A DNA stretch of 64,000 nucleotides, taken from NCBI RefSeq assembly GCF_029643425.1, contig NZ_CP119106.1, forward strand, positions 682,001 to 746,000. Reading direction: 5' to 3'. Source of the stretch: Isoptericola sp. AK164. GTDB taxonomy: Bacteria > Actinomycetota > Actinomycetes > Actinomycetales > Cellulomonadaceae. The notes under the pieces are model-generated. The model made no database searches and was not told the origin of the DNA. It saw only the letters and a program-made list of their open reading frames with translations. This document shows positions 1 through 64,000 of the stretch, piece by piece (positions within the stretch are counted from its first letter, which is position 1; each line of letters opens with the position of its first letter). The translations under genes and the position numbers were made by a program.

Positions 1-1171
1 ACCGGGAGCGGTCCATCCCCTCGATCTCGCGGATGAGGTCGCGCGCCGCCACGGTCGGTGTGCCGCACACGGCCGCCGAGGGGTGCAGCGCCGCGGCGAG
101 CGACAGCGAGCTCGCCCGCGTGGCGGGGTCCAGCACCGCCGTGACGTCGGAGGCCAGGTGCATGACGTTCGGCAGGTGCAGCACGAACGGCGCGTCCGGG
201 ACGTTCATCGACGAGCAGAACGGGGCCAGGGACCGCGCGACCGAGGCCACAGCGAACTCGTGCTCCTCCAGGTCCTTCGACGAGCGGGCCAGGTGCGCCG
301 CGTGCAGCAGCGCGTCGTCGTCGCTCATCCCGGGCTCGCGCCGGATGGTGCCGGCCAGCACGCGCGAGGTCACCAGACCCTTCTCGCTGCGCACCAGGAG
401 CTCCGGCGTGGCCCCGATCATCCCGGCCACCGAGAAGGTCCAGCACGACTCGTAGCGCGCGGCCAGACGGCGCAGCAGCCAGCGCGGGTCGACGGGGCGC
501 TCGGCGGTGGCGACGACGTCGCGGGCCAGCACCACCTTCTCCAGCTCGCCCGCCTGGATGCGGGCCACGCCCTCGGCGACGACGGCCGGCCAGTCCCGGG
601 CACCGACCGCGCCGTCGGTCAGCGTGACCCGGCCGGGGTCGTGCACCGGCGTGCGCTCGGTGGCCGCCAGGCCGGCGTCGCCCGGTGGCTCGAGCGCGCC
701 GTCGACGGCGATCGTGGTCATCCAGGCGACGTCCCCGCGCCGGCCGACGACAACGCGCGGCACGACGAGGGAGCCCTGCGGGCTGGAACCGTCGAAGGCC
801 TCGCCGGTACCGCCGTCGTCGAACGCGAACGTGCCGAAGGCGACGGGGCCGCTGCCGGGCAGCCCCACCTCGTCGCGGACGACGGCGCGGGCCAGCGTGG
901 CGCGCCAGGCCGCCTCCGCGTCGGCGAACCGCCCCGGACCGTACGTGTCCAGGCGCAGGGCCTCCCCCCAGCCGACGATCCCGTCGCCGCGGCGCACCCA
1001 GGTCAGGGGGCGTGCGTCGGGCAGGAGGTCGACCAGGGCGGTCAGGTCGCCGGGCAACGGGTCCAGGCGGGTGGTGCGGACCACGAGCGGCGGGGGCTCG
1101 GGTGCTGCAGCGGGGGTGCCGGCGGACGCGCCCGACGGCGGGACCGGCGCCGGGTAGGGCGTGGCGGACAT
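1..1171 (-). CDS. menF: Isochorismate synthase MenF (3' end outside window)
   Basis: Reading leftwards from the ATG at 1171, an open frame of about 390 codons runs to the window edge, so the C-terminus is missing. The last visible residues include EIEGMDRSR, the chorismate-binding signature that precedes the catalytic C-terminus of MenF/EntC enzymes. A stretch reading [12 protein letters not shown] lies mid-protein, as in that family. The family converts chorismate to isochorismate, the entry step of menaquinone synthesis. A proline/alanine-rich N-terminal tail of about 30 residues looks unstructured. It is divergent from menG, 59 bp away, which supports a menaquinone role over a siderophore (EntC) or salicylate role. 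Confidence 0.9.
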
Positions 1172-1230
1172 CGAGGCCCAGACTACGCCGCGCGGGACGT
1201 GTCGTCCGCCGGGCGTGGGACGATGTGGCC

Positions 1231-1929
1231 ATGTCGCGCGCCAGCCTGGAGAAGAAGCCCGTCGAGGTCGCCTCGATGTTCGACGGGATCGCCGAGCGCT
1301 ACGACCTGACCAACGACATCGTCTCCCTCGGCCAGGACCGTGCCTGGCGCCGGGCGACGGTGGCCGCGGTCGGGGCGGGGCCGGGGGAGCGGGTGCTCGA
1401 CCTCGCGGCCGGGACCGGCACGTCGAGCGAGCCGTTCGCCGCGGCCGGGGCCGTCGTCGTGCCCTCGGACTTCTCGATGGGGATGCTGCAGGTCGGCAAG
1501 GCCCGTCGGGCCGACCTGCCGTTCGTGGCCGGTGACGCCACGCGGCTGCCGTTCGCCGACGCCGCGTTCGACGCCGTGACCATCAGCTTCGGGCTGCGCA
1601 ACGTGGTGGACACCTCGGCCGCGCTGCGCGAGATGCTGCGGGTGACCCGGCCCGGCGGCCGGGTGGTGATCTGCGAGTTCTCCCACCCCACGTGGGCGCC
1701 GTTCCGGCAGGTCTACCTCGAGTACCTGATGCGTGCGCTGCCGCCCGTGGCCGGGCTGGTCACGCGCGACCAGGGCTCCTACGAGTACCTGGCCGAGTCG
1801 ATCCGGGCCTGGCCCGACCAGGAGGGTCTGGGGCGGCTCATGCTGGGTGCGGGATGGGAGCGGGTCGCCTACCGCAACCTGACCGGCGGCATCGTGGCGC
1901 TGCACCGCGGGACCCGCCCGGCCGCCTGA
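1231..1929 (+). CDS. menG: Demethylmenaquinone methyltransferase MenG/UbiE
   Basis: 232 aa. The class I SAM-methyltransferase fold is visible: [16 protein letters not shown] is the SAM-binding motif I, and [15 protein letters not shown] plus [12 protein letters not shown] are typical UbiE/COQ5 motifs. The enzyme methylates demethylmenaquinone to menaquinone, the final step of the pathway. The ATG at 1231 gives the normal N-terminus ([21 protein letters not shown]). No clear Shine-Dalgarno precedes it, which is common in actinobacteria when the transcript is short-leadered. It is divergent from menF, and a structured repeat follows its stop codon. Confidence 0.95.
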
Positions 1930-1990
1930 CCCGCGAGCCGGCCCGCGGACCCCGCCCGGCGCGCCGTGGGAACGGCGAGGCGGTGGCGCG

Positions 1991-2083
1991 GAGCAGGGGC
2001 GATGCCCCGACGCGGTCGGCGTCCCGGAACGGAGCGCCCCCAGGGCGCGTGAACGCGAGCGCGTCGGGGCATCGCCCCTGCTC
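1991..2083. repeat. Structured intergenic repeat, copy 1 (long inverted repeat with inner hairpin)
   Basis: The arms 1991-2013 and 2061-2083 are perfectly complementary over 23 bp. The 47-nt loop holds an inner hairpin GCGCCC-cca-GGGCGC followed by GTGAACGCGA. A second element at 23642-23731 has the same loop plan and the same GTGAACGCGA string but different stem sequences. Copy 1 lies between the convergent menG and YtxH-like genes, so a bidirectional terminator role is plausible. Whether it is a mobile palindrome or a functional RNA cannot be told from two copies. Confidence 0.75.
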
Positions 2084-2094
2084 AGGAGGGATCG

Positions 2095-2265
2095 TCAGTT
2101 CTTGGCGACCTTCTCCTGCACCTCGCTGACCTTCTCCTGCACGCGGGGGTCGTTCCACGTGTCCACGGCGAGCTTCTTCGCCTGGTCGATCTGCTCGCGG
2201 CCCTTCTCGGTGCCGAGGTAGTACCCCAGTGCGATGCCGACGGCGAGCGCGGTCACGGCCTTCAT
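2095..2265 (-). CDS. YtxH-like small membrane protein
   Basis: 56 aa with start ATG at 2265 and a good AGGAGG eight bases upstream. The N-terminus (AVTALAVGIALGYYLGTEKG) is a glycine-zipper transmembrane segment followed by GREQIDQAK, a pattern of YtxH-domain and gas-vesicle-like stress proteins. The C-terminal half is a charged amphipathic helix rich in K, E and V (VQEKVSEVQEKVAKN). Its function is unknown; it is probably a membrane-anchored envelope-stress protein. It stands alone, convergent with menG. Confidence 0.75.
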   Translation of the reverse strand: MKAVTALAVGIALGYYLGTEKGREQIDQAKKLAVDTWNDPRVQEKVSEVQEKVAKN

Positions 2266-2434
2266 GGTCAGTGCCTCCTGGTTGCGGGGATGTCGGGGCG
2301 GTGCGTTGTCGACCGTATGCGGTGACCAGTCGTGCCGCCACCCTCCGCGCCCGGGAAACATGCTGTTCACGCCAACGAAGGCTTGCCTTCCTACACATCG
2401 GTCGCTGAACGTGGTTAGAGTGCAACGCAGAACG

Positions 2435-2452
2435 TTGTGAGCGGGTTCACAA
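2435..2452. promoter_or_regulatory. Rex-type redox operator upstream of menJ-nuo
   Basis: TTGTGA-N6-TCACAA is a perfect 6+6 palindrome matching the core of the Rex consensus (TTGTGAAN4TTCACAA). Rex senses NADH/NAD+ and is known to control nuo in Streptomyces. The site lies 49 bp upstream of the menJ GTG. A possible -10 (TAGAGT, 2416-2421) sits just before it, so a repressor bound here would cover the early transcribed region. No good -35 was found. Confidence 0.75.
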
Positions 2453-2500
2453 AGGGTCTCGGCACGCGTGTGCCCGGACCCCGGTGGCGGGAGGTGAGCA

Positions 2501-3814
2501 GTGCGAGCGGTCGATCGTGACGACGCCGACGTGATCGTCGTCGGTGCCGGTCCCGCCGGGGCCTCGGCCGCGCACTGGTGCGCGACCGCCGGGCTCGACG
2601 TGCTGGTCCTCGAGAAGTCGGCCTTCCCCCGCGACAAGATCTGCGGCGACGGGCTGACGCCCCGCGCGGTCGCCGAGCTCGCCCGCATGGGCGTCGACAC
2701 CCGTGCCGAGGACGGCTGGATCCGCAACGACGGGCTGCGGGTCGTCGCCGGCGGCCGCTCCTGGGAGCTGGCCTGGCCCGAGCTGACGACCTACCCCGGC
2801 TACGGCCTCGCCCGGTCGCGCATGACGCTCGACCACTTCCTCGTCCAGCACGCCCAGGCCTCGGGCGCCAAGCTCGCCGAGCGCACCAAGGTGACCGGCC
2901 CGCTCACCGACGAGCGCACCGGCCGGGTCGTGGGCGTCCACGCCCAGCCGCTGGACGCCCGCGGGCGGGCCGACGGCGCGCCGCGCACCTTCCGGGCACC
3001 GGTCGTGGTGGCCGCCGACGGCGTCTCCTCCCGGTTCGCGACGGCGCTCGGCCTGACGCGCCGCGACGACCGGCCGATGGGCACCGCCGTGCGCACCTAC
3101 TACCGCACCGAGGGCACCCCCCGGCACGCGGACGCCTTCATGGAGTCGCACCTGGAGCTGTGGGACGGCACCCCGGGGCAGTCGAACCTGCTGCCCGGCT
3201 ACGGCTGGATCTTCGCCCTCGGCGACGGCACCGCCAACGTCGGGCTCGGGTCGGTCGCCTCGACCCCGGCTCGCCAGTCCGCCCAGGGCCACGACTACCG
3301 GGCCATGATGAAGGCCTGGACGGCCAACACCCCGCCCGAGTGGGGGTTCACCCCCGAGAACCAGATCGGGCCCGTCCGGGGCGCCGCGCTGCCGATGGGC
3401 TTCAACCGCAGCCCGATGTACCGGGACGGCACCGTGCTGGTCGGGGACTCCGCCGGGATGGTCAGCCCGTTCAACGGCGAGGGCATCGCCTACGCCCTGC
3501 AGGCCGGCCGCGTCGCCGCCGACGCGATCGCCCAGGCCCGCACCCGGCTGACCGACGACGCCCGCGAGCGCACCCTGGCCACCTACACCGACAGGATGCG
3601 TGCCGACCTCGGCGGCTACTACACGTTGGGCCGCTGGTTCGTGCGGCTCATCGAGCACCCCGCGGTGATGCGGGCGTGCGTGAAGTACGGGCTGCCGCAG
3701 CCGGTGGTCATGCAGTTCGTGCTCAAGCTGCTGTCCGACTGCTACGAACCTCGCGGCGGCGACTGGGTCGACCGGGTCATCGCGGGGCTGACGAAGGTGG
3801 TTCCGAACGCATGA
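2501..3814 (+). CDS. menJ: Geranylgeranyl-reductase-family flavoprotein, probable menaquinone reductase MenJ
   Basis: 437 aa. The N-terminal FAD-binding Rossmann motif is VVGAGPAGASAAHW (about residues 10-25), followed by the family's KICGDGLTPRAV motif and, later, the second FAD motif VLVGDSAGMVSPFNGEG. This family saturates isoprenoid chains; the mycobacterial member MenJ reduces one double bond of the menaquinone tail. Placement after menG and immediately before nuoA, with a prenyl synthase at the far end of nuo, favours menaquinone over archaeal-type lipids. The GTG start has GGGAGG nine bases upstream. It is likely co-transcribed with nuo from the Rex-controlled promoter. Confidence 0.85.
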   Translation: MRAVDRDDADVIVVGAGPAGASAAHWCATAGLDVLVLEKSAFPRDKICGDGLTPRAVAELARMGVDTRAEDGWIRNDGLRVVAGGRSWELAWPELTTYPGYGLARSRMTLDHFLVQHAQASGAKLAERTKVTGPLTDERTGRVVGVHAQPLDARGRADGAPRTFRAPVVVAADGVSSRFATALGLTRRDDRPMGTAVRTYYRTEGTPRHADAFMESHLELWDGTPGQSNLLPGYGWIFALGDGTANVGLGSVASTPARQSAQGHDYRAMMKAWTANTPPEWGFTPENQIGPVRGAALPMGFNRSPMYRDGTVLVGDSAGMVSPFNGEGIAYALQAGRVAADAIAQARTRLTDDARERTLATYTDRMRADLGGYYTLGRWFVRLIEHPAVMRACVKYGLPQPVVMQFVLKLLSDCYEPRGGDWVDRVIAGLTKVVPNA

Positions 3815-3903
3815 GCGCGAGGGGCTCCCGCGGAGGGACGGCGAGGACCGAGATGTGTCGGAGCGAGGCACCGCAGCGTTCGCGCGGGAGTGACGTGGTG
3901 TGA
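3811..3903 (+). other. 30-codon reading frame in the menJ-nuoA gap, probably a translated repeat
   Basis: An ATG overlapping the menJ stop (ATGA) opens a 30-codon frame rich in R, S and G. The DNA carries an 8-bp inverted repeat, CTCCCGCG at 3825-3832 and CGCGGGAG at 3883-3890, separated by 50 nt. The composition and symmetry look like a palindromic interspersed element inserted between the two genes, not a conserved peptide. It is listed because it fills the 138-bp gap and might affect readthrough from menJ into nuo. Confidence 0.3.
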
Positions 3904-3952
3904 GACTCGTGGTGGCACAAGGAAGTGACACAGGCGTGGGTGAGGAGACCCG

Positions 3953-4315
3953 ATGAGCAACCCGTACGTCCCGGTGCTGGTCCTCATGGGGATCGCCGCC
4001 GTGCTGGCCCTGGGCGGGGTCGGGGCGAGCGCCGTCATCGGCCCGAAGCGGTACAACCGCGCGAAGCTCGACGCCTACGAGTGCGGCATCGAGCCCACCC
4101 CGCACGCCACCGGGGGCGGCAGGCTCCCGATCAAGTACTACCTGGTGGCGATGACGTTCATCGTCTTCGACATCGAGGTCGTCTTCCTCTACCCGTGGGC
4201 GGTCGACTTCGCGGTGCTGGCCGGGTTCGGGTTCGCGGCGATCCTCGTGTTCCTGGCCCTCATCACCGTGCCGTTCGTCTACGAGTGGCGGCGCGGCGGG
4301 TTCGACTGGGTCTGA
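3953..4315 (+). CDS. nuoA: NADH-quinone oxidoreductase subunit A
   Basis: 120 aa, three transmembrane helices (about residues 5-28, 62-82, 90-112). The loop between TM1 and TM2 carries YECGIEP, the conserved cysteine-containing segment of NuoA/ND3 near the quinone site, and [22 protein letters not shown] follows it. It is a membrane-arm subunit of complex I. Its start follows GAGGAG seven bases upstream. It is the first gene of the nuo run. Confidence 0.97.
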
Positions 4316-4376
4316 CGGGCAGTTCGGCAAGGGTGCCGGCGGTGGCCGGTGCCGAGATCTCCGCGAAGGAGGAGTC

Positions 4377-4928
4377 ATGGGTCTGGAGGAGTCCCCCTCG
4401 GGGTTCCTGCTGACGACGATCGAGGACCTCGCCGGCTACCTGCGCAAGGCGTCGGTGTGGCCGGTGACGTTCGGCCTGGCGTGCTGCGCCATCGAGATGA
4501 TGGCGGCCGGCGCCTCGCGGTTCGACCTGTCACGGTTCGGCATGGAGGTCTTCCGGGCCTCGCCGCGCCAGGCGGACCTGATGATCGTGGCAGGTCGGGT
4601 CAGTCAGAAGATGGCTCCCGTCGTGCGGCAGGTCTACGACCAGATGAGCGAGCCCAAGTGGGTGCTCTCGATGGGCGTGTGCGCCTCCAGCGGCGGCATG
4701 TTCAACAACTACGCGATCGTCCAGGGCGTCGACCACGTGGTACCCGTCGACATCTACCTGCCGGGCTGCCCGCCGCGCCCGGAGATGCTCATCAACGCGA
4801 TCCTGGCGCTGCACCAGCAGATCCTGGACGAGCCGATGGGCGTCAACCGTGTCGAGGCGGCCAAGGCCGCCGAGGCTGCGGCCCTCGAGGCGACGCCGAC
4901 CTCCCAGATGCCGGGACTGCTGCGATGA
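4377..4928 (+). CDS. nuoB: NADH-quinone oxidoreductase subunit B
   Basis: 183 aa. NuoB holds the terminal N2 [4Fe-4S] cluster that passes electrons to menaquinone. Visible ligands are the adjacent cysteines in LACCAIEMM, the cysteine in [10 protein letters not shown] and the one in LPGCPPRP, the standard four. A short alanine-rich C-terminal tail follows (about residues 155-183). It sits in the peripheral arm against NuoD. AAGGAGGAG lies five bases upstream of the start, and its stop overlaps nuoC as ATGA. Confidence 0.97.
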
Positions 4929-5671
4929 GCGAGCGCTCCGGCGAGGTCGAGCGCCGGCAGCAGGGGCCCACGGCCGAGGTCGTGCGCGAGCGCACCGGCA
5001 TGTTCGGGGTGCACGGCTCCGGCGACACCTCCGGCTACGGCGGACTGACCCGCACGGTGACGATGCCGGCCGCGGCCTCGCGCCCCTACGGGTCCTGGTT
5101 CGACGAGGCGGTGGACGTCCTGGCCGAGGTGCTGGGGGACGCCGGCGTGGCCTTCGCCGACGCGGTCGAGCGGGTGGTGATCACCGACCCGCGCCGCCCG
5201 GCCGAGGGCGAGGGGCCGAGCCGCGACGCCGAGCTGACGCTGTACGTCGCCCGCGAGCACCTGCTCGCCGTGTGCCGGGCCCTGCGCGACGACCAGGACC
5301 TGCGCTTCGAGCTGTCCCTGGGCGTCTCGGGGGTGCACTACCCGGACGACGTCGGTCGTGAGCTGCACGCCGTCTACCACCTGACCTCCGTGACGCACGG
5401 CCGGCGTCTGCGTCTCGACGTCGCCTGCCCCGACGAGGACCCGCACGTCCCGTCCACGACGACGGTCTACCCGGCCAACGACTGGCACGAGCGCGAGACC
5501 TGGGACTTCTTCGGGATCGTCTTCGACGGCCACCCCGCGCTGGCGCGGATCGAGATGCCGGACGACTGGCCCGGCCACCCGCAGCGCAAGGACTACCCGC
5601 TCGGCGGCATCCCCGTGGAGTACAAGGGCGCCACGGTGCCACCGCCGAACCAGCGGAGGGAGTACTCATGA
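4925..5671 (+). CDS. nuoC: NADH-quinone oxidoreductase subunit C
   Basis: 248 aa. The complex I 30-kDa signature is present: [18 protein letters not shown] followed by [16 protein letters not shown]. The first 60 residues form a charged extension common in actinobacterial NuoC. It is not fused to NuoD, unlike the E. coli NuoCD protein. It overlaps nuoB upstream and nuoD downstream by 4 bp each, so translational coupling is expected. Confidence 0.96.
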
Positions 5672-7020
5672 CCGCGCCGGCACACGACGCGCCGCACGCG
5701 ACCGGACCGGCCGCCGACGACTACGGGCCCGGCGTCGCCGGGTTCGAGGCCTCCGGCGGCGACTGGGACGAGATCGCGCGCGAGGCGATCGGCGAGGAAC
5801 GCATCGTCGTCAACATGGGTCCCCAGCACCCGTCCACCCACGGCGTGCTGCGCCTGATGCTGGAGATCGACGGCGAGACGGTGACCGAGGCCCGCTGCGG
5901 CGTCGGCTACCTGCACACCGGCATCGAGAAGAACATGGAGTACCGCACCTGGACGCAGGGCACCACGTTCTGCACCCGGATGGACTACCTGGCGCCGCTG
6001 TACCAGGAGGCCGGGTACTGCCTGGGCACCGAGCGGCTGCTGGGCATCACCGACGACGTCCCGGAGCGCGCCAGCGTGATCCGGGTGCTGATGATGGAGC
6101 TCAACCGGGTCGCCTCCCACCTGGTCTGCCTGGGCACGGGCGGCAACGAGATGGGCGCCACCACGATCATGACGCTCGGGTTCACCGCGCGCGAGGAGAT
6201 CCTGCGCCTCTTCGAGGCGGTGACGGGCCTGCGGATGAACCACGCGTTCATCCGTCCGGGCGGCGTCGCCCAGGACGTCCCCGAGGGGTTCACCGACCAG
6301 GTGCGCGACATGCTGCCCAGCCTGCGCAAGTACATCGGCATGCTCGGCGACCTGATGCTGGCCAACCCGATCTTCAAGTCCCGCCTGCAGGGCGTGGGCG
6401 TGCTGAACCTGTCCGGCTGCTTCGCCCTCGGGATCACCGGTCCGGTGCTGCGGTCCGCCGGGCACCCGTACGACGTGCGCAAGGCGTTCCCGTACAGCGG
6501 CTACGAGGACTACGACTTCGACGTCCCCACGGACACCGCCGCCGACTGCTACGCGCGGGTCGTGATCCGCATCGAGGAGTGCTACCAGTCGCTGCGCATC
6601 GTCGAGCAGTGCCTCGCGCGGCTGGACGACACCGTCGGCGCGCCGATCATGGTCGCGGACAAGAAGATCGCCTGGCCGGCCCAGCTCGCCGTCGGCTCCG
6701 ACGGCCAGGGCAACTCCCTGGACCACATCCGCCAGATCATGGGCACCTCGATGGAGGCCCTCATCCACCACTTCAAGCTGGTGACCGAGGGCTTCGGGGT
6801 GCCGGCCGGACAGGCGTGGCAGACGGTCGAGCACCCGCGCGGCGAGCTCGGCGTGCACGTGGTGTCCGACGGCGGCACGCGGCCCTACCGGGCGCACTTC
6901 CGCGACCCGTCGTTCAACAACCTCCAGGCCGTGTCGGTGATGTGCGAGGGCGGCCAGGTGGCCGACGTCGTCGTCGCTGTCGCGTCCCTGGACCCGGTGC
7001 TGGGAGGGGTGGACCGATGA
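5668..7020 (+). CDS. nuoD: NADH-quinone oxidoreductase subunit D
   Basis: 450 aa. The 49-kDa signature [14 protein letters not shown] appears near residue 50 and [15 protein letters not shown] supplies the quinone-cavity region. The C-terminus ends in [14 protein letters not shown] and a family-typical DPVLGGVDR. NuoD with NuoB forms the quinone-binding pocket. The first 45 residues are an Asp/Gly/Pro-rich extension. The 4-bp overlaps with nuoC and nuoE are typical of this operon. Confidence 0.97.
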
Positions 7021-7853
7021 CGGCCGAACCGGTGGGCGCGCGTTCGCGCACGGGGTACGACGCCGAGACCCTGGCCGCGCTCGTGGCCGACGCCGAGGAG
7101 ATCAAGGGGCGCTACCCGGACCCGCGGTCGGGGCTGCTGCCGCTGCTGCACCTGGTGCAGTCCGTCGAGGGTTACGTCAGCCGCGACGGGATCGTCTTCT
7201 GCGCCGAGCAGCTCGGGCTGACCGCCGCGGAGGTCTCCGCGGTGGCCACCTTCTACACCCAGTACAAGCGCCACCCCAACGGCGAGTACACGGTGGGGGT
7301 CTGCACCAACACGCTGTGCGCGGTCATGGGCGGGGACGCGATCTTCGACCGGCTGAGCCAGCACCTGGACGTCGGGCACGACGAGACCACGCCGGACGGG
7401 TCCGTCACGCTGGAGCGCGTCGAGTGCAACGCCGCCTGCGACTACGCCCCCGTGGTGATGGTCAACTGGGAGTTCTTCGACAACCAGACCCCGGAGTCCG
7501 CCACCGAGCTGGCCGACCGTCTGCGCAGCGGGGAGCAGGTCACCCCGACCCGGGGCGCCGACTCGGTCTGCTCGTTCAAGCAGATGAGCCGGGTCCTGGC
7601 CGGGTTCGACGACGGCCGCGCCGACGAGGGCGCCGGTGCCGGCGGGCCGACCCTCGAGGGGCTGCGCATCGCGCGCGAGCGCGGCTGGACCGCTCCGGGC
7701 GGCGAGCAGGCCGGGGCCCCCGGGACACCGCGCGTCGAGGTGACGCCCGAGACGGGCACCGGCCAGTCCAGCGCGGAGCGGAAACCGACCACGCCGTCGG
7801 ACGACACCGGACCTGCCGGGCAGGCCGACGCGAAGGAGGGCGACGATGACTGA
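7017..7853 (+). CDS. nuoE: NADH-quinone oxidoreductase subunit E
   Basis: 278 aa against about 165 for E. coli NuoE. The thioredoxin-like [2Fe-2S] domain carries its four cysteines in [12 protein letters not shown] and [11 protein letters not shown] (about residues 95-145). The extra length is a low-complexity C-terminal tail after residue 190, rich in G, E, T and P, as in other actinobacterial NuoE proteins. It works with NuoF in the NADH dehydrogenase module. The ATG at 7017 overlaps the nuoD stop; a larger upstream frame is not used. Confidence 0.95.
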
Positions 7854-9183
7854 CCCGTTGACCCCGGTCCTGACCGACACCTGGGACGCGGAGAGCTCCT
7901 GGAAGCTCGCCACCTACGAGGCGGCGGGCGGCTACGCCGGGCTCCGGGCCGCGCTGGGCACCGACCCGGCCGACCTGGTCCAGCTCGTCAAGGACTCCGG
8001 CCTGCGCGGGCGCGGCGGCGCCGGGTTCCCCGCCGGGATGAAGTGGGGATTCCTGCCCCCGCCCGACGGCGGCCCGCGCTACCTCGTGGTCAATGCCGAC
8101 GAGTCCGAGCCGGGCACCTGCAAGGACATCCCGCTGATGATGGCCAGCCCGCAGCACCTGGTCGAGGGGGTGGCCATCACCAGCTACGCCATCGGGTGCC
8201 ACCACGCGTTCATCTACGTGCGCGGCGAGGTGCTGCACGTCTACCGCCGGCTGCTCGCCGCCGTGCGGGAGGCCTACGAGGCCGGTCACCTGGGGACGAA
8301 CATCCACGGCTCCGGCTTCGACCTCGAGGTCACCGTGCACGCCGGTGCCGGCGCCTACATCTGCGGCGAGGAGACCGCGCTGCTGGACTCGCTCGAGGGC
8401 CGGCGCGGCCAGCCGCGGCTCAAGCCGCCGTTCCCCGCCGTCGCGGGGCTGTACGCCCGGCCCACGGTCGTCAACAACGTGGAGTCCATCGCCTCCGTGC
8501 CCGGCATCGTCGCGCACGGCGCCGACTGGTTCTCCTCGATGGGCACCGAGAAGTCCACCGGGCACGGCCTGTTCTCCCTGTCCGGCCACGTGACCCGCCC
8601 CGGGCAGTTCGAGGCCCCGCTCGGCATCACGCTGCGCGAGCTGCTCGACCTGGCCGGCGGGGTCCGAGAGGGCCACGAGCTGAAGTTCTGGACCCCGGGC
8701 GGCTCCTCGACGCCGCTGTTCACCGCCGAGCACCTCGACGTCCCGCTCGACTACGAGTCAGTCGGCGCGGCCGGGTCGATGCTCGGTACCCGCGCGCTGC
8801 AGATCTTCGACGAGACGACCTGCGTCGTCCGCGCCGTCAGCCGGTGGACGGACTTCTACGCGCACGAGTCGTGCGGCAAGTGCACCCCGTGCCGCGAGGG
8901 CACCTACTGGCTCAAGCAGATCCTGCACCGCATCGAGGCCGGCGCGGGCGAGGCGGGAGACATCGACGTCCTGCTCGACCTGTGCGACAACATCCTCGGC
9001 CGGGCGTTCTGCGCGCTCGGCGACGGCGCGACGTCCCCGATCACGTCGTCCATCGAGTACTTCCGCGACGAGTACGAGGCGCACCTCGACGGGCGTGGGT
9101 GCCCGTTCGACCCGGCCCGGTCCACGCTGTTCGACGACACGCCCCAGGCGCCGCCGGCGCTCGCGGGTGCAGGAGGCCACTGA
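7846..9183 (+). CDS. nuoF: NADH-quinone oxidoreductase subunit F (NADH/FMN site)
   Basis: 445 aa. [16 protein letters not shown] is the NADH/FMN-binding glycine-rich loop; [12 protein letters not shown] and [14 protein letters not shown] are further flavin-site motifs. The C-terminal [12 protein letters not shown] plus a later cysteine in [11 protein letters not shown] bind the N3 [4Fe-4S] cluster. NuoF oxidises NADH and passes electrons to the Fe-S chain. It overlaps nuoE by 8 bp, and its TGA shares an A with the nuoG ATG. Confidence 0.97.
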
Positions 9184-11801
9184 TGACCGCCACCACAGGC
9201 ACACCGACCGATGCCGCGCCGGTGGAGACCGTGACCTGCACGATCGACGACGTCCAGGTCACCGTGCCCAAGGGCACGCTGGTGATCCGCGCCGCCGAGC
9301 AGGTCGGGATCGAGATCCCGCGGTTCTGCGACCACCCGCTGCTGGAGCCCGCGGGGGCGTGCCGGCAGTGCCTGGTCGAGGTCGAGATGCCGGACCGCGA
9401 GGGCAACCTGCGCCCGATGCCCAAGCCGCAGGCCTCGTGCACGATGACCGTCGTGCCGGGCATGGTCGTGCGCACCCAGCACACCTCCGCCGTGGCGGAC
9501 AAGGCCCAGCAGGGGGTCATGGAGCTGCTGCTCATGAACCACCCGCTGGACTGCCCCGTCTGCGACAAGGGCGGCGAGTGCCCGCTGCAGAACCAGGCGA
9601 TGAGCAACGGCCGGGCGGACTCGCGCTTCACCGACGTCAAGCGGACGTTCCCCAAGCCGATCCAGGTCTCCACCCAGATCCTGCTGGACCGCGAGCGCTG
9701 CGTGCTGTGCCAGCGGTGCACGCGGTTCAGCGAGGAGATCGCCGGGGACGTGTTCATCGACCTGCAGGAGCGCGGCGCCCACCAGCAGATCGGGCGGTTC
9801 GACGAGGACGTGCTCGACTTCGCCCCGCCGTGCGGCGGGCACCGGGACGCGCCCGCGGCGTCCGACGGCGTCCGGGCCGACGGTCCGGTGGACGTGCCGC
9901 AGGGGGTCGCCCTGCCCGACGCCTCGGGCCAGCCCTTCGCGTCGTACTTCTCCGGCAACACGGTCCAGATCTGCCCCGTAGGAGCGCTGACCGGGGCGCG
10001 GTACCGCTTCCGCGCGCGTCCGTTCGACCTGGTCTCCACCCCGAGCATCGGCGAGCACGACTCCTGCGGGTCCGCGATCCGCGTCGACCACCGCCGCGGC
10101 TCGGTGATGCGGCGGCTGGCTGGCGACGACCCCGCGGTCAACGAGGAGTGGATCACCGACAAGGACCGCTTCGCCTTCACCTGGCAGAGCGCGCCGGACC
10201 GCATCACGACCCCGCTCGTGCGCGAGGACGGCGACCTGCGGCCGGCGTCCTGGGTCGAGGCCCTCGAGGTCGCCGCCCGCGGCCTGGCCGCCGCCCGCGA
10301 CGACGGCGGGGTGGGGGTGCTGCCGGGCGGCCGGCTGACGGTGGAGGACGCCTTCGCCTGGTCGCGCTTCGCCCGCACCGTGCTGCGCACCGACGACATC
10401 GACCAGCGCGTCCGGGTGCACTCGGTCGAGGAGGCGGACTTCCTGGCCCACACGGTGGCGGGCTCCGGCGTCGGCGTCACGTTCGCCGACCTCGAGTCCG
10501 CGCCGGCCGTGCTGCTGGCGGGGCTCGAGGCCGAGGAGGAGGCCGGGGTCACGTTCCTGCGCCTGCGCAAGGGCGTGAAGCAGGGCACCCGCGTGTTCTC
10601 CGTGGCGCCGTTCGTCAGCCGCGGGCTCGCCCGGCTGGACGGCACGCTGCTGCCGGCCGCCCCGGGCACCGAGGCGGAGTGGCTCGGCGCGGTGGCGCGG
10701 CAGGCGTCCGGCAGCACCAGCCGGGCCGACGTCGACGACGCCCGCGTGCCGGAGGCCGCCGAGGCGCTGGCGCAGCCGGGGGCCGTGCTGCTCGTCGGCG
10801 AGCGGCTGGCCGGGTCGCCCGGTGCGTACGCCGCCGTCCTCGAGCTGGCCCGCACCACCGGGGCCAGTCTGGCCTGGATCCCGCGCCGCGCCGGTGAGCG
10901 CGGCGGCGTGGAGGCCGGCCTGCTGCCGGGTCTGCTGCCCGGCGGACGTCCGCTGGAGGACGGGGCCGCCCGCGCGGAGGTCGCCGCCGCCTGGGAGGTC
11001 GACGTCGCGGACCTGCCCGACACCCGGGGCCTCGACACCGCCGGCATCCTGGACGCCCTCAGCGTGGGCCAGCTCGCCGGGGCGCTGGTCGGGGGCGTCG
11101 AGCTCGCCGACCTGCCCGACCCCGAGCACGCCCGTCGGGCGCTCGCCACGGCCGGGTTCGTCGTCTCGATGGAGGTGCGCCGCACCGAGGTCACCGAGCT
11201 GGCCGACGTCGTGCTGCCCGTCGCACCGCCCGTCGAGCGCGCCGGGTCGTACTGGAACTGGGAGGGCCGCGTGCGGGCCTTCGGCCAGGCGCTGGACTCC
11301 ACGGCGCTGCCGGACCACCGGGTCCTGCACGAGCTCGCGAGCCTGCTCGACCGCGACCTGGGCCTGGCCGAGCCGGTGCGTGCGCACCGGGCGATCGCCG
11401 CGCTACCCGCCTGGGGCGGGCCCCGGCCCGCGCCGCCGCAGCACACCACCGACGACCCGCCCGCCGTGCCGCCGGGGTCCGCGGTGCTGGCGAGCTGGCG
11501 CCTGCTGCTCGACGACGGCGCGATGCAGGACGGCGAGGAGTTCCTCGCCGGGACCGCCAAGACACCGGTGGCCCGGATGAGCGCCGCCACCGCGGCCGGG
11601 TTCGACGTCTTCGACGGCGACCAGGTCACGGTGGCGACCGAGCGCGGCGCGGTCACCGTGCCGGTGGCGATCACGGAGATGGTCGACCACGTGGTGTGGC
11701 TGCCCTTGGCCTCGCGCGGCTGCCGGGTGCACGACACCCTCGGCGTCTCCCCGGGCCGAACCGTCCGGGTCTCCCCGGCCGAGAAGGGAGTCCAGGCATG
11801 A
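9183..11801 (+). CDS. nuoG: NADH-quinone oxidoreductase subunit G
   Basis: 872 aa. The N-terminal ferredoxin domain has [16 protein letters not shown] and a later QASC for the 2Fe cluster. [15 protein letters not shown] and [11 protein letters not shown] supply 4Fe ligands. The molybdopterin-oxidoreductase-like remainder has no obvious active site, as is normal for NuoG. An insertion rich in G, A and D follows FAPPCGGH (about residues 220-250) before the [12 protein letters not shown] cysteine segment; in many homologues the two parts are closer. It is the largest Fe-S subunit of the peripheral arm. Confidence 0.95.
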
Positions 11802-13123
11802 TCCCCGGCGTCGCCGCCGACTTCAGCGCGGACACGATCTGGGTCTCGGTCGTCAAGGCCGTGCTCATCGTCGTCTTCCTGCTGACCAGCGTGCTGTTCG
11901 CGATCTGGTTCGAGCGCAAGCTCGTCGCCCGGATGCAGCTGCGCCCCGGACCGAACTGGCACGGTCCGTTCGGTCTGCTGCAGTCACTCGCCGACGCGAT
12001 GAAGCTGCTGCTCAAGGAGGACGTGACGGTCACGAACGCCGACCGGCGGGTCTACCTGCTCGCCCCGATGATCTCGGTGTTCTGCTCGCTGCTCGTGTTC
12101 GCCGTCATCCCGTTCGGTCCCTCGGTGACGATCCCGTTCACGGACTTCACCACCCCGGCCCAGCTCACCGACTTCCCGGTGGCGGTGCTGTACATCCTGG
12201 CCTGCGCCTCGATCGGCGTGTACGGCATCGTGCTCGGCGGCTGGTCGTCGGGCTCGACGTACCCGCTGCTCGGCTCGGTCCGGTCCACCGCCCAGGTCAT
12301 CAGCTACGAGCTGGCGATGGGGCTGAGCCTGGTCAGCGTGTTCATCATGGCCGGGTCGATGTCGACCTCGTCCATCGTGGAGTCCCAGACGAGCCTGTGG
12401 TGGTTCATCCCGCTCGCACCGGCGTTCGTCATCTTCCTCATCTCGATGGTGGGGGAGACGAACCGGCTGCCGTTCGACCTGCCGGAGGCCGAGGGCGAGC
12501 TGGTCGGCGGGTACATGACCGAGTACTCCTCGATGAAGTTCGCCTGGTTCTTCCTGGCGGAGTACATCGCGATGCTCAACGTCTCGGCCGTGGCGACGAC
12601 GCTGTTCCTGGGCGGCTGGCGCGCTCCGTGGCCGCTGTCCCTGGTGGGCGACGGGATGTTCAACACCGGCTGGTGGCCGCTGCTGTGGTTCCTGGCCAAG
12701 GTGTGGCTGCTGATGTTCGCCTTCGTGTGGGTGCGCGGCACGCTGCTGCGACTGCGCTACGACCAGTTCATGGTCTTCGGCTGGAAGGTCCTCATCCCGT
12801 TCGCGCTGGCCTGGGTGGCGATCCTGGGCACCTTCCAGTGGGCGGGGCTCGCCGGGGTCACCCAGACCCAGATGATCGTCGGGATCCTCGTGGCCCTCGC
12901 CGTCGTCATGGCGGTGCTGTGGCTGTGGCCCGAGCGGAGACCGGCGGACGACACGACGGCGCAGGGCGACCAGCCGTTCGACGCCTTCGCCGGCGGCTAC
13001 CCGGTCCCGCCCGTCCCCGGTCAGAGCCTGCCGCCCTCGCCGCGGGCCCGGCGCACCGTGCCGCCCGCCGAGGACGTGGAGACCACCACCGCGACCGCTG
13101 TCGACGACGAGGAGACGCGATGA
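11798..13123 (+). CDS. nuoH: NADH-quinone oxidoreductase subunit H
   Basis: 441 aa with about eight transmembrane helices. The conserved [19 protein letters not shown] and [19 protein letters not shown] loops, which shape the quinone entry channel, are intact. A hydrophilic C-terminal tail of roughly 70 residues ends in a charged TAVDDEETR. The correct start is the ATG at 11798, overlapping the nuoG stop and beginning [16 protein letters not shown] longer in-frame extension upstream is hydrophilic and lies inside nuoG. Confidence 0.96.
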
Positions 13124-13902
13124 GCGACCAGCCCTACGAGCCGCTGCGGCCGAAGAAGGGACCTCTCGGGGAGCTGTTCGCTCCCGTGGCCGGCTTCGGC
13201 GTGACGTTCTCGTCGCTGTTCAAGCCGACCGTCACCGAGGAGTACCCCCGCAAGAAGACGCCGCCGCAGACCCGGTACCACGGCCGTCACCAGCTCAACC
13301 GGTACGCCGACGGGCTCGAGAAGTGCATCGGCTGCGAGCTGTGCGCCTGGGCCTGCCCCGCCGACGCGATCTACGTCGAGGGGGCGGACAACGCCGCCGC
13401 CGTCGACGGCGCCCCCGAGGCGCACATGAGCCCCGGAGAACGCTACGGACGCGTCTACCAGATCAACTATCTGCGCTGCATCTTCTGCGGGCTGTGCATC
13501 GAGGCGTGCCCCACCCGGGCGCTGACGATGGGCAGCGACTACGAGCTGGCCGGGCCGTCCCGCGCGGGGATGATCTACGAGAAGCAGGACCTGCTGGCCC
13601 CGTTGGCCGAGGGGATGCTCTCCGCGCCGCACCCGATGGCCGAGGGCACCACCGACACCGAGTACTACCGCGGCGAGGTCACGGCACCCACCGCCGAGCA
13701 GGTCGACTGGGTACGGGAGCACCGTCCGGACGACCCGACGCTCGACGCCGCGTCCGCCGTCGTGGCCGGGGACGCGCCGCCGCCGGTGCCCGACACGCAC
13801 CACCTGCGTCCGGACCAGGACCGTGCCGAGGCGACCCGCGCCGCGGCGACGCAGTCCAACCTGGACCACCGTCCCGTGCAGACCGAGGAGGCACGCCCAT
13901 GA
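13120..13902 (+). CDS. nuoI: NADH-quinone oxidoreductase subunit I
   Basis: 260 aa. Two ferredoxin-type motifs, [12 protein letters not shown] (about residues 69-80) and [12 protein letters not shown] (about 119-130), bind clusters N6a and N6b, which relay electrons from NuoG to NuoB. The C-terminal 90 residues are a charged tail absent from the E. coli protein but usual in actinobacteria. It overlaps nuoH and nuoJ by 4 bp each. Confidence 0.96.
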
Positions 13903-14723
13903 CCGTCTCCGGCGGCGAGACCGTCCTGTTCTGGGTGCTGGCACCGCTCATGGTGATCGCGGCCGCCGGCCTGCTGGTCGTGCGCCGGGCCGTGCACGCC
14001 GCGGTGTGCGTCGTGTTCGTCATGATCTCCCTGGCGGTGCTCTACGTGGCCCAGGAGGCCCCGTTCCTCGGCGTGGTCCAGGTCGTGGTCTACACCGGCG
14101 CCGTGATGATGCTCTTCCTCTTCGTGCTGATGCTCGTGGGGGTGGACGCGGCCGACTCGCTGACCGAGACCATCCGCGGCCAGCGCTGGATCGGGCTGCT
14201 GCTCGGGGCGGGCCTGGCGTCCGTGCTGTGCGGGGTCATCGCCCAGTCGACGTTCCCGCCGCCGCAGGGGCTGGCCGAGGCCAACGCGGTGACCAACCCC
14301 GTGGCGCTGGCCCGGGTCGTCATGGAGCACTACGTCGTGGCCATGGAGGTCGTCGGCATCCTGCTCGTCACCGCCGCGCTGGCCGGCCTGGTGCTCACGC
14401 ACCGGCGCCGGATCGGCAACAAGCCCACCCAGCGGGCCCTGGCCGAGGCGAAGATCGCCGCGGTGCCCACCGGGCGGCACCTGAGCCCGTTGCCGGCACC
14501 CGGCGTCTACGCGCAGAACAACGCGATGGACACCCCGGCGCTCGACCACACGGGCCGCCCGCTGGAGCACTCCGTGCCGCGCGTGCTGCGCATCCGCGGC
14601 CAGCAGCGCGAGGCCGCCGAGCTGCTCACCGCCGAGCAGACGCTGGTTCACCGCGAGCTGGAGGGCCCCGACGACCCGGTGCCGAGCGTCGGACCGGACA
14701 GCAGCGAGGGGGAGACCCGCTGA
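13899..14723 (+). CDS. nuoJ: NADH-quinone oxidoreductase subunit J
   Basis: 274 aa. Five transmembrane helices occupy the first 165 residues, including the conserved [20 protein letters not shown] segment with the TM3 pi-bulge of ND6-type subunits. The remaining 110 residues are cytoplasmic and hydrophilic, typical of actinobacterial NuoJ. The subunit couples quinone-site movement to the proton channels. Its stop shares an A with the nuoK start. Confidence 0.95.
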
Positions 14724-15022
14724 TGGAGCTGACGAACTACCTCTACCTCGCCGTCGTCCTCTTCGCGCTCGGCGCGACGACGGTGCTGCTGCGGCGCAAC
14801 ACCATCGTGGTGTTCATGGGCATCGAGCTGATGCTCAACGCCACGAACCTCGCGCTGGTCACGTTCGCGCGGATGCACGGCGACATCACCGGACAGGTCC
14901 TGGCCTTCTTCGTCATGGTCGTCGCCGCCGCCGAGGTCGTGGTGGGCCTGGCGATCATCGTGACGATCTTCCGTGCCCGCCGGTCGGCCTCGGTCGACGA
15001 CGTCAACCTGCTCAAGAGCTAG
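14723..15022 (+). CDS. nuoK: NADH-quinone oxidoreductase subunit K
   Basis: 99 aa, three transmembrane helices. [16 protein letters not shown] carries the conserved glutamate of TM2, and [15 protein letters not shown] carries the second glutamate in TM3; both are needed for proton coupling in NuoK/ND4L. Length is normal for the family. It is followed by an 17-bp gap and nuoL. Confidence 0.96.
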
Positions 15023-15039
15023 AGAGGCCGACGACTTCG

Positions 15040-16953
15040 ATGACGACGCAGACGCTCTCCCTCGCGCCCTGGCTGGTCGCGACCCCGCTGATCGGTGCCG
15101 CTCTGCTCCTCCTGGTCGGCCGGCGCAGCGACCGCTGGGGGCACTGGCTCGGGGTGCTCGCCTCGACGGCGACGTTCGTGATCGGCCTGGTGATCCTGCT
15201 CGACATGCTCGGCGTGGACGCCGAGCAGCGGGTGGCGACCTCCTCGGTCGGCACCTGGATCGACGCCGGGGCCTTCACGGTCGACCTCGGGTTCCAGCTC
15301 GACCCGCTGTCCATGACGTTCGTGATGCTGGTGTCGTTCGTCGGCACGCTCATCCACGTCTACTCCGTGGCCTACATGTCGCACGACCGCGACCGCCGCC
15401 GGTTCTTCGCGTACCTCAACCTGTTCGTCGCGGCGATGCTGCTGCTGGTGCTCGCGGACAACTACCTGCTGCTCTTCGTCGGCTGGGAGGGTGTCGGTCT
15501 GGCCTCGTACCTGCTCATCGGGTTCTGGGACCACAAGCTGCCGAACGCCGTGGCCGGCAAGAAGGCGTTCCTGATGAACCGGGTCGGCGACATGGGGCTC
15601 ATCGTGGCGATGATGCTCATGCTCGCCACGTTCGGGGCGCTGGACTTCGGCACCGTGCTCGGGTCGGCGGAGGCGGCCGACCAGGGCATCACGACGGCGA
15701 TCGGGCTGATGCTGCTGCTGGCGGCGTGCGGCAAGTCCGCGCAGCTGCCGCTGCAGGCCTGGCTCGGGGACGCGATGGCCGGCCCGACGCCGGTGTCCGC
15801 GCTCATCCACGCCGCCACGATGGTCACCGCGGGCGTGTACCTGCTCGTGCGCTCCGGCCCGCTGCTCGAGGCGGCCCCCGACGCCCAGCTCGTCGTCGCC
15901 ATCGTCGGTGCGCTGACGCTGCTCTTCGGGGCGATCGTCGGTTGCGCCAAGGACGACATCAAGAAGGCGCTCGCCGCCTCGACCATGTCGCAGATCGGCT
16001 ACATGATGCTGGCCGCCGGGCTCGGACCGGTCGGCTACGCGTTCGCGATCTTCCACCTGGTCACCCACGGCTTCTTCAAGGCCGGCCTCTTCCTCGGCGC
16101 CGGGTCGGTGATGCACGCGATGGACGACGACGTGGACATGCGCCGCTTCGGCGGCCTGGCGCGCCTGCTGCCCGTCACGGCCATCACCATGGGGCTGGGC
16201 TGGCTGGCGATCCTCGGCGTGCCGCCGTTCTCCGGCTTCTACTCGAAGGACAAGATCATCGAGACGGCGTTCGTGGGCGAGGGCTGGCAGCCCTGGGTGT
16301 TCGGTACCGCGGCCCTGCTCGGCGCGGGCATCACCGCGTACTACATGTCGCGCCTGTTCTTCATGACCTTCGCCGGGCGCCGGCGCTGGCTCATCGGGGA
16401 GGGGGCCGAGGCCCGCCACCCGCACGAGTCCCCGGCCCTGATGATCTGGCCGATGATCATCCTCGCCGTCGGCTCGGTCGGTCTGGGCTTCGCGCTCAAC
16501 GCCGGGGACCGGTTCGTGCACTGGCTGGAGCCCGTCACCGGGCACGCCGAGCACGAGGAGCCGGTGCTGCCGATCTGGCTGATCGTGTCGCTGACCCTCC
16601 TGCTGGTCGTGGTCGGCGCGGCCATCGCGTTCCGCCAGTACGCGGTGGCGAAGGTCCCGACGACCCCACCACCGGCGCCGGCGCTCGTCCGGGCCGCCCG
16701 GGTGGACCTGCACCAGGACGACGTCAACGAGACGCTCGTGATGCGTCCGGGGCAATACCTGACCCGGTCGATGGTCTTCGCCGACCGGACCGCGGTCGAC
16801 GCGGGCTGGCTGGGGCTGGCCGGAGGGGTCGGCCGGCTCGGCAGCTGGCTGCGGGGCTGGCAGTCCGGGTACGCGCGGCAGTACGCCGCGATCACACTGG
16901 GCGGGCTCGGAGTGATCGTGCTGGTGATCTGGCTCGTGGCGACGGCGGGCTGA
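15040..16953 (+). CDS. nuoL: NADH-quinone oxidoreductase subunit L
   Basis: 637 aa, antiporter-like membrane subunit. The [20 protein letters not shown] helix, the [20 protein letters not shown] segment with its broken-helix lysine/histidine region, and [20 protein letters not shown] are canonical. The C-terminal lateral helix region is present, ending in hydrophobic [16 protein letters not shown]. NuoL forms the distal proton channel of the membrane arm. Confidence 0.96.
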
Positions 16954-16971
16954 GGCGTGGAAGGGATGACG

Positions 16972-18579
16972 ATGTCGACATTTCCCTGGCTGACGGCGCT
17001 CGTCGCCTGGCCGCTGGTGGCCGCGCTGGCCACCGCACTGACCGGCGTCGGCCGGGGACGGCCGGCCGCCGGTGCGGCCACGGGCGGCGGCGCGTTCAGC
17101 GCGGGTGCCGCGCGGACGGTCGCCCTGGTCGGTGCCCTGGTGGAGGCCGCCCTGGTGGTGGGGGCGTTCCTCGCCTTCGACACGGGCGCGGCGGGCACCC
17201 ACCAGCTCACCGAGACCTACGCGTGGATCCCGGCGCTCGGCGCGAGCTACGCCGTCGGGGTCGACGGGGTGGCGCTGCTGCTCGTCGCGCTGTCCGTGGG
17301 CCTGGTGCCGCTGGTGATCCTCGCGGCCTGGCACGAGCAGGGCGGTGACGCCGTGCGGCTGCGGCGCTACCTGGCCACGGTGCTGGTGCTGCTCAGCTTC
17401 ATGGTGCTGGTCTTCACCGCGCGGGACGTGTTCCTGTTCTACGTGGTCTTCGAGGCCATGCTGATCCCCGCCTACTTCCTCATCGGAGGGTTCGGCCAGG
17501 GTGCCCAGCGCCGGTACGCGGCGGTGAAGTTCCTCATGTTCTCCCTCGGCGGGGGACTGATCATGCTGGCCGCCGTCGTCGCGCTCTACCTGCAGGTGCC
17601 GGTGGACGCCGCCACGGGGCTGCGTCCCGAGGACGCCTTCCTCACCGACAACCTCACCGGGCTGGCGCTCGACCCCACGGCCGAGCGGTTGATGTTCGCC
17701 GCGTTCTTCCTGGCGTTCGCCATCAAGGCGCCGATGTTCCCGGTGCACACCTGGCTGCCGGACGTGACCCAGAACGCCACCCCGGGGACCTCCACGCTGC
17801 TCATCTGCGTGCTGGACAAGGTGGGCACGTTCGGGATGCTCACGCTGTGCCTGCCGCTGTTCCCGGAGGCGAGCCGCTGGGCGGCGCCGTTCGTCGTCGT
17901 GCTCGCGGTGATCTCGATCCTGTACGGCGCGATCCTGGCGATCGGCCAGTCCGACGTGCTGCGCCTGATCGGCTACACCTCGGTGTCCCACTTCGGGTTC
18001 ATCATCCTGGGCATCTTCACCTTCACCTCCGTGGGCGTCTCGGGCTCGAGCTTCATGATGCTGAACCACGGCATCTCCACCGGTGCGCTGTTCCTCCTGG
18101 CGGGCTTCGCCATCGCCCGCCACCCGCGGCACAGCCAGCTGGTCTCCGACTACGGCGGCATGCGCACCGTCGCCCCGGTGCTCGGCGGCACGTTCCTCGT
18201 CGCGGGTCTGTCGGCCCTCGCGCTGCCGGGTCTGGCGACCTTCGTCTCGGAGATCATGGTGTTCCTCGGGGCCTACGGCCGGTGGCCCGCCGCGGTGCTC
18301 GTGGCCGTGCCCGCCGTCGTCCTGGCCGCGACCTACGTGCTGCTGACCTACCAGCGCATGTTCACCGGCCCCGTCGGGGCGGAGATCACCGGGGCGAAGG
18401 ACCTGGGCGGCCGGGAGAAGACGGTCGCCGGCGTGCTGGTGGCCGCGCTGGTCGTGCTGGGCCTGGTGCCCGGACCGGCGCTCGACTACGTCCGTGAACC
18501 CGCGTCGGTCTCCGTCGAGCTCGTCGGCGCCACCGATCCGGAACCCGTGCTCGGCGCGGCAGAGGGGAGCGAGCAGTGA
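16972..18579 (+). CDS. nuoM: NADH-quinone oxidoreductase subunit M
   Basis: 535 aa from the ATG at 16972, preferred because GGAAGGG lies six bases upstream; GTG at 16957 and ATG at 16966 are in-frame alternatives. The antiporter-type signature LFYVVFEAMLIPAYFLIGGF and PMFPVHTWLPDVTQNATPGT are present. The usual DAHVEAPT-type sequence reads VTQNATPG here, an actinobacterial variation. It forms a proton channel next to NuoL and NuoN. Confidence 0.95.
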   Translation: MSTFPWLTALVAWPLVAALATALTGVGRGRPAAGAATGGGAFSAGAARTVALVGALVEAALVVGAFLAFDTGAAGTHQLTETYAWIPALGASYAVGVDGVALLLVALSVGLVPLVILAAWHEQGGDAVRLRRYLATVLVLLSFMVLVFTARDVFLFYVVFEAMLIPAYFLIGGFGQGAQRRYAAVKFLMFSLGGGLIMLAAVVALYLQVPVDAATGLRPEDAFLTDNLTGLALDPTAERLMFAAFFLAFAIKAPMFPVHTWLPDVTQNATPGTSTLLICVLDKVGTFGMLTLCLPLFPEASRWAAPFVVVLAVISILYGAILAIGQSDVLRLIGYTSVSHFGFIILGIFTFTSVGVSGSSFMMLNHGISTGALFLLAGFAIARHPRHSQLVSDYGGMRTVAPVLGGTFLVAGLSALALPGLATFVSEIMVFLGAYGRWPAAVLVAVPAVVLAATYVLLTYQRMFTGPVGAEITGAKDLGGREKTVAGVLVAALVVLGLVPGPALDYVREPASVSVELVGATDPEPVLGAAEGSEQ

Positions 18580-20309
18580 ACGAGTTCGTCGCACCGGAGA
18601 TCGACTGGGCGGTCCTGTCGCCGATCCTGGTGGTCCTGGCCGCCGGCGTGGTGGGGGTGCTGGTCGAGGCCTTCGTCCCGGCCCGCGCCCGCCGTCTGAC
18701 CCAGCTCGTGCTGACCCTCGGTGCCCTGGCGGGCACCCTGGTCGCGGTGGCGCTGCTGTGGGACCGGGTGAGCACCGACGGGTTCGCCTTCGTCGTGGAC
18801 GGCACCGTGGTCCTCACGCCGTTCACGCTGGGCATCCAGGCCGTGGTGGCCGTGCTCGCGATCCTCGGCGTGCTCGTCGTGGCCGACCGCACCAGCACCG
18901 GCCAGGACGCGTTCGCCCCCACCGCCGCCGCCGTGCCGGGCACCGCCTACGAGGACGCCGCCCGGGAGGCCGGGCTGCAGCAGACCGAGATCTACCCGCT
19001 GATGCTGTTCGCCACGGGCGGGATGCTGCTGTTCCCGGCCACGGACAACCTCATCGTGCTGTTCATCGCGCTGGAGGTGCTGTCCCTGCCGCTGTACGTG
19101 CTCTGCGCGACGGCCCGCCGTCGGCGGCTGCTCAGCCAGGAGGCCGCGTTCAAGTACTTCCTGCTCGGGGCGTTCGCCAGCGCGCTGATGCTGTTCGGCA
19201 TCGCGCTCGTGTACGGCTTCGCCGGGTCCGTGAGCCTGGAGACCGCCGTCTACGTGCTGGCCCACCCTGACAGCCAGGTGCTGGCGATGATGCCGGGGCT
19301 GGTCATCGCCGGCGTGCTGCTCGTGTCCGTGGGGCTGCTGTTCAAGATCGGCGCCGCGCCGTTCCACACCTGGACGCCCGACGTGTACCAGGGCGCCCCC
19401 ACGCCGATCACCGCGTTCATGGCGGCCTGCGTCAAGGCGGCCGCCATCGGGGCGATGGTGCGGGTGCTCTTCACCCTCGCCGCCGGTCTCGACGAGCCGC
19501 TGCGGCAGGACCTGGAGACCGGGCTGTGGGTCGCCGCGATCCTCACGATGCTCGTCGGTACCGTCGCCGGTGCTGTGCAGACCGACGTCAAGCGGATGCT
19601 CGCCTACTCCTCGATCGCGCACGCCGGGTTCCTGCTGGTGGCGATGGTCGGCTTCGACCAGGTCGGGGCGCGGGCGGTCCTGTTCTACGTGCTGGCCTAC
19701 GGGCTGGCCACGCTGGGCGCCTTCGCCGTGGTGACCCTCGTGCGCGAGCAGGACGCCGACGGCGTGGTGCTCGGCGAGGCGACGCACCTGTCCCAGTGGG
19801 CCGGGCTCGCACGGCGTTCCCCGCTGCTGGCGACGGCATTCTCGCTGTTCCTGCTGTCCATGGCGGGCATCCCGCTGACGGCCGGGTTCCTGGCGAAGTT
19901 CAGCGCGTTCTCGGCGGCGGTGGAGGCCGGGGCCTGGCCGCTGGCGGTCATCGGTGTCCTCGCCTCGATCGTGGCCGTGTTCTTCTACGTCCGTCTCATC
20001 GTCCTGATGGTGCTCACCCCGCCGGTGGAGGACACGGCCGACGACGGCGCGTCCGGTGCCGGCGGAGCCACGGCGGGCTCCGGGGCCGGGACGTCGGACG
20101 CGGGGACCGGGGCCGAGGACACCCCCGAGCGAGCGGGCACCCTGACGGCGGCGCGTGCGGCGACCGAGCGGGCCGCGGTGGTCGTCATCTCCTCGCAGGG
20201 TCCGACGGCGGTGGCGGTCACCGTCTGCGCCGTCGGGGTGGTGCTGCTCGGGCTCGTCCCGGGGCCGGTGCTGGACTGGATGACGCAGGCGGCCGCGTTC
20301 CGTCCGTGA
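18576..20309 (+). CDS. nuoN: NADH-quinone oxidoreductase subunit N
   Basis: 577 aa, starting at a GTG that overlaps the nuoM stop by 4 bp. IALEVLSLPLYVLCA and GAAPFHTWTPDVYQGAPTPI are the NuoN/ND2 signatures. A Gly/Ala/Asp-rich cytoplasmic insert (about residues 485-525) separates the last helices; it has low complexity and no predicted function. This is the last structural nuo gene; the prenyl synthase follows after 43 bp. Confidence 0.95.
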   Translation: MNEFVAPEIDWAVLSPILVVLAAGVVGVLVEAFVPARARRLTQLVLTLGALAGTLVAVALLWDRVSTDGFAFVVDGTVVLTPFTLGIQAVVAVLAILGVLVVADRTSTGQDAFAPTAAAVPGTAYEDAAREAGLQQTEIYPLMLFATGGMLLFPATDNLIVLFIALEVLSLPLYVLCATARRRRLLSQEAAFKYFLLGAFASALMLFGIALVYGFAGSVSLETAVYVLAHPDSQVLAMMPGLVIAGVLLVSVGLLFKIGAAPFHTWTPDVYQGAPTPITAFMAACVKAAAIGAMVRVLFTLAAGLDEPLRQDLETGLWVAAILTMLVGTVAGAVQTDVKRMLAYSSIAHAGFLLVAMVGFDQVGARAVLFYVLAYGLATLGAFAVVTLVREQDADGVVLGEATHLSQWAGLARRSPLLATAFSLFLLSMAGIPLTAGFLAKFSAFSAAVEAGAWPLAVIGVLASIVAVFFYVRLIVLMVLTPPVEDTADDGASGAGGATAGSGAGTSDAGTGAEDTPERAGTLTAARAATERAAVVVISSQGPTAVAVTVCAVGVVLLGLVPGPVLDWMTQAAAFRP

Positions 20310-20352
20310 CCTCCGTTCGGCTCCCGGCGCGTCGGGAAGATAGGTTCGGATC

Positions 20353-21396
20353 GTGACCCGTGCTTCTGACGCGCCGTCCGGCGCCGCACCGACCCTGCCG
20401 ACCGGCGTCCCGCTCTCGGACCCCGCGCTGGCCGACCGGGTCGCGCAGCGGCTCGCCGAGGTCGACGCGACGCTCGACGAGGCCGTGGCCTCGACCGACG
20501 CCCTCGCCGACGACGCCGCCCGTCATCTGGTGACGGCGGGCGGCAAGCGGTTCCGCCCGCTGCTGACGCTCCTCGCCGGGGAGCTCGGCGACGGGGCGCA
20601 GCCGCAGATCGTCGACGCCGCCGTGGTGGTCGAGCTGACCCAGGTCGCCTCGCTGTACCACGACGACGTCATGGACTCGGCGCCGGTGCGCCGTGGCGCC
20701 CCGGCCGCTCACACCGTGTGGGGCAACACCGTGGCCATCCTCGTGGGGGACCTGCTGTTCGCCCGCGCCTCGGCCCTGGTGGCCGGCCTCGGCCCGGAGG
20801 CGGTCGTGCTGCAGTCGCGCACGTTCGAGCGGATGTGCCTCGGTCAGCTCCACGAGACCACCGGTCCCGGGCCGGACGACGACCCGGTCGAGCACTACCT
20901 GCAGGTGCTCAGCGACAAGACGGCCTCGCTGCTGGCCACGTCGGCTCGTCTGGGCGCGATGTTCGGCGGCTGCCCGGACGAGATCATCGAGGCGGTCGCG
21001 GCCTACGGCGAGAAGGTCGGCATGGCCTTCCAGCTCGCCGACGACGTCCTCGACATCGCCTCCTCCGGCGCCGTGTCCGGCAAGACGCCGGGGACGGACC
21101 TGCGCGAGCACGTCCCCACGATGCCGGTCCTGCTGCTGCGCCAGCGGGTCACGCAGGGGGAGGGGACGCCGGCGGACGCGGAGCTGCTGGGTCGGCTCGA
21201 CGGCGACCTGTCCGACGACGCCGCGCTGGCGGCCGTGGTGGCCGACCTGCGCGAGCACGACGTGCTCGCCGAGACCCGCACGCTCGCCGTGCGCTGGGCA
21301 CGGGAGGCTGCCGCCGAGCTGGAGGTCCTGCCCGACGGTCCCGTCAAGGAGGCGCTGACGGACCTGGCCACCGCGCTGGCCGACCGGACCGTCTGA
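20353..21396 (+). CDS. All-trans polyprenyl diphosphate synthase (menaquinone side chain)
   Basis: 347 aa. The first aspartate-rich motif is LYHDDVMDSAPVRRG and the second is FQLADDVLDIASS, the metal-binding pairs of trans-prenyltransferases; GGKRFRPLLTLL near residue 60 binds isopentenyl diphosphate. Chain length cannot be read reliably, but position after nuo and with menFGJ suggests the long prenyl tail of menaquinone (IspB/HepT-type). The GTG start lacks a strong Shine-Dalgarno. It is convergent with the prepilin peptidase gene, 3 bp away. Confidence 0.9.
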   Translation: MTRASDAPSGAAPTLPTGVPLSDPALADRVAQRLAEVDATLDEAVASTDALADDAARHLVTAGGKRFRPLLTLLAGELGDGAQPQIVDAAVVVELTQVASLYHDDVMDSAPVRRGAPAAHTVWGNTVAILVGDLLFARASALVAGLGPEAVVLQSRTFERMCLGQLHETTGPGPDDDPVEHYLQVLSDKTASLLATSARLGAMFGGCPDEIIEAVAAYGEKVGMAFQLADDVLDIASSGAVSGKTPGTDLREHVPTMPVLLLRQRVTQGEGTPADAELLGRLDGDLSDDAALAAVVADLREHDVLAETRTLAVRWAREAAAELEVLPDGPVKEALTDLATALADRTV

Positions 21397-21399
21397 GGT

Positions 21400-21981
21400 T
21401 CAGCCCGCCAGCAGGCGTTGCGCGGTGAGCGCGACGGCGGCCCCGGCCAGCATGAACGGGCCGAACGCGATCGCGGTGGAGCGTGTCGCACGTCGCGCCA
21501 CGAGCAGGACGATCGCGATCGTGCCGCCGAGCAGGAAGGGCAGGACCGCCGTCGCCCACAGCGCGGACCATCCGAACCAGCCGGTCACCAGCCCGAGCAG
21601 CACGGCGAGCTTGACGTCCCCGAGCCCGAGGCCCGAGCGGTTGACCAGGTGCAGCAGCAGGTAGGTGCCGCCGAGCACGGTCGCCCCGGCCGCCGCACGC
21701 AGCAGCGGTGCGACGTCGCCGTCGACGAGCGCGGCCAGCGCGAGCAGCGCGCCGACGACGGCGGTGGTCGGGTAGGTGACGGCGTCCGGCAGCCGGTGGG
21801 TGCGGCGGTCGACGGCGCCGAGGGCCACTCCGGCGACCGCCGCGACCGCGAGGGCCGGGGCCGCCCATCCCGGCCCGCTGACCCACACCGCCCAGCCGAC
21901 GGCGGGCCCCAGGGCGACGCCGACGGCGCGGCGCACCGGCGTGAGCTCGGAGCGGGTGCGGTCCAGCAGCGTCGTCGCCAT
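21400..21981 (-). CDS. A24-family prepilin peptidase, membrane aspartic protease
   Basis: 193 aa with about six hydrophobic helices. The two catalytic aspartates of the A24 family are visible in VDRRTHRLPDA and in SGLGLGDVKLAVL (the GxGD motif). Such enzymes cleave type IV or Tad pilin leaders in the inner membrane. The N-terminal cysteine-rich methyltransferase domain of PilD is absent, as in CpaA-type peptidases. No pilin, ATPase or secretin-like gene is visible in the window, so its substrate is encoded elsewhere. Confidence 0.85.
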   Translation of the reverse strand: MATTLLDRTRSELTPVRRAVGVALGPAVGWAVWVSGPGWAAPALAVAAVAGVALGAVDRRTHRLPDAVTYPTTAVVGALLALAALVDGDVAPLLRAAAGATVLGGTYLLLHLVNRSGLGLGDVKLAVLLGLVTGWFGWSALWATAVLPFLLGGTIAIVLLVARRATRSTAIAFGPFMLAGAAVALTAQRLLAG

Positions 21982-22067
21982 GGGGCGGATGCTAGCCAGC
22001 CGCTGCGCCCGGAGAACAGGCCGTCCGACCCTCGTGACCAGGGGCGCGGTCCCAGATGCCAGGATGT

Positions 22068-22123
22068 GAGACGCTGTGTTCAATTCCCGAGACGTCTGTG
22101 GCATCCTGGAGACTCGTTGAGAC
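22068..22123. promoter_or_regulatory. Phased GAGAC motif array upstream of fprA
   Basis: The pentamer GAGAC occurs four times on the + strand at 22068, 22089, 22109 and 22119, with start-to-start spacings of 21, 20 and 10 bp. That is near whole helical turns, so all copies would face the same side of the DNA. CCAGGATG (22059-22066) is also inverted as CATCCTGG (22102-22109) around the second copy. The array lies 91-146 bp upstream of the fprA start and close to the divergent prepilin peptidase gene. The cognate regulator is unknown. Confidence 0.45.
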
Positions 22124-22130
22124 CCTGGGC

Positions 22131-22173
22131 GTGAGGTAGACCTCACCTCGACCGAGGGGAAACCTCCTAGAAT
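22131..22173 (+). promoter_or_regulatory. Palindromic operator and -10 box of the fprA promoter
   Basis: GTGAGGT-AG-ACCTCAC (22131-22146) is a perfect 7+2+7 palindrome. A good -10 hexamer TAGAAT follows at 22168-22173, 40 bp before the fprA GTG. The palindrome ends near the expected -35 region, and no -35 consensus is seen there, which fits a regulated promoter. AGGT...ACCT half-sites occur in DtxR/IdeR-like metalloregulator boxes, but the spacing differs from the consensus. Confidence 0.5.
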
Positions 22174-22213
22174 CGAAGTCCACGCAGCCCCGATCCGGAA
22201 GGCGTACCTCGCA

Positions 22214-23626
22214 GTGAGCAGCACCCGACCTCTGCGCGTCGCGATCGTCGGCGCAGGCCCCGCGGGCATCTATGCCGCGGACATCCTGTCCAAGACCGAC
22301 CTCGACGTCAGCATCGACCTCTTCGAGCGTCTGCCTGCCCCGTTCGGACTCGTCCGCTACGGCGTCGCCCCCGACCACCCGCGGATCAAGGGCATCATCA
22401 ACGCCCTGCACAAGGTCCTGTCGCGGGGTGACGTGCGGCTGCTCGCCAACGTCAACTACGGCGTCGACCTCAAGCTCGAGGACCTGCGCCAGTACTACGA
22501 TGCCGTGGTCTTCTCCACCGGCGCCATCAAGGACGCGGCGCTGGGGATCCCGGGCATCGACCTCGACGGCTCCTACGGCGCCGCCGACTTCGTGTCCTGG
22601 TTCGACGGGCACCCCGACGTGCCGCGCACCTGGCCCCTGGAGGCCCAGCACGTCGCGGTCCTCGGCGCCGGCAACGTGGCCCTCGACGTCACGCGGATCC
22701 TGGCCAAGCACCCCAAGGACCTGATGTCGACGGAGATCCCGGCGAACGTGCAGGCGGGCCTGGAGGCCTCGCCGGTCACGGACGTCCACGTCTTCGCCCG
22801 CCGCGGCCCGGCCCAGGTGAAGTTCTCCCCGCTGGAGCTGCGCGAGCTGGGCCACGTGCCCGACGTCGACATCGTCGTCTACCCCGAGGACTTCGACTTC
22901 GACGAGGGGTCGATGGAGGCGATCGAGGCGACGAACCAGACCAAGCAGGTCGTCAAGACCCTCACGGACTGGACGCTGGTCGAGCCGTCGCAGCAGAAGG
23001 CCTCGCGGCGCATCCACCTGCACTTCCTGCACTCCCCGTCGGAGGTGCTCGGCGAGGACGGCAAGGTGGTCGGGCTGCGGACCGAGCGCACCGCCCTGCA
23101 GGGCGACGGCACCGTCCAGGGCACCGGCGAGTTCCACGACTGGCCCGTCCAGGCCGTCTACCGGGCCGTGGGCTACTTCGGGTCCCCGCTGCCGGAGATC
23201 CCCTTCGACGACCTCAAGGGCGTCATCTCGAACCGCGAGGGCCGCGTCGTCGACCTCGACGGCGAGCACCTGCCCGGCGTCTACACCACCGGTTGGATCA
23301 AGCGCGGCCCGGTCGGCCTGATCGGCCACACCAAGTCCGACGCCTCGGAGACGATCCGCCACCTGGTCGAGGACGTCACCGGTATCTCGGGTGGCGCCGC
23401 GGACGGTGACCCTCAGGGGTCCCTGGAGGGCGGCCGCACCGCCCCGCACGGCGAGCCGCAGCAGGTGCTGGACTTCCTGTCCGAGCGCGGCGTCGACGTC
23501 ATCACCTGGGACGAGTTCACGCTGCTCGACACCCACGAGCTGGGCCTCGGCGAGGCGGCCGGCCGCGAGCGCGTCAAGGTCGTCCCGCGCGAGGAGATGA
23601 TCGACATCGCCAAGGGCCGCGCCTGA
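22214..23626 (+). CDS. fprA: FprA-type ferredoxin/adrenodoxin-NADP+ reductase
   Basis: 470 aa. RVAIVGAGPAGIYAADIL (about residues 8-25) is the FAD-binding motif, PAPFGLVRYGVAPDHPRIK is the adrenodoxin-reductase signature, and AVLGAGNVALDVTRIL near residue 155 binds NADP(H). The C-terminal GVYTTGWIKRGPVGLIGHTK completes the family pattern. The enzyme moves electrons between NADPH and ferredoxin, for example to P450s or Fe-S assembly. The protein starts at GTG 22214, shortly after a -10 TAGAAT. Its closest characterised relative by family is mycobacterial FprA. Confidence 0.93.
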   Translation: MSSTRPLRVAIVGAGPAGIYAADILSKTDLDVSIDLFERLPAPFGLVRYGVAPDHPRIKGIINALHKVLSRGDVRLLANVNYGVDLKLEDLRQYYDAVVFSTGAIKDAALGIPGIDLDGSYGAADFVSWFDGHPDVPRTWPLEAQHVAVLGAGNVALDVTRILAKHPKDLMSTEIPANVQAGLEASPVTDVHVFARRGPAQVKFSPLELRELGHVPDVDIVVYPEDFDFDEGSMEAIEATNQTKQVVKTLTDWTLVEPSQQKASRRIHLHFLHSPSEVLGEDGKVVGLRTERTALQGDGTVQGTGEFHDWPVQAVYRAVGYFGSPLPEIPFDDLKGVISNREGRVVDLDGEHLPGVYTTGWIKRGPVGLIGHTKSDASETIRHLVEDVTGISGGAADGDPQGSLEGGRTAPHGEPQQVLDFLSERGVDVITWDEFTLLDTHELGLGEAAGRERVKVVPREEMIDIAKGRA

Positions 23627-23641
23627 GACCCGGCGTGAGCT

Positions 23642-23731
23642 AGAGCCGGACCATCCGGGCGCGGTCGTCAGACCGGAAGTGGAGGGCGCGCAGCGCCCGT
23701 GAACGCGATCGCCCCCGGACGGTCCGGCTCT
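23642..23731. repeat. Structured intergenic repeat, copy 2
   Basis: The outer arms 23642-23659 and 23714-23731 pair over 17 of 18 positions. The loop contains the inner hairpin GGGCGC-gca-GCGCCC and then GTGAACGCGA. Both stems differ in sequence from copy 1 (1991-2083) but keep complementarity. Loop strings GCGGTCG, CCGGAA and GTGAACGCGA are shared in the same order. It begins 16 bp after the fprA stop and could terminate fprA transcription. Confidence 0.75.
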
Positions 23732-23809
23732 TGCGTGCGCGGAGCGACCGCAGGGAACCGCCGTCGGCTCCCGGGCGTTGCACCGGTGTCGTCTGGAAGG
23801 AGTCGTCCG

Positions 23810-24703
23810 GTGGGTCATCGCCACTTCAACGGTCTGAAGACCGTCCTGCTCTTCGGTGTGCTGTGGGCCGTGCTGCTCGGGCTCTGGGCGGTGTTCTTCC
23901 GCGGCAGCCAGGGGATGCTGTTCCTGTTCACCGCGATCGGCCTCATCGGCACGTTCGTCGGCTACTGGAACTCGGACAAGATCGCGATCAAGGCGATGCA
24001 CGCCTACCCGGTCACCGAGCTCGAGGCCCCGGAGATGTACCGGATCGTGCGCGAGCTGTCCACGGTGGCCCGGCAGCCGATGCCGCGGCTCTACATCTCG
24101 CCCACCCAGGCGCCCAACGCGTTCGCCACCGGCCGCAACCCGAAGAACGCGGCCGTGTGCTGCACCGAGGGCATCCTGCGCATCCTCGACGAGCGCGAGC
24201 TGCGCGGGGTGCTCGGCCACGAGCTGATGCACGTCTACAACCGGGACATCCTCACCTCGTCGGTCGCCTCCGCGCTGGCGGGTGTCATCACCTCGCTGGC
24301 GCAGTTCCTGCTGATCTTCGGCGGGGGAGACCGGCGCGAGGGCGGCAACCCGCTCGCGGCGCTGGCGCTGGCGCTCCTGGCCCCGTTCGCCGCGATGCTC
24401 ATCCAGATGGCGATCTCGCGCACCCGCGAGTACGACGCCGACGAGGACGGCGCCAAGCTCACCGGCGACCCGCTGGCGCTGGCCTCCGCGCTGCGCAAGC
24501 TGGAGCAGGGCACCAAGGCCGCCCCGCTGCCGCAGACGCAGTCGCTGGAGAACGTCTCGCACCTGATGCTCGCGAACCCGTTCCGCGGCGGCGGCATGGC
24601 CAAGCTCTTCGCGACGCACCCCCCGATGGACGACCGCATCGCGCGCCTGGAGAAGATGGCCGGCGGCACCGGGTTCGGCCCGGGCGGCATCACGCGCTAC
24701 TGA
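23810..24703 (+). CDS. htpX: HtpX-type membrane zinc metalloprotease (M48)
   Basis: 297 aa. The zinc-binding motif HELMH is at about residues 137-141 ([11 protein letters not shown]), and the third ligand glutamate lies in [12 protein letters not shown]. Two N-terminal and two central hydrophobic helices anchor it. HtpX degrades misfolded membrane proteins. GTG 23810 is chosen because GGAAGGAG lies about seven bases upstream and the product then begins [10 protein letters not shown]; a longer in-frame upstream extension would read into the structured repeat. Confidence 0.92.
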
Positions 24704-24748
24704 TCCCGGCCGGGGCCCGGCGGGGCCGCTTCGCTACGCTGGCCCGCG

Positions 24749-25579
24749 ATGACCGACCACACGCCGCCGCCGCCCCGCTCCCTGCGTCCCGTCCTCGACG
24801 AGGACCCGCGCGTCGCCGCGTGGGAGCGGCGGATGGAGTGGCCCCTGCTCGTCGTCGCGGGCCTGTTCCTCATCGCCTACGCGATCCCGATCGTGTGGCC
24901 CGACGTCCCGCCCGAGATCCGTCGGGCGTGCCGGTTCGGCGTGACGACCACCTGGATCGTCTTCGCCGTCGACTACGTCGCCCGGCTCGTGCTGTCCCGC
25001 CAGCGCTGGTACTTCGTGCGGCACAACCTGCTCGACCTGGCGATCGTCGTGCTGCCGGTGCTCCGGCCGCTGCGGCTGCTGCTGCTGGTGTCCGCGATCA
25101 AGCGGCTCAACCGTGCCGGCGCCAGCGCGATGCGCGGTCGCGTGGTGCTCTACGCGGCCGCCGGGTCGGCCCTGCTGGTCCTGGCCGGGTCGCTGGCCGT
25201 GACCGAGGCTGAGCGCGGCGCCGAGGGCAGCACGATCGTCAACGTCGGCGACGGGTTCTGGTGGGCGCTGGTGACCATGGCGACCGTCGGCTACGGCGAC
25301 ACCTACCCGGTGACGATCACCGGCCGGTTCGTGGCCGTGGGCATGATGCTCGGCGGCATCGCCGTGCTGGGTGTGGTGACCGCGACGCTGTCCTCGTGGC
25401 TCGTGCAGAACGTCGATGCCGGCACCGAGGAGCCCCGCGCCGAGCGTCGGGACTCCACCGACGACCTGTGGGCCCGGCGCGGCGACGTCGAGAGCCTGGT
25501 CACCGAGGTCCGGGCCCTGCGCGAGGAGGTCGCGCGGCTGCGCACCGAGGACGTCGGCACGCGCCGCGCCGGCGACTGA
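24749..25579 (+). CDS. Voltage-gated-type potassium channel
   Basis: 276 aa. The selectivity filter TVGYGD is at residues 179-184 within WWALVTMATVGYGDTYPV. Several helices precede the pore, and one carries spaced arginines and lysines (RPLRLLLLVSAIKRLNR), like a simple S4 voltage sensor. A short charged coiled-coil (about residues 245-270) closes the C-terminus. It belongs to the KvAP/Kch group of six-helix channels. It ends 2 bp from the convergent HAD gene. Confidence 0.9.
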   Translation: MTDHTPPPPRSLRPVLDEDPRVAAWERRMEWPLLVVAGLFLIAYAIPIVWPDVPPEIRRACRFGVTTTWIVFAVDYVARLVLSRQRWYFVRHNLLDLAIVVLPVLRPLRLLLLVSAIKRLNRAGASAMRGRVVLYAAAGSALLVLAGSLAVTEAERGAEGSTIVNVGDGFWWALVTMATVGYGDTYPVTITGRFVAVGMMLGGIAVLGVVTATLSSWLVQNVDAGTEEPRAERRDSTDDLWARRGDVESLVTEVRALREEVARLRTEDVGTRRAGD

Positions 25580-25581
25580 GC

Positions 25582-26493
25582 TCAGCGGCCGCGCAGGGCG
25601 GCCTCCAGGGCCGCGGCCACGCCGTCGTCGTCCCCGGGCCCGACGACGACGTCCGCACCGGCCAGCAGGTCCGGGTGCGCGTCGGCGACCGCGTGCCCGC
25701 GACCGGCCCAGCGCAGCATCGGCAGGTCGTTCGGCATGTCGCCGAACGCCCAGACGTCCGCGGCGTCGATGCCGAGGCGGGTGCACCAGCGCGCCAGCGC
25801 CGCGTCCTTGGTCACCCCGGGGGCCAGCAGCTCGGCCAGCCCGGCCGCCCCGGAGTAGGCCAGGTGCGCCCGCCGGCCGACGACGGACCGCACCGTGGCG
25901 AAGAACTCCTCCTGGACGGCGTCGTCGTTCGGGCCGCCGTGGACGTCCCCGGGCCGCGTCGCGGGTCGGGTGCCCGGCCGCACGGCGAGCAGCTTGCCCA
26001 CCGGGGCCGCCCGTCCGGGGCCCGCGCCGCCGTCGGCCAGCGTCCGCTCGACGGGGACGGCGCGAGCGGCCGCGGGCAGGCCCGGCTCGTCGCGGGGGAA
26101 CCAGGGGTCGAAGGAGGGGCCGTCGTGCCGCTCGAGGCCGAGGGCGACGTCGGGCACGGCCTCGCGCAGGTCCGCGACGATGCCGCGCAGGGCGTCGTCG
26201 GCGAACCCGCCGACCTCGTGCGCGGAGCCCGAGGCCAGGTCCCACACGGCGGCTCCGCCGAGGCACACCACCCGGCCGTGCCCGCCCACGCAGTCGGCCA
26301 GCACGTCCAGCCAGCGCGGCGGGCGGGCCGTGACGAAGACCACCTCGACGCCGGCGTCCTCGACGGCGCGCAGCGCGGCCCGCGTCCGGGCGGACACGGT
26401 GCCGTCCGACCGCAGCAGCGTGCCGTCCAGGTCGGTCGCGACCAGGCGGGGGAGCGGCGCCGGGTTGGTCACCGGTCGTGGGTGAGCAGCCAT
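25582..26493 (-). CDS. Cof-type HAD-superfamily phosphatase
   Basis: 303 aa with start ATG at 26493. DLDGTLLRSDG (about residues 20-30) is HAD motif I with the nucleophilic aspartate, VVFVTARPP is motif II, and FGDMPNDLPMLRWAG is motif IV; a lysine in the GVTKDAAL region provides motif III. The substrate of these cap-type IIB phosphatases (sugar phosphates, FMN, PLP) cannot be inferred. The enzyme is cytosolic. A longer in-frame extension upstream is not credible. Confidence 0.88.
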   Translation of the reverse strand: MAAHPRPVTNPAPLPRLVATDLDGTLLRSDGTVSARTRAALRAVEDAGVEVVFVTARPPRWLDVLADCVGGHGRVVCLGGAAVWDLASGSAHEVGGFADDALRGIVADLREAVPDVALGLERHDGPSFDPWFPRDEPGLPAAARAVPVERTLADGGAGPGRAAPVGKLLAVRPGTRPATRPGDVHGGPNDDAVQEEFFATVRSVVGRRAHLAYSGAAGLAELLAPGVTKDAALARWCTRLGIDAADVWAFGDMPNDLPMLRWAGRGHAVADAHPDLLAGADVVVGPGDDDGVAAALEAALRGR

Positions 26494-26689
26494 CCGGACA
26501 TCTTGCTGCTCTCGGCGTGAGCGGGCAACGGTGGGGATCGCCGCACCCGCGTACCGGCGCGGACGCGACCGCGTGGGGTGGCTGCCCACCAGGCGGCGTG
26601 GTATTCCATGGTGAAGACCCGGCGGAGCACCGTCGTGCGACACCGGGGCCGGGCGAACCGCCGCGTCGGCGGACGAGAGAGGACGTCGG

Positions 26690-29485
26690 ATGAGCGAGAA
26701 GGTCTCCGTCACGACTGCGACCCACGACCCGCGGTGGTACGCGCAGAGCGTGGCATCCGTCCTCGAGGCACTCGGCTCCGACCCCGCGCAGGGGTTGACG
26801 GACGAGGAGGCCGAGCGTCGACGAACCCGCTACGGACCGAACGAGATCACCAGCGAGCGGCCGCCGTCCGTGTGGGCCGTGGCTGCCGCCCAGCTGCGGG
26901 ATCCGATGAACCTGATGCTCGTCGCCGTCGCGGGCGTGAGCTTGTTCATCGGAGAGACCTCCACGGGGATCATCGTCGCGCTGCTGGTCGTTCTCAACGT
27001 CTTCCTCGGGTCACGGCAGGAGCTGAAGGCGCGGGAGAGCGTCGACGCCCTCTCGAGCATGCAGGTGCCGAGGGCCCGCGTCCTCCGCGGAGGTCAGGTG
27101 TCGTTGATCCCTGCCGTCGACCTCGTCCCCGGGGACCTCACCATGCTCGAGGCCGGCGACATCGTGCCGGCCGACGGACGGATCGTGCGCTCCGCGACCG
27201 TCGAGACCCAGGAGGCGGCCCTCACCGGTGAGAGCACCCCGGTGCCCAAGGCCGCCGTCGCTCTGCCCGCCGGCGAGGTCGCGCTGGGCGACCGGTCCAA
27301 CATGCTCTTCCAGAACACGTCGGTGACCCGGGGGACGGCAACCCTCGTCGTCACCGATACCGGGATGAGTACGGAGATGGGCCGGATCGCTACGATGCTC
27401 ACGCAGGTGACCCGCTCCCGCAGCCCGTTGCAGCGCGAGCTCGACAGTCTGACCAAGGTGCTCGGGATCATCGCCTGGGGCGCCGTGGCGCTCATCGTCG
27501 TTGCCGGCCTCCTCCGCGGCACGGACGCCCAGAACCTCTTCCTCCTGGGCACCGCCATGGCGATCTCGGCGATCCCGACCGGCCTCCCCGCGTTCGTCTC
27601 CGGGCTGCTCTCGCTGGGTGCCAAGCAGCTGGCCGACGCCAAGGCGGTCGTCAAGAATCTCACCGACGTCGAGACGCTCGGTGCGACGAGCGCCATCAAC
27701 TCCGACAAGACCGGCACGCTGACCTTGAACGAGATGATGGTGTCGACGGTCTACACGAACGGCTCCTGGTTCGAGGTCCAGGGTGAGGGCTATCGCAAGA
27801 GCGGCACGATCCTCGGGGTGGCCGGGGCCCCGGTCCCCGACTTCTCCCGGCTCGCCCTCGGGCTGGTGCTCGACAGCGACGCGACCGTCGGTGACGACGG
27901 CACGGTGATCGGCGACCCCACCGAGGCCGCCCTCGTCGTGCTCGCCGCGAAGCTCGGAGTCAGCGCGGAGGAGACCCGCCGGGCGCACCCCCGGCTCGCC
28001 GAGGTCCCGTTCGACTCGGAGTACAAGTTCATGGCGACGTTCCACCGGATGGAGGTCGACGGCGTGGAGCGGGTCGTCGAGCTCGTCAAGGGCGGGCCCG
28101 ACGTCGTGCTGGCCCGGTGCACCCGGGCCGGTGGACCGCTCCGCACCGAGCCCGTCCCGATGTCGGAGGTCCGGCAGGACGTCGAGCAGGCGAACGCGCG
28201 GATGGGAGAACGCGGTCTTCGCGTCCTCGCCTTCGCCTACCGGCTCGTCGAGGAGAGTGAGCTCGACCGTATGGCGAGCGACCCGATGGCACTCACGGAC
28301 GACCTCCTCTTCGTCGGGATGGTCGGCATCATCGACCCGCTGCGCCCGTCGTCCAGGGATGCGGTCCGGATCGCCCGACGGGCCGGCATCGACGTCCGCA
28401 TGATCACCGGCGACCATGCGGTGACCGCGCAGGCGATCGGCGCCGACCTCGGGCTCGGGCCGGGAGCCATCAGCGGCACGGAGCTGATCCGGCTCTCGGA
28501 CGAAGAGCTCCGTGACAGGTTGCCGCAGCTCCACGTCTTCGGCCGGGTGACCCCCGAGGACAAGCTGCGCCTGGCGCGCGTCATGCAGGAGACCGGTCTC
28601 GTCGTCGCGATGACCGGGGACGCGGTCAACGACGCTGCCGCGCTCAAGCAGGCCGACATCGGTGTGGCGATGGGCAGCGGGAGCGAGGTGACGAAGCAGG
28701 CCGGCAGGATGATCCTCACGGACGACAACTTCGGCACTCTCGTGCACGCCGTCGAGCTCGGCCGCCGGGTCTATGACAAGGTCGTCGCCTACGTCCGGTA
28801 TCAGATGACCCAGCTGCTGTCCCTCGTCATGCTGTTTGTCGCAGCGACGATCTTCGACATCAACGACGGAGTCGCGCTGACCCCCTCGATGATCCTCTTC
28901 CTGCTGTTCTTCTTCACTTCGGCGGGCGTCGTCATGATCGCGGTCGACCCGGGTGACCCCGAGATCATGGACCGGCGGCCCCGTGACCCCAGGGTGCCGA
29001 TCGCCAACCGCACCGCCATCCTGTCCTGGGTGCTGTATGCCGCCGTCCTCTTCGCCGCCGCCCTGGTCCCGCTGGTGGCCGGACCCGATGAACCGAGCGT
29101 CACGACGGCGAGCACGTCCATGACGATGACCTTCGTCGTCATGGGCCTGGGCACCGTCCTCAACGCCCTGGCCAACCGCCGTGATCCCGGCAGTGGGCTG
29201 GCCGCCCCGGTGCTCAAGGCGGTGGCGATCGGCCTGGTACCGGTGGCCGTCCTGGTGGTCTCGACCCAGCTGCCGTCGCTCCGGTCGGCGTTGTCCACGG
29301 TGGCCCTCACCGGGGGCCAGTGGCTCGCGTCGATCGGGCTAGCGCTCCTGCTGCCGCTCGTCATCGAGGGGAGCAAGTGGATGCGCCGACGTCGCGGGGC
29401 CGCGCGGGGTGCGCGACTCGACGTCGGCTCAGCGACTGCGCCGGCGCACACCCCGAGCGGTTCGCATGGCTCAGCTCACCGGTAG
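26690..29485 (+). CDS. P-type ATPase of the P2 (cation-transport) group with an altered ion site
   Basis: 931 aa. Domains run in order: N-terminal cation_ATPase_N domain ([10 protein letters not shown]), actuator domain with TGES, phosphorylation motif NSDKTGTLT (aspartate 339), nucleotide domain, and a hinge motif reading [12 protein letters not shown] where most family members have GDGVNDAPALK. The M4 motif reads [11 protein letters not shown], so threonine 297 replaces the cation-coordinating glutamate of Ca2+ pumps (PEGLP). M5 and M6 lack the usual polar NxxE and NxxxD residues. Transport of Ca2+ is therefore doubtful, and the ion is unknown. It overlaps the convergent yajQ gene by 10 bp. 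Confidence 0.85.
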
Positions 29486-29970
29486 TTCGTGAACTGCAGG
29501 GCGACGTCGAGGTCGGCGCCCTTGAGCATCGCGATGACGTCCTGCAGGTCGTCCCGCTTCTTGGAGGTCACGCGGACCTCGTCGCCGGTGATCTGCGTCT
29601 TGACGCCCTTGGGGCCCTCGTCGCGGATCAGCTTGGTGATCTTCTTGGCGTTCTCGCTGCTCAGGCCCTCCTTGAGGGAGGCGACGAGCCGGTACTCCTT
29701 GCCGGAGGCCTGCGGCTCGCCCTCACCGGTGTCGAGGGCCTTGAGGGAGACGCCGCGCTTGATGAGCTTGGTCTGGAAGACGTCGAGGGCGGCGTTGACC
29801 CGCTCGGCGCTGTTGGCCGTGATGACGATCGCCTCGCCGCTCCAGGCGATGGAGGCGCCGACGCCGCGGAAGTCGTAGCGCTGGTTGATCTCCTTGGCCG
29901 CCTGGTTGAGGGCGTTGTCGACCTCCTGGCGGTCCACCTTGGAGACGATGTCGAAGGACGAGTCGGCCAC
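29476..29970 (-). CDS. yajQ: YajQ-family nucleotide-binding protein (DUF520)
   Basis: 164 aa. The protein begins [20 protein letters not shown] and contains [10 protein letters not shown] and the C-terminal FTNYR, all family hallmarks. The YajQ fold is two ferredoxin-like domains; the family binds nucleic acid or nucleotides, and a cyclic-di-GMP-binding role has been described for some members. It is a cytosolic, single-gene unit, and length is normal. Confidence 0.95.
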
Positions 29971-29994
29971 GGTGGTGCTCCTTGCGTGCGTGGG

Positions 29995-30933
29995 TCAGGG
30001 TTCGAGGTCCACGGTAGCCGGTGCGGCGGCGGCCAGACGCGTCGCCCGGGACTGGCGCACCCCGTCCACGGTGAGCACCACGAGCGCCACCCACACCAGC
30101 ACGAACCCGGCCCAGCGCACCGGCGGCATGTGCTCGCCGAACACCAGCAGGCCCAGCAGGAACTGCAGGAACGGCGTCAGGTACTGCAGCATGCCCACGA
30201 CCGACAGGGGCAGACGTCGGGCCGCCGCGGAGAAGAGGAGCAGCGGCAGGCCGGTCACGACGCCGCACGAGACGAGCAGCAGGGCGTGCCCCACGCCCTG
30301 GGTGGAGAAGGTGCCCACGCCGGTGGCGGCCAGCCACCCGAGGTAGCCGAGGGCGAGCGGCGTGGCTACCGCCGTCTCGGCCGCCAGGCCCGGCAGGGCG
30401 CCGACGCCGCGCCCGACCCGGTTCTTGACCAGCGAGTACAGGCCGAACGCCCCGGCCAGCACCAGCGAGATCCAGGGGATGCCGCCCACGCCGGTCGAGA
30501 GCACGACGACGGCGGCGCCCCCCAGCCCGAGCGCCATCCACTGCGCCGGGCGCAGGCGTTCGCGCAGCACGACGACGCCGAGGGCGACGGTCAGCAGCGG
30601 GTTGATGAAGTAGCCCAGGGCGGCGTCCAGGACGTGCCCGGTCAGGACCGCGTAGACGTAGGTGGTCCAGTTGACGATGATCAGCGCCGACGCGAGGGTC
30701 AGCAGCCCCATCGTGCGCGGCCGGCGCAGGACGGCCAGGAACGAGCCCAGGCTCCGGGTCGCCGCGAGCAGCACCACGCAGAACACCAGCGACCACACGA
30801 TGCGGTGGGCGATGATCTCGAGGGCGCCGGCCGGCTCGAGCAGGGGGAAGAAGAGGGGCATCGCGCCCCACAGGAGGAACGCGGAGAGCCCGAGCGGCAG
30901 GCCCCAGCGGTCCGTGGCGGCAGGAGGGGTCAC
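29995..30933 (-). CDS. rarD: RarD, EamA-family drug/metabolite transporter
   Basis: 312 aa with about ten hydrophobic helices in two EamA repeats. The N-terminal GLPLGLSAFLLWGAMPLFFP and EIIAHRIVWSLVF motifs are typical of RarD (chloramphenicol-sensitive protein family), as is GYFINPLLTVALGVVVL in the middle. The transported compound is unknown. It lies 24 bp downstream of yajQ on the same strand and is probably an independent unit. Confidence 0.9.
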   Translation of the reverse strand: MTPPAATDRWGLPLGLSAFLLWGAMPLFFPLLEPAGALEIIAHRIVWSLVFCVVLLAATRSLGSFLAVLRRPRTMGLLTLASALIIVNWTTYVYAVLTGHVLDAALGYFINPLLTVALGVVVLRERLRPAQWMALGLGGAAVVVLSTGVGGIPWISLVLAGAFGLYSLVKNRVGRGVGALPGLAAETAVATPLALGYLGWLAATGVGTFSTQGVGHALLLVSCGVVTGLPLLLFSAAARRLPLSVVGMLQYLTPFLQFLLGLLVFGEHMPPVRWAGFVLVWVALVVLTVDGVRQSRATRLAAAAPATVDLEP

Positions 30934-31058
30934 GACCCGAGACTAGACCTCGCGGCAGGGCCCGGCCCGGAGGGTGATCAGGGCCACGTCCGACGGATTT
31001 CCACCCAGGGCCTTCGACGGCTATGGTTGTCTCCGCGAGTTCGTCCGCGAACTCACCC

Positions 31059-31140
31059 GGCAGGTTGCCCGAGCGGCCAAAGGGAGCTGACTGTAAATCA
31101 GCCGTCATCGACTTCGGGGGTTCGAATCCCTCACCTGCCA
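31059..31140 (+). tRNA. tRNA-Tyr (GTA)
   Basis: The 7-bp acceptor GGCAGGT pairs with ACCTGCC, the anticodon loop is ctGTAaa, and there is a long class II variable arm, as expected for bacterial tRNA-Tyr. A GTTCGAATC T-loop is present. The 3' CCA is not encoded. It is the first of three clustered tRNAs upstream of rpmG. Confidence 0.96.
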
Positions 31141-31256
31141 CCGCGAGGCCCGGTCTCACCCTCGGTGAGGTCGGCCATCGCTCGGGGAAGGCTCCCGTGC
31201 GGCACCGCGACCCGGATTTCCTCCGGGCCCACGGATCCGTGTAGAGTCTTCCCCGC

Positions 31257-31329
31257 GCCCCGATAGCTCAGTCGGTAGAGCATCTCCATGGTAAGGAGAA
31301 GGTCAAGGGTTCGATTCCCTTTCGGGGCT
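31257..31329 (+). tRNA. tRNA-Thr (GGT)
   Basis: The acceptor GCCCCGA pairs with TCGGGGC. The anticodon stem TCTCC/GGAGA encloses the loop atGGTaa, giving anticodon GGT. The T-arm AGGGTTCGATTCCCT is normal. No CCA is encoded. This tRNA reads ACC and ACT codons. Confidence 0.96.
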
Positions 31330-31393
31330 CTGTGTGACGTGCGCGGGATCGTCGTCCGAACGGTCGGTCCGACGGTCCCGCGTTGTCACGCGC

Positions 31394-31470
31394 GGCGGGG
31401 TAGCTCAGCTGGTCAGAGCGCACGACTCATAATCGTGAGGTCGCGGGTTCGAGCCCCGCCCTCGCTACCA
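31394..31470 (+). tRNA. tRNA-Met (CAT), elongator type
   Basis: The acceptor GGCGGGG pairs with CCTCGCT (two G-U pairs); the anticodon stem CACGA/TCGTG encloses ctCATaa. The anticodon stem lacks the three G-C pairs of initiator tRNA, so this is an elongator Met tRNA; a lysidine-modified tRNA-Ile2 is the other possibility. CCA is encoded. It lies 87 bp upstream of rpmG, with which it may be co-transcribed. Confidence 0.93.
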
Positions 31471-31557
31471 ACACATAGCACGCGGTCCGACGGCCGGCGT
31501 CGGACCACATCCGTGACGCACGTAGCGCCTTCCGGGGGCGCGAGAGGTGAAGACCCC

Positions 31558-31728
31558 ATGGCTGCCAAGAGCGCTGACGTCCGCCCGAAGATCACGCTGG
31601 CCTGCGTGGACTGCAAGGAGCGGAACTACATCACGAAGAAGAACCGCCGGAACAACCCGGACCGCCTCGAGATGGCGAAGTTCTGCCCGCGTTGCGGCAA
31701 GCACACCGCGCACCGCGAGACCCGCTGA
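31558..31728 (+). CDS. rpmG: 50S ribosomal protein L33 (zinc-binding form)
   Basis: 56 aa. Two CxxC pairs, CVDC and CPRC, would bind zinc, so this is the C+ form of L33. The internal [20 protein letters not shown] is diagnostic. Actinobacteria often hold a zinc-free L33 paralogue elsewhere, regulated by Zur. It is followed by the hadA-like gene after 26 bp, the same order as in mycobacteria. Confidence 0.97.
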
Positions 31729-31754
31729 ACCGGTCCCGAGCGAGACTGTCCGAC

Positions 31755-32228
31755 GTGGCGACCGCCGTCGATCCCGCGTTCGCCGGGCGTGAGTACCCGG
31801 CCACCGCGCCGTACTCGGTCGGCCGCGAGAAGATCCGCGAGTTCGCCGTCGCCGTCGGAGCCTCCCACCCCGCGCACCACGACCTCGTGGCAGCGCGGGG
31901 TCTCGGCTATCCGGACCTCGTCGCGCCGCCGACGTTCGCCGTCGTGATCGCCCAGCGCGCCGAGCAGCAGTACGTGGCCGACCCCGACGCCGGGATCGAC
32001 TTCTCGCGGGTCGTGCACGCCGACGAGACGTTCACCCACCACCGCCCGATCGTGGCCGGTGACGAGCTGGCGACGGTGCTGCACGTCGACTCGGTGACGC
32101 AGCGTGCCGGCATCTCCATGGTGACCACGCGCTGCGAGCTGTTCGCCGTCGACGCCGAGGGCGGCGATCCGGGCGAGCACGTCGCGACCGTCACCTCGAG
32201 CCTCGTCGTCCGCGGGGAGGACTCCTGA
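31755..32228 (+). CDS. HadA-like MaoC-N hot-dog dehydratase subunit
   Basis: 157 aa from GTG 31755 (GACGTGGCGACC); an upstream frame overlaps rpmG and is rejected. It is a FAS1-type dehydratase-N (MaoC_dehydrat_N) hot-dog domain: PYSVGREKIREFAVAVGA and VHADETFTHHRPIVAGDEL are typical. The mycobacterial homologue HadA pairs with HadB to dehydrate 3-hydroxyacyl-ACP. A taxon of this kind would not make mycolates, so the physiological substrate is uncertain. Its TGA overlaps the ATG of the next gene by 1 bp. Confidence 0.85.
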   Translation: MATAVDPAFAGREYPATAPYSVGREKIREFAVAVGASHPAHHDLVAARGLGYPDLVAPPTFAVVIAQRAEQQYVADPDAGIDFSRVVHADETFTHHRPIVAGDELATVLHVDSVTQRAGISMVTTRCELFAVDAEGGDPGEHVATVTSSLVVRGEDS

Positions 32229-32653
32229 TGGCCCGTCCGCAGCTCGCCGACCTGACCGTCGGGGACGTCGTCGCCACCCGCACCGTCGAGATCGACCGTG
32301 CCGCGCTGGTCCGTTACGCCGGCGCCAGCGGTGACTTCAACCCCATCCACTGGGACGAGCGGTTCGCCACCGAGGTCGGGCTGCCCGGGGTGATCGCCCA
32401 CGGCATGTGCACGATGGGTACCGTCGTCGACGTCGTGACCGACTGGGTCGGGGACCCGGGCGCGATCGTGCGGTACGGCACCCGCTTCACCAAGCCCGTC
32501 CCGGTGCCCGCCGGTGGGGCGGCCGCCGTCGAGGTGACGGCCACCGTCGGTGCGGTCGACGCCGACGCCGGGACCGCCCGGATCGACCTGACCGTGACGC
32601 ACGAGGGCACCAAGGTCCTCGGTCGTACGCAGGTCCTCGTCCGCCTCTCCTGA
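32228..32653 (+). CDS. HadB-like MaoC dehydratase subunit (catalytic)
   Basis: 141 aa. The catalytic hydratase-2 motif of the MaoC family is present as YAGASGDFNPIHWDERFA (Asp and His in the DFNPIH segment). It begins with ARPQLADLTVGDVVATRTVE. It presumably forms a heterodimer with the preceding HadA-like subunit, as in mycobacterial HadAB. This is the last conserved gene before the accessory block. Confidence 0.9.
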   Translation: MARPQLADLTVGDVVATRTVEIDRAALVRYAGASGDFNPIHWDERFATEVGLPGVIAHGMCTMGTVVDVVTDWVGDPGAIVRYGTRFTKPVPVPAGGAAAVEVTATVGAVDADAGTARIDLTVTHEGTKVLGRTQVLVRLS

Positions 32654-32692
32654 CCGGCCCTCGGTCCTCAGGTCACGTCGTGGTCACAGCCC

Positions 32693-32740
32693 TTCACACC
32701 GGTTGGTGACACGAGTAATCTACGTCTGGTAGCGCTCCCA
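32693..32740 (+). promoter_or_regulatory. Promoter with a CebR-like operator
   Basis: TTCACA (32693-32698) and TAATCT (32716-32721) make a -35/-10 pair with 17-bp spacing. TGGTAGCGCTCCCA (32727-32740) matches the CebR/CelR operator TGGGAGCGCTCCCA at 13 of 14 positions and lies over the expected start site. CebR-type LacI repressors release this site on binding cellobiose, so the next gene is probably induced by cellulose breakdown products. Confidence 0.7.
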
Positions 32741-32773
32741 ACGCCGGGGGCCCGATCATCGAAGGAGATGCTC

Positions 32774-34228
32774 ATGCCACGACCCCGCACCGCCCCCGCC
32801 CCCGCCGACGGGCTGCTCGCCCGCGCCGCGGACGACCGGATCGCCGCCGTCTCGCGCCGCGGCGTGCTCATCGCCGGTGCTGCCGGGGCGCTCACGCTGG
32901 CCTCCGGTGCCGAGGCCTGGGCGAGCCGGACGGCGCTCGCCACGACCCCGCGGACCGCGACCTCCGCCGTCGGCTCCGTCGAGCGGGCGCACTCGTTCCT
33001 CGGGGCGATGACCGACGCCTACCCCGAGGTCAACACCGGGCCGCGCATGGCCCAGTCCTACGCCGACCAGCTCGGGCTGTTCTCGACCGCGTTCGTCTAC
33101 GACGTCGCGCTGACGATCTGCGCCTCCCTCGCCGGCGGCCACGTGGCCCGTGCCGCCACCCTGGCCGACGGGCTGCTGTTCGCCCAGCAGCACGACCCCG
33201 CCTACGACGACGGCCGGCTGCGGCAGGGCTACAACACCGGTCCGTACACCTTCTACGACGGCTCGCCCCAGCCGTACGGCCTCGAGCTGCCCGACGGCAC
33301 CGCCAACATCGGCTGGCAGTTCGGTTTCCTCGGCACGGCCGTGGGCGACATGGCCTGGCCGGGCATCGCCCTGCTGCACACCTTCAGCGCCACCGGGGAC
33401 CCCCGGTACCTCGACGGCGCGGTGCGCATCGGGGAGTGGATCCTCGACAACACGTGGTCCGAGCGCCCGCTCGGCGGGTTCTCCTTCGGCGTCGACGGCG
33501 GCAACAACCCGATCCCCAACGGGTCGACCGAGCACAACATCGACTGCGTCGCGTTCTTCCGCCAGCTCGAGGCCCTCGCCGGCGGCGACCGCTGGCGCCG
33601 TGCGCAGGAGCACGCCCGCGCGTTCGTCGACCTCGTGTGGGACCGCGAGGGCGGCTTCTTCTACACCGGCACGAACGACGGCGTGGAGATCAACCGCGAC
33701 CCGCTGCCCCTCGACCCCGCGACGTGGGGCTGGCTGGCGCTGCAGGCCGAGCGGTACGGGCGCTCGGTCGACTGGGCGGCCTCCGACCTGGCGACGACCG
33801 ACGTCGCCGGCGAGGGGAACTCGCAGCTGCCCGGCGACGTGACGATCTCCGGGGTGACCTTCTCCAGCGCGAGCCTGGAGTCCACGGCGTCCTACAACGG
33901 GCTGCCCGTGCATCCGGACGGCGTCTGGCTCGAGGGGACCGGCCAGCTCGCCTGCGCCATGGCGGACCGGGGCCGCGGCTCGCGCGACGGGCGCCGGGCG
34001 GCCGGTCTGCTCGCCCAGATCCGGCGGACGCAGGACCTCGTCGGTGCGGGCCAGACCGTGGGCGGCACGCCGCTGCCGGACCGGTCCGGCGTCGTCGCCG
34101 CCTCCAGCCTCATCGACACCGGGTTCGGGTTCGGCTACTTCCAGATCCAGCACACCGGCGCGACGTCCTGGTACGTCATGGCGGCCGAGGGTGTGAACCC
34201 GCTGCAGGTCGGCGGTCTCGGCGTCTGA
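32774..34228 (+). CDS. Tat-exported (alpha/alpha)6-toroid-like enzyme, probable glycan-active
   Basis: 484 aa from ATG 32774, chosen because GAAGGAG lies six bases upstream; an in-frame ATG six bases earlier sits too close. A twin-arginine signal (SRRGVLIAGAAGALTLASGA) spans residues 28-48. The mature part contains repeated aromatic helix motifs (GYNTGPYTFYDGS, NIGWQFGFLG, EHNIDCVAFF, GVWLEGTGQLACAM) that resemble six-hairpin glycosidase-like proteins. No known GH family was recognised and catalytic acids cannot be assigned. The CebR-like box upstream and the export signal suggest a secreted polysaccharide-acting enzyme. Confidence 0.65.
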   Translation: MPRPRTAPAPADGLLARAADDRIAAVSRRGVLIAGAAGALTLASGAEAWASRTALATTPRTATSAVGSVERAHSFLGAMTDAYPEVNTGPRMAQSYADQLGLFSTAFVYDVALTICASLAGGHVARAATLADGLLFAQQHDPAYDDGRLRQGYNTGPYTFYDGSPQPYGLELPDGTANIGWQFGFLGTAVGDMAWPGIALLHTFSATGDPRYLDGAVRIGEWILDNTWSERPLGGFSFGVDGGNNPIPNGSTEHNIDCVAFFRQLEALAGGDRWRRAQEHARAFVDLVWDREGGFFYTGTNDGVEINRDPLPLDPATWGWLALQAERYGRSVDWAASDLATTDVAGEGNSQLPGDVTISGVTFSSASLESTASYNGLPVHPDGVWLEGTGQLACAMADRGRGSRDGRRAAGLLAQIRRTQDLVGAGQTVGGTPLPDRSGVVAASSLIDTGFGFGYFQIQHTGATSWYVMAAEGVNPLQVGGLGV

Positions 34229-34265
34229 CCTGACCACCGCTCCCCCCCGCCCCGTCCCGCCCCCG

Positions 34266-34329
34266 CGCTGTGGGCATGAAATCTGCAGGTCTCCGACCAG
34301 GAGTACCTGCAGATCTCATGCCCACAGCG
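34266..34329. repeat. Near-perfect long hairpin between the exported enzyme and thiC
   Basis: Arms 34266-34290 and 34305-34329 pair over 24 of 25 positions, and CTCC/GGAG inside the loop (34291-34294, 34300-34303) extends the stem past one bulged T. No T-run follows. It lies 37 bp after the end of the exported-enzyme gene, so it may terminate that transcript, or it may be a palindromic insertion. It shows no resemblance to the GTGAACGCGA repeats. Confidence 0.7.
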
Positions 34330-34362
34330 GCGTGCGCGGCCGGCGTGCTACGTTGCGGGTGA

Positions 34363-36219
<1,857 letters not shown>

Positions 36220-36250
36220 GCGCGGTAGTCGCCGTCGGCGCAGCCGTGCC

Positions 36251-36438
36251 GAGGTAGGCAACTTCCCCACGAGGTAGGCATCCCTCCGGCCAGGTAGGCC
36301 AGGGTCCCGCGAGGTAGGCAACTTCTCCGCGAGGTAGCACGCGATCCGTGCTACCTCGCGGAGAAGTTGCCTACGTCGTCGCCGTTCTGCCTACCTGGCC
36401 TGGAAGTTGCCTACCTGGCCGAGGTGTTGCCTACCTCG
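36251..36438. repeat. 20-bp-periodic repeat array, siderophore operon left side (five direct, five inverted)
   Basis: GAGGTAGGC-type units start at 36251, 36271, 36291, 36311 and 36331, exactly 20 bp apart; CTACCT units in inverted orientation start at 36351, 36371, 36391, 36411 and 36431, also 20 bp apart. The 11-nt remainder of each unit varies. At the centre, arms 36314-36341 and 36347-36374 form a perfect 28-bp stem with a 5-nt loop. This array fills most of the 357-bp gap between thiC and desA; the rest holds the iron box. Confidence 0.85.
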
Positions 36439-36524
36439 CGAGGCGTCGCGGGGCGTCGCAGGGCGCCCTCGTGATCCCGGGTCTCGGATGGTGGCGCCGA
36501 GGTGGACAGAGAACTTAGGCCTGT

Positions 36525-36543
36525 CTAAGTTAGGCGAGCCTGC
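36525..36543. promoter_or_regulatory. Iron box (IdeR/DmdR-type) upstream of desA
   Basis: The 19-bp site matches TTAGGTTAGGCTCACCTAA at 12 of 19 positions, including the central GTTAGGC and CCT strings. A second AACTTAGGC half-site lies immediately upstream (36512-36520). It is 33 bp upstream of the desA GTG. Iron-loaded IdeR/DmdR1 repressors bind such boxes and switch off siderophore synthesis when iron is plentiful. Confidence 0.8.
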
Positions 36544-36576
36544 CCTGCCTACCCATCCCTCGAGGAGCGCCCGGAC

Positions 36577-38142
36577 GTGTCCACCACTCCGCCCGACACG
36601 CGGTCGACGCGCGTCGACACCCTGCTGCGCGGTGCCACCGCGGGTGCCTACGCCCGCACGGTCCGCCGCGTCGTCGACGACGTCGCCTCCCGGTTCGCCG
36701 CGGTCACCCAGCCCTGGAGCGGTGCGAGCCGCCGTGAGCTGACCGAGCTCGTCGACCGCGTCGACCTCGACGGCCCCGGCATCGGCACCGACGACGCCCT
36801 GCACGAGACCGCCGACCTGTACGCCAGCCACGCGGTCTGGTTCCACGACCCCGGCTACGCCGCGCACCTCAACTGCCCCGTGGCGATCCCCGCCGTCGGC
36901 GCCGAGGCCATGCTCGCGGCGATCAACACCTCGGTGGACACCTACGACCAGTCCACCGTCGCCACCCTCATGGAGCGGCGGCTGGTCGCCTGGACCACCG
37001 CCCGGATCGGGTTCGCCGCCGGCGACGGCGTCTTCACCTCGGGCGGCACGCAGTCCAACCTGCACGCCCTGCTCGCCGCCCGCGAGCGTGCCCTGACCGA
37101 CCCCGACGGCGCCCGCCTGACCGGAGCCGACCGCGCCGAGCGTCAGGGCCGGTTGCGGATCCTGGCCACCGCCGCCAGCCACTTCTCCGTGGCGAAGTCC
37201 GCGATGATCCTCGGCCTGGCCGACGACGCCGTGGTCCCGGTCGCCACCGACGCCGACGGCCGGATGGACCCCGCCGCCCTCACCGAGGCGCTCGCGGCCA
37301 CCGCCCGGACCGGCGGCGTCGCCATGGCGGTCGTCGCCACGGCCGGCACCACCGACCGGGGCACGATCGACCCCCTGGCCCGGATCGCGGAGCGGTGCGA
37401 CGCGGCCGACGTGTGGCTGCACGTCGACGCGGCCTACGGCGGCGGTCTGCTCGTGTCCCCGACCCGTCGGCACCTGCTCGCGGGCATCGAGCGGGCGCGC
37501 AGCGTGACCGTCGACTTCCACAAGACCTTCTTCCAGCCGGTCTCGGCCAGCGCGGTCCTGGTCCGCGACCCGGCGGACCTGGCACGCACGGCCTGGCACG
37601 CCGACTACCTCAACCCGGTCGAGGACTCCGCCGAGATCAACCAGGTCGACCGCTCGCTGCAGACCACCCGCCGCTTCGACGCCCTCAAGCTGTGGACGAC
37701 GCTGCGCGCGATCGGCCCGGACGGCATCGGCGCGATGCTCGACGCCGTGTGCGACCTGGCCGCCGCCGTGCACGCCGACCTGTCCGACGACCCGGAGCTG
37801 CACCTGGTCTGCGGCACCGACCTGTCGACGGTGATCTTCCGCTACCAGCCCGACGGCGTCACCGACGCCGAGGCGGACGCCCTGGTCCCCGCCGTGCGCC
37901 GGGTGCTGTTCGACTCCGGCCGGGCTGGCGTCGCCAAGACCGTCGTCGGCGGCCGGCCCTGCCTCAAGCTCACCCTGCTCAACCCCGAGGTCACCCTCGA
38001 CGACGTGCGCCGGGTGCTGAACCTGGTCCGCGACGCCGCCCACGGGATCCTCGCCGGCCGGGAGCTGGCGGACCTGACCGCACCGCCCTGCCGGGACGTC
38101 CACCCGCACCTGCAGCGCACCTCCGAGGGGGAGCCCCGATGA
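36577..38142 (+). CDS. desA: PLP-dependent lysine decarboxylase DesA (desferrioxamine pathway)
   Basis: 521 aa from GTG 36577. Group II decarboxylase fold with the PLP lysine (residue 316) in VDFHKTFFQPVSAS; HVDAAYGGGLL holds the cofactor-contacting aspartate and FTSGGTQSNLHALLAARE the phosphate-binding loop. In des clusters DesA decarboxylates lysine to cadaverine; 2,4-diaminobutyrate decarboxylase is the other family member, excluded here by the following N-hydroxylase and NIS synthetase genes. First gene of an overlapping five-gene unit. Confidence 0.88.
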   Translation: MSTTPPDTRSTRVDTLLRGATAGAYARTVRRVVDDVASRFAAVTQPWSGASRRELTELVDRVDLDGPGIGTDDALHETADLYASHAVWFHDPGYAAHLNCPVAIPAVGAEAMLAAINTSVDTYDQSTVATLMERRLVAWTTARIGFAAGDGVFTSGGTQSNLHALLAARERALTDPDGARLTGADRAERQGRLRILATAASHFSVAKSAMILGLADDAVVPVATDADGRMDPAALTEALAATARTGGVAMAVVATAGTTDRGTIDPLARIAERCDAADVWLHVDAAYGGGLLVSPTRRHLLAGIERARSVTVDFHKTFFQPVSASAVLVRDPADLARTAWHADYLNPVEDSAEINQVDRSLQTTRRFDALKLWTTLRAIGPDGIGAMLDAVCDLAAAVHADLSDDPELHLVCGTDLSTVIFRYQPDGVTDAEADALVPAVRRVLFDSGRAGVAKTVVGGRPCLKLTLLNPEVTLDDVRRVLNLVRDAAHGILAGRELADLTAPPCRDVHPHLQRTSEGEPR

Positions 38143-39527
38143 GCACCTACGACGTCGTCGGCATCGGCATCGGCCCCTTCAACCTCGGCCTCGCGGCGCT
38201 CGCCGACCCCCTGGAGGACGTGGACGCCGTCTTCCTGGACCAGCGTCCCGGCTTCTCCTGGCACGCGGGCATGATGCTCGAGGGCGCCACGATCCAGGTG
38301 CCGTTCCTGGCCGACCTGGTCACCATGGCCGACCCGACCTCGCCGTACTCGTTCCTGGCGTTCCTCAAGGAGACCGGGCGGCTCTACCCCTTCTACATCC
38401 GCGAGTCGTTCTACCCGCTGCGGGCCGAGTACGACGAGTACTGCCGCTGGGTCGCGGCCCGGCTGGACACCCTGCGCTGGGGGCGGCGCGTCGTCGCGGT
38501 CGAGCACGACGCCGCGAGCGACACCTACCTCGTCACCGCGGAGGTCGCCGACGACGACGGAGTCAACCGCGAGCAGTACCGGACCCGCCACGTGGTGCTC
38601 GGCGTCGGCACGTCGCCGCGCCTGCCGTCCCCGCTCGCCGACCTGGCCGAGGAGGCCGCCGGGACCTCGGGCGCCGGACCGGTGGTCCACACCGCCGACT
38701 ACCTCAGCCGCCGCGACGCCCTGCAGGCCTCCGGCGCGGTGACGGTCGTGGGATCGGGCCAGTCCGCGGCCGAGGTCTACCGCGACCTGCTCGAGGACGC
38801 CGGCACCTACCGGCTGGACTGGGTGACCCGCTCGCCGCGGTTCTTCCCGATGGAGTACACCAAGCTGACCCTCGAGATGACGTCCCCGGAGTACACGGCG
38901 CACTTCCACGGGCTGCCGACCGAGCTGCGTGACCTGGTGGGCCGCGAGCAGCGCAGCCTGTACAAGGGGATCAGCGGCGACCTGGTCGACGACATCTACG
39001 ACACGCTGTACCGGCGCACGGCCCTGGGCCGCGAGGTCCCCACGACCCTGCTCACCGACACCGAGGTGGTCGCCGCCCGCGCGGAGCGGGCCGACGACGG
39101 CGGGACGGAGTACGTGCTGACCCTGCGGCACGGACAGCTCGGGACGACGGCGGAGCACCGCACCCGCGCCGTCGTCGCGGCGACGGGGTACGCGGCGGGA
39201 GTGCCCGCGCTGCTCGACCCGGTGCGCGACCGCCTGCTCCTGGACGACCAGGGCCGGTTCGCCGCGACCCAGGACTACACCGTGAGCTCCGACGCCCGGA
39301 TCCACACCCTCAACGGCGAGGAACACTCGCACGGCATCACCGCGCCGGACCTGGGCTTCGGCCCGTGGCGCAACTCCGTGGTGCTCGCCAAGGTCACCGG
39401 TCGCGAGCCGTACCCGATCGAGCGACGGATCGCGTTCCAGCAGTTCGGTCTGCCGGGCGGGATGCCCGTGCCCGACGGCGGTGCCCCGGCCGGGACCGCG
39501 CGCACCGCACCGGAGGGCGCCCGGTGA
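38139..39527 (+). CDS. desB: Cadaverine N-hydroxylase DesB (L-lysine/L-ornithine monooxygenase family)
   Basis: 462 aa from ATG 38139, overlapping desA by 4 bp. DVVGIGIGPFNLGLAAL is the FAD motif at the N-terminus, VVGSGQSAAEVYRDLL binds NADPH, and VVAATGYAAGVPALL is the ATGY signature of N-hydroxylating monooxygenases. The enzyme would hydroxylate the free amine of cadaverine, using NADPH and oxygen. A longer upstream frame is a shadow of desA. Confidence 0.92.
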   Translation: MSTYDVVGIGIGPFNLGLAALADPLEDVDAVFLDQRPGFSWHAGMMLEGATIQVPFLADLVTMADPTSPYSFLAFLKETGRLYPFYIRESFYPLRAEYDEYCRWVAARLDTLRWGRRVVAVEHDAASDTYLVTAEVADDDGVNREQYRTRHVVLGVGTSPRLPSPLADLAEEAAGTSGAGPVVHTADYLSRRDALQASGAVTVVGSGQSAAEVYRDLLEDAGTYRLDWVTRSPRFFPMEYTKLTLEMTSPEYTAHFHGLPTELRDLVGREQRSLYKGISGDLVDDIYDTLYRRTALGREVPTTLLTDTEVVAARAERADDGGTEYVLTLRHGQLGTTAEHRTRAVVAATGYAAGVPALLDPVRDRLLLDDQGRFAATQDYTVSSDARIHTLNGEEHSHGITAPDLGFGPWRNSVVLAKVTGREPYPIERRIAFQQFGLPGGMPVPDGGAPAGTARTAPEGAR

Positions 39528-42061
39528 CCGCCGCGACCACCGCCCGCGCCGCCGTGGACAGCGTGTTCGCCGTCGGCACGCGCCGGGGCGAGCTCACGTT
39601 CTCCCCGGTGGACCCCGACCACGACGCGCCGGTCGTCCAGGGCTGGCTGGCCCACCCGGCCTCGGGCGCGTGGCACATGACCGACCTCGGTGTCGACGAC
39701 GTCCGCGACTACCTGGGCGCGGTCGCGGCCGACGACGCCCAGGACGGCTGGCTCGTCCGCCTCGACGGAGAACCGGTCGCCTACGTCGAGACCTACGACC
39801 CGGCCCGCGTGCTGCTCACCGCGGTCCACGACGCCGCTCCCGGGGACGTCGGCATGCACCTGCTCGTCGCGCCGGCGCCCGCGGACCCGGCCGCGCGCCG
39901 CCGGGGACTGACCGACGCGGTCATGTCCGCCGTCGTGCGCTTCTGCCTCGCCGACGCCGCGGACGGCGGGCGCGGGGGAGCGAGGGTCGTCGTCGAGCCC
40001 GACGTGCGCAACGCACCGATCGCGTCGAAGAACGCCGCGGCCGGCTTCCGGGTGCTGGGCGAGGTCGAGGTCACCGACGGCGGGCACACCAAGACCGCCG
40101 CGCTGAGCGTGTGCACCCGCGCCGACTTCGCCGCGTCCCCGCTCGGTGCCGGGGTGGACCCGGCACCCCACCTGCGCGCCGACCTCGCCGACCACGCCCA
40201 CCGCCACCTGGCCGCCAAGGCGCTCGCCGAGCTCACCCACGAACGGCTCTTCGCGCCGGTCGCCGACGGGACCGCCGACGGCACCTCCGGAGCAGGCGGT
40301 GCGACGCGCTACCGCCTCGACCTCGACGGCGTCACCTACACCTTCGACGCCCGCACCTTCGTCCTCGAGCACTGGGTGATCGACCCCGCCTCGATCGTCC
40401 GCACCGCGCGCGGGGACCGCGAGCAGGGCGGCGCCGCGCTGCCGGTCGACGCCCTGGAGCTGGTCGCCGAGCTGCAGCCGTCGTTGCAGATCCCCGACGA
40501 GCTGCTCGCCACCTATCTCGAGGAGCTCTCCAGCACCCTGGCGGCGGCCATGGCCAAGCGGGACCGTGAGCTGGCCGGTCGCACCCCCGACGCCGCGGGG
40601 CTGGTCGCGGGACTCACCGCGCCGGCACCCGGTGGACCCGGAGGGGCCGACCCGGACCGGGACCCTGCTGACCAGGACCCCGCTGACCGGGCCGAGGACC
40701 GCCGTCGGACCGCCGAGACGTTCCAGGCCGTCGAGGCCGCGATGTCCGAGGGGCACCCCGGCTTCGTCGCGAACAACGGTCGCATCGGCTTCTCGCTGCC
40801 CGACTACGAGGCGTTCGCCCCCGAACGGGGCGGCCGGCTGCGGCTGCAGTGGGTCGCCGCCCGGCGCGAGCACACCCACCTGGCGCTCGCGGGCGACCAG
40901 ACCGAGGCCGGGCTGTACGACGCCGAGCTGTCCGGCGCCGAACGCGCGACGTTCGCGGACCGGCTGGCCCGGCGCGGGCTGGACCCGGCCGACTACCTGT
41001 ACCTGCCGTTGCACCCGTGGCAGGCCGAGCACAGGCTGCCGATCACGTTCGCCGCCGACGTCGCGCGCGGCGACCTCGTCCCCCTGGGCCCCGGCGCCGA
41101 CGAGTACACCCCGCAGCAGTCGATCCGCACGATGTTCAACCGGACCCGTCCGGAGCGGCACTACGTCAAGGTGGCCCTGGCCATCCAGAACATGGGGTTC
41201 CTGCGGGGATTGTCACCGGCGTACATGCGGGCCACGCCCGCGATCAACGACTGGGTGGCCGACCTGGTCGACGGCGACGCGACCCTGGGCGCGGCCGGCT
41301 TCGGCGTGCTGCGCGAGCTCGCCGCGGTCGGGTACAGCGGCGACGTCTACCACCGCACCCCGCGCCCCAACGCCCACCGCAAGATGCTCGCGGCGCTGTG
41401 GCGCGAGTCCCCGCTGCCGCGCACCGCGCCCGGCGAGCGGCTGGCCACCATGGCCTCGCTGCTGCACCGTGACGCCGCGGGCCGGGCGCTGGTCACCGCG
41501 CTCGTGCGGGCCTCCGGCATCGACCCGGCCGACTGGGTGCGGGCCTACCTCGACGCCTACCTCTACCCCCTCGTGCACTGCCTGCGCGCCCACGACCTGG
41601 CGTTCATGCCGCACGGGGAGAACCTCGTGCTCGTGCTGCGCGACGGCGTCGTCCGGCGGGCGTTCATGAAGGACATCGGCGAGGAGGTCGCCGTGCTGTC
41701 GGACCGGGCACTGCCGGAGCAGGTGGCCCGGATCGCCGCCCCGGTGGACGACGCCGAGAAGGCGCTGGCGATCTTCACCGACGTGTTCGACGGCGTGCTG
41801 CGCCACCTGGCCGGGATCCTCGCCGTCGACGGGGTGCTGGGCGAGGACCGGTTCTGGGCGCTGGTCGGCGAGTGCCTCGACCGGCACGAGGCCGAGCACC
41901 CGGACCTGGACTCCGGGGTGGACCTGCGGGCCGCGCGGTTCGCGCACTCGTGCCTCAACCGGCTGCAGCTGCGCAACACCCTGCAGATGGTGGACCTCGC
42001 CGACCAGTCGAGCTCCCTCATCTACGCCGGCGATCTGGCGAACCCGGTGGCGCGCGCGTGA
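39524..42061 (+). CDS. DesC-DesD fusion: GNAT acyltransferase plus NIS synthetase
   Basis: 845 aa from GTG 39524, which overlaps the desB stop by 4 bp. Residues about 20-200 are a siderophore-type GNAT acyltransferase (GEPVAYVETYD, VGMHLLVAP, VVVEPDVRNAPI). Residues about 205-845 are an IucA/IucC NIS synthetase with GHPGFVANNGRIGFSLPDY, PLHPWQAEHRLP, SIRTMFNRTRPERHYVKVAL and FMKDIGEEVAVL. In Streptomyces these are two genes, desC (acylates N-hydroxycadaverine) and desD (assembles the trimer). Here both activities lie on one chain joined near residue 205. Confidence 0.9.
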   Translation: MTAATTARAAVDSVFAVGTRRGELTFSPVDPDHDAPVVQGWLAHPASGAWHMTDLGVDDVRDYLGAVAADDAQDGWLVRLDGEPVAYVETYDPARVLLTAVHDAAPGDVGMHLLVAPAPADPAARRRGLTDAVMSAVVRFCLADAADGGRGGARVVVEPDVRNAPIASKNAAAGFRVLGEVEVTDGGHTKTAALSVCTRADFAASPLGAGVDPAPHLRADLADHAHRHLAAKALAELTHERLFAPVADGTADGTSGAGGATRYRLDLDGVTYTFDARTFVLEHWVIDPASIVRTARGDREQGGAALPVDALELVAELQPSLQIPDELLATYLEELSSTLAAAMAKRDRELAGRTPDAAGLVAGLTAPAPGGPGGADPDRDPADQDPADRAEDRRRTAETFQAVEAAMSEGHPGFVANNGRIGFSLPDYEAFAPERGGRLRLQWVAARREHTHLALAGDQTEAGLYDAELSGAERATFADRLARRGLDPADYLYLPLHPWQAEHRLPITFAADVARGDLVPLGPGADEYTPQQSIRTMFNRTRPERHYVKVALAIQNMGFLRGLSPAYMRATPAINDWVADLVDGDATLGAAGFGVLRELAAVGYSGDVYHRTPRPNAHRKMLAALWRESPLPRTAPGERLATMASLLHRDAAGRALVTALVRASGIDPADWVRAYLDAYLYPLVHCLRAHDLAFMPHGENLVLVLRDGVVRRAFMKDIGEEVAVLSDRALPEQVARIAAPVDDAEKALAIFTDVFDGVLRHLAGILAVDGVLGEDRFWALVGECLDRHEAEHPDLDSGVDLRAARFAHSCLNRLQLRNTLQMVDLADQSSSLIYAGDLANPVARA

Positions 42062-44262
42062 CGTTCGAGGTCCTCCGCGACGAGGTGGGCGTGCCGCACG
42101 TGCGGGCCGCCACCGAGCCGGACCTCGCCCGCGGGCAGGGCTACGTCACCGCCCGGGACCGCGGCTGGCAGCTCGAGTCCGACCGGTGGCGGGCCGAAGG
42201 GCGCCTCGCCGCGCGGTTCGGGCCGAGAGGGTTGGCGTGGGACCGGTTCGCCGTCCGCGTGCGGCTCGCGGACACCGCCCGCCGGGTCCACGCGGCGCTC
42301 GCGGAGCCCGAACGCGACTGGCTCGCCGCCTATGTGGCCGGGGTGAACGCCGGGCTGTCCGACGGCGGTCGCGACGTCCCGGAGATGCACGCCCTGGCCG
42401 CGGCTCCCGGCGACCTGCCGGAGCACGGGCCGTGGCCGGACTGGATGCCGCTCGGGGTGTTCCTCACCAACCACGTCCTGTTCGGCACCTGGCCGCACCT
42501 GCTGTGGCGCGAGCACGTGGTCCGGACGCTCGGGCCCGACCATCCGCTGACGGTGATCCTGTCGGGGGCCGACGACGGCGCGGGATCCGGGTCGAACGCC
42601 TGGGCCCTCGCCGGGGTCCGGACGGCGAGCGGCGCCCCGCTGCTGGCCGGCGACCCGCACCGGCTCCTCGAGCTGCCGGGGATCTACCAGCAGATCCGGC
42701 TCGCGTGCGACGCCTACGACGTCGTCGGCCTGGCGTTCCCCGGGGTGCCCGGCGTGCTGCACTTCGGGCAGACCATGACGCCCGGCGCAGCACCCGGCCG
42801 CGGTAGATCCGACGACGGCGAGCCCGGCGCGGGCGGGTCCGTCGCGTGGGGGATCACCAACGCCCTGGCCCACGCCGCCGAACTGTTCGTCGAGACCACG
42901 GAGACTCTGGCCGGCGCGGCCGGACCGGTCGAGACCGGCGTCGAGACCGTGCCGGTGCGCGGCGGCGACGCCGTCGAGGTGACCTGGACCGAGACGCCCC
43001 GGGGGCCGCTGGTCACCGACACCCACGCACTGCGCTGGCCCGTGCGGGTCGACGCCGACCTCGGGGTCGCGTCCTGGCGGGCCCTGCAGGGGGTCCGCTC
43101 CGCGGCGGACGTCGCCGCGGTGTTCGCCGGCTGGGTGGAGCCGGTCAACCGGGTGCTGACCGCCGACTCCGACGGGACCGTGCTCAGCCTGACGGCCGGC
43201 CGGGTGCCCGACCGGTCGCGCGCCGAGCGGGTCCTGCCTCACGCCGTCGTGCCGCGGGAGTCCGGCGTGTCGGAGCCGGCGCTCCCGCCGTGGCGTCCGC
43301 CGTCGTCCCCGGTGCCGGTACGCGACCTGGCCGTGGACGCCAACGAACGCCCCGACACCTCGGGCCGGGTCCCGGACCTCGGGCTGACCTACGCGCCGCA
43401 CCGCGCGGGCCGGATCCGCGAGCTCCTGGCCACGCCCCCGGACGGTGGTGAGCGGCCCGAGGAGCAGGCCCGGGTGCACGGCGACGTCTCGGACCAGGGC
43501 GCGGCGCACCTCGTGCGGTGGCTGGACGACGTCGGCGGGCCCCGTGTCGGCCCGGCGGCCGCCCGGGTCCGGGCCTGGGCCGCCGGCGGTGCGCGCATGG
43601 ACCCCGACTCCCGAGAGGCGGCGCTGTTCGCGGTGTGGCGGGACCTCCTGACGCGGCGGGTGGCGGCGCACCCCGCGCTGGCCCCGGTCGCCGCCCCGCA
43701 CGGGATGCCGGCCGTGCTGGACCCGTGGCTGGACCTGTCGGCGAGGGTCGGCCAGGTGCTCGACGCGGTGCTGGGGGCGGGCGAAGCCCTGACGCCCCCG
43801 CTGGACGCCCGGGCCGAGGCGCGTGCCGCCCTGGCGGACGCCCGCGCCGAGCTCTCCGGGTGCCGGCGGGTGGTGCGCCGGGGGACGGCGGAGGGCACCT
43901 GGGGCGCGCGGCACCCCGTCGTGCCCCTGCACGCCCTGGGGGACGCGACCGGTGTCGACGCAGCGGCGGTGCCGCGGGTCCCTCGCGACCTGCGGGTCCC
44001 GATCGGGGGCGCCGCCGACACCGTGTGCTGCACGGGGTCGGTGCCGGGGGTGTCGCTGGCGTCGTGGCGCGGGTCGGTGGCGCGCTGGGTGTGGGACCTG
44101 TCCGACCGACGCCGCAGCCGCTGGGGGGTGCCGTTCGGTGCCTCGGGCGACCCGCGGTCGGCGCACTTCGCCGACCAGCACCCGCGGTGGGCGCGGGCCG
44201 GCACGGACGAGATCGAGACGGACTGGGCGCGTCTGCGTCGCGAGACCTGGGGGGACGCATGA
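42058..44262 (+). CDS. Penicillin-acylase-family Ntn hydrolase, apparently cytoplasmic
   Basis: 734 aa from GTG 42058. The Ntn nucleophile is probably serine 179 in GSGSNAWALAG, the autocleavage site that would give a ~178-residue alpha chain and a ~556-residue beta chain; AGDPHRLLELPGIYQQIRL and FPGVPGVLHFG are typical beta-chain motifs. The N-terminus (TFEVLRDEVGVPHVRA) shows no signal peptide, whereas PvdQ and penicillin G acylase are exported. Placement between desCD and a DesC paralogue suggests it removes or exchanges an acyl group on a siderophore intermediate or product. Acylase genes beside des clusters have been noted in some streptomycetes, but I cannot confirm the exact parallel. 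Confidence 0.8.
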   Translation: MTFEVLRDEVGVPHVRAATEPDLARGQGYVTARDRGWQLESDRWRAEGRLAARFGPRGLAWDRFAVRVRLADTARRVHAALAEPERDWLAAYVAGVNAGLSDGGRDVPEMHALAAAPGDLPEHGPWPDWMPLGVFLTNHVLFGTWPHLLWREHVVRTLGPDHPLTVILSGADDGAGSGSNAWALAGVRTASGAPLLAGDPHRLLELPGIYQQIRLACDAYDVVGLAFPGVPGVLHFGQTMTPGAAPGRGRSDDGEPGAGGSVAWGITNALAHAAELFVETTETLAGAAGPVETGVETVPVRGGDAVEVTWTETPRGPLVTDTHALRWPVRVDADLGVASWRALQGVRSAADVAAVFAGWVEPVNRVLTADSDGTVLSLTAGRVPDRSRAERVLPHAVVPRESGVSEPALPPWRPPSSPVPVRDLAVDANERPDTSGRVPDLGLTYAPHRAGRIRELLATPPDGGERPEEQARVHGDVSDQGAAHLVRWLDDVGGPRVGPAAARVRAWAAGGARMDPDSREAALFAVWRDLLTRRVAAHPALAPVAAPHGMPAVLDPWLDLSARVGQVLDAVLGAGEALTPPLDARAEARAALADARAELSGCRRVVRRGTAEGTWGARHPVVPLHALGDATGVDAAAVPRVPRDLRVPIGGAADTVCCTGSVPGVSLASWRGSVARWVWDLSDRRRSRWGVPFGASGDPRSAHFADQHPRWARAGTDEIETDWARLRRETWGDA

Positions 44263-44849
44263 GCGAGCGGATGCTCACGGGGGAGCGGGGCGCCGAGGTG
44301 TGGCGCCATGGCGAGGTCGCGGTGCACGTGCTCGACCCGGCCGCCGACGTCGACGTCCTGCACGCGTGGGTGACGCGTCCGAACGCCGGCTTCTTCGGGC
44401 TCGGGGGCCTCGCTCGGGACGAGCTGCGCGAGACGTACGAGTTCGTCGACTCCCTGCCCACCCATCACGCCTACCTCGTGCGCGTGGCCGGGGAGCCGGT
44501 GGCGCTGGTGCAGCTCTATCACCCGGAGGACGACCCGCTGGCGGCGGCGTACGACGTGCAGCCGGGGGACGTGGGCATGCACTTCTTCAAGGGCAGCGAG
44601 GCCGTGGGGTGGCCCGCCCTGGGCGCCGCGCTGGCCCGGTTCGGGTTCACCGCTCCGGGTGCCCGGCGGGTCGTCGTCGAACCGGACGTGCGCAACCGGG
44701 CTGCGATCGCGCGGATGGTCGCCATGGGCTTCGAACCGGCCGGCGAGATCCACTTCGAGTCCCCGCACGGGCCCAAGGACGCGATGCTGGCGTTCCTCAC
44801 GCGCGACCGCGCCACGGCACTGCTCCCCGAGGATCCTCTGCCGAGGTAG
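44259..44849 (+). CDS. Siderophore-type GNAT acyltransferase (DesC paralogue)
   Basis: 196 aa from ATG 44259, overlapping the acylase stop. It aligns by eye with the N-terminal domain of the preceding fusion: LHAWVTRPNAGFF, AGEPVALVQLYHPEDDPL, QPGDVGMHFFKG, VVVEPDVRNRAAIARM and GFEPAGEI correspond to segments there. This is the AlcB/RhbD-like family that acylates hydroxylamines. A second acyltransferase may widen the acyl groups attached to N-hydroxycadaverine (acetyl, succinyl or longer). Its stop TAG lies inside the first repeat unit of the following array. Confidence 0.85.
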   Translation: MSERMLTGERGAEVWRHGEVAVHVLDPAADVDVLHAWVTRPNAGFFGLGGLARDELRETYEFVDSLPTHHAYLVRVAGEPVALVQLYHPEDDPLAAAYDVQPGDVGMHFFKGSEAVGWPALGAALARFGFTAPGARRVVVEPDVRNRAAIARMVAMGFEPAGEIHFESPHGPKDAMLAFLTRDRATALLPEDPLPR

Positions 44850-45070
44850 GCAACCTTCCGCCGAGGTAGGCGACTTCCGGCCGAGGTAGGCAACTTCCGG
44901 CCGAGGTAGGCAGAGCTCCGCCGAGGTAGGCGCGCTTCTGCCGAGAGAGGCATCGTGCGGCCGGTGGCCGCCGACGGCGCGGCCGGCCTCGGGAGATCTC
45001 TGCCTACCTCGCCGGGGGATCGCCTACCTCGCCGGGGAATCGCCTACCTCGGCAGAAACTCGCCTACCTC
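44841..45070. repeat. 20-bp-periodic repeat array, siderophore operon right side (six direct, four inverted)
   Basis: Units CCGAGGTAGGC start at 44841, 44861, 44881, 44901, 44921 and (degenerate) 44941, exactly 20 bp apart. Inverted GCCTACCTC units start at 45002, 45022, 45042 and 45062. A GC-rich 40-bp spacer with GGCCGG palindromes lies between. The first unit supplies the TAG stop of the GNAT gene (44847-44849), and the last inverted unit supplies the stop of the lacI-family gene (45064-45066). The array sits at the 3' ends of two convergent genes, so it could act as a bidirectional terminator. Confidence 0.85.
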
Positions 45071-46143
45071 GCGGGGGCCGGACCCGTCGTCGTGCCGGGC
45101 ACCAGCCCGACCGGCAGGGACACCGACGTCGGTTCCCGCCCGGCGATGAGGTCGATGGCCGCCTGACCGAGCTTCATGCCCTTGTCCCGCAGCGGCTGGT
45201 GCACGCTGGTGAGCACGTCGGGGGAGAGCCACGGCAGGTCGAGGCCGTCGAAGCCGGCGACCGAGACGTCCTCGGGGATGCGCAGCCCGAGCTCGCGGGC
45301 CGCGATGACGGCGCCGGCCGCGAGCAGGTCGGAGTGCGCCACGATCGCCGTCGGCCGCTCGTCGGCCGGCACCCACGTCCCGAGGATCTCCGTGGCGGCG
45401 TCGCGCCCGTGCTCCACCAGCGAGGCGGGCGTCTCCCACGTGATCACGGGGTCGACGACGTCGCGGATGCCTGCCATGCGGTGCGCCGTCGGGGTGCGGT
45501 CGGCGCAGGCCAGCCGCTCGGCGTCCACGGGCCCGGAGCGTTCTCCCCGGCCGAAGGGCAGGGAGATCTCCGCGATGCGCGTGTGCCCCAGGCCCACGAG
45601 GTGCCGCACGGCCTCGGCGGCACCGGCCCGGTCCTCCAGCTCGACCAGCGGCGACCCCTCCACGGCGCGTCCCTCGCCGACGACCACGGGCACGCTGCGA
45701 CGCTGCAGCGCAGCCAGCGTCGGGTCGTCGGTCAGGACGCCCCACACCAGCACCGCGACGTCCATCGCGGCGGTCTCCAGCAGCGGGTCGACCGTGTCCT
45801 CGCCGAGGTCGACCCCGGGGATGAGCAGGACCCCGAGCCCCTCGGTGCCCAGCACGTCGACCAGGCCGTCGAGCACCTGCACGGCCACCGGGTCGCGGAA
45901 CGCGCGTCCGGGGTGGTCGCCGATGACGACGCCGACGATGCCCGACCGCCCGCGCCGCAGCTGGCGGCCCAGCGGGTTGGGGCCGGTGTAGCCGAGGTCG
46001 GTCGCGGCGGCGAACACCTTGTCGCGGGTCTCGGGGGTGATCGGGCCCGAGCCGGAGAAGGCGAGGGAAGCCGTCGAGACGGACACCCCGGCGCGCTCGG
46101 CGACCCGTGCGAGCGTCGGTCGGTTGCTCGGTGTGCGGCCCAT
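45064..46143 (-). CDS. LacI-family transcriptional repressor
   Basis: 359 aa. The N-terminal HTH (PTLARVAERAGVSVSTASLAFSG) and hinge region precede a periplasmic-binding-like sensor domain. The ligand is unknown. The gene diverges from an MFS transporter, with a LacI-type palindrome (46191-46210) in the 95-bp gap, so it probably regulates itself and that transporter. GGAAGGAG lies five bases upstream of the start. Its stop codon falls in the repeat array. Confidence 0.9.
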   Translation of the reverse strand: MGRTPSNRPTLARVAERAGVSVSTASLAFSGSGPITPETRDKVFAAATDLGYTGPNPLGRQLRRGRSGIVGVVIGDHPGRAFRDPVAVQVLDGLVDVLGTEGLGVLLIPGVDLGEDTVDPLLETAAMDVAVLVWGVLTDDPTLAALQRRSVPVVVGEGRAVEGSPLVELEDRAGAAEAVRHLVGLGHTRIAEISLPFGRGERSGPVDAERLACADRTPTAHRMAGIRDVVDPVITWETPASLVEHGRDAATEILGTWVPADERPTAIVAHSDLLAAGAVIAARELGLRIPEDVSVAGFDGLDLPWLSPDVLTSVHQPLRDKGMKLGQAAIDLIAGREPTSVSLPVGLVPGTTTGPAPAR

Positions 46144-46190
46144 GCAGCTCCTTCCCGGCCGGCGAGTGGCGTCAGCCTACCGGCGCGGTG

Positions 46191-46210
46191 TCATCGAATC
46201 GATTTGACCA
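46191..46210. promoter_or_regulatory. Probable LacI-family operator
   Basis: The 20-bp site is centred on AATCGATT; its two halves match at 7 of 10 positions as an inverted repeat. A central CG step is the hallmark of LacI-family sites. It lies between the divergent regulator (start 46143) and MFS gene (start 46239), 48 bp and 28 bp away, well placed to block both promoters. Confidence 0.6.
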
Positions 46211-46238
46211 TGCCGGGGCGGTGGTGGATCGTCGAAGG

Positions 46239-47516
46239 GTGAACTCCTCCGCCCCCACCCGGGCCGTCCCCCGCCCGGTCCGCGGCGCCGTCGTGGCGGT
46301 CTACGGCGTCTTCGTCGCCGCCGGCTTCGGCATGGCCACCTGGGCCTCGCGCATCCCCGCGGTCCGGGATGGGCTCGACTTCACCGAGGCGCAGATGGGG
46401 GTGCTGCTGCTCACCGCCTCGATCGGGTCGATCTGCGCCCTGCCGCTGTCGGGGATGATCACCTCCCGTCTCGGCGCCGCCCGCACCGTCCTGGGCTTCG
46501 CCGTGCTCTCCGCCGCCGGGTTCGCCGTCGCGACCCTGGCCATCGACGCCGGGCTGCCCTGGCTGGTCCGCGTCGGCCTCTTCCTCGCGGGCACGGGCAT
46601 GGGCGTGTGGGACGCCGCCATGAACCTCGAGGGCGCCGTCGTCGAGCAACGGCTCGGCAAGGCGATCATGCCCCGGTTCCACGCCGCGTTCTCCTTCGGC
46701 ACCGTCGCCGGCGCGGGCGTCGGGGCGCTCGCGGCCTGGGCGCAGGTGCCGCTCACGGCGCACCTCGTGTCCGTCGTCGTCCTCGACGCCCTCGTCGTGG
46801 CGCTGTGCGTGCGGGCGTTCCTGCCCGCGCACGAGGCCGGCGCCGTCGTGACCGACGCCGGGGACCAGGACGCCGCCGCCGACCCGGCCACCGCCGTCGA
46901 ACCCTCCCGGGGCCACTCGGTCAAGGACACCCTGGCGACCTGGCGCGAGCCGCGCACCCTGCTCATCGGGCTCGTCGTGCTGGCCGCCGCCCTGACCGAG
47001 GGGGCCGCCAACGACTGGGTCGGGCTCGCCACCGTCGACGGATTCGGCACGGGCGACGGCATGGGTGCGGTGGCGCTCGCGGTGTTCCTCGTCGCGATGA
47101 CCCTGACCCGGCTGGTCGGCACCGAGATCATCGACCGGTTCGGGCGCGTCGTGGTGCTGCGTGCCAGTGGGGCGTGTGCCCTGGTGGGTGTCTCACTGTT
47201 CGCCCTGGTGCCGAACCTGCCCCTGGCGATGGCCGGGATCTTCCTGTGGGGTGTCGGCTCCGGTCTCGGCTTCCCGATGGGGATGTCGGCCGCCGCGGAC
47301 GACCCGTCGCGTGCCGCCCTGCGGGTCGCCGTGGTCTCGACCGTCGGGTACGCGGCGTTCTTCGTCGGTCCCGCGCTCATCGGGTTCCTCGCCGAGGTCA
47401 CCGGCTACCGGCTCGCGCTGCTGGTGCTGGCGCTGCCGGTCGTCGTCGGGCTGTTCGTCGCCGGGGCGGCGCGGCCGCTGCCGGGTTCGGCGGAGGGTCG
47501 GGGCGCCCTGGAATAG
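46239..47516 (+). CDS. MFS transporter, LacI-associated
   Basis: 425 aa from GTG 46239, 12 predicted helices. Recognisable MFS loop sequences include GMATWASRIPAVRD and the motif A region SGMITSRLGAARTV. The IPAVRDGLDFTEAQMG region resembles FucP/YbjJ-like uptake carriers. The position opposite a LacI regulator suggests sugar or sugar-derivative transport. Drug efflux cannot be ruled out. A start at GTG 46239 is preferred over an upstream frame that overlaps the operator. Confidence 0.8.
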   Translation: MNSSAPTRAVPRPVRGAVVAVYGVFVAAGFGMATWASRIPAVRDGLDFTEAQMGVLLLTASIGSICALPLSGMITSRLGAARTVLGFAVLSAAGFAVATLAIDAGLPWLVRVGLFLAGTGMGVWDAAMNLEGAVVEQRLGKAIMPRFHAAFSFGTVAGAGVGALAAWAQVPLTAHLVSVVVLDALVVALCVRAFLPAHEAGAVVTDAGDQDAAADPATAVEPSRGHSVKDTLATWREPRTLLIGLVVLAAALTEGAANDWVGLATVDGFGTGDGMGAVALAVFLVAMTLTRLVGTEIIDRFGRVVVLRASGACALVGVSLFALVPNLPLAMAGIFLWGVGSGLGFPMGMSAAADDPSRAALRVAVVSTVGYAAFFVGPALIGFLAEVTGYRLALLVLALPVVVGLFVAGAARPLPGSAEGRGALE

Positions 47517-47603
47517 TGGGCTCGGGTCTTGACCCGCTACTCCTCGGATTCCATAGGGGCTGCCCACACACGAACCGACGGCGTTATGCGGTTGCGCCCC
47601 CCT

Positions 47604-47617
47604 TGGAAGCGCTTCTA
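47604..47617. promoter_or_regulatory. LacI-type box upstream of the small secreted protein gene
   Basis: TGGAAGCGCTTCTA is a near-perfect palindrome (12 of 14 positions symmetric) with the central CG of LacI-family operators. It lies 59 bp upstream of the ATG of the 102-aa secreted protein. It differs from the operator at 46191-46210, so another LacI-family regulator probably binds it. Confidence 0.5.
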
Positions 47618-47675
47618 CGGTGGCGATGTCGGGAACGCCTGATCCATTCGAATCAATGTCGATGAGAGGAAGATC

Positions 47676-47984
47676 ATGAACCGTATCGTTCCTCCTGTGG
47701 CCAAGATCGTCGGTGCGATGGCTGTCGTCGGACTGCTCGGAACCTCTGGGGCTCACGCGGTGTCTGCCTCGGTCACGGGAAGCTACGCAGTCGGCACCGC
47801 GAGCTACGTCTCGAGCAATGACAACCGCGCCGACAGCAAGTTCACCAAGACGATCTACCTGGAGGCGAGTGGCTACCAGGGATCGTTGACGAACCACAGC
47901 GGTGCGTACACGGTGGTCGACCGCGCCGCGGACGACGTGACGCACGTCAAGGCGTGCATCTCGCGGACCCTCCTGCCGATGTAG
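47676..47984 (+). CDS. Small secreted protein of unknown function, possibly a bacteriocin-like peptide
   Basis: 102 aa. A Sec signal peptide covers about residues 1-28 (positive MNRIVPPVAK, hydrophobic core, AHA cleavage site). The mature part of about 73 residues is rich in S, T, A, Y and D, carries one cysteine (residue 95, in KACISRTL) and no tryptophan. I do not recognise it. The next gene overlaps its stop by 1 bp and is an FtsX-type permease, followed by its ATPase. This order resembles lactococcin-972-type bacteriocin loci, but the peptide lacks the tryptophan and histidine pattern of that family. Confidence 0.7.
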   Translation: MNRIVPPVAKIVGAMAVVGLLGTSGAHAVSASVTGSYAVGTASYVSSNDNRADSKFTKTIYLEASGYQGSLTNHSGAYTVVDRAADDVTHVKACISRTLLPM

Positions 47985-50152
47985 TGCACCGCCTGGAACT
48001 CGCACGAGTGACGCGACGCGTCCGGTGGTCGTTTCGACGGCCTGCCGCGATCGCCGCGGCGACAGCGCTCCTGACGCTGTCGCTTGCGGCGATCGTGCTG
48101 GTCACGGCGACGTACGAAGGTCGAGTCGAGCGCACCGTCGCACGGACTCCGCTCGTCGTCTCCGAGGAGACGTCCGCTGACTTCCGCTTCAAGCACACCT
48201 TCGGGGACGTGGAGCGACGTCAGTTCTCCGCCGTCTATGTCGAGCCGTGGTCGGACGATGCAGTGCCTCCACCAGGACTGGATGAGTGGCCTGATCCGGG
48301 AACGGTCGCCGTGTCGGAGGCGCTCCTCGGAGCGTCCGCGGAGCTGACCGCTCGATACGGCACGGTCACTGCGGTGATCGACGGCGACGGGCTGGTCGTT
48401 CCGAACGAGCGGCTCGCTTACATCGTCCCGCCGGCTGATGTCCTGACGACAGGCACGTGGCATACCGCGTCGGGCTACGGCGGAACCAACCGCAACCACA
48501 TGGCGGGCGAGATCTGGCACGTCAAGGAACCCGAGCAACTCGTCTACCTCGCGGTCTTCGCCCTCGTCGCACCGGCTCTGGTGCTGGTCGTCGGGGCTGC
48601 CCAGCTCGACGAACGGCGTCGGCGACGTCGGTACGAGGTTCTCGAGGTCCTGGGGGCACGGCCGGCCCGGCTGTGGCGGGACCAGGCGCTCGTCCTCGGT
48701 GGTCCGGTGCTGGCCGGGACTGGTGCAGCATGTGCGGTCCTTCTGTTCGCCGCACTTGTCGATCTTCCCCTGTGGGGCGCCGACTACTGGCTTCAGTCCG
48801 ATGACGTGCGGCGGGCAGCCGGCCGATTGACGCTGACCGCCGTCGGCGGGGGGCTGGCGGCATGGCTTCTCGCAGCAGTGGTGAGTCGTCCGACCGCGGT
48901 CCGCGGCACACGCCCCCGATCGCGCGAGCCGCGGTATCCGGGGTGGGTAGCGGTGCTGGCTGCCGTCGTCATCGCCGTCACCGGGCGGGAGGCGATCCAG
49001 CGCGTCTCGGGGAGCACGGACGATGCTGCGGTCTGGATCCTGGGAGGGAGTCTGGTCGCGCTGATCCTGACGCCCTGGGTCTGCGGGTGGCTCGTCCGCA
49101 CCTCAGGGGCCGTCGTGCACTCTGTGGGGCGCCGGGCGAGTCGTCCCGCCGTCCTGGTCGTCGGTGCGCAGTCCGACGTGTCGCCTCGATCCAGTGCCCG
49201 GCTCGCCGCCGCATGCGCCATGGTCGTCCTGCTCGTCTCTCAACTCTTCGCCCTGGTGTCCATGGCGAACGATCTGGCCCGGGTCACCGAGGCAGCGCAT
49301 GAACGCTATGACGGCATCTACGCGACGATCGGAGTCCCGAAGGATCCATCCGCGCAGAGTGCACTGGACTCGGTCGTGGCCGCCGTCGGGCAGGATGCGA
49401 CGGTTCTCGACGTCCGGACGTGGGGCGAGGAGAACGACGACGGCCGTCTCCGATTCGTCGCGGAGGTCCGAGGCGATCGGGCGGCGATGGCGGACCTCGG
49501 CTTCGACGGTGAGTCCTTGACTCCGGACAGTCCGCTCCACGGCATGCTTGAACTGCAGGCGATGAACGACATCGCGGTCAACGAGGGGTCGCCCCGGATC
49601 GCTCTGGCCGAGGACGTCCAACAGATGCTCCTCGTGGTGGACGCCACCGGAGGCCTCGACACGCAGGAATTGCAGACCGCGATCAGCGGCATCTCGGCGC
49701 CGCCGTGGGACGTCCGGGCTCCCGGCGACCTGGACATCGGTGGCGCGGAGCTCGAGGTCCACCAGACCCGCTGGGTCGCCTGGTTCGGCACGCTCGGTGC
49801 GGCGATGCTGCTCGCGGCCGTGAGCCTGCGGACATGGCAGGCGGCCGAGGAGCACGGGAAGCGCGGGGCGCCGCTGGCCGCCTTCACCAATGCCCGAGGC
49901 TTCGTGGCGGCGCGTGCCTGGACGCGCGGCGCCGTCGTCGCCGCGACGACGGTACTCGCGGGGGGTGTCGCTGCGTATCACCTGTCGTGGGTGGTCGACG
50001 CCTCCGGCGCCGACGGTTCCCCGGTGCGCCGTACGATCCTTGTCCTGTGCGTCCTGGCCGTCGTCGCGGTCGCCGGATCGGCGGCCTACGAAGCGCGAAG
50101 CGGACGCGTCGCAGTGAGTCGATGGCGTCCCGGACAGAGGGAGACACGATGA
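47984..50152 (+). CDS. FtsX-like ABC permease linked to the small secreted protein
   Basis: 722 aa from GTG 47984, whose G is the last base of the preceding TAG; GTG 48008 is an alternative. About ten transmembrane helices: one near residue 20, a ~150-residue outside domain, a block of helices from about 180 to 440, a second outside domain of about 160 residues, then three helices. The RRRRRYEVLEVLGARPARLW segment after the second helix is typical of FtsX/MacB-type permeases. The two-ectodomain layout resembles bacteriocin-associated permeases and BceB-like proteins. It probably exports, or gives immunity to, the small peptide. Confidence 0.8.
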   Translation: MHRLELARVTRRVRWSFRRPAAIAAATALLTLSLAAIVLVTATYEGRVERTVARTPLVVSEETSADFRFKHTFGDVERRQFSAVYVEPWSDDAVPPPGLDEWPDPGTVAVSEALLGASAELTARYGTVTAVIDGDGLVVPNERLAYIVPPADVLTTGTWHTASGYGGTNRNHMAGEIWHVKEPEQLVYLAVFALVAPALVLVVGAAQLDERRRRRRYEVLEVLGARPARLWRDQALVLGGPVLAGTGAACAVLLFAALVDLPLWGADYWLQSDDVRRAAGRLTLTAVGGGLAAWLLAAVVSRPTAVRGTRPRSREPRYPGWVAVLAAVVIAVTGREAIQRVSGSTDDAAVWILGGSLVALILTPWVCGWLVRTSGAVVHSVGRRASRPAVLVVGAQSDVSPRSSARLAAACAMVVLLVSQLFALVSMANDLARVTEAAHERYDGIYATIGVPKDPSAQSALDSVVAAVGQDATVLDVRTWGEENDDGRLRFVAEVRGDRAAMADLGFDGESLTPDSPLHGMLELQAMNDIAVNEGSPRIALAEDVQQMLLVVDATGGLDTQELQTAISGISAPPWDVRAPGDLDIGGAELEVHQTRWVAWFGTLGAAMLLAAVSLRTWQAAEEHGKRGAPLAAFTNARGFVAARAWTRGAVVAATTVLAGGVAAYHLSWVVDASGADGSPVRRTILVLCVLAVVAVAGSAAYEARSGRVAVSRWRPGQRETR

Positions 50153-50877
50153 CGACTGCTCTATCGGACGTGAACCGGTCGACACGTGGCGCCGGCGAAC
50201 GACCGACGCTCGTGGCGCGCGAGATCGGCTTCCGCGCCGGTCGCACCACGATCCTCCGCGGGGTCTCCCTGTCGGTCGCCTCGGGTCGGTCCGTCGCGAT
50301 CCAGGGCCGCTCCGGCTCGGGAAAGTCGACGTTGCTGACATTGCTCATGGGACTGGTCAGGCCGACGGCCGGGAGCGTACACCTCGGCTCGGTGGGACTC
50401 AGTGGCCTCTCGCGTGCCCGACGCGCGGACCTGCGTGCGCAGCACGTCGGTGTGGTCTTCCAGGACGCCGAGCTGCTCGACGAGCTGACAGCCGAGGAGA
50501 ACGTCGCGCTGCCGGCCCTGTTGCAGAAGCGGGACCGGGCGGTGGCGCGCTCCCGAGCGCGGCACCTCCTGGCCGAGCTCGATGTGCCTCATGACCGGTC
50601 CTCGGCCGTGCTCTCCGGGGGCGAGCGGCAACGCGTCGGAGTGGCACGAGCCCTGATCAACGACCCGCAGGTCATTCTCGCCGACGAACCGACGGGTGCC
50701 CTGGACGCCGAGCTCAGGGACGCTGCCGCAAGCCTCCTGTTCGATCTCCCCGCCCGAACCGGGTGTGCACTCCTCGTGGTCACCCATGACCCTTCGGTGG
50801 CTTCGCGGGCGGACGAGCGTTACGTCATGGACGCGGGAGAGCTCCGGTCGTGGCGTGCGGCGGCGGTACGGTCCTGA
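50149..50877 (+). CDS. ABC transporter ATP-binding protein (MacB/LolD type)
   Basis: 242 aa, overlapping the permease stop by 4 bp. Walker A is GRSGSGKST, the signature is LSGGERQRVG, Walker B is VILADEPTGALD and the switch histidine lies in VVTHDP. It is the partner of the FtsX-like permease. GDTNTP-type partner subfamilies of this kind couple ATP hydrolysis to mechanical transmission instead of substrate movement through a pore. The gene ends 66 bp before the toxin-antitoxin operator. Confidence 0.92.
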   Translation: MTTALSDVNRSTRGAGERPTLVAREIGFRAGRTTILRGVSLSVASGRSVAIQGRSGSGKSTLLTLLMGLVRPTAGSVHLGSVGLSGLSRARRADLRAQHVGVVFQDAELLDELTAEENVALPALLQKRDRAVARSRARHLLAELDVPHDRSSAVLSGGERQRVGVARALINDPQVILADEPTGALDAELRDAAASLLFDLPARTGCALLVVTHDPSVASRADERYVMDAGELRSWRAAAVRS

Positions 50878-50942
50878 CGGGCGGTCAACCGTCGACGAGG
50901 GCCCGGGCCCAGCGTTCCGACGGCAGACAGGCAGTACACGTT

Positions 50943-50960
50943 GATGGCATGGATGCCATC
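50943..50960. promoter_or_regulatory. Perfect palindrome, likely autoregulatory operator of the HTH-MNT/HEPN module
   Basis: GATGGCAT-GG-ATGCCATC has perfect 8-bp arms with a 2-bp spacer. It ends 16 bp before the HTH-MNT start and contains the upstream in-frame ATGs, which are therefore unlikely starts. Toxin-antitoxin genes with an XRE-type HTH usually repress themselves through such sites. Confidence 0.65.
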
Positions 50961-50976
50961 GACGGGGAGGTGTGCG

Positions 50977-51513
50977 ATGCAGACCGTTCAGGGACCGGAT
51001 CGCGCCCAGCACGGAGGCCGGGCCGAGCCCGACGCCGGGTCGCTGCTGCGCGAGGCGCGGGCGCGCCGAGGGCTGACGCAGCGTGCTCTCGCCGACCGGA
51101 CTGGTATCGCGCAGACGACGATCGCGCGGATCGAGTCCGGGCGGCACCAGCCGAGCCTCGGAACGCTGACACGGCTGCTCGCGGGCGCCGGATTCCGGCC
51201 GACGCTCAATCTGGTGAACACCGTGCCGCCGTCGGAGCTCCTCGCCGAGCATCGGGACGGTGTCCTCGACGCAGCGCGACGTCATCGGATGGACCGGGTC
51301 CAGGTATTCGGGTCTGTGGCCCGGGATGAGGACGGCCCGTCATCGGACCTGGACCTCCTCGTCACTCCCGGAGACGACGCCACCCTCTTCGACCGGTCAG
51401 CGTTCGCGGCCGAGGTCGAGGACCTCCTCGGCGTCCATGTCGACGTCGTGAGCTCGACGGCGTTGCGGCCGCCGCGTGACGTCTACATCAGACGCGACGC
51501 CCGAGACCTGTGA
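50977..51513 (+). CDS. XRE-HTH fused to an MNT nucleotidyltransferase (antitoxin)
   Basis: 178 aa from ATG 50977, with GGGGAGG six bases upstream. Residues about 25-75 are an XRE helix-turn-helix (LLREARARRGLTQRALADRTGIAQTTIARIESGR). Residues about 90-178 are a minimal nucleotidyltransferase with GSVARDEDGPSSDLDLLV, the GSX10DXD motif that coordinates metal and ATP. In MntA-HepT systems the MNT antitoxin AMPylates the HEPN toxin. Fusion to a DNA-binding domain adds autoregulation. Its stop overlaps the HEPN gene start (GTGA). Confidence 0.85.
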   Translation: MQTVQGPDRAQHGGRAEPDAGSLLREARARRGLTQRALADRTGIAQTTIARIESGRHQPSLGTLTRLLAGAGFRPTLNLVNTVPPSELLAEHRDGVLDAARRHRMDRVQVFGSVARDEDGPSSDLDLLVTPGDDATLFDRSAFAAEVEDLLGVHVDVVSSTALRPPRDVYIRRDARDL

Positions 51514-51926
51514 GCACCAGCGGGCAGCTCCCTGAGGCGGTCGCTGCTGACCTCGTGGACCTGGGTGAGAGCCTCGATGCCTGCGACATGCTCGTCGGTC
51601 GTGGCAAGGGCGCCTTCGACGCCGACGAGATGCTCCGCTATGCGGCAGAAGCGCTCTGCAACCGGATGGGTGAGGCGGTCCAGCGACTCGACCCGGGATG
51701 GCGAGAGACGATGCCGGAGGTCCCGTGGCGCGCGGTTCGTGACAACAGGAACGTCATCGTGCATGCCTACCGGGGTGTCGACGACGACGAGCTGTGGCGA
51801 ACTCTGGCCGCGGATGTGCCACGTGTCCGAGTCGCTGGCCGCCGTCATCGGCCGAGCGCGCCAACAGCTCGTGGAAGCGAAGAACGAGGGGGACGAGCCC
51901 GAAGCCCCATCGGAGGGTTCGCGTGA
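51510..51926 (+). CDS. HEPN-family RNase toxin (HepT-like), C-terminus probably frameshifted
   Basis: 138 aa as read. The catalytic R-X4-H motif is R80 to H85 in DNRNVIVHAY, typical of HepT RNases. After about residue 105 the sequence turns into arginine- and proline-rich text that does not look like the family. In the +1 frame from about 51,825 to the TAG at 51,969, the protein continues ESLAAVIGRARQQLVEAK, as expected of the HepT C-terminal helix. One extra base near 51,815-51,835 would explain this. The catalytic residues are upstream of the break, so activity may survive. Confidence 0.75.
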   Translation: MSTSGQLPEAVAADLVDLGESLDACDMLVGRGKGAFDADEMLRYAAEALCNRMGEAVQRLDPGWRETMPEVPWRAVRDNRNVIVHAYRGVDDDELWRTLAADVPRVRVAGRRHRPSAPTARGSEERGGRARSPIGGFA

Positions 51927-52018
51927 CACGTGGGAGTACCCAGGAGCCGTTGAGGGTCCTGGAGTCTAGGCGTGCTGCGCATGGCGTGACCTCCGCCGGC
52001 GCCGTCTACGCTGGAGCC

Positions 52019-53191
52019 GTGAGCCAGACCGTGCCGAGCGTCCCGGCCGAACCGACCGCCGTCGTCGGCCCCGAGACCGCCCCGAACCTGTCCGACCTGA
52101 CGACTCTGCGTGTCGGCGGCCCCGCGGAGGCGTACGTCGAGGCCACCACCGAGGTCGAGCTGATCGATGCCGTCCGGACGGCCGACGACGCCGAGGTGCC
52201 GCTGCTCGTGGTCGGCGGCGGGTCCAACCTGCTCGTGGCGGACGGGGGTTTCGACGGGCTCGTCGTGCGCGACGTGCGCCGCGGCCTGGACGCGGACCTG
52301 TCGGCCTCCTGCGAGCTGGAGGGCCCGCCCTGCGGTGGCGCGACGGTCACGCTGCCCGCCGGCCAGGACTGGGACGAGTTCGTGGCCCACGCGGTGGCGA
52401 ACGAGTGGATCGGCGTCGAGGCGCTGTCCGGGATCCCCGGGACGCTCGGCGCGGCGCCGGTGCAGAACATCGGCGCGTACGGCCAGGAGGTCTCCGGGGT
52501 GGTCGCCTCGGTACGCACCTGGGACCGGGCCACGGGACGACGGCGGACGCTCGCCCTGAGCGAGCTCGGCTTCGGCTACCGCACGAGCGTGCTCAAGCGG
52601 TCGATGCGACCCGACGCCGACGGCGAGCTCTGGTACCCGACGCCGCGGTTCGTCGTGCTCGCCGTCGAGCTGCAGATGCGTATCGGGTCGCTGTCGGCGC
52701 CGATCGCGTACCCGGAGCTGGCGCGCCGTCTCGGCGTCGAGGTCGGGCAGCGGGCGCCGTCGTCGGAGGTCCGCGATGCGGTCCTCGAGCTGCGCGGCGG
52801 CAAGGGGATGCTGCTCGACGGCGTCGGCGGGGCCGTGGCCCCGGACCACGACCGCTGGTCGGCCGGGTCGTTCTTCACCAACCCGATCCTGTCCGCGGAC
52901 GGGGCAGATCGGCTTCCCGCGGAGGCTCCGCGGTTCCCGGCCGGTGACGGGCGGGTCAAGACCTCGGCCGCGTGGCTCATCGAGCGTGCCGGGTTCACCA
53001 AGGGGTTCGGGCTGGCCGGCGAGCACTCGCCCGCGCGACTGTCGACCCGGCACACGCTGGCCCTGACCAACCGTGGGGGAGCGACGTCGCAGGACCTGGT
53101 CGCGCTGGCCCGTGCCGTGCGCGACGGCGTGCGCGACGAGTTCGGCGTCGAGCTGGAGCCGGAGCCGGTGCTGGTGGGCCTCGCCCTCTGA
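52019..53191 (+). CDS. murB: UDP-N-acetylenolpyruvoylglucosamine reductase MurB
   Basis: 390 aa from GTG 52019. The FAD-binding VVGGGSNLLVADGGFDGLVV and the GIPGTLGAAPVQNIGAYGQEV segments are characteristic, and SAAWLIERAGFTKGFGL plus FTNPI belong to the C-terminal substrate region. The enzyme reduces UDP-GlcNAc-enolpyruvate to UDP-MurNAc in peptidoglycan synthesis. A longer frame upstream overlaps the HEPN gene and is not used. In conserved actinobacterial order this gene often lies near hadB and secE. Confidence 0.95.
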   Translation: MSQTVPSVPAEPTAVVGPETAPNLSDLTTLRVGGPAEAYVEATTEVELIDAVRTADDAEVPLLVVGGGSNLLVADGGFDGLVVRDVRRGLDADLSASCELEGPPCGGATVTLPAGQDWDEFVAHAVANEWIGVEALSGIPGTLGAAPVQNIGAYGQEVSGVVASVRTWDRATGRRRTLALSELGFGYRTSVLKRSMRPDADGELWYPTPRFVVLAVELQMRIGSLSAPIAYPELARRLGVEVGQRAPSSEVRDAVLELRGGKGMLLDGVGGAVAPDHDRWSAGSFFTNPILSADGADRLPAEAPRFPAGDGRVKTSAAWLIERAGFTKGFGLAGEHSPARLSTRHTLALTNRGGATSQDLVALARAVRDGVRDEFGVELEPEPVLVGLAL

Positions 53192-53204
53192 GAGCGGCCG
53201 CCGC

Positions 53205-54245
53205 TCAGTGCACGACGACGGTGGTGCCCCGCGGCATCCCCCAGGAGTCCCACAGCCAGTTCATCGCCGCGTTCGACACCCGGATGCACCCGTGCGAGGC
53301 CGGCACCGGCGGGATCGAGGGTGAACCGTGCACGGCGATGCCGCCGGTGAAGTACTTCGGCCGGTACATCGCCCCGAGCTCCAGCGTGGACTCGTGCAGG
53401 TAGTCGCGCTCCATGTAGACGGCGAAGGTCCCGCGCGGCGTCGTGGCCCGGTAGGAGCGACCCTTGGCCTCGAACGTCTCGCCGTTGCCGGAGGAGGCGT
53501 TGAACGCCCGCACGACCCGCCCGTCCTGCACGGCGAGCAGCAGCTGGCGGTCCAGGTCGATCTCGACGACCTTGCCCGACGACGAGACCGTGCGGGGGCG
53601 GACGCCGTCGTCCAGGGCAGACTCGGTCCGCGGGCCGACGACGGCGTCGCGGTACAGGCCCGCCGCCTTCTGCAGCGCCCAGACGGCCTGCTGCGTCTGC
53701 GGGCCGAACACCCCGTCGACGCTCGGCAGGAAGTAGCCGAGCTCGACCAGCCGCTCCTGCAGCTCGCGGACCTCCGCACCCCGGGAGCCGACCTCGACGT
53801 AGTCCGGCTCCGGGGCAGGAGCGTTCTTCTCCGGCTTCTTCTCGGTCTTCTTCTCGTCGGGCTTCTGCGTGTCGGACGACGCGCCGTCCTGGGTCCCGTC
53901 GGACTCGTCGTCGGCGGCGTCAGGCTCGGCCGTCCCGTCCGAAGGGTCCGCCGTGGACGCCGGCGAGGTCTGCGTGGTCATGGACGGCGAGGGCTCGGGC
54001 TCCGGCGAGGCCGTGGCCGAGGGCGTGGGGTCCGGCACGGTCGGGTCGGGCTCCGGGACCGCGGACGGTGTCACGGACGCGGCGGCCGACGGGTCGGCCG
54101 CCGGCGACGGCGGGGTCGGCGTCGTGGACGCGGCGGTGTCGGTCGGCTCGCTCGTCGCGGGCCCGCACGCCCCGAGCAGGAGCAGCGCGACGACGGCGGC
54201 CGCCGCGGCCGCTCGGCGCCCCGGCGGGCGACCCGGTCCCGTCAT
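53205..54245 (-). CDS. L,D-transpeptidase lipoprotein with peptidoglycan-binding domain
   Basis: 346 aa. The N-terminus has a lipobox (VVALLLLGACGP), then about 110 low-complexity Thr/Pro/Ser/Glu residues spanning the cell wall, a PG_binding_1 domain (SRGAEVRELQERLVELGYF, about residues 150-205), and a C-terminal YkuD domain. The YkuD catalytic motif HGSPSIPPVPASHGCIRVS carries the histidine and cysteine. Such enzymes make 3-3 crosslinks in peptidoglycan or attach lipoproteins to it. It ends 13 bp from murB, convergent. Confidence 0.92.
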   Translation of the reverse strand: MTGPGRPPGRRAAAAAAVVALLLLGACGPATSEPTDTAASTTPTPPSPAADPSAAASVTPSAVPEPDPTVPDPTPSATASPEPEPSPSMTTQTSPASTADPSDGTAEPDAADDESDGTQDGASSDTQKPDEKKTEKKPEKNAPAPEPDYVEVGSRGAEVRELQERLVELGYFLPSVDGVFGPQTQQAVWALQKAAGLYRDAVVGPRTESALDDGVRPRTVSSSGKVVEIDLDRQLLLAVQDGRVVRAFNASSGNGETFEAKGRSYRATTPRGTFAVYMERDYLHESTLELGAMYRPKYFTGGIAVHGSPSIPPVPASHGCIRVSNAAMNWLWDSWGMPRGTTVVVH

Positions 54246-54363
54246 GAACCACTCCTCTCGCCCGCGCGTCCGCGCCGGTCCGACGTCCTCCCATCATGCC
54301 GTGCCCGCCGCGAGGCGCGCGGCGACGCTCCGTGGCCGCGGCCACGAGCTCGGGGCGTCCGGG

Positions 54364-55389
54364 TCAGGCCGGCCCGTCCGCCAGCCAGTCGTCCACGCCG
54401 TCCAGGAGTCGCCGACGCGTGGCCGAGGAGGCTCGCGAGGCGCGGATGGAGGCCCGGGCGAGGTCGGCCAGCTCGGCGTCGCTGAACCCGTGGACGGTGC
54501 GCGCGGTCTCGTACTGGTCCCGCAGGCGGGAGCCGAACAGCAACGGGTCGTCGGCGCCGAGGGCCACCTGCGCCCCCGCCTCGACGAGCTGCCGCAGCGG
54601 GACGTCCTCGTCGTGCTCGTAGACGCCGAGAGACACGTTGGAGGCCGGGCACACCTCCAGGGCGACGCCGGACTCGACCAGCGAGCCGAGCAGCGCCGGG
54701 TCCTCGATCGAGCGCACCCCGTGGCCGAGCCGGTCCGGGTCGAGCGCGGCGACGACCTCGCGCACGTGCGTCGGCCCCAGCAGCTCACCGCCGTGGGGGA
54801 CCGAGGCCAGTCCGGCGCGCCGCGCGATCGCGAAGGCCCGCGCGAACTCGCGCGTGTCGCCGCGCCGCTCGTCGTTGCTCAGGCCGAAGCCGACGACCTC
54901 GCCCGGCCCCTCCCCGGCGTACCGGGCGGCCAGCCGCGCCAGCGTGCGGGCGTCCAGCGGGTGCTTCATGCGGGAGGTGGCGACGACGACGGCGACCTCC
55001 AGCCCGTGCCGGGCGCTCGCGGCCCGCGCCTCGTCCAGGACGATCTCCACCGCCGGGGTGATGCCGCCCACGAAGGGCGCGTACGACGTCGGGTCCACCT
55101 GGATCTCCAGGCGTCCGGACCCCTCGGCGGCGTCGTCGGCGGCCGCCTCGTCGACGAGCCGGCGCATGTCGGCCTCGGAGCGCACGCAGTGCCGGGCGGC
55201 GTCGTAGAGGCGCTGGAACCGGAACCAGCCCCGCTCCGTGGCCGGGACGCGCAGGGCGACGCCGTCGGTCAGCGCCGAGGGGAGCCGCAGGCCGTACGCG
55301 GTCGAGAGCTCGCGCAGCGACGACACCCGCAGCGATCCGGTGAAGTGCAGGTGGAGGTGGGCCTTGGGGAGCGATGCCAGGTCACGCAC
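54364..55389 (-). CDS. add: Adenosine deaminase
   Basis: 341 aa if it starts at GTG 55389 (VRDLASLPKAHLHLH); further in-frame start codons exist up to 55506. The metal-binding HLHLHFTGS, the LEVCPASNVSLG segment and ALGADDPLLFGS with the catalytic aspartates are the adenosine deaminase motifs. The family deaminates adenosine or related purines to inosine. No purine operon surrounds it. The extra upstream residues are basic and look non-conserved. Confidence 0.88.
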   Translation of the reverse strand: MRDLASLPKAHLHLHFTGSLRVSSLRELSTAYGLRLPSALTDGVALRVPATERGWFRFQRLYDAARHCVRSEADMRRLVDEAAADDAAEGSGRLEIQVDPTSYAPFVGGITPAVEIVLDEARAASARHGLEVAVVVATSRMKHPLDARTLARLAARYAGEGPGEVVGFGLSNDERRGDTREFARAFAIARRAGLASVPHGGELLGPTHVREVVAALDPDRLGHGVRSIEDPALLGSLVESGVALEVCPASNVSLGVYEHDEDVPLRQLVEAGAQVALGADDPLLFGSRLRDQYETARTVHGFSDAELADLARASIRASRASSATRRRLLDGVDDWLADGPA

Positions 55390-55555
55390 CCGGGACAGTC
55401 TGCCCCACGCCTCCGTCCGGGCTGTGACGAACCGGTCGTGCGGCGGTGGTTCGACCCAGCGTCCCGCGTCGCGTACAGTAGTCCCTCGGTGGTTGACGAT
55501 CACCATGCTGGACCGCGCCCTGGTGCGGATCCGGGCGGTGCGTCGTCGAGCACGA

Positions 55556-55631
55556 AGGGTAGTGGCGCAATTGGTAGCGCAGCGGTCTCCAAAACCGCAG
55601 GTTGCAGGTTCGAGTCCTGTCTACCCTGCCA
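55556..55631 (+). tRNA. tRNA-Trp (CCA)
   Basis: The acceptor AGGGTAG pairs with CTACCCT, the anticodon loop is ctCCAaa, and the T-loop GTTCGAGTC is standard. CCA is encoded at 55629-55631. The order tRNA-Trp, secE, nusG, rplK, rplA is the normal actinobacterial one. Confidence 0.97.
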
Positions 55632-55763
55632 GCGTGATCCCCCGCGGGGCCGCGCAGCGGGGTCGCGTCAGTGCGTGACCCGGAACGCCAGAAGTCTGTG
55701 CCGTGGGTGCGTCGTCGGCAGGCGGCGTGGCTGCGGTGTGATCGCGAAACGGGGTAGGTCGAA

Positions 55764-56018
55764 GTGAGCGAGTTGCCGGCTGAGGCCAGCACGCACGACA
55801 CCGGTTCGGGCAAGGAACGTCGCAACGTCTTCGCCCGGATCGCTCTGTTCGTCCGCCAGGTGGTCGGCGAGCTCCGCAAGGTGGTCACCCCGACCCGGTC
55901 GGAGCTGATCAACTACACCATCGTCGTCATCGTGTTCGTCACGATCGCGATGCTGTTCGTGACCGCGCTCGACTACGTCCTCGGCCTCGGAGCCTTCTGG
56001 CTCTTCGGGGACGGCTGA
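55764..56018 (+). CDS. secE: Preprotein translocase subunit SecE
   Basis: 84 aa. A charged N-terminus with [18 protein letters not shown] precedes one transmembrane helix ([17 protein letters not shown]), the minimal SecE layout. SecE stabilises SecY in the Sec translocon. It lies 132 bp after tRNA-Trp and 67 bp before nusG. Confidence 0.96.
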
Positions 56019-56085
56019 GCCGACCACACCCGGCGCCGGCCCCGGACCGCACCACCCCATCCGAAGCCAGAAAGCAGGTTCGTTC

Positions 56086-56889
56086 GTGTCCCAGGATCCT
56101 CTGGAGCAGACGGAGAACGTCGACCCCACCCAGCCCGACGCCGACGGCGCCGAGGCTGACCTCGACGTGCCCGCGGACGCGGACACCACCGAGCAGGCCG
56201 AGGAGACCGAGGCGGAGGCCGCGGAGCCCACGCAGGACGAGGGCGCGGCGGACGCCGACGGCGACGTGATCGAGGACCCGGCCGAGGAGCTGCGCCGCAC
56301 GCTGCGCGGCCAGCTGGGCGACTGGTACGTCATCCACTCCTACGCCGGCTACGAGAACCGTGTGAAGGTCAATCTGGAGAACCGCACCCAGAGCCTGAAC
56401 ATGGAGGACTACATCTTCCAGGTCGAGGTCCCCATGGAGGACGTCACCGAGATCAAGAACGGGCAGAAGAAGTCCGTCCGCCGCGTGCGGATCCCGGGGT
56501 ACGTCCTGGTGCGCATGGACCTCACCGACGAGTCGTGGGGCGCGGTGCGCCACACGCCGGGCGTGACCGGGTTCGTGGGACACACCCACCAGCCGGTCCC
56601 GCTGTCGCTCGACGAGGTGTTCGGCATGCTCGCGCCGACCATGCTCGAGGAGGCCCCGGCGAAGCCCGCCGCGGCCGCCGAGAAGGGTGGCGGCGCGGCT
56701 GCGCAGCCCGCCATCGAGGTCGACTTCGAGGTCGGCGAGTCCGTCACCGTCACCGATGGTCCGTTCGACACGCTGCCCGCGACGATCTCCGAGATCAACG
56801 CCGAGGCCCAGAAGCTCAAGGTCCTCGTGTCCATCTTCGGCCGGGAGACCCCGGTCGAGCTGTCGTTCAACCAGGTCGCCAAGATCTGA
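56086..56889 (+). CDS. nusG: Transcription termination/antitermination factor NusG
   Basis: 267 aa from GTG 56086. The first 75 residues are very acidic (Asp/Glu/Ala-rich), as in many actinobacterial NusG proteins. The NGN domain begins at [18 protein letters not shown], and the C-terminal KOW domain is seen as [20 protein letters not shown]. NusG keeps RNA polymerase processive and links it to Rho or the ribosome. Confidence 0.97.
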
Positions 56890-56985
56890 CCGACGCACCG
56901 GACCTCCGGTGCGCCGCGCGAGCGGCACCCCTGCAACCGGGTCATCGCCCACGGCGTCGGCCCAGCAACAGAAAGTGGTAGCAAC

Positions 56986-57417
56986 ATGCCTCCCAAGAAG
57001 AAGGTCTCCGGCCTCATCAAGCTCCAGATCCAGGCCGGGGCGGCGAACCCGGCCCCGCCGATCGGCCCCGCGCTGGGTCAGCACGGCGTGAACATCATGG
57101 AGTTCTGCAAGGCCTACAACGCGGCGACCGAGTCGCAGCGCGGCAACGTCATCCCGGTGGAGATCACGGTCTACGAGGACCGCTCCTTCACCTTCATCAC
57201 GAAGACGCCGCCGGCCGCGGAGCTCATCAAGAAGGCCGCCGGTGTGGCCAAGGGCTCGGCGACCCCGCACAGCGCCAAGGTCGCCCAGCTCACGCAGGAC
57301 CAGGTCCGCGAGATCGCCGAGACCAAGATGCCGGACATCAACGCGAACGACATCGAGGCCGCGAAGAAGATCATCGCCGGCACCGCCCGCTCCATGGGCA
57401 TCACCGTCCAGGACTGA
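56986..57417 (+). CDS. rplK: 50S ribosomal protein L11
   Basis: 143 aa, full length. The N-terminal [21 protein letters not shown] and the [18 protein letters not shown] region are diagnostic. L11 forms the GTPase-associated centre with 23S rRNA. It is followed after 112 bp by rplA, probably in one transcript. Confidence 0.97.
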
Positions 57418-57529
57418 TCCTGGAATCCCGGCCCCGCGGCCGGGAGGACGAAGTCCCGACGACAGTCGTCGGGCACGTGGGAGGGTCCGCGCAGACCCGA
57501 CGACCACGACTGCAGCAAGGAGAACGCAG

Positions 57530-58237
57530 ATGGCACAGCGCAGCAAGGCGTACCGCGCCGCCGCGGCGAAGATCGACCGCGACAACCTGTACACCCCCCT
57601 CGAGGCCGTGAAGCTCGCCAAGGAGACCGCCTCGAAGAACGCCGACTCGACCGTCGAGGTCTCGTTCCGGCTGGGTGTCGACCCGCGCAAGGCGGACCAG
57701 CTGGTCCGTGGCACGGTCAACCTGCCGCACGGCACCGGCAAGACCGCTCGCGTGATCGTCTTCGCGAACGCGGCCAAGGCCGAGGAGGCCGCCGCGGCCG
57801 GTGCGGACGAGGTCGGCGGCGACGAGCTCATCGCGAAGGTGGCCGGTGGCTACACCGACTTCGACGCGGCCGTCGCGACCCCGGACCTCATGGGCAAGGT
57901 CGGTCGTCTCGGCAAGGTGCTCGGCCCCCGCGGCCTCATGCCGAACCCGAAGACCGGCACCGTGACCATGGACGTCACCAAGGCCGTGTCCGACATCAAG
58001 GGCGGCAAGATCGAGTTCCGCGTCGACAAGCACGCGAACCTGCACTTCATCATCGGCAAGGCCTCGTTCGACGAGACCGCGCTGGTGGAGAACTACGCGG
58101 CGGCGCTGGACGAGGTCCTGCGTCTGAAGCCGTCGTCCTCGAAGGGCCGCTACATCTCCAAGGCGACCCTCGCGACGACGTTCGGCCCGGGCATCCCGGT
58201 CGACCCGTCGAAGACGGCGAAGCTCACCGAGGCCTGA
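57530..58237 (+). CDS. rplA: 50S ribosomal protein L1
   Basis: 235 aa from ATG 57530, with AAGGAG six bases upstream. [20 protein letters not shown] at the N-terminus and [20 protein letters not shown] in the centre are typical. L1 forms the ribosome stalk and often represses its own operon. It is followed directly by a terminator; rplJ and rplL are not next to it. Confidence 0.97.
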
Positions 58238-58254
58238 TCCTCGGACGCGCGACG

Positions 58255-58288
58255 AACGGCCCGGCACCCTCGAGGGTGCCGGGCCGTT
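58255..58288 (+). terminator. Strong hairpin terminator after rplA
   Basis: A perfect 17+17 bp inverted repeat, AACGGCCCGGCACCCTC paired with its complement, begins 17 bp after the rplA stop and is followed by TCTGCGT. It has no long T-run, as is usual for intrinsic terminators in GC-rich actinobacteria. It separates the ribosomal genes from the sigma-CHAT unit. Confidence 0.85.
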
Positions 58289-58496
58289 CTGCGTCCCCGC
58301 CGAGATGTCCGGCTCGACGTGTATCAGGAGCAGGGGCGCCGCCTCCCTGGTGATGACACTGCCGAGCGGAGGGTGAAATCTCATGGGTGCGGGCACGGGG
58401 GAGCGTGGGCGGCGGGACGCCGCCCTAGGCTCGTCGGGTCCGCCTGAGTCGGCTACCACCGGGTCGGGGAGCATCACGCACACCACGCGAGGAGCC

Positions 58497-59105
58497 ATGA
58501 CGCGTCCAGCCGAGACGTCCAGCCTGGGAGACCGAGCCGCCGTGGCGGTGATCGAGTACCGCGAGGGGCGGCCGGGTGCGATGACCGACTTCGTCCGGGA
58601 GGCGTCACCGTTGCTGTGGCGCACGGTCAGGTCCCAGGGCGTCTCGCGGGAGGCGGCCGACGACGTGGTGCAGCAGACGTGGGCCGCGCTCGTGCGTCAC
58701 GTCGACTCGATCAGCGAGCCGAAGGCGACCCTGAAGTGGCTGCTCGTGACCGCACGCCGTGCGGCGTGGGAGGCGGTCCGCAAGGACCGGACCGACGACA
58801 TGCGCCGCACCGGGCTGCCGGACGACGACGCCGAGACCGCGACGACCCTCCCGGACCCCGCGCCGGGTCCCGAGGCGGAGCTGCTGCGCAACGAGCGCGA
58901 CCGCACCCTGTGGGCTGCGCTGCGCGAGCTGCCGGAACGGTGCCAGGAGCTGCTGCGACTCGTCTCGCTCGCCGACCGTCCGGACTACCGGTCCATCTCC
59001 GCCGCGATCGGGATGCCGATCGGGAGCATCGGCGCCACGCGGGGACGGTGCCTGGCCAAGCTGCGCACCGTCCTCACCGAACGAGGGGAGACCTCATGGA
59101 CATGA
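58497..59105 (+). CDS. Small sigma-70-family (ECF-like) sigma factor of the S8-CHAT unit
   Basis: 202 aa from ATG 58497. Region 2 lies at about residues 20-95 (SREAADDVVQQTWAALVRHV, KATLKWLLVTARRAAWEAVR) and region 4 at about 135-195 (LRELPERCQELLRLVSL, SAAIGMPIGSIGATRGRCLAKL). Start choice is open: ATG 58383, with GGAGGG nine bases upstream, would add 38 residues of non-conserved sequence, while 58497 has GAGGAG at only two bases. No anti-sigma zinc-finger gene follows; the next gene is the 165-aa companion. It probably drives its own operon. Confidence 0.85.
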   Translation: MTRPAETSSLGDRAAVAVIEYREGRPGAMTDFVREASPLLWRTVRSQGVSREAADDVVQQTWAALVRHVDSISEPKATLKWLLVTARRAAWEAVRKDRTDDMRRTGLPDDDAETATTLPDPAPGPEAELLRNERDRTLWAALRELPERCQELLRLVSLADRPDYRSISAAIGMPIGSIGATRGRCLAKLRTVLTERGETSWT

Positions 59106-59593
59106 CCGAGTTCGACGACGTGCCCGGTGCCGACGTACCGCTGGACGCGTCCGACGTCGCGCTGCTCGCGCGCGTCGCGGAGCTGGACGACCGCCTCGAC
59201 CCCGCCCCGCACGGGCTCGCCGAGCGTGCGCTGTTCGCCATGACGCTCGCCGGCCTGGAGGCCGAGGTCATGGAGCTGCAGGTCGTCGAGACCCCGGTCG
59301 GGTCGGTCCGCAGCGACGCCCCGGTGGAGACGCGCACCATCACGTTCACCCACGAGCGGTTGACGGTGATGATCGCCCTGTCGGCGGGCGCGGCCGCCGG
59401 GACGGTCAGGATCGACGGCTGGATGGCACCGGCCGAGGCCCTGGAGATCGTGCTGCGCCGACCCGACGAGGAGCGCGCCACCCTGTCCGACGAGGACGGA
59501 CGTTTCGTCCTCGAGGACGTCCCCCGGGGGCCGGCGAGCCTTCTGGTGCACCAGGGCGAGACGCCGGTGACGACGCCCGTCATCGAGCTGTAG
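59096..59593 (+). CDS. Sigma-factor companion protein, unknown function
   Basis: 165 aa, overlapping the sigma gene by 10 bp; a second ATG at 59102 is possible. The first 60 residues are acidic (AELDDRLDPAPHGLAERALF), the middle is a beta-rich segment and the last 35 residues (LSDEDGRFVLEDVPRGPASLLV) look like a carboxypeptidase-regulatory/CnaB-type beta-sandwich edge. There is no transmembrane helix and no HxxxCxxC zinc motif of the usual anti-sigma proteins. By position it may hold or release the sigma factor, or link it to the proteases. That role is inferred. Confidence 0.6.
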   Translation: MDMTEFDDVPGADVPLDASDVALLARVAELDDRLDPAPHGLAERALFAMTLAGLEAEVMELQVVETPVGSVRSDAPVETRTITFTHERLTVMIALSAGAAAGTVRIDGWMAPAEALEIVLRRPDEERATLSDEDGRFVLEDVPRGPASLLVHQGETPVTTPVIEL

Positions 59594-59660
59594 CCCGTCG
59601 ACCGAGGACTGATCAGGACATCAGGGCCGGTTCGCCGTGCCCGGACTCGAGGAGGAGCAC

Positions 59661-61400
59661 GTGAGCGAGACGACCATCGAGGACGCGGCCGGCGGGCGGC
59701 GCCCGGTCCGTCACCTGGACCCCGACCGGGTCCGACGGAGCCCGGGCGCGTCCCGGGTCCGGGAGACCGACTACGTGGCCGACCGGCTCATCGTCCGGGG
59801 CGGGCTGCCCGAGGACCTGCGCCGCCGTGTCGTCCCGGAGGCCGCCGCGCTCGGTGCCGGCGGGCAGGGAGCGATGGTCGCCCTGGACGACTGGGCCGGC
59901 GAGGGCGAGCCGACGAGCTGGCTCGACGGCGTGCGGCGGATCGCGACCGAGATGGGGTACCGCGTCGTCTACGACGGCACCCTGGGCGACCTCGCCGGGG
60001 ACGAGGTCGACGACGAGACGTTCGGCTACGCACTGCGCCTGGTCCCGCTGCGCGACGACGACGTCGAGGTCGACGTCTGGCAGGTCCTGGAGCGGATCGT
60101 CGGCGAGCTCGGTGCGCTCGACGAGCGTGACGACGCCGACGAGGGAGACCGTCCGACCCCCCGCGTCGGCTTGGACCACGTGCTGCGGGCGCAGCGTCAC
60201 CGCTCCACCCCGCTGCCGTTCGTGCCGGTCGCGCGGCCACGGAGCACCCCGCTGCCGTTCGGCGCGATCGACGAGTACGGGGTCGCCGGCAGCGGCGGTC
60301 TGACACCGGTGGGATACCTGGGAGCGCCGCCCCGCCGGTCGCTGGCCGACGGGCCGACGCCGTGGCACGCCGCCGACGGGACGCGGCGACCCGTGGTCGC
60401 CGTCGTCGACACGGGTGTCGGGTCGCACGACTGGTTCGGTGACTACGACCCGCACGACCCGCAGGACAGCGCCGTCGTGGTGCGCACGGCGACGCTCGAC
60501 GGCCGTCCGGTGGGCACCTTCCCCGTCCCGCGACACGCCACCGCGGACGCGGACTTCGGCGGCCTGAGCGTCGACCCGTTGACGGGTCCGCTCGATCCCG
60601 TGGCCGGTCACGGCACCTTCATGGCCGGTGTCGTGCACCAGGTGTGCCCCGACGCCGTACTGATGGCCGTGCGCGCGTTCGGCGGGTCCGGCGACATCCC
60701 CGAGTGGGAGGTGCTGCACACCCTGTGGCGGCTGCTGCGGTTCCACCGGCGCGGTGTCGCCGGTGACCCGGGGTACCACCAGGTCGACGTCGTCGTGCTG
60801 GCGATGGGCTACTACCACGAGCAGCCGGAGGACTACGGCTACGACGGGCCTCTGCGCCGCGTGCTGCGCGCGTTGCGCCGGGCCGGGGTGGTCGTCGTGC
60901 TCGCCTCGGGCAACGACGGGACCACCCGTCCGATGTTCCCGGCCGCCTGGGCACCGCACCTGCAGCAGGACGCCGACGCGCTTCGACCCGTCGACGGAGG
61001 CCAGCTCTCGGACCGGCACCCACCGCTGCTCGTCGCCGGTGCGGCCAACCCGGACGGCACGACCGCCATCTTCAGCAACGACGGTCCGTGGGTGACGTGC
61101 ATCCGCCCGGGGGCCGCCGTGCTGTCGACGATGCCCACGACGCTCGACGGGCCCGAGACCCCGGAGGCCTCGGTCGCCGAGCGTCTCCGGCCGGGGACCC
61201 GGGCCACGGTCGACCCCGACGACTTCACCGGCGGTTTCGCCACGTGGAGCGGGACGTCGTTCTCGGCCCCCTACCTCGCGGGCGAGGTCGCTGCCGCCCG
61301 GCTGCGGACGGGCGCCCGCGGCGAGGTGGGGGTCGACGGTGCGTGGGATGCTGTGACCAGGACGGTCGCACTCGACCGGGCGGGCGGGGACGGTGCGTAG
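59661..61400 (+). CDS. Cytoplasmic S8 (subtilisin-like) serine protease
   Basis: 579 aa from GTG 59661, with AGGAGGAG about five bases upstream. The triad is Asp250 (VVAVVDTGVGSHDW), His317 (VAGHGTFMAGVVH) and Ser533 (TWSGTSFSAPYLAG), with oxyanion Asn418 (LASGNDGTTRP). Residues 1-180 are an N-terminal domain with no signal peptide, so the enzyme should be cytoplasmic, unlike most subtilisins. The linker holds two copies of RSTPLPF (181-187 and 194-200) just before the protease core, possible processing sites. It lies between the companion and CHAT genes, in one transcript. Confidence 0.9.
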   Translation: MSETTIEDAAGGRRPVRHLDPDRVRRSPGASRVRETDYVADRLIVRGGLPEDLRRRVVPEAAALGAGGQGAMVALDDWAGEGEPTSWLDGVRRIATEMGYRVVYDGTLGDLAGDEVDDETFGYALRLVPLRDDDVEVDVWQVLERIVGELGALDERDDADEGDRPTPRVGLDHVLRAQRHRSTPLPFVPVARPRSTPLPFGAIDEYGVAGSGGLTPVGYLGAPPRRSLADGPTPWHAADGTRRPVVAVVDTGVGSHDWFGDYDPHDPQDSAVVVRTATLDGRPVGTFPVPRHATADADFGGLSVDPLTGPLDPVAGHGTFMAGVVHQVCPDAVLMAVRAFGGSGDIPEWEVLHTLWRLLRFHRRGVAGDPGYHQVDVVVLAMGYYHEQPEDYGYDGPLRRVLRALRRAGVVVVLASGNDGTTRPMFPAAWAPHLQQDADALRPVDGGQLSDRHPPLLVAGAANPDGTTAIFSNDGPWVTCIRPGAAVLSTMPTTLDGPETPEASVAERLRPGTRATVDPDDFTGGFATWSGTSFSAPYLAGEVAAARLRTGARGEVGVDGAWDAVTRTVALDRAGGDGA

Positions 61401-61410
61401 GAGGTAGGAG

Positions 61411-64000
61411 ATCGACAGGGCGGCGCTCGACGAGCGGCTCCGCGAGGCGCAGGAGCACAACGCTGCCTCGCGGGTCCGTCCGGCCTCGCGTGCCTACCGG
61501 TCGCTGCTGCGCGACGTGTCGCCGCTCGACCCCGCCCTGCACGGCGCCTGGGTGGTCGACCTGCGGGTGCGGGCGCTCGTGGGCGAGGCCTCCTGCACCT
61601 ACGGGCTCTCCGGAGACCTCGACGGTGCCCGACGGCTCGTGGCCGAGGCGCTCGTCGTGGCCGAGGCGGGCGGCCACCACGAGCTGTCCGCGGTGGCGCA
61701 CGGCCAGGACGGTCTGCTCCTGCTGAGGTCCGGCGACGCGCGAGGTGCCGCCGCCGCCTTCGACCGCGCGCTGTCGGCGGCCGACCCCGAGAACCACCGC
61801 GACCTGGCCGTCCTGCACATCAACCGCGGTGCGGCTGCCGGCGAGCTGCGCGACCTCGACGCCGACCTGCGCCACCACCAGATCGCTCTCCACCACGCCC
61901 GCCTCGACGGCAACGACCGCTATGCCGCGTTCGCGTCGTTCAACATAGGTTTCGCCTACTACCTGCGCGGAGACTTCCACCGCGCGCTGCGGAACATGGA
62001 GGAGTCGTCGGCGCTCCAGCCCGAGGGGCCGGACGGCTGGTCCGAGGTGGGACGCGCCCAGGTCCTCCTCGACGCGGGACTCGTCACCGAGGCGGAGAAG
62101 GTGCTCGCGGACTCCGCCGACATCCTCTCGGCCGAGGACCTGACCGGCGAGATGGCCGACGCTCTCCTGGCGCGGGCGCGCTGCGCGATCCTGCTGCGCC
62201 GACCGGAGGAGGCGCTGCGGTGGGCCGGGCGGTCGCGCCGGGCGTTCGCGCGCGTGGGCAACGACTCCTGGGCTCTGGCGGCACGGATCACGGCGCTGGA
62301 GGCCAGGCTCGCCCTGGACCGTGAGCGCGGGACGGCGCGCCGCACCGCGCTGCGTCGACGGCGCGACGACGCCCTCGCCCTGGCGTCGGAGGGCGGCGAC
62401 GAGTCCGCGGCACCGAGCCGCGAGGCCGCCGTGGCGGCCCGGCTGCTCGCCGCGGAGTGGTCGTTGCTCGCCGGCGACCACGACCGGGCGGCCGAGATCG
62501 TGGGCGAGGTGCCGCGGCTCGGGAGCAGCCCGCTCCCGCTGCGCATCCATCACGAGTCGGTCCGCGCCCAGGTGGCGTTCGCCGGCGGCGACCGGCGTCG
62601 CGGCCTGCTGGCCGTCCGCCGCGGCCATCGCGTGCTCGCTGACCACCGAGCACGTCTCGGCTCGGTCGACACGGTCACCGCCGCGGCGGCGCACGGGACC
62701 CGGATCGCGCGCGTCGACGTCGAGGCGGCGCTGGCCACACGGCGACCGCGGGCCGTCTTCGACGCCCTGGAGAGGGGGCGAGCGGCGTACGCGGGAGCCG
62801 CTCGGGTGCGCCCACCCGACGACGAGCAGCTGGCCGAGCTCCTGACCATGGCCCGTGCGGCCGCGGAGGACGCCCGGGAGCTCGCGACGAGCACGGACCC
62901 CGGCGACCGGGCGCGGGCCGCGAAGCGGTCGGCGGACGCCCATCGGCTGCAGCAGCGAGCGCGACGACGGTCGTGGCAGCTCGCGGGGACGGGGGACCGG
63001 ACGATACCCGAGCCGACGACCGCCCGTGACCTGATCCGAGACCTGCGTGCGGCGTGCTCGAACGCCGTCGTGGTGTCCTACCTGCTGACCGAGCGCGTGA
63101 CGGCGGTGCGGCTCGACGCGACGGGCGCGCGGCTGGTCGAGCTCGGCTCGTCGGCCGAGGCGGCCGAGCTGGCCCGCCGGGTCCGTCAGGACGTCGACGT
63201 GCTGGCCAACGGGCTCATCCCCGCCCCGATGCGCGAGGTGGCCGCGGCCTCGGCCCGGCGGTCCCTCGAGCGGCTCGACGACCTGCTGCTGGGGCCGCTG
63301 GAGGTGCACGGACCGCTGCACGTCGCGGCGCGCGACGGCCTGCTGGCGGTGCCGTGGGCGTCCCTGCCGTCCCGCGCGGGGATCGCGACCAGCGTCGACT
63401 CGTGGGTGGCACGCTACGGACCGGTCGACAGCAGTCGCCGGGTCCGGACGGCGCGCGCGCTGGTCGTCGCGGGGCCCGGTCTCGCCGCGGCAGACGACGA
63501 GGCGCGGCTCGTCGCCGAGGAGTGGGCGACGGCCGATCCGCGGACCGGGGAGCGCGCGACGTGCGCGGCCGTCCGCGACTCCCTCGCCGACGTCCAGGTG
63601 GTGCACCTCGCCGCGCACGGCGTCCACGAGCCCGACAACCCGCTGTTCTCCTTCGTCCGGCTCGCGGACGGACCGTTGTACGCGCACGAGCTGGACGGCG
63701 TGAACCTGCGGGGGACGGTCGTCGTGCTGTCCGCCTGCGAGGTCGGACGTGCCTCCGTGCGTCTGGGCGGCGAGCCGCTCGGGCTGACGAGCGTCCTGCT
63801 GCGCCTCGGGGCGCGAGCGGTCGTCGCGGCGGTCGCGCCGCTGCGGGACGAGGTCGCGGCACGCGTCATGCCGCGGCTGCACTCAGCGCTGCGCGACGGC
63901 CGGGAACCGGCCACGGCGTTGGCCCTCGCCGTGGCGTCGGAGCCCGAGCCCGTCCCCCTCGTCTGCTTCGGCCCGCTGGCCGTCGAGCGCGACGTGCAGG
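61411..64000 (+). CDS. TPR-CHAT caspase-like protease (3' end outside window)
   Basis: Open for 863 codons to the window edge. Residues about 20-560 form helical repeats resembling TPRs (LRVRALVGEASCTYGLSGDL, FASFNIGFAYYLRGDFHRAL). The C-terminal CHAT domain has the caspase-like dyad His736 (HLAAHGVHEPDNPLFSF) and Cys776 (VVVLSACEVGRAS). No ATG, GTG or TTG lies between an in-frame TAG (61405) and GTG 61516. An ATC at 61411 has a perfect AGGAGG (61399-61404) six bases upstream, overlapping the S8 stop, so a non-standard ATC start is proposed. GTG 61516 is the fallback and would lose 35 residues. Confidence 0.88.
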   Translation, partial: MDRAALDERLREAQEHNAASRVRPASRAYRSLLRDVSPLDPALHGAWVVDLRVRALVGEASCTYGLSGDLDGARRLVAEALVVAEAGGHHELSAVAHGQDGLLLLRSGDARGAAAAFDRALSAADPENHRDLAVLHINRGAAAGELRDLDADLRHHQIALHHARLDGNDRYAAFASFNIGFAYYLRGDFHRALRNMEESSALQPEGPDGWSEVGRAQVLLDAGLVTEAEKVLADSADILSAEDLTGEMADALLARARCAILLRRPEEALRWAGRSRRAFARVGNDSWALAARITALEARLALDRERGTARRTALRRRRDDALALASEGGDESAAPSREAAVAARLLAAEWSLLAGDHDRAAEIVGEVPRLGSSPLPLRIHHESVRAQVAFAGGDRRRGLLAVRRGHRVLADHRARLGSVDTVTAAAAHGTRIARVDVEAALATRRPRAVFDALERGRAAYAGAARVRPPDDEQLAELLTMARAAAEDARELATSTDPGDRARAAKRSADAHRLQQRARRRSWQLAGTGDRTIPEPTTARDLIRDLRAACSNAVVVSYLLTERVTAVRLDATGARLVELGSSAEAAELARRVRQDVDVLANGLIPAPMREVAAASARRSLERLDDLLLGPLEVHGPLHVAARDGLLAVPWASLPSRAGIATSVDSWVARYGPVDSSRRVRTARALVVAGPGLAAADDEARLVAEEWATADPRTGERATCAAVRDSLADVQVVHLAAHGVHEPDNPLFSFVRLADGPLYAHELDGVNLRGTVVVLSACEVGRASVRLGGEPLGLTSVLLRLGARAVVAAVAPLRDEVAARVMPRLHSALRDGREPATALALAVASEPEPVPLVCFGPLAVERDVQ

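What the first reader, a model, noticed from the sequence alone, without database searches (positions are those of the whole stretch)
58497..64000. Sigma factor, companion, cytoplasmic S8 protease and TPR-CHAT protease in one unit
Four genes follow the ribosomal terminator on one strand, with overlaps or gaps under 70 bp: a small sigma factor, a 165-aa companion, an S8 protease with no export signal, and a TPR protein ending in a CHAT caspase-like domain with His and Cys intact. Two proteases of unrelated folds next to a dedicated sigma factor suggest a proteolytic relay whose activation changes transcription or kills the cell. CHAT and S8 domains occur in known bacterial conflict systems; I know of no characterised sigma-S8-CHAT pathway.
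Basis: partly seen in the sequence, partly recalled or inferred. Interest (0 to 1): 0.85.

Follow-up and report, generated by a model that had tools for sequence, protein, structure and literature searches.

The report
Two-protease switch for a sigma factor
A four-gene set seen in many actinobacteria (a gene switch, its likely inhibitor and two unrelated protein-cutting enzymes) looks like a chain reaction in which one enzyme wakes the other to release the switch; in about half of the relatives examined the second enzyme carries a repeated peptide 'barcode' of unknown role.

Summary
In detail: an ECF sigma factor, a 165-aa companion, an S8 protease without an evident export signal and a TPR-CHAT protease, tightly packed between rplA and rplJ. 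It is a conserved actinobacterial module. Of 94 companion places in 105 neighbourhoods, 86 have the sigma within 2.5 kb, 79 the CHAT and 72 an S8 or S1 protease within 8 kb (loci drawn by companion or CHAT searches). In a sample of 198 genomes of the order, 35 of 35 companion genomes (four weak partial matches dropped) carry the CHAT gene. New: (1) sigma-companion and CHAT-protease behave as two sub-modules; (2) in some genomes an unrelated trypsin-like S1 protease stands in for S8; (3) 33 of 69 S8 and 4 of 6 S1 proteins carry a short tandem peptide array, in S8 just before the catalytic domain, whose codons have drifted almost to the random expectation while the peptide units stay alike. The window's own S8 has only a degenerate two-copy version. 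Likely mechanism (inferred): companion = anti-sigma; CHAT recognises the array and activates the protease, which destroys the companion. The cell-death/defence reading has little support here: fixed chromosomal slot in the family, no plasmid match.

The parts
58256..58289 (+). G+C-rich hairpin after rplA (terminator-like) that precedes the unit
   Evidence: read directly; also present in 3 congeners
58366..58389 (+). 24-bp block upstream of the sigma gene, almost unchanged in the window species and three congeners; its 19-base core has one site in the genome within 3 mismatches (this one); promoter role not shown
58497..59105 (+). ECF-type sigma factor (202 aa)
   Evidence: TIGR02937 75.5 bits; an in-frame ATG also exists upstream (58383)
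59096..59593 (+). companion (165 aa): two N-terminal helices plus C-terminal Ig-like beta domain in a predicted model; proposed anti-sigma
   Evidence: (CarboxypepD_reg E 7.8e-4, below its cut-off)
59661..61400 (+). S8 (subtilisin-like) protease, 579 aa; catalytic Asp codon 60408, His 60609, Ser 61257
   Evidence: PF00082 47.7 bits; residues aligned
60165..60182 (+). VGLDHV motif ending the N-terminal domain of the S8 protein
   Evidence: its His aligns in 36 of 36 sequences, but 29 of these were picked with a pattern that asks for it
60201..60260 (+). degenerate two-copy repeat (RSTPLPF...RSTPLPF) at the place where relatives carry hexapeptide arrays; below the array criterion
61411..64000 (+). 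TPR-CHAT protease (869 aa; ends at 64020, outside the window); likely ATC start; catalytic His codon 63616, Cys codon 63736
   Evidence: PF12770 95.3 bits; N-terminus shared with congeners; dyad

Best explanation
A cytoplasmic two-protease switch for a dedicated ECF sigma factor. The companion, encoded directly behind the sigma, holds it inactive (anti-sigma; inferred). The TPR-CHAT protein is the sensor protease (signal unknown; inferred). When active, it recognises the peptide array in the S8 (or S1) protein and releases that protease from a silent form; in S8 the array lies between the N-terminal domain and the catalytic domain, where a zymogen would be cut (position shown; cleavage inferred). 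The freed protease destroys the companion and the sigma starts transcription (inferred). Shown: linkage, sub-modules, swapped protease, intact catalytic residues, array conservation. In the window's own species the array is reduced to two degenerate copies, so recognition there would rest on those or on the rest of the linker.
For: Linkage in 94 companion and 82 CHAT places; co-occurrence in 35 of 35 companion genomes of 198 searched (four weak partial matches dropped). The sigma is followed by the companion on one strand in 86 of 94 places, in 78 of these 86 with at most 100 bp from sigma stop to the start of the companion match (one odd value of -727 included), while S8 and CHAT change place and strand; anti-sigma genes usually lie near their sigma gene (PMC8103513, passage). 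Where sigma-companion stand without CHAT away from contig ends (8 loci), 6 of the 8 genomes carry the CHAT elsewhere, in 5 beside an S8. In the 20 kb seen of G540, three companions, two CHAT and two S8 genes share one sigma: companions go with the protease sets too. Five S1-type genomes (G130, G144, G116, G376, G428) show no S8 of this family at E<=1e-10, and their arrays resemble those of S8 in related clades (PFTQ/PFTE vs HPFTQS; PHYQ/PYYQ vs NPAYQ/NPGYQ; resemblance judged by eye, not tested), so the array is more likely read by a shared partner than by the protease itself. Array codons are identical in 644 of 1025 comparisons against 595.8 expected from codon usage, while 1051 of 1112 residues agree. 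The unit motif was found only in its own gene in 3 of 3 source genomes. TPR-CHAT control of an ECF sigma through an inhibitor is experimentally known in Craspase.
Against: No interaction, cleavage or transcription was tested. 36 of 69 S8 proteins have no array by the criterion used, the window's own and Streptomyces-like ones included. Arrays were found by peptide identity, so the 1051 of 1112 is partly built in; the informative number is the codon one. A few arrays (L073, L098, L103, L039) still look like recent DNA duplications. The companion has no recognised anti-sigma domain and no confident fold match (best E 1.2e-2; model pTM 0.51). The S8 model is poor (pLDDT 46.7) and an I9 propeptide got no sequence support. 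Four S8 proteins of family f34 look secreted (by eye), against a cytoplasmic relay there. Eight companion places have no sigma within 2.5 kb; L116, L117 and L123 have sigma, companion and CHAT but no S8/S1 in the stretch; L052 and L090 have both S8 and S1. In G573 and G569 no CHAT was found.
Confidence: 0.4

Rival explanations
1. Craspase-like: the TPR-CHAT protease cuts the companion directly and frees the sigma; S8/S1 is a second effector or finishes degradation of the cut companion.
For: Csx29 (TPR-CHAT) cuts Csx30, which inhibits CASP-sigma (PMC10028731, passages); the CHAT protein has a weak local match to the Csx29 model (E 1.5e-4); L116, L117 and L123 show sigma, companion and CHAT without S8/S1 nearby.
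Against: CHAT keeps company with S8/S1 where sigma-companion is elsewhere; arrays sit in the protease, not in the companion.
Confidence: 0.25
2. A defence or cell-death system: the relay is triggered by invaders, the protease kills or stalls the cell, the sigma amplifies expression.
For: Caspase, trypsin-like peptidase and ECF sigma neighbourhoods were predicted as apoptosis/immunity systems (EACC2; PMC8195603, passages); protease swapping and lineage-specific arrays look like diversification; one genus holds a distant version in the same slot (L066).
Against: PADLOC matches are weak; no plasmid match; fixed chromosomal slot in the family; among the 40 largest clusters of neighbouring ORFs in 81 loci none recurs in more than 11 loci, and those are rplA, opposite-strand frames or local neighbours.
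Confidence: 0.2
3. The arrays are only elastic spacers or assembly stickers, and the proteases are targets rather than controllers of the sigma.
For: Copy number varies from about 3 to 28 and unit sequence differs between lineages; targets are often encoded next to their sigma (general knowledge).
Against: A mere spacer need not keep peptide units alike while synonymous sites have drifted near to random; CHAT and S8/S1 stay paired away from the sigma.
Confidence: 0.15

Closest known systems
Craspase / type III-E CASP (Cas7-11, Csx29, Csx30, CASP-sigma)
   Same: TPR-CHAT cysteine protease genetically linked to an ECF sigma factor and to the sigma's inhibitor (here the inhibitor role of the companion is inferred)
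   Different: No Cas7-11 or CRISPR genes in the 19 kb examined; Csx29 model far below cut-off (20.7 vs 300 bits); companion is 165 aa without NCBIfam match; a second, interchangeable protease, often with peptide arrays; found across an actinobacterial phylum sample
EACC2-caspase systems with ECF sigma factor and TPR protein (PMC8195603, passages read)
   Same: caspase-fold peptidase, trypsin-like peptidase and ECF sigma in one neighbourhood
   Different: there the TPR protein is DUF1822 and the constant parts are EACC2 and a caspase; no S8, companion or arrays are mentioned in the passages read
ECF sigma factors released by regulated proteolysis of an anti-sigma (RseA/DegS/RseP type; named in PMC10028731, otherwise recalled)
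   Same: proposed logic: a protease cascade destroys the inhibitor
   Different: the classical inhibitor is membrane-anchored; here no membrane segment was noted in the four window proteins (by eye)
Subtilisin zymogens (recalled)
   Same: N-terminal domain before an S8 catalytic domain
   Different: no recognisable I9 propeptide; peptide array at the junction in about half; no evident secretion signal in the window protein

Membership tests
ECF sigma factors | sigma-70 regions 2 and 4 over a curated model | tested here: met
   TIGR02937 75.5 bits vs 42.9; PF04542 over its cut-off, PF08281 (region 4) below it
CHAT proteases | CHAT domain with His-Cys dyad | tested here: met
   PF12770 95.3 vs 24 bits; His in 81 of 82 (1 gap), Cys in 82 of 82
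Peptidase S8 | subtilase domain with Asp, His, Asn, Ser | tested here: met
   PF00082 47.7 vs 21.8; Asp 60 of 69 (8 gaps, 1 Ala in a fragment), His, Asn, Ser 69 of 69
Craspase / type III-E CASP | Csx29 subfamily of TPR-CHAT | tested here: not met
   NF041237 20.7 bits vs 300
Craspase / type III-E CASP | Csx30-type inhibitor/substrate | tested here: not met
   companion has no NCBIfam match at E<=1 and is 165 aa; Csx30 of D. ishimotonii runs to residue 565
Craspase / type III-E CASP | Cas7-11 effector and crRNA at the locus | tested here: not met
   the genes recognised around it in 19 kb are nusG, ribosomal and rpo genes; the rest of the genome was not searched for cas genes
Anti-sigma factors (companion) | gene next to its sigma gene | tested here: met
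   86 of 94 places; 78 of 86 within 100 bp
Anti-sigma factors (companion) | known anti-sigma domain, or binding to the sigma | tested here: inconclusive
   no family or fold match; binding not testable here
Known anti-phage defence system | match to a defence system model | tested here: not met
   PADLOC best: subtilase E 6.7e-5 (20.5 bits), BovA E 0.012, DpdI E 0.021
Subtilisin I9 propeptide | I9-like inhibitor domain before the catalytic domain | tested here: inconclusive
   no Pfam I9 match in 36 members at E<=10, no PDB profile match; only the order of strands and helices in a poor model suggests it

The most novel reading that the evidence does not exclude
A new class of signalling system: a cytoplasmic protease cascade (TPR-CHAT to an array-tagged S8 or S1 zymogen) that gates an ECF sigma factor, with the tandem peptide array acting as a lineage-specific password that lets one sensor protease command unrelated effector proteases.
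Probability: 0.35. Interest if true: 0.88.

Novelty: new variant of a known kind. Interest (0 to 1): 0.72.

Why it matters
It would be a CRISPR-free counterpart of Craspase in many actinobacteria, and a bacterial case of a caspase-fold protease activating a second protease. The peptide arrays give a direct handle: they predict what the sensor protease binds or cuts. It also makes testable what a group of actinobacterial ECF sigma factors responds to.

Tried and rejected
I9 propeptide for the S8 N-domain: suggested by eye (DHV before the junction, order of strands and helices), not supported by Pfam or PDB profile searches. Conserved promoter: a 24-bp block upstream of the sigma is kept in four species, but the only genome copy within 3 mismatches is the locus itself, so no regulon could be proposed. 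Repeats as a genome-wide tag: not seen in three source genomes at exact-match level, one unit plus part of the next, or two units. A fifth constant gene: none among the 40 largest clusters of mechanically called neighbouring ORFs; a kinase-like cluster occurs in 6 of 81 loci. S8 structure: low confidence, only the subtilisin fold was recovered. Four weak companion matches (G007, G101, G115, G157; partial, no sigma or CHAT beside them) were dropped from the co-occurrence count. In the sigma tree L158 was a wrong frame and L162 is the window's own sigma; module sigmas are not strictly one clade because the f34 group and L088 attach near the other ECFs on long branches. The regular-expression residue check (75 of 82 CHAT, 56 of 69 S8 passing) was too strict and was replaced by the alignment. 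The S8 search also held one unrelated genome (G090), without match.

Not checked: ECF group in the published classification (paper not held); strain-level variation; complex prediction (the tool folds single chains); cas genes in the rest of the genome. Literature rests on ten searches of an open-licence library and on passages of seven papers (PMC5994538, PMC10028731, PMC7159879, PMC8195603, PMC8103513, PMC7730460: six papers in fact, none read whole); most subscription papers are missing, so an earlier description may exist.
Full report
Observation. The window ends inside a four-gene unit on the + strand. The sigma gene (58497-59105) overlaps the companion gene (59096-59593) by 10 bp; the S8 gene starts 67 bp later (GTG at 59661 behind GAGGAGG; 59637 is an alternative) and ends at 61400; the TPR-CHAT gene follows after 10 bp and ends at 64020, read from the genome stretch L002 (L002 position + 56000 = window position). 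Upstream stand nusG, rplK and rplA, downstream rplJ, rplL, rpoB and rpoC. Sigma, S8 and CHAT models are over their curated cut-offs; the companion has only sub-threshold matches.

Is it more than chance neighbours? The companion alone, searched in 198 genomes of the order, was found in 39; four of these are partial weak matches that I dropped. A separate search of 198 genomes of the order with a TPR-CHAT profile found 47 genomes, among them all 35 remaining companion genomes. The profile was built from CHAT proteins of companion loci, which favours this outcome for close relatives. Of the 12 CHAT genomes without a companion, a companion profile found one beside the CHAT in 9; G033 has two CHAT-S8 pairs without it, G016 is cut by a contig end, G032 was not fetched. 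In the phylum sample 46 of 396 genomes match the companion profile at E<=0.001 (the weakest rows are partial). Over 105 neighbourhoods, drawn by companion or by CHAT searches, 94 companion places have the sigma within 2.5 kb in 86, CHAT within 8 kb in 79, S8 or S1 in 72, sigma, CHAT and protease together in 68; of 82 CHAT places 75 have the companion, 74 the sigma, 73 a protease within 8 kb. Away from contig ends (82 companion places) all are present in 65. These are not unbiased rates, but neither the sigma nor the protease was used as bait for these loci.

Two sub-modules. Sigma and companion stand on one strand, companion behind, in 86 places, while S8 and CHAT occur before, after, or on the other strand; L116 shows a different order. 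Eight sigma-companion pairs stand without CHAT away from contig ends (L054, L082, L093, L097, L100, L102, L105, L107); six of these genomes carry the CHAT elsewhere, in five of them beside an S8, in the sixth (G497) both lie at ends of different contigs; for G573 and G569 no CHAT was found. Further CHAT genes away from sigma (L201-L204) also have an S8 or S1 beside them. In the 20 kb seen of G540 (L091) three companions, two CHAT and two S8 genes share one sigma. I take this to mean that the companion binds the sigma and is also the point on which the protease pair acts. This is inference.

Catalysis. CHAT His is present in 81 of 82 (one gap) and Cys in 82 of 82; S8 His, Asn and Ser in 69 of 69, Asp in 60 of 69 with 8 gaps and one Ala in a fragment.

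The swapped protease and the arrays. In L038, L039 and L044 (other genera of the window's family) the S8 is replaced by a trypsin-like S1 protein with a C-terminal PFTQ/PFTE array; L101 and L202 show the same with PHYQ/PYYQ decamers. These five genomes show no S8 of this family at E<=1e-10. L052 and L090 have both kinds. S8 arrays mostly have units of six residues (31 of all 37 arrays have period 6), start 5-16 residues after a His in a [DENSC]H motif (33 of 33) and, where the catalytic Asp was recognised (26 of 33), end 29-51 residues before it. By a shuffle-controlled criterion 33 of 69 S8 and 4 of 6 S1 proteins have one. Between successive units 1051 of 1112 residues are identical; as arrays were found by peptide identity this is partly built in. 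The telling number is that only 644 of 1025 codons are identical, against 595.8 expected if codons were drawn at random from the genes of the same locus. So most arrays are not fresh duplications: the peptide is held while the DNA has drifted. A few (L073, L098, L103, L039) still look recent. Related species differ in all units together (GYGDGV/GYGSGV; PFIETN/PFIATN/PLIETN). In three source genomes the unit motif occurs only in this gene, and not in four other genomes scanned each time. S1 and S8 of related clades share motif elements in two cases, which points to a reader common to both, most simply the TPR-CHAT protein; PFT also occurs in less related S8 arrays, and the resemblance was not tested statistically. 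The window's own S8 and those of three congeners have only two degenerate copies of STPLPF-like sequence, below the criterion; this weakens the array argument for the window itself.

Companion. A model from 9 sequences (pLDDT 76.5, pTM 0.51) has two helices (18-34, 41-63) and an Ig-like beta domain; no fold match is convincing. Pfam gives a sub-threshold carboxypeptidase-regulatory-like match.

Sigma. In a tree of 77 module sigmas and 15 loci of the own genome, 13 other own ECFs form one clade (98/99). One locus is the window sigma itself and one a wrong frame. The f34 group and L088 attach close to the outside clade on long branches, so strict monophyly is not shown.

Mobility. In the window's family the module is in 10 of 15 sampled genomes, in all ten between rplA and rplJ. 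Six genomes without it (five of the family, one of f12) have rplA and rplJ close by, from about 0.3 to 1.9 kb, without any tblastn trace of sigma, companion, S8 or CHAT; the one weak S1-profile hit there (L189, E 6e-5) lies on a chitinase-like ORF. L066 holds a distant version, partly inverted, in the same slot, and its sigma groups with loci from outside the order: exchange at a fixed slot is likely. No plasmid record matches the CHAT protein at E<=1e-20 and one phage record matches 18% of it.

Mechanism. Best supported: companion holds sigma; TPR-CHAT senses a signal, recognises the array-bearing protease and activates it at the junction; the protease removes the companion. Shown: composition, linkage, residues, arrays, swapping. 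Inferred: every interaction and cut. The closest tested precedent is Craspase, where Csx29 cleaves Csx30 and thereby relieves inhibition of CASP-sigma (PMC10028731, passages read). PMC8195603 (passages read) predicts caspase neighbourhoods with an ECF sigma and a TPR protein. The ECF review PMC8103513 (passages read) lists five modes of ECF control, soluble anti-sigma factors among them, and no such protease pair in the passages seen. Searches showed no description of this module; the library lacks most subscription papers.

Verdict. A real and broadly conserved system, close in logic to Craspase but with different parts, and with an unexplained peptide array that selection seems to hold. The conflict or suicide reading is possible but has little evidence here.

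Noticed in passing
window 61411-61413; L034, L035: The TPR-CHAT gene appears to start at ATC behind a Shine-Dalgarno sequence, with an in-frame stop just upstream and no ATG/GTG/TTG; ATC is at the same place in the window species, L034 and L035, while L033 has GTG. A rare start codon, perhaps to keep the protease scarce.
   Followed up: partly
L091 (G540:C77:22001-42000) and L089 (G291:C7:12001-32000): Tandem copies of the module: in L091 three companions, two CHAT, two S8 with different arrays (HPLYDG and PFTSGG) and one sigma in the stretch seen.
   Followed up: partly
L066 (G044:C10:39500-56500): A distant, partly inverted version of the module in the same rplA-rplJ slot as its relatives, as if exchanged in place.
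   Followed up: partly
L036:13876-15405 and L189:2138-3469: Chitinase-like ORFs (by eye) also sit in the rplA-rplJ slot, which seems to accept insertions.
   Followed up: no
L083, L084, L085, L087: In family f34 the S8 next to CHAT begins with what looks like a signal peptide (read by eye), unlike the window's S8.
   Followed up: no
L060, L048, L052: Adjacent array units use different codons at more than half of the synonymous sites (7 same, 17 different in L060), as if scrambled against slippage.
   Followed up: partly
window 58366-58389: 24-bp block upstream of the sigma gene, nearly unchanged in four species and with one site in the genome within 3 mismatches of its core.
   Followed up: partly
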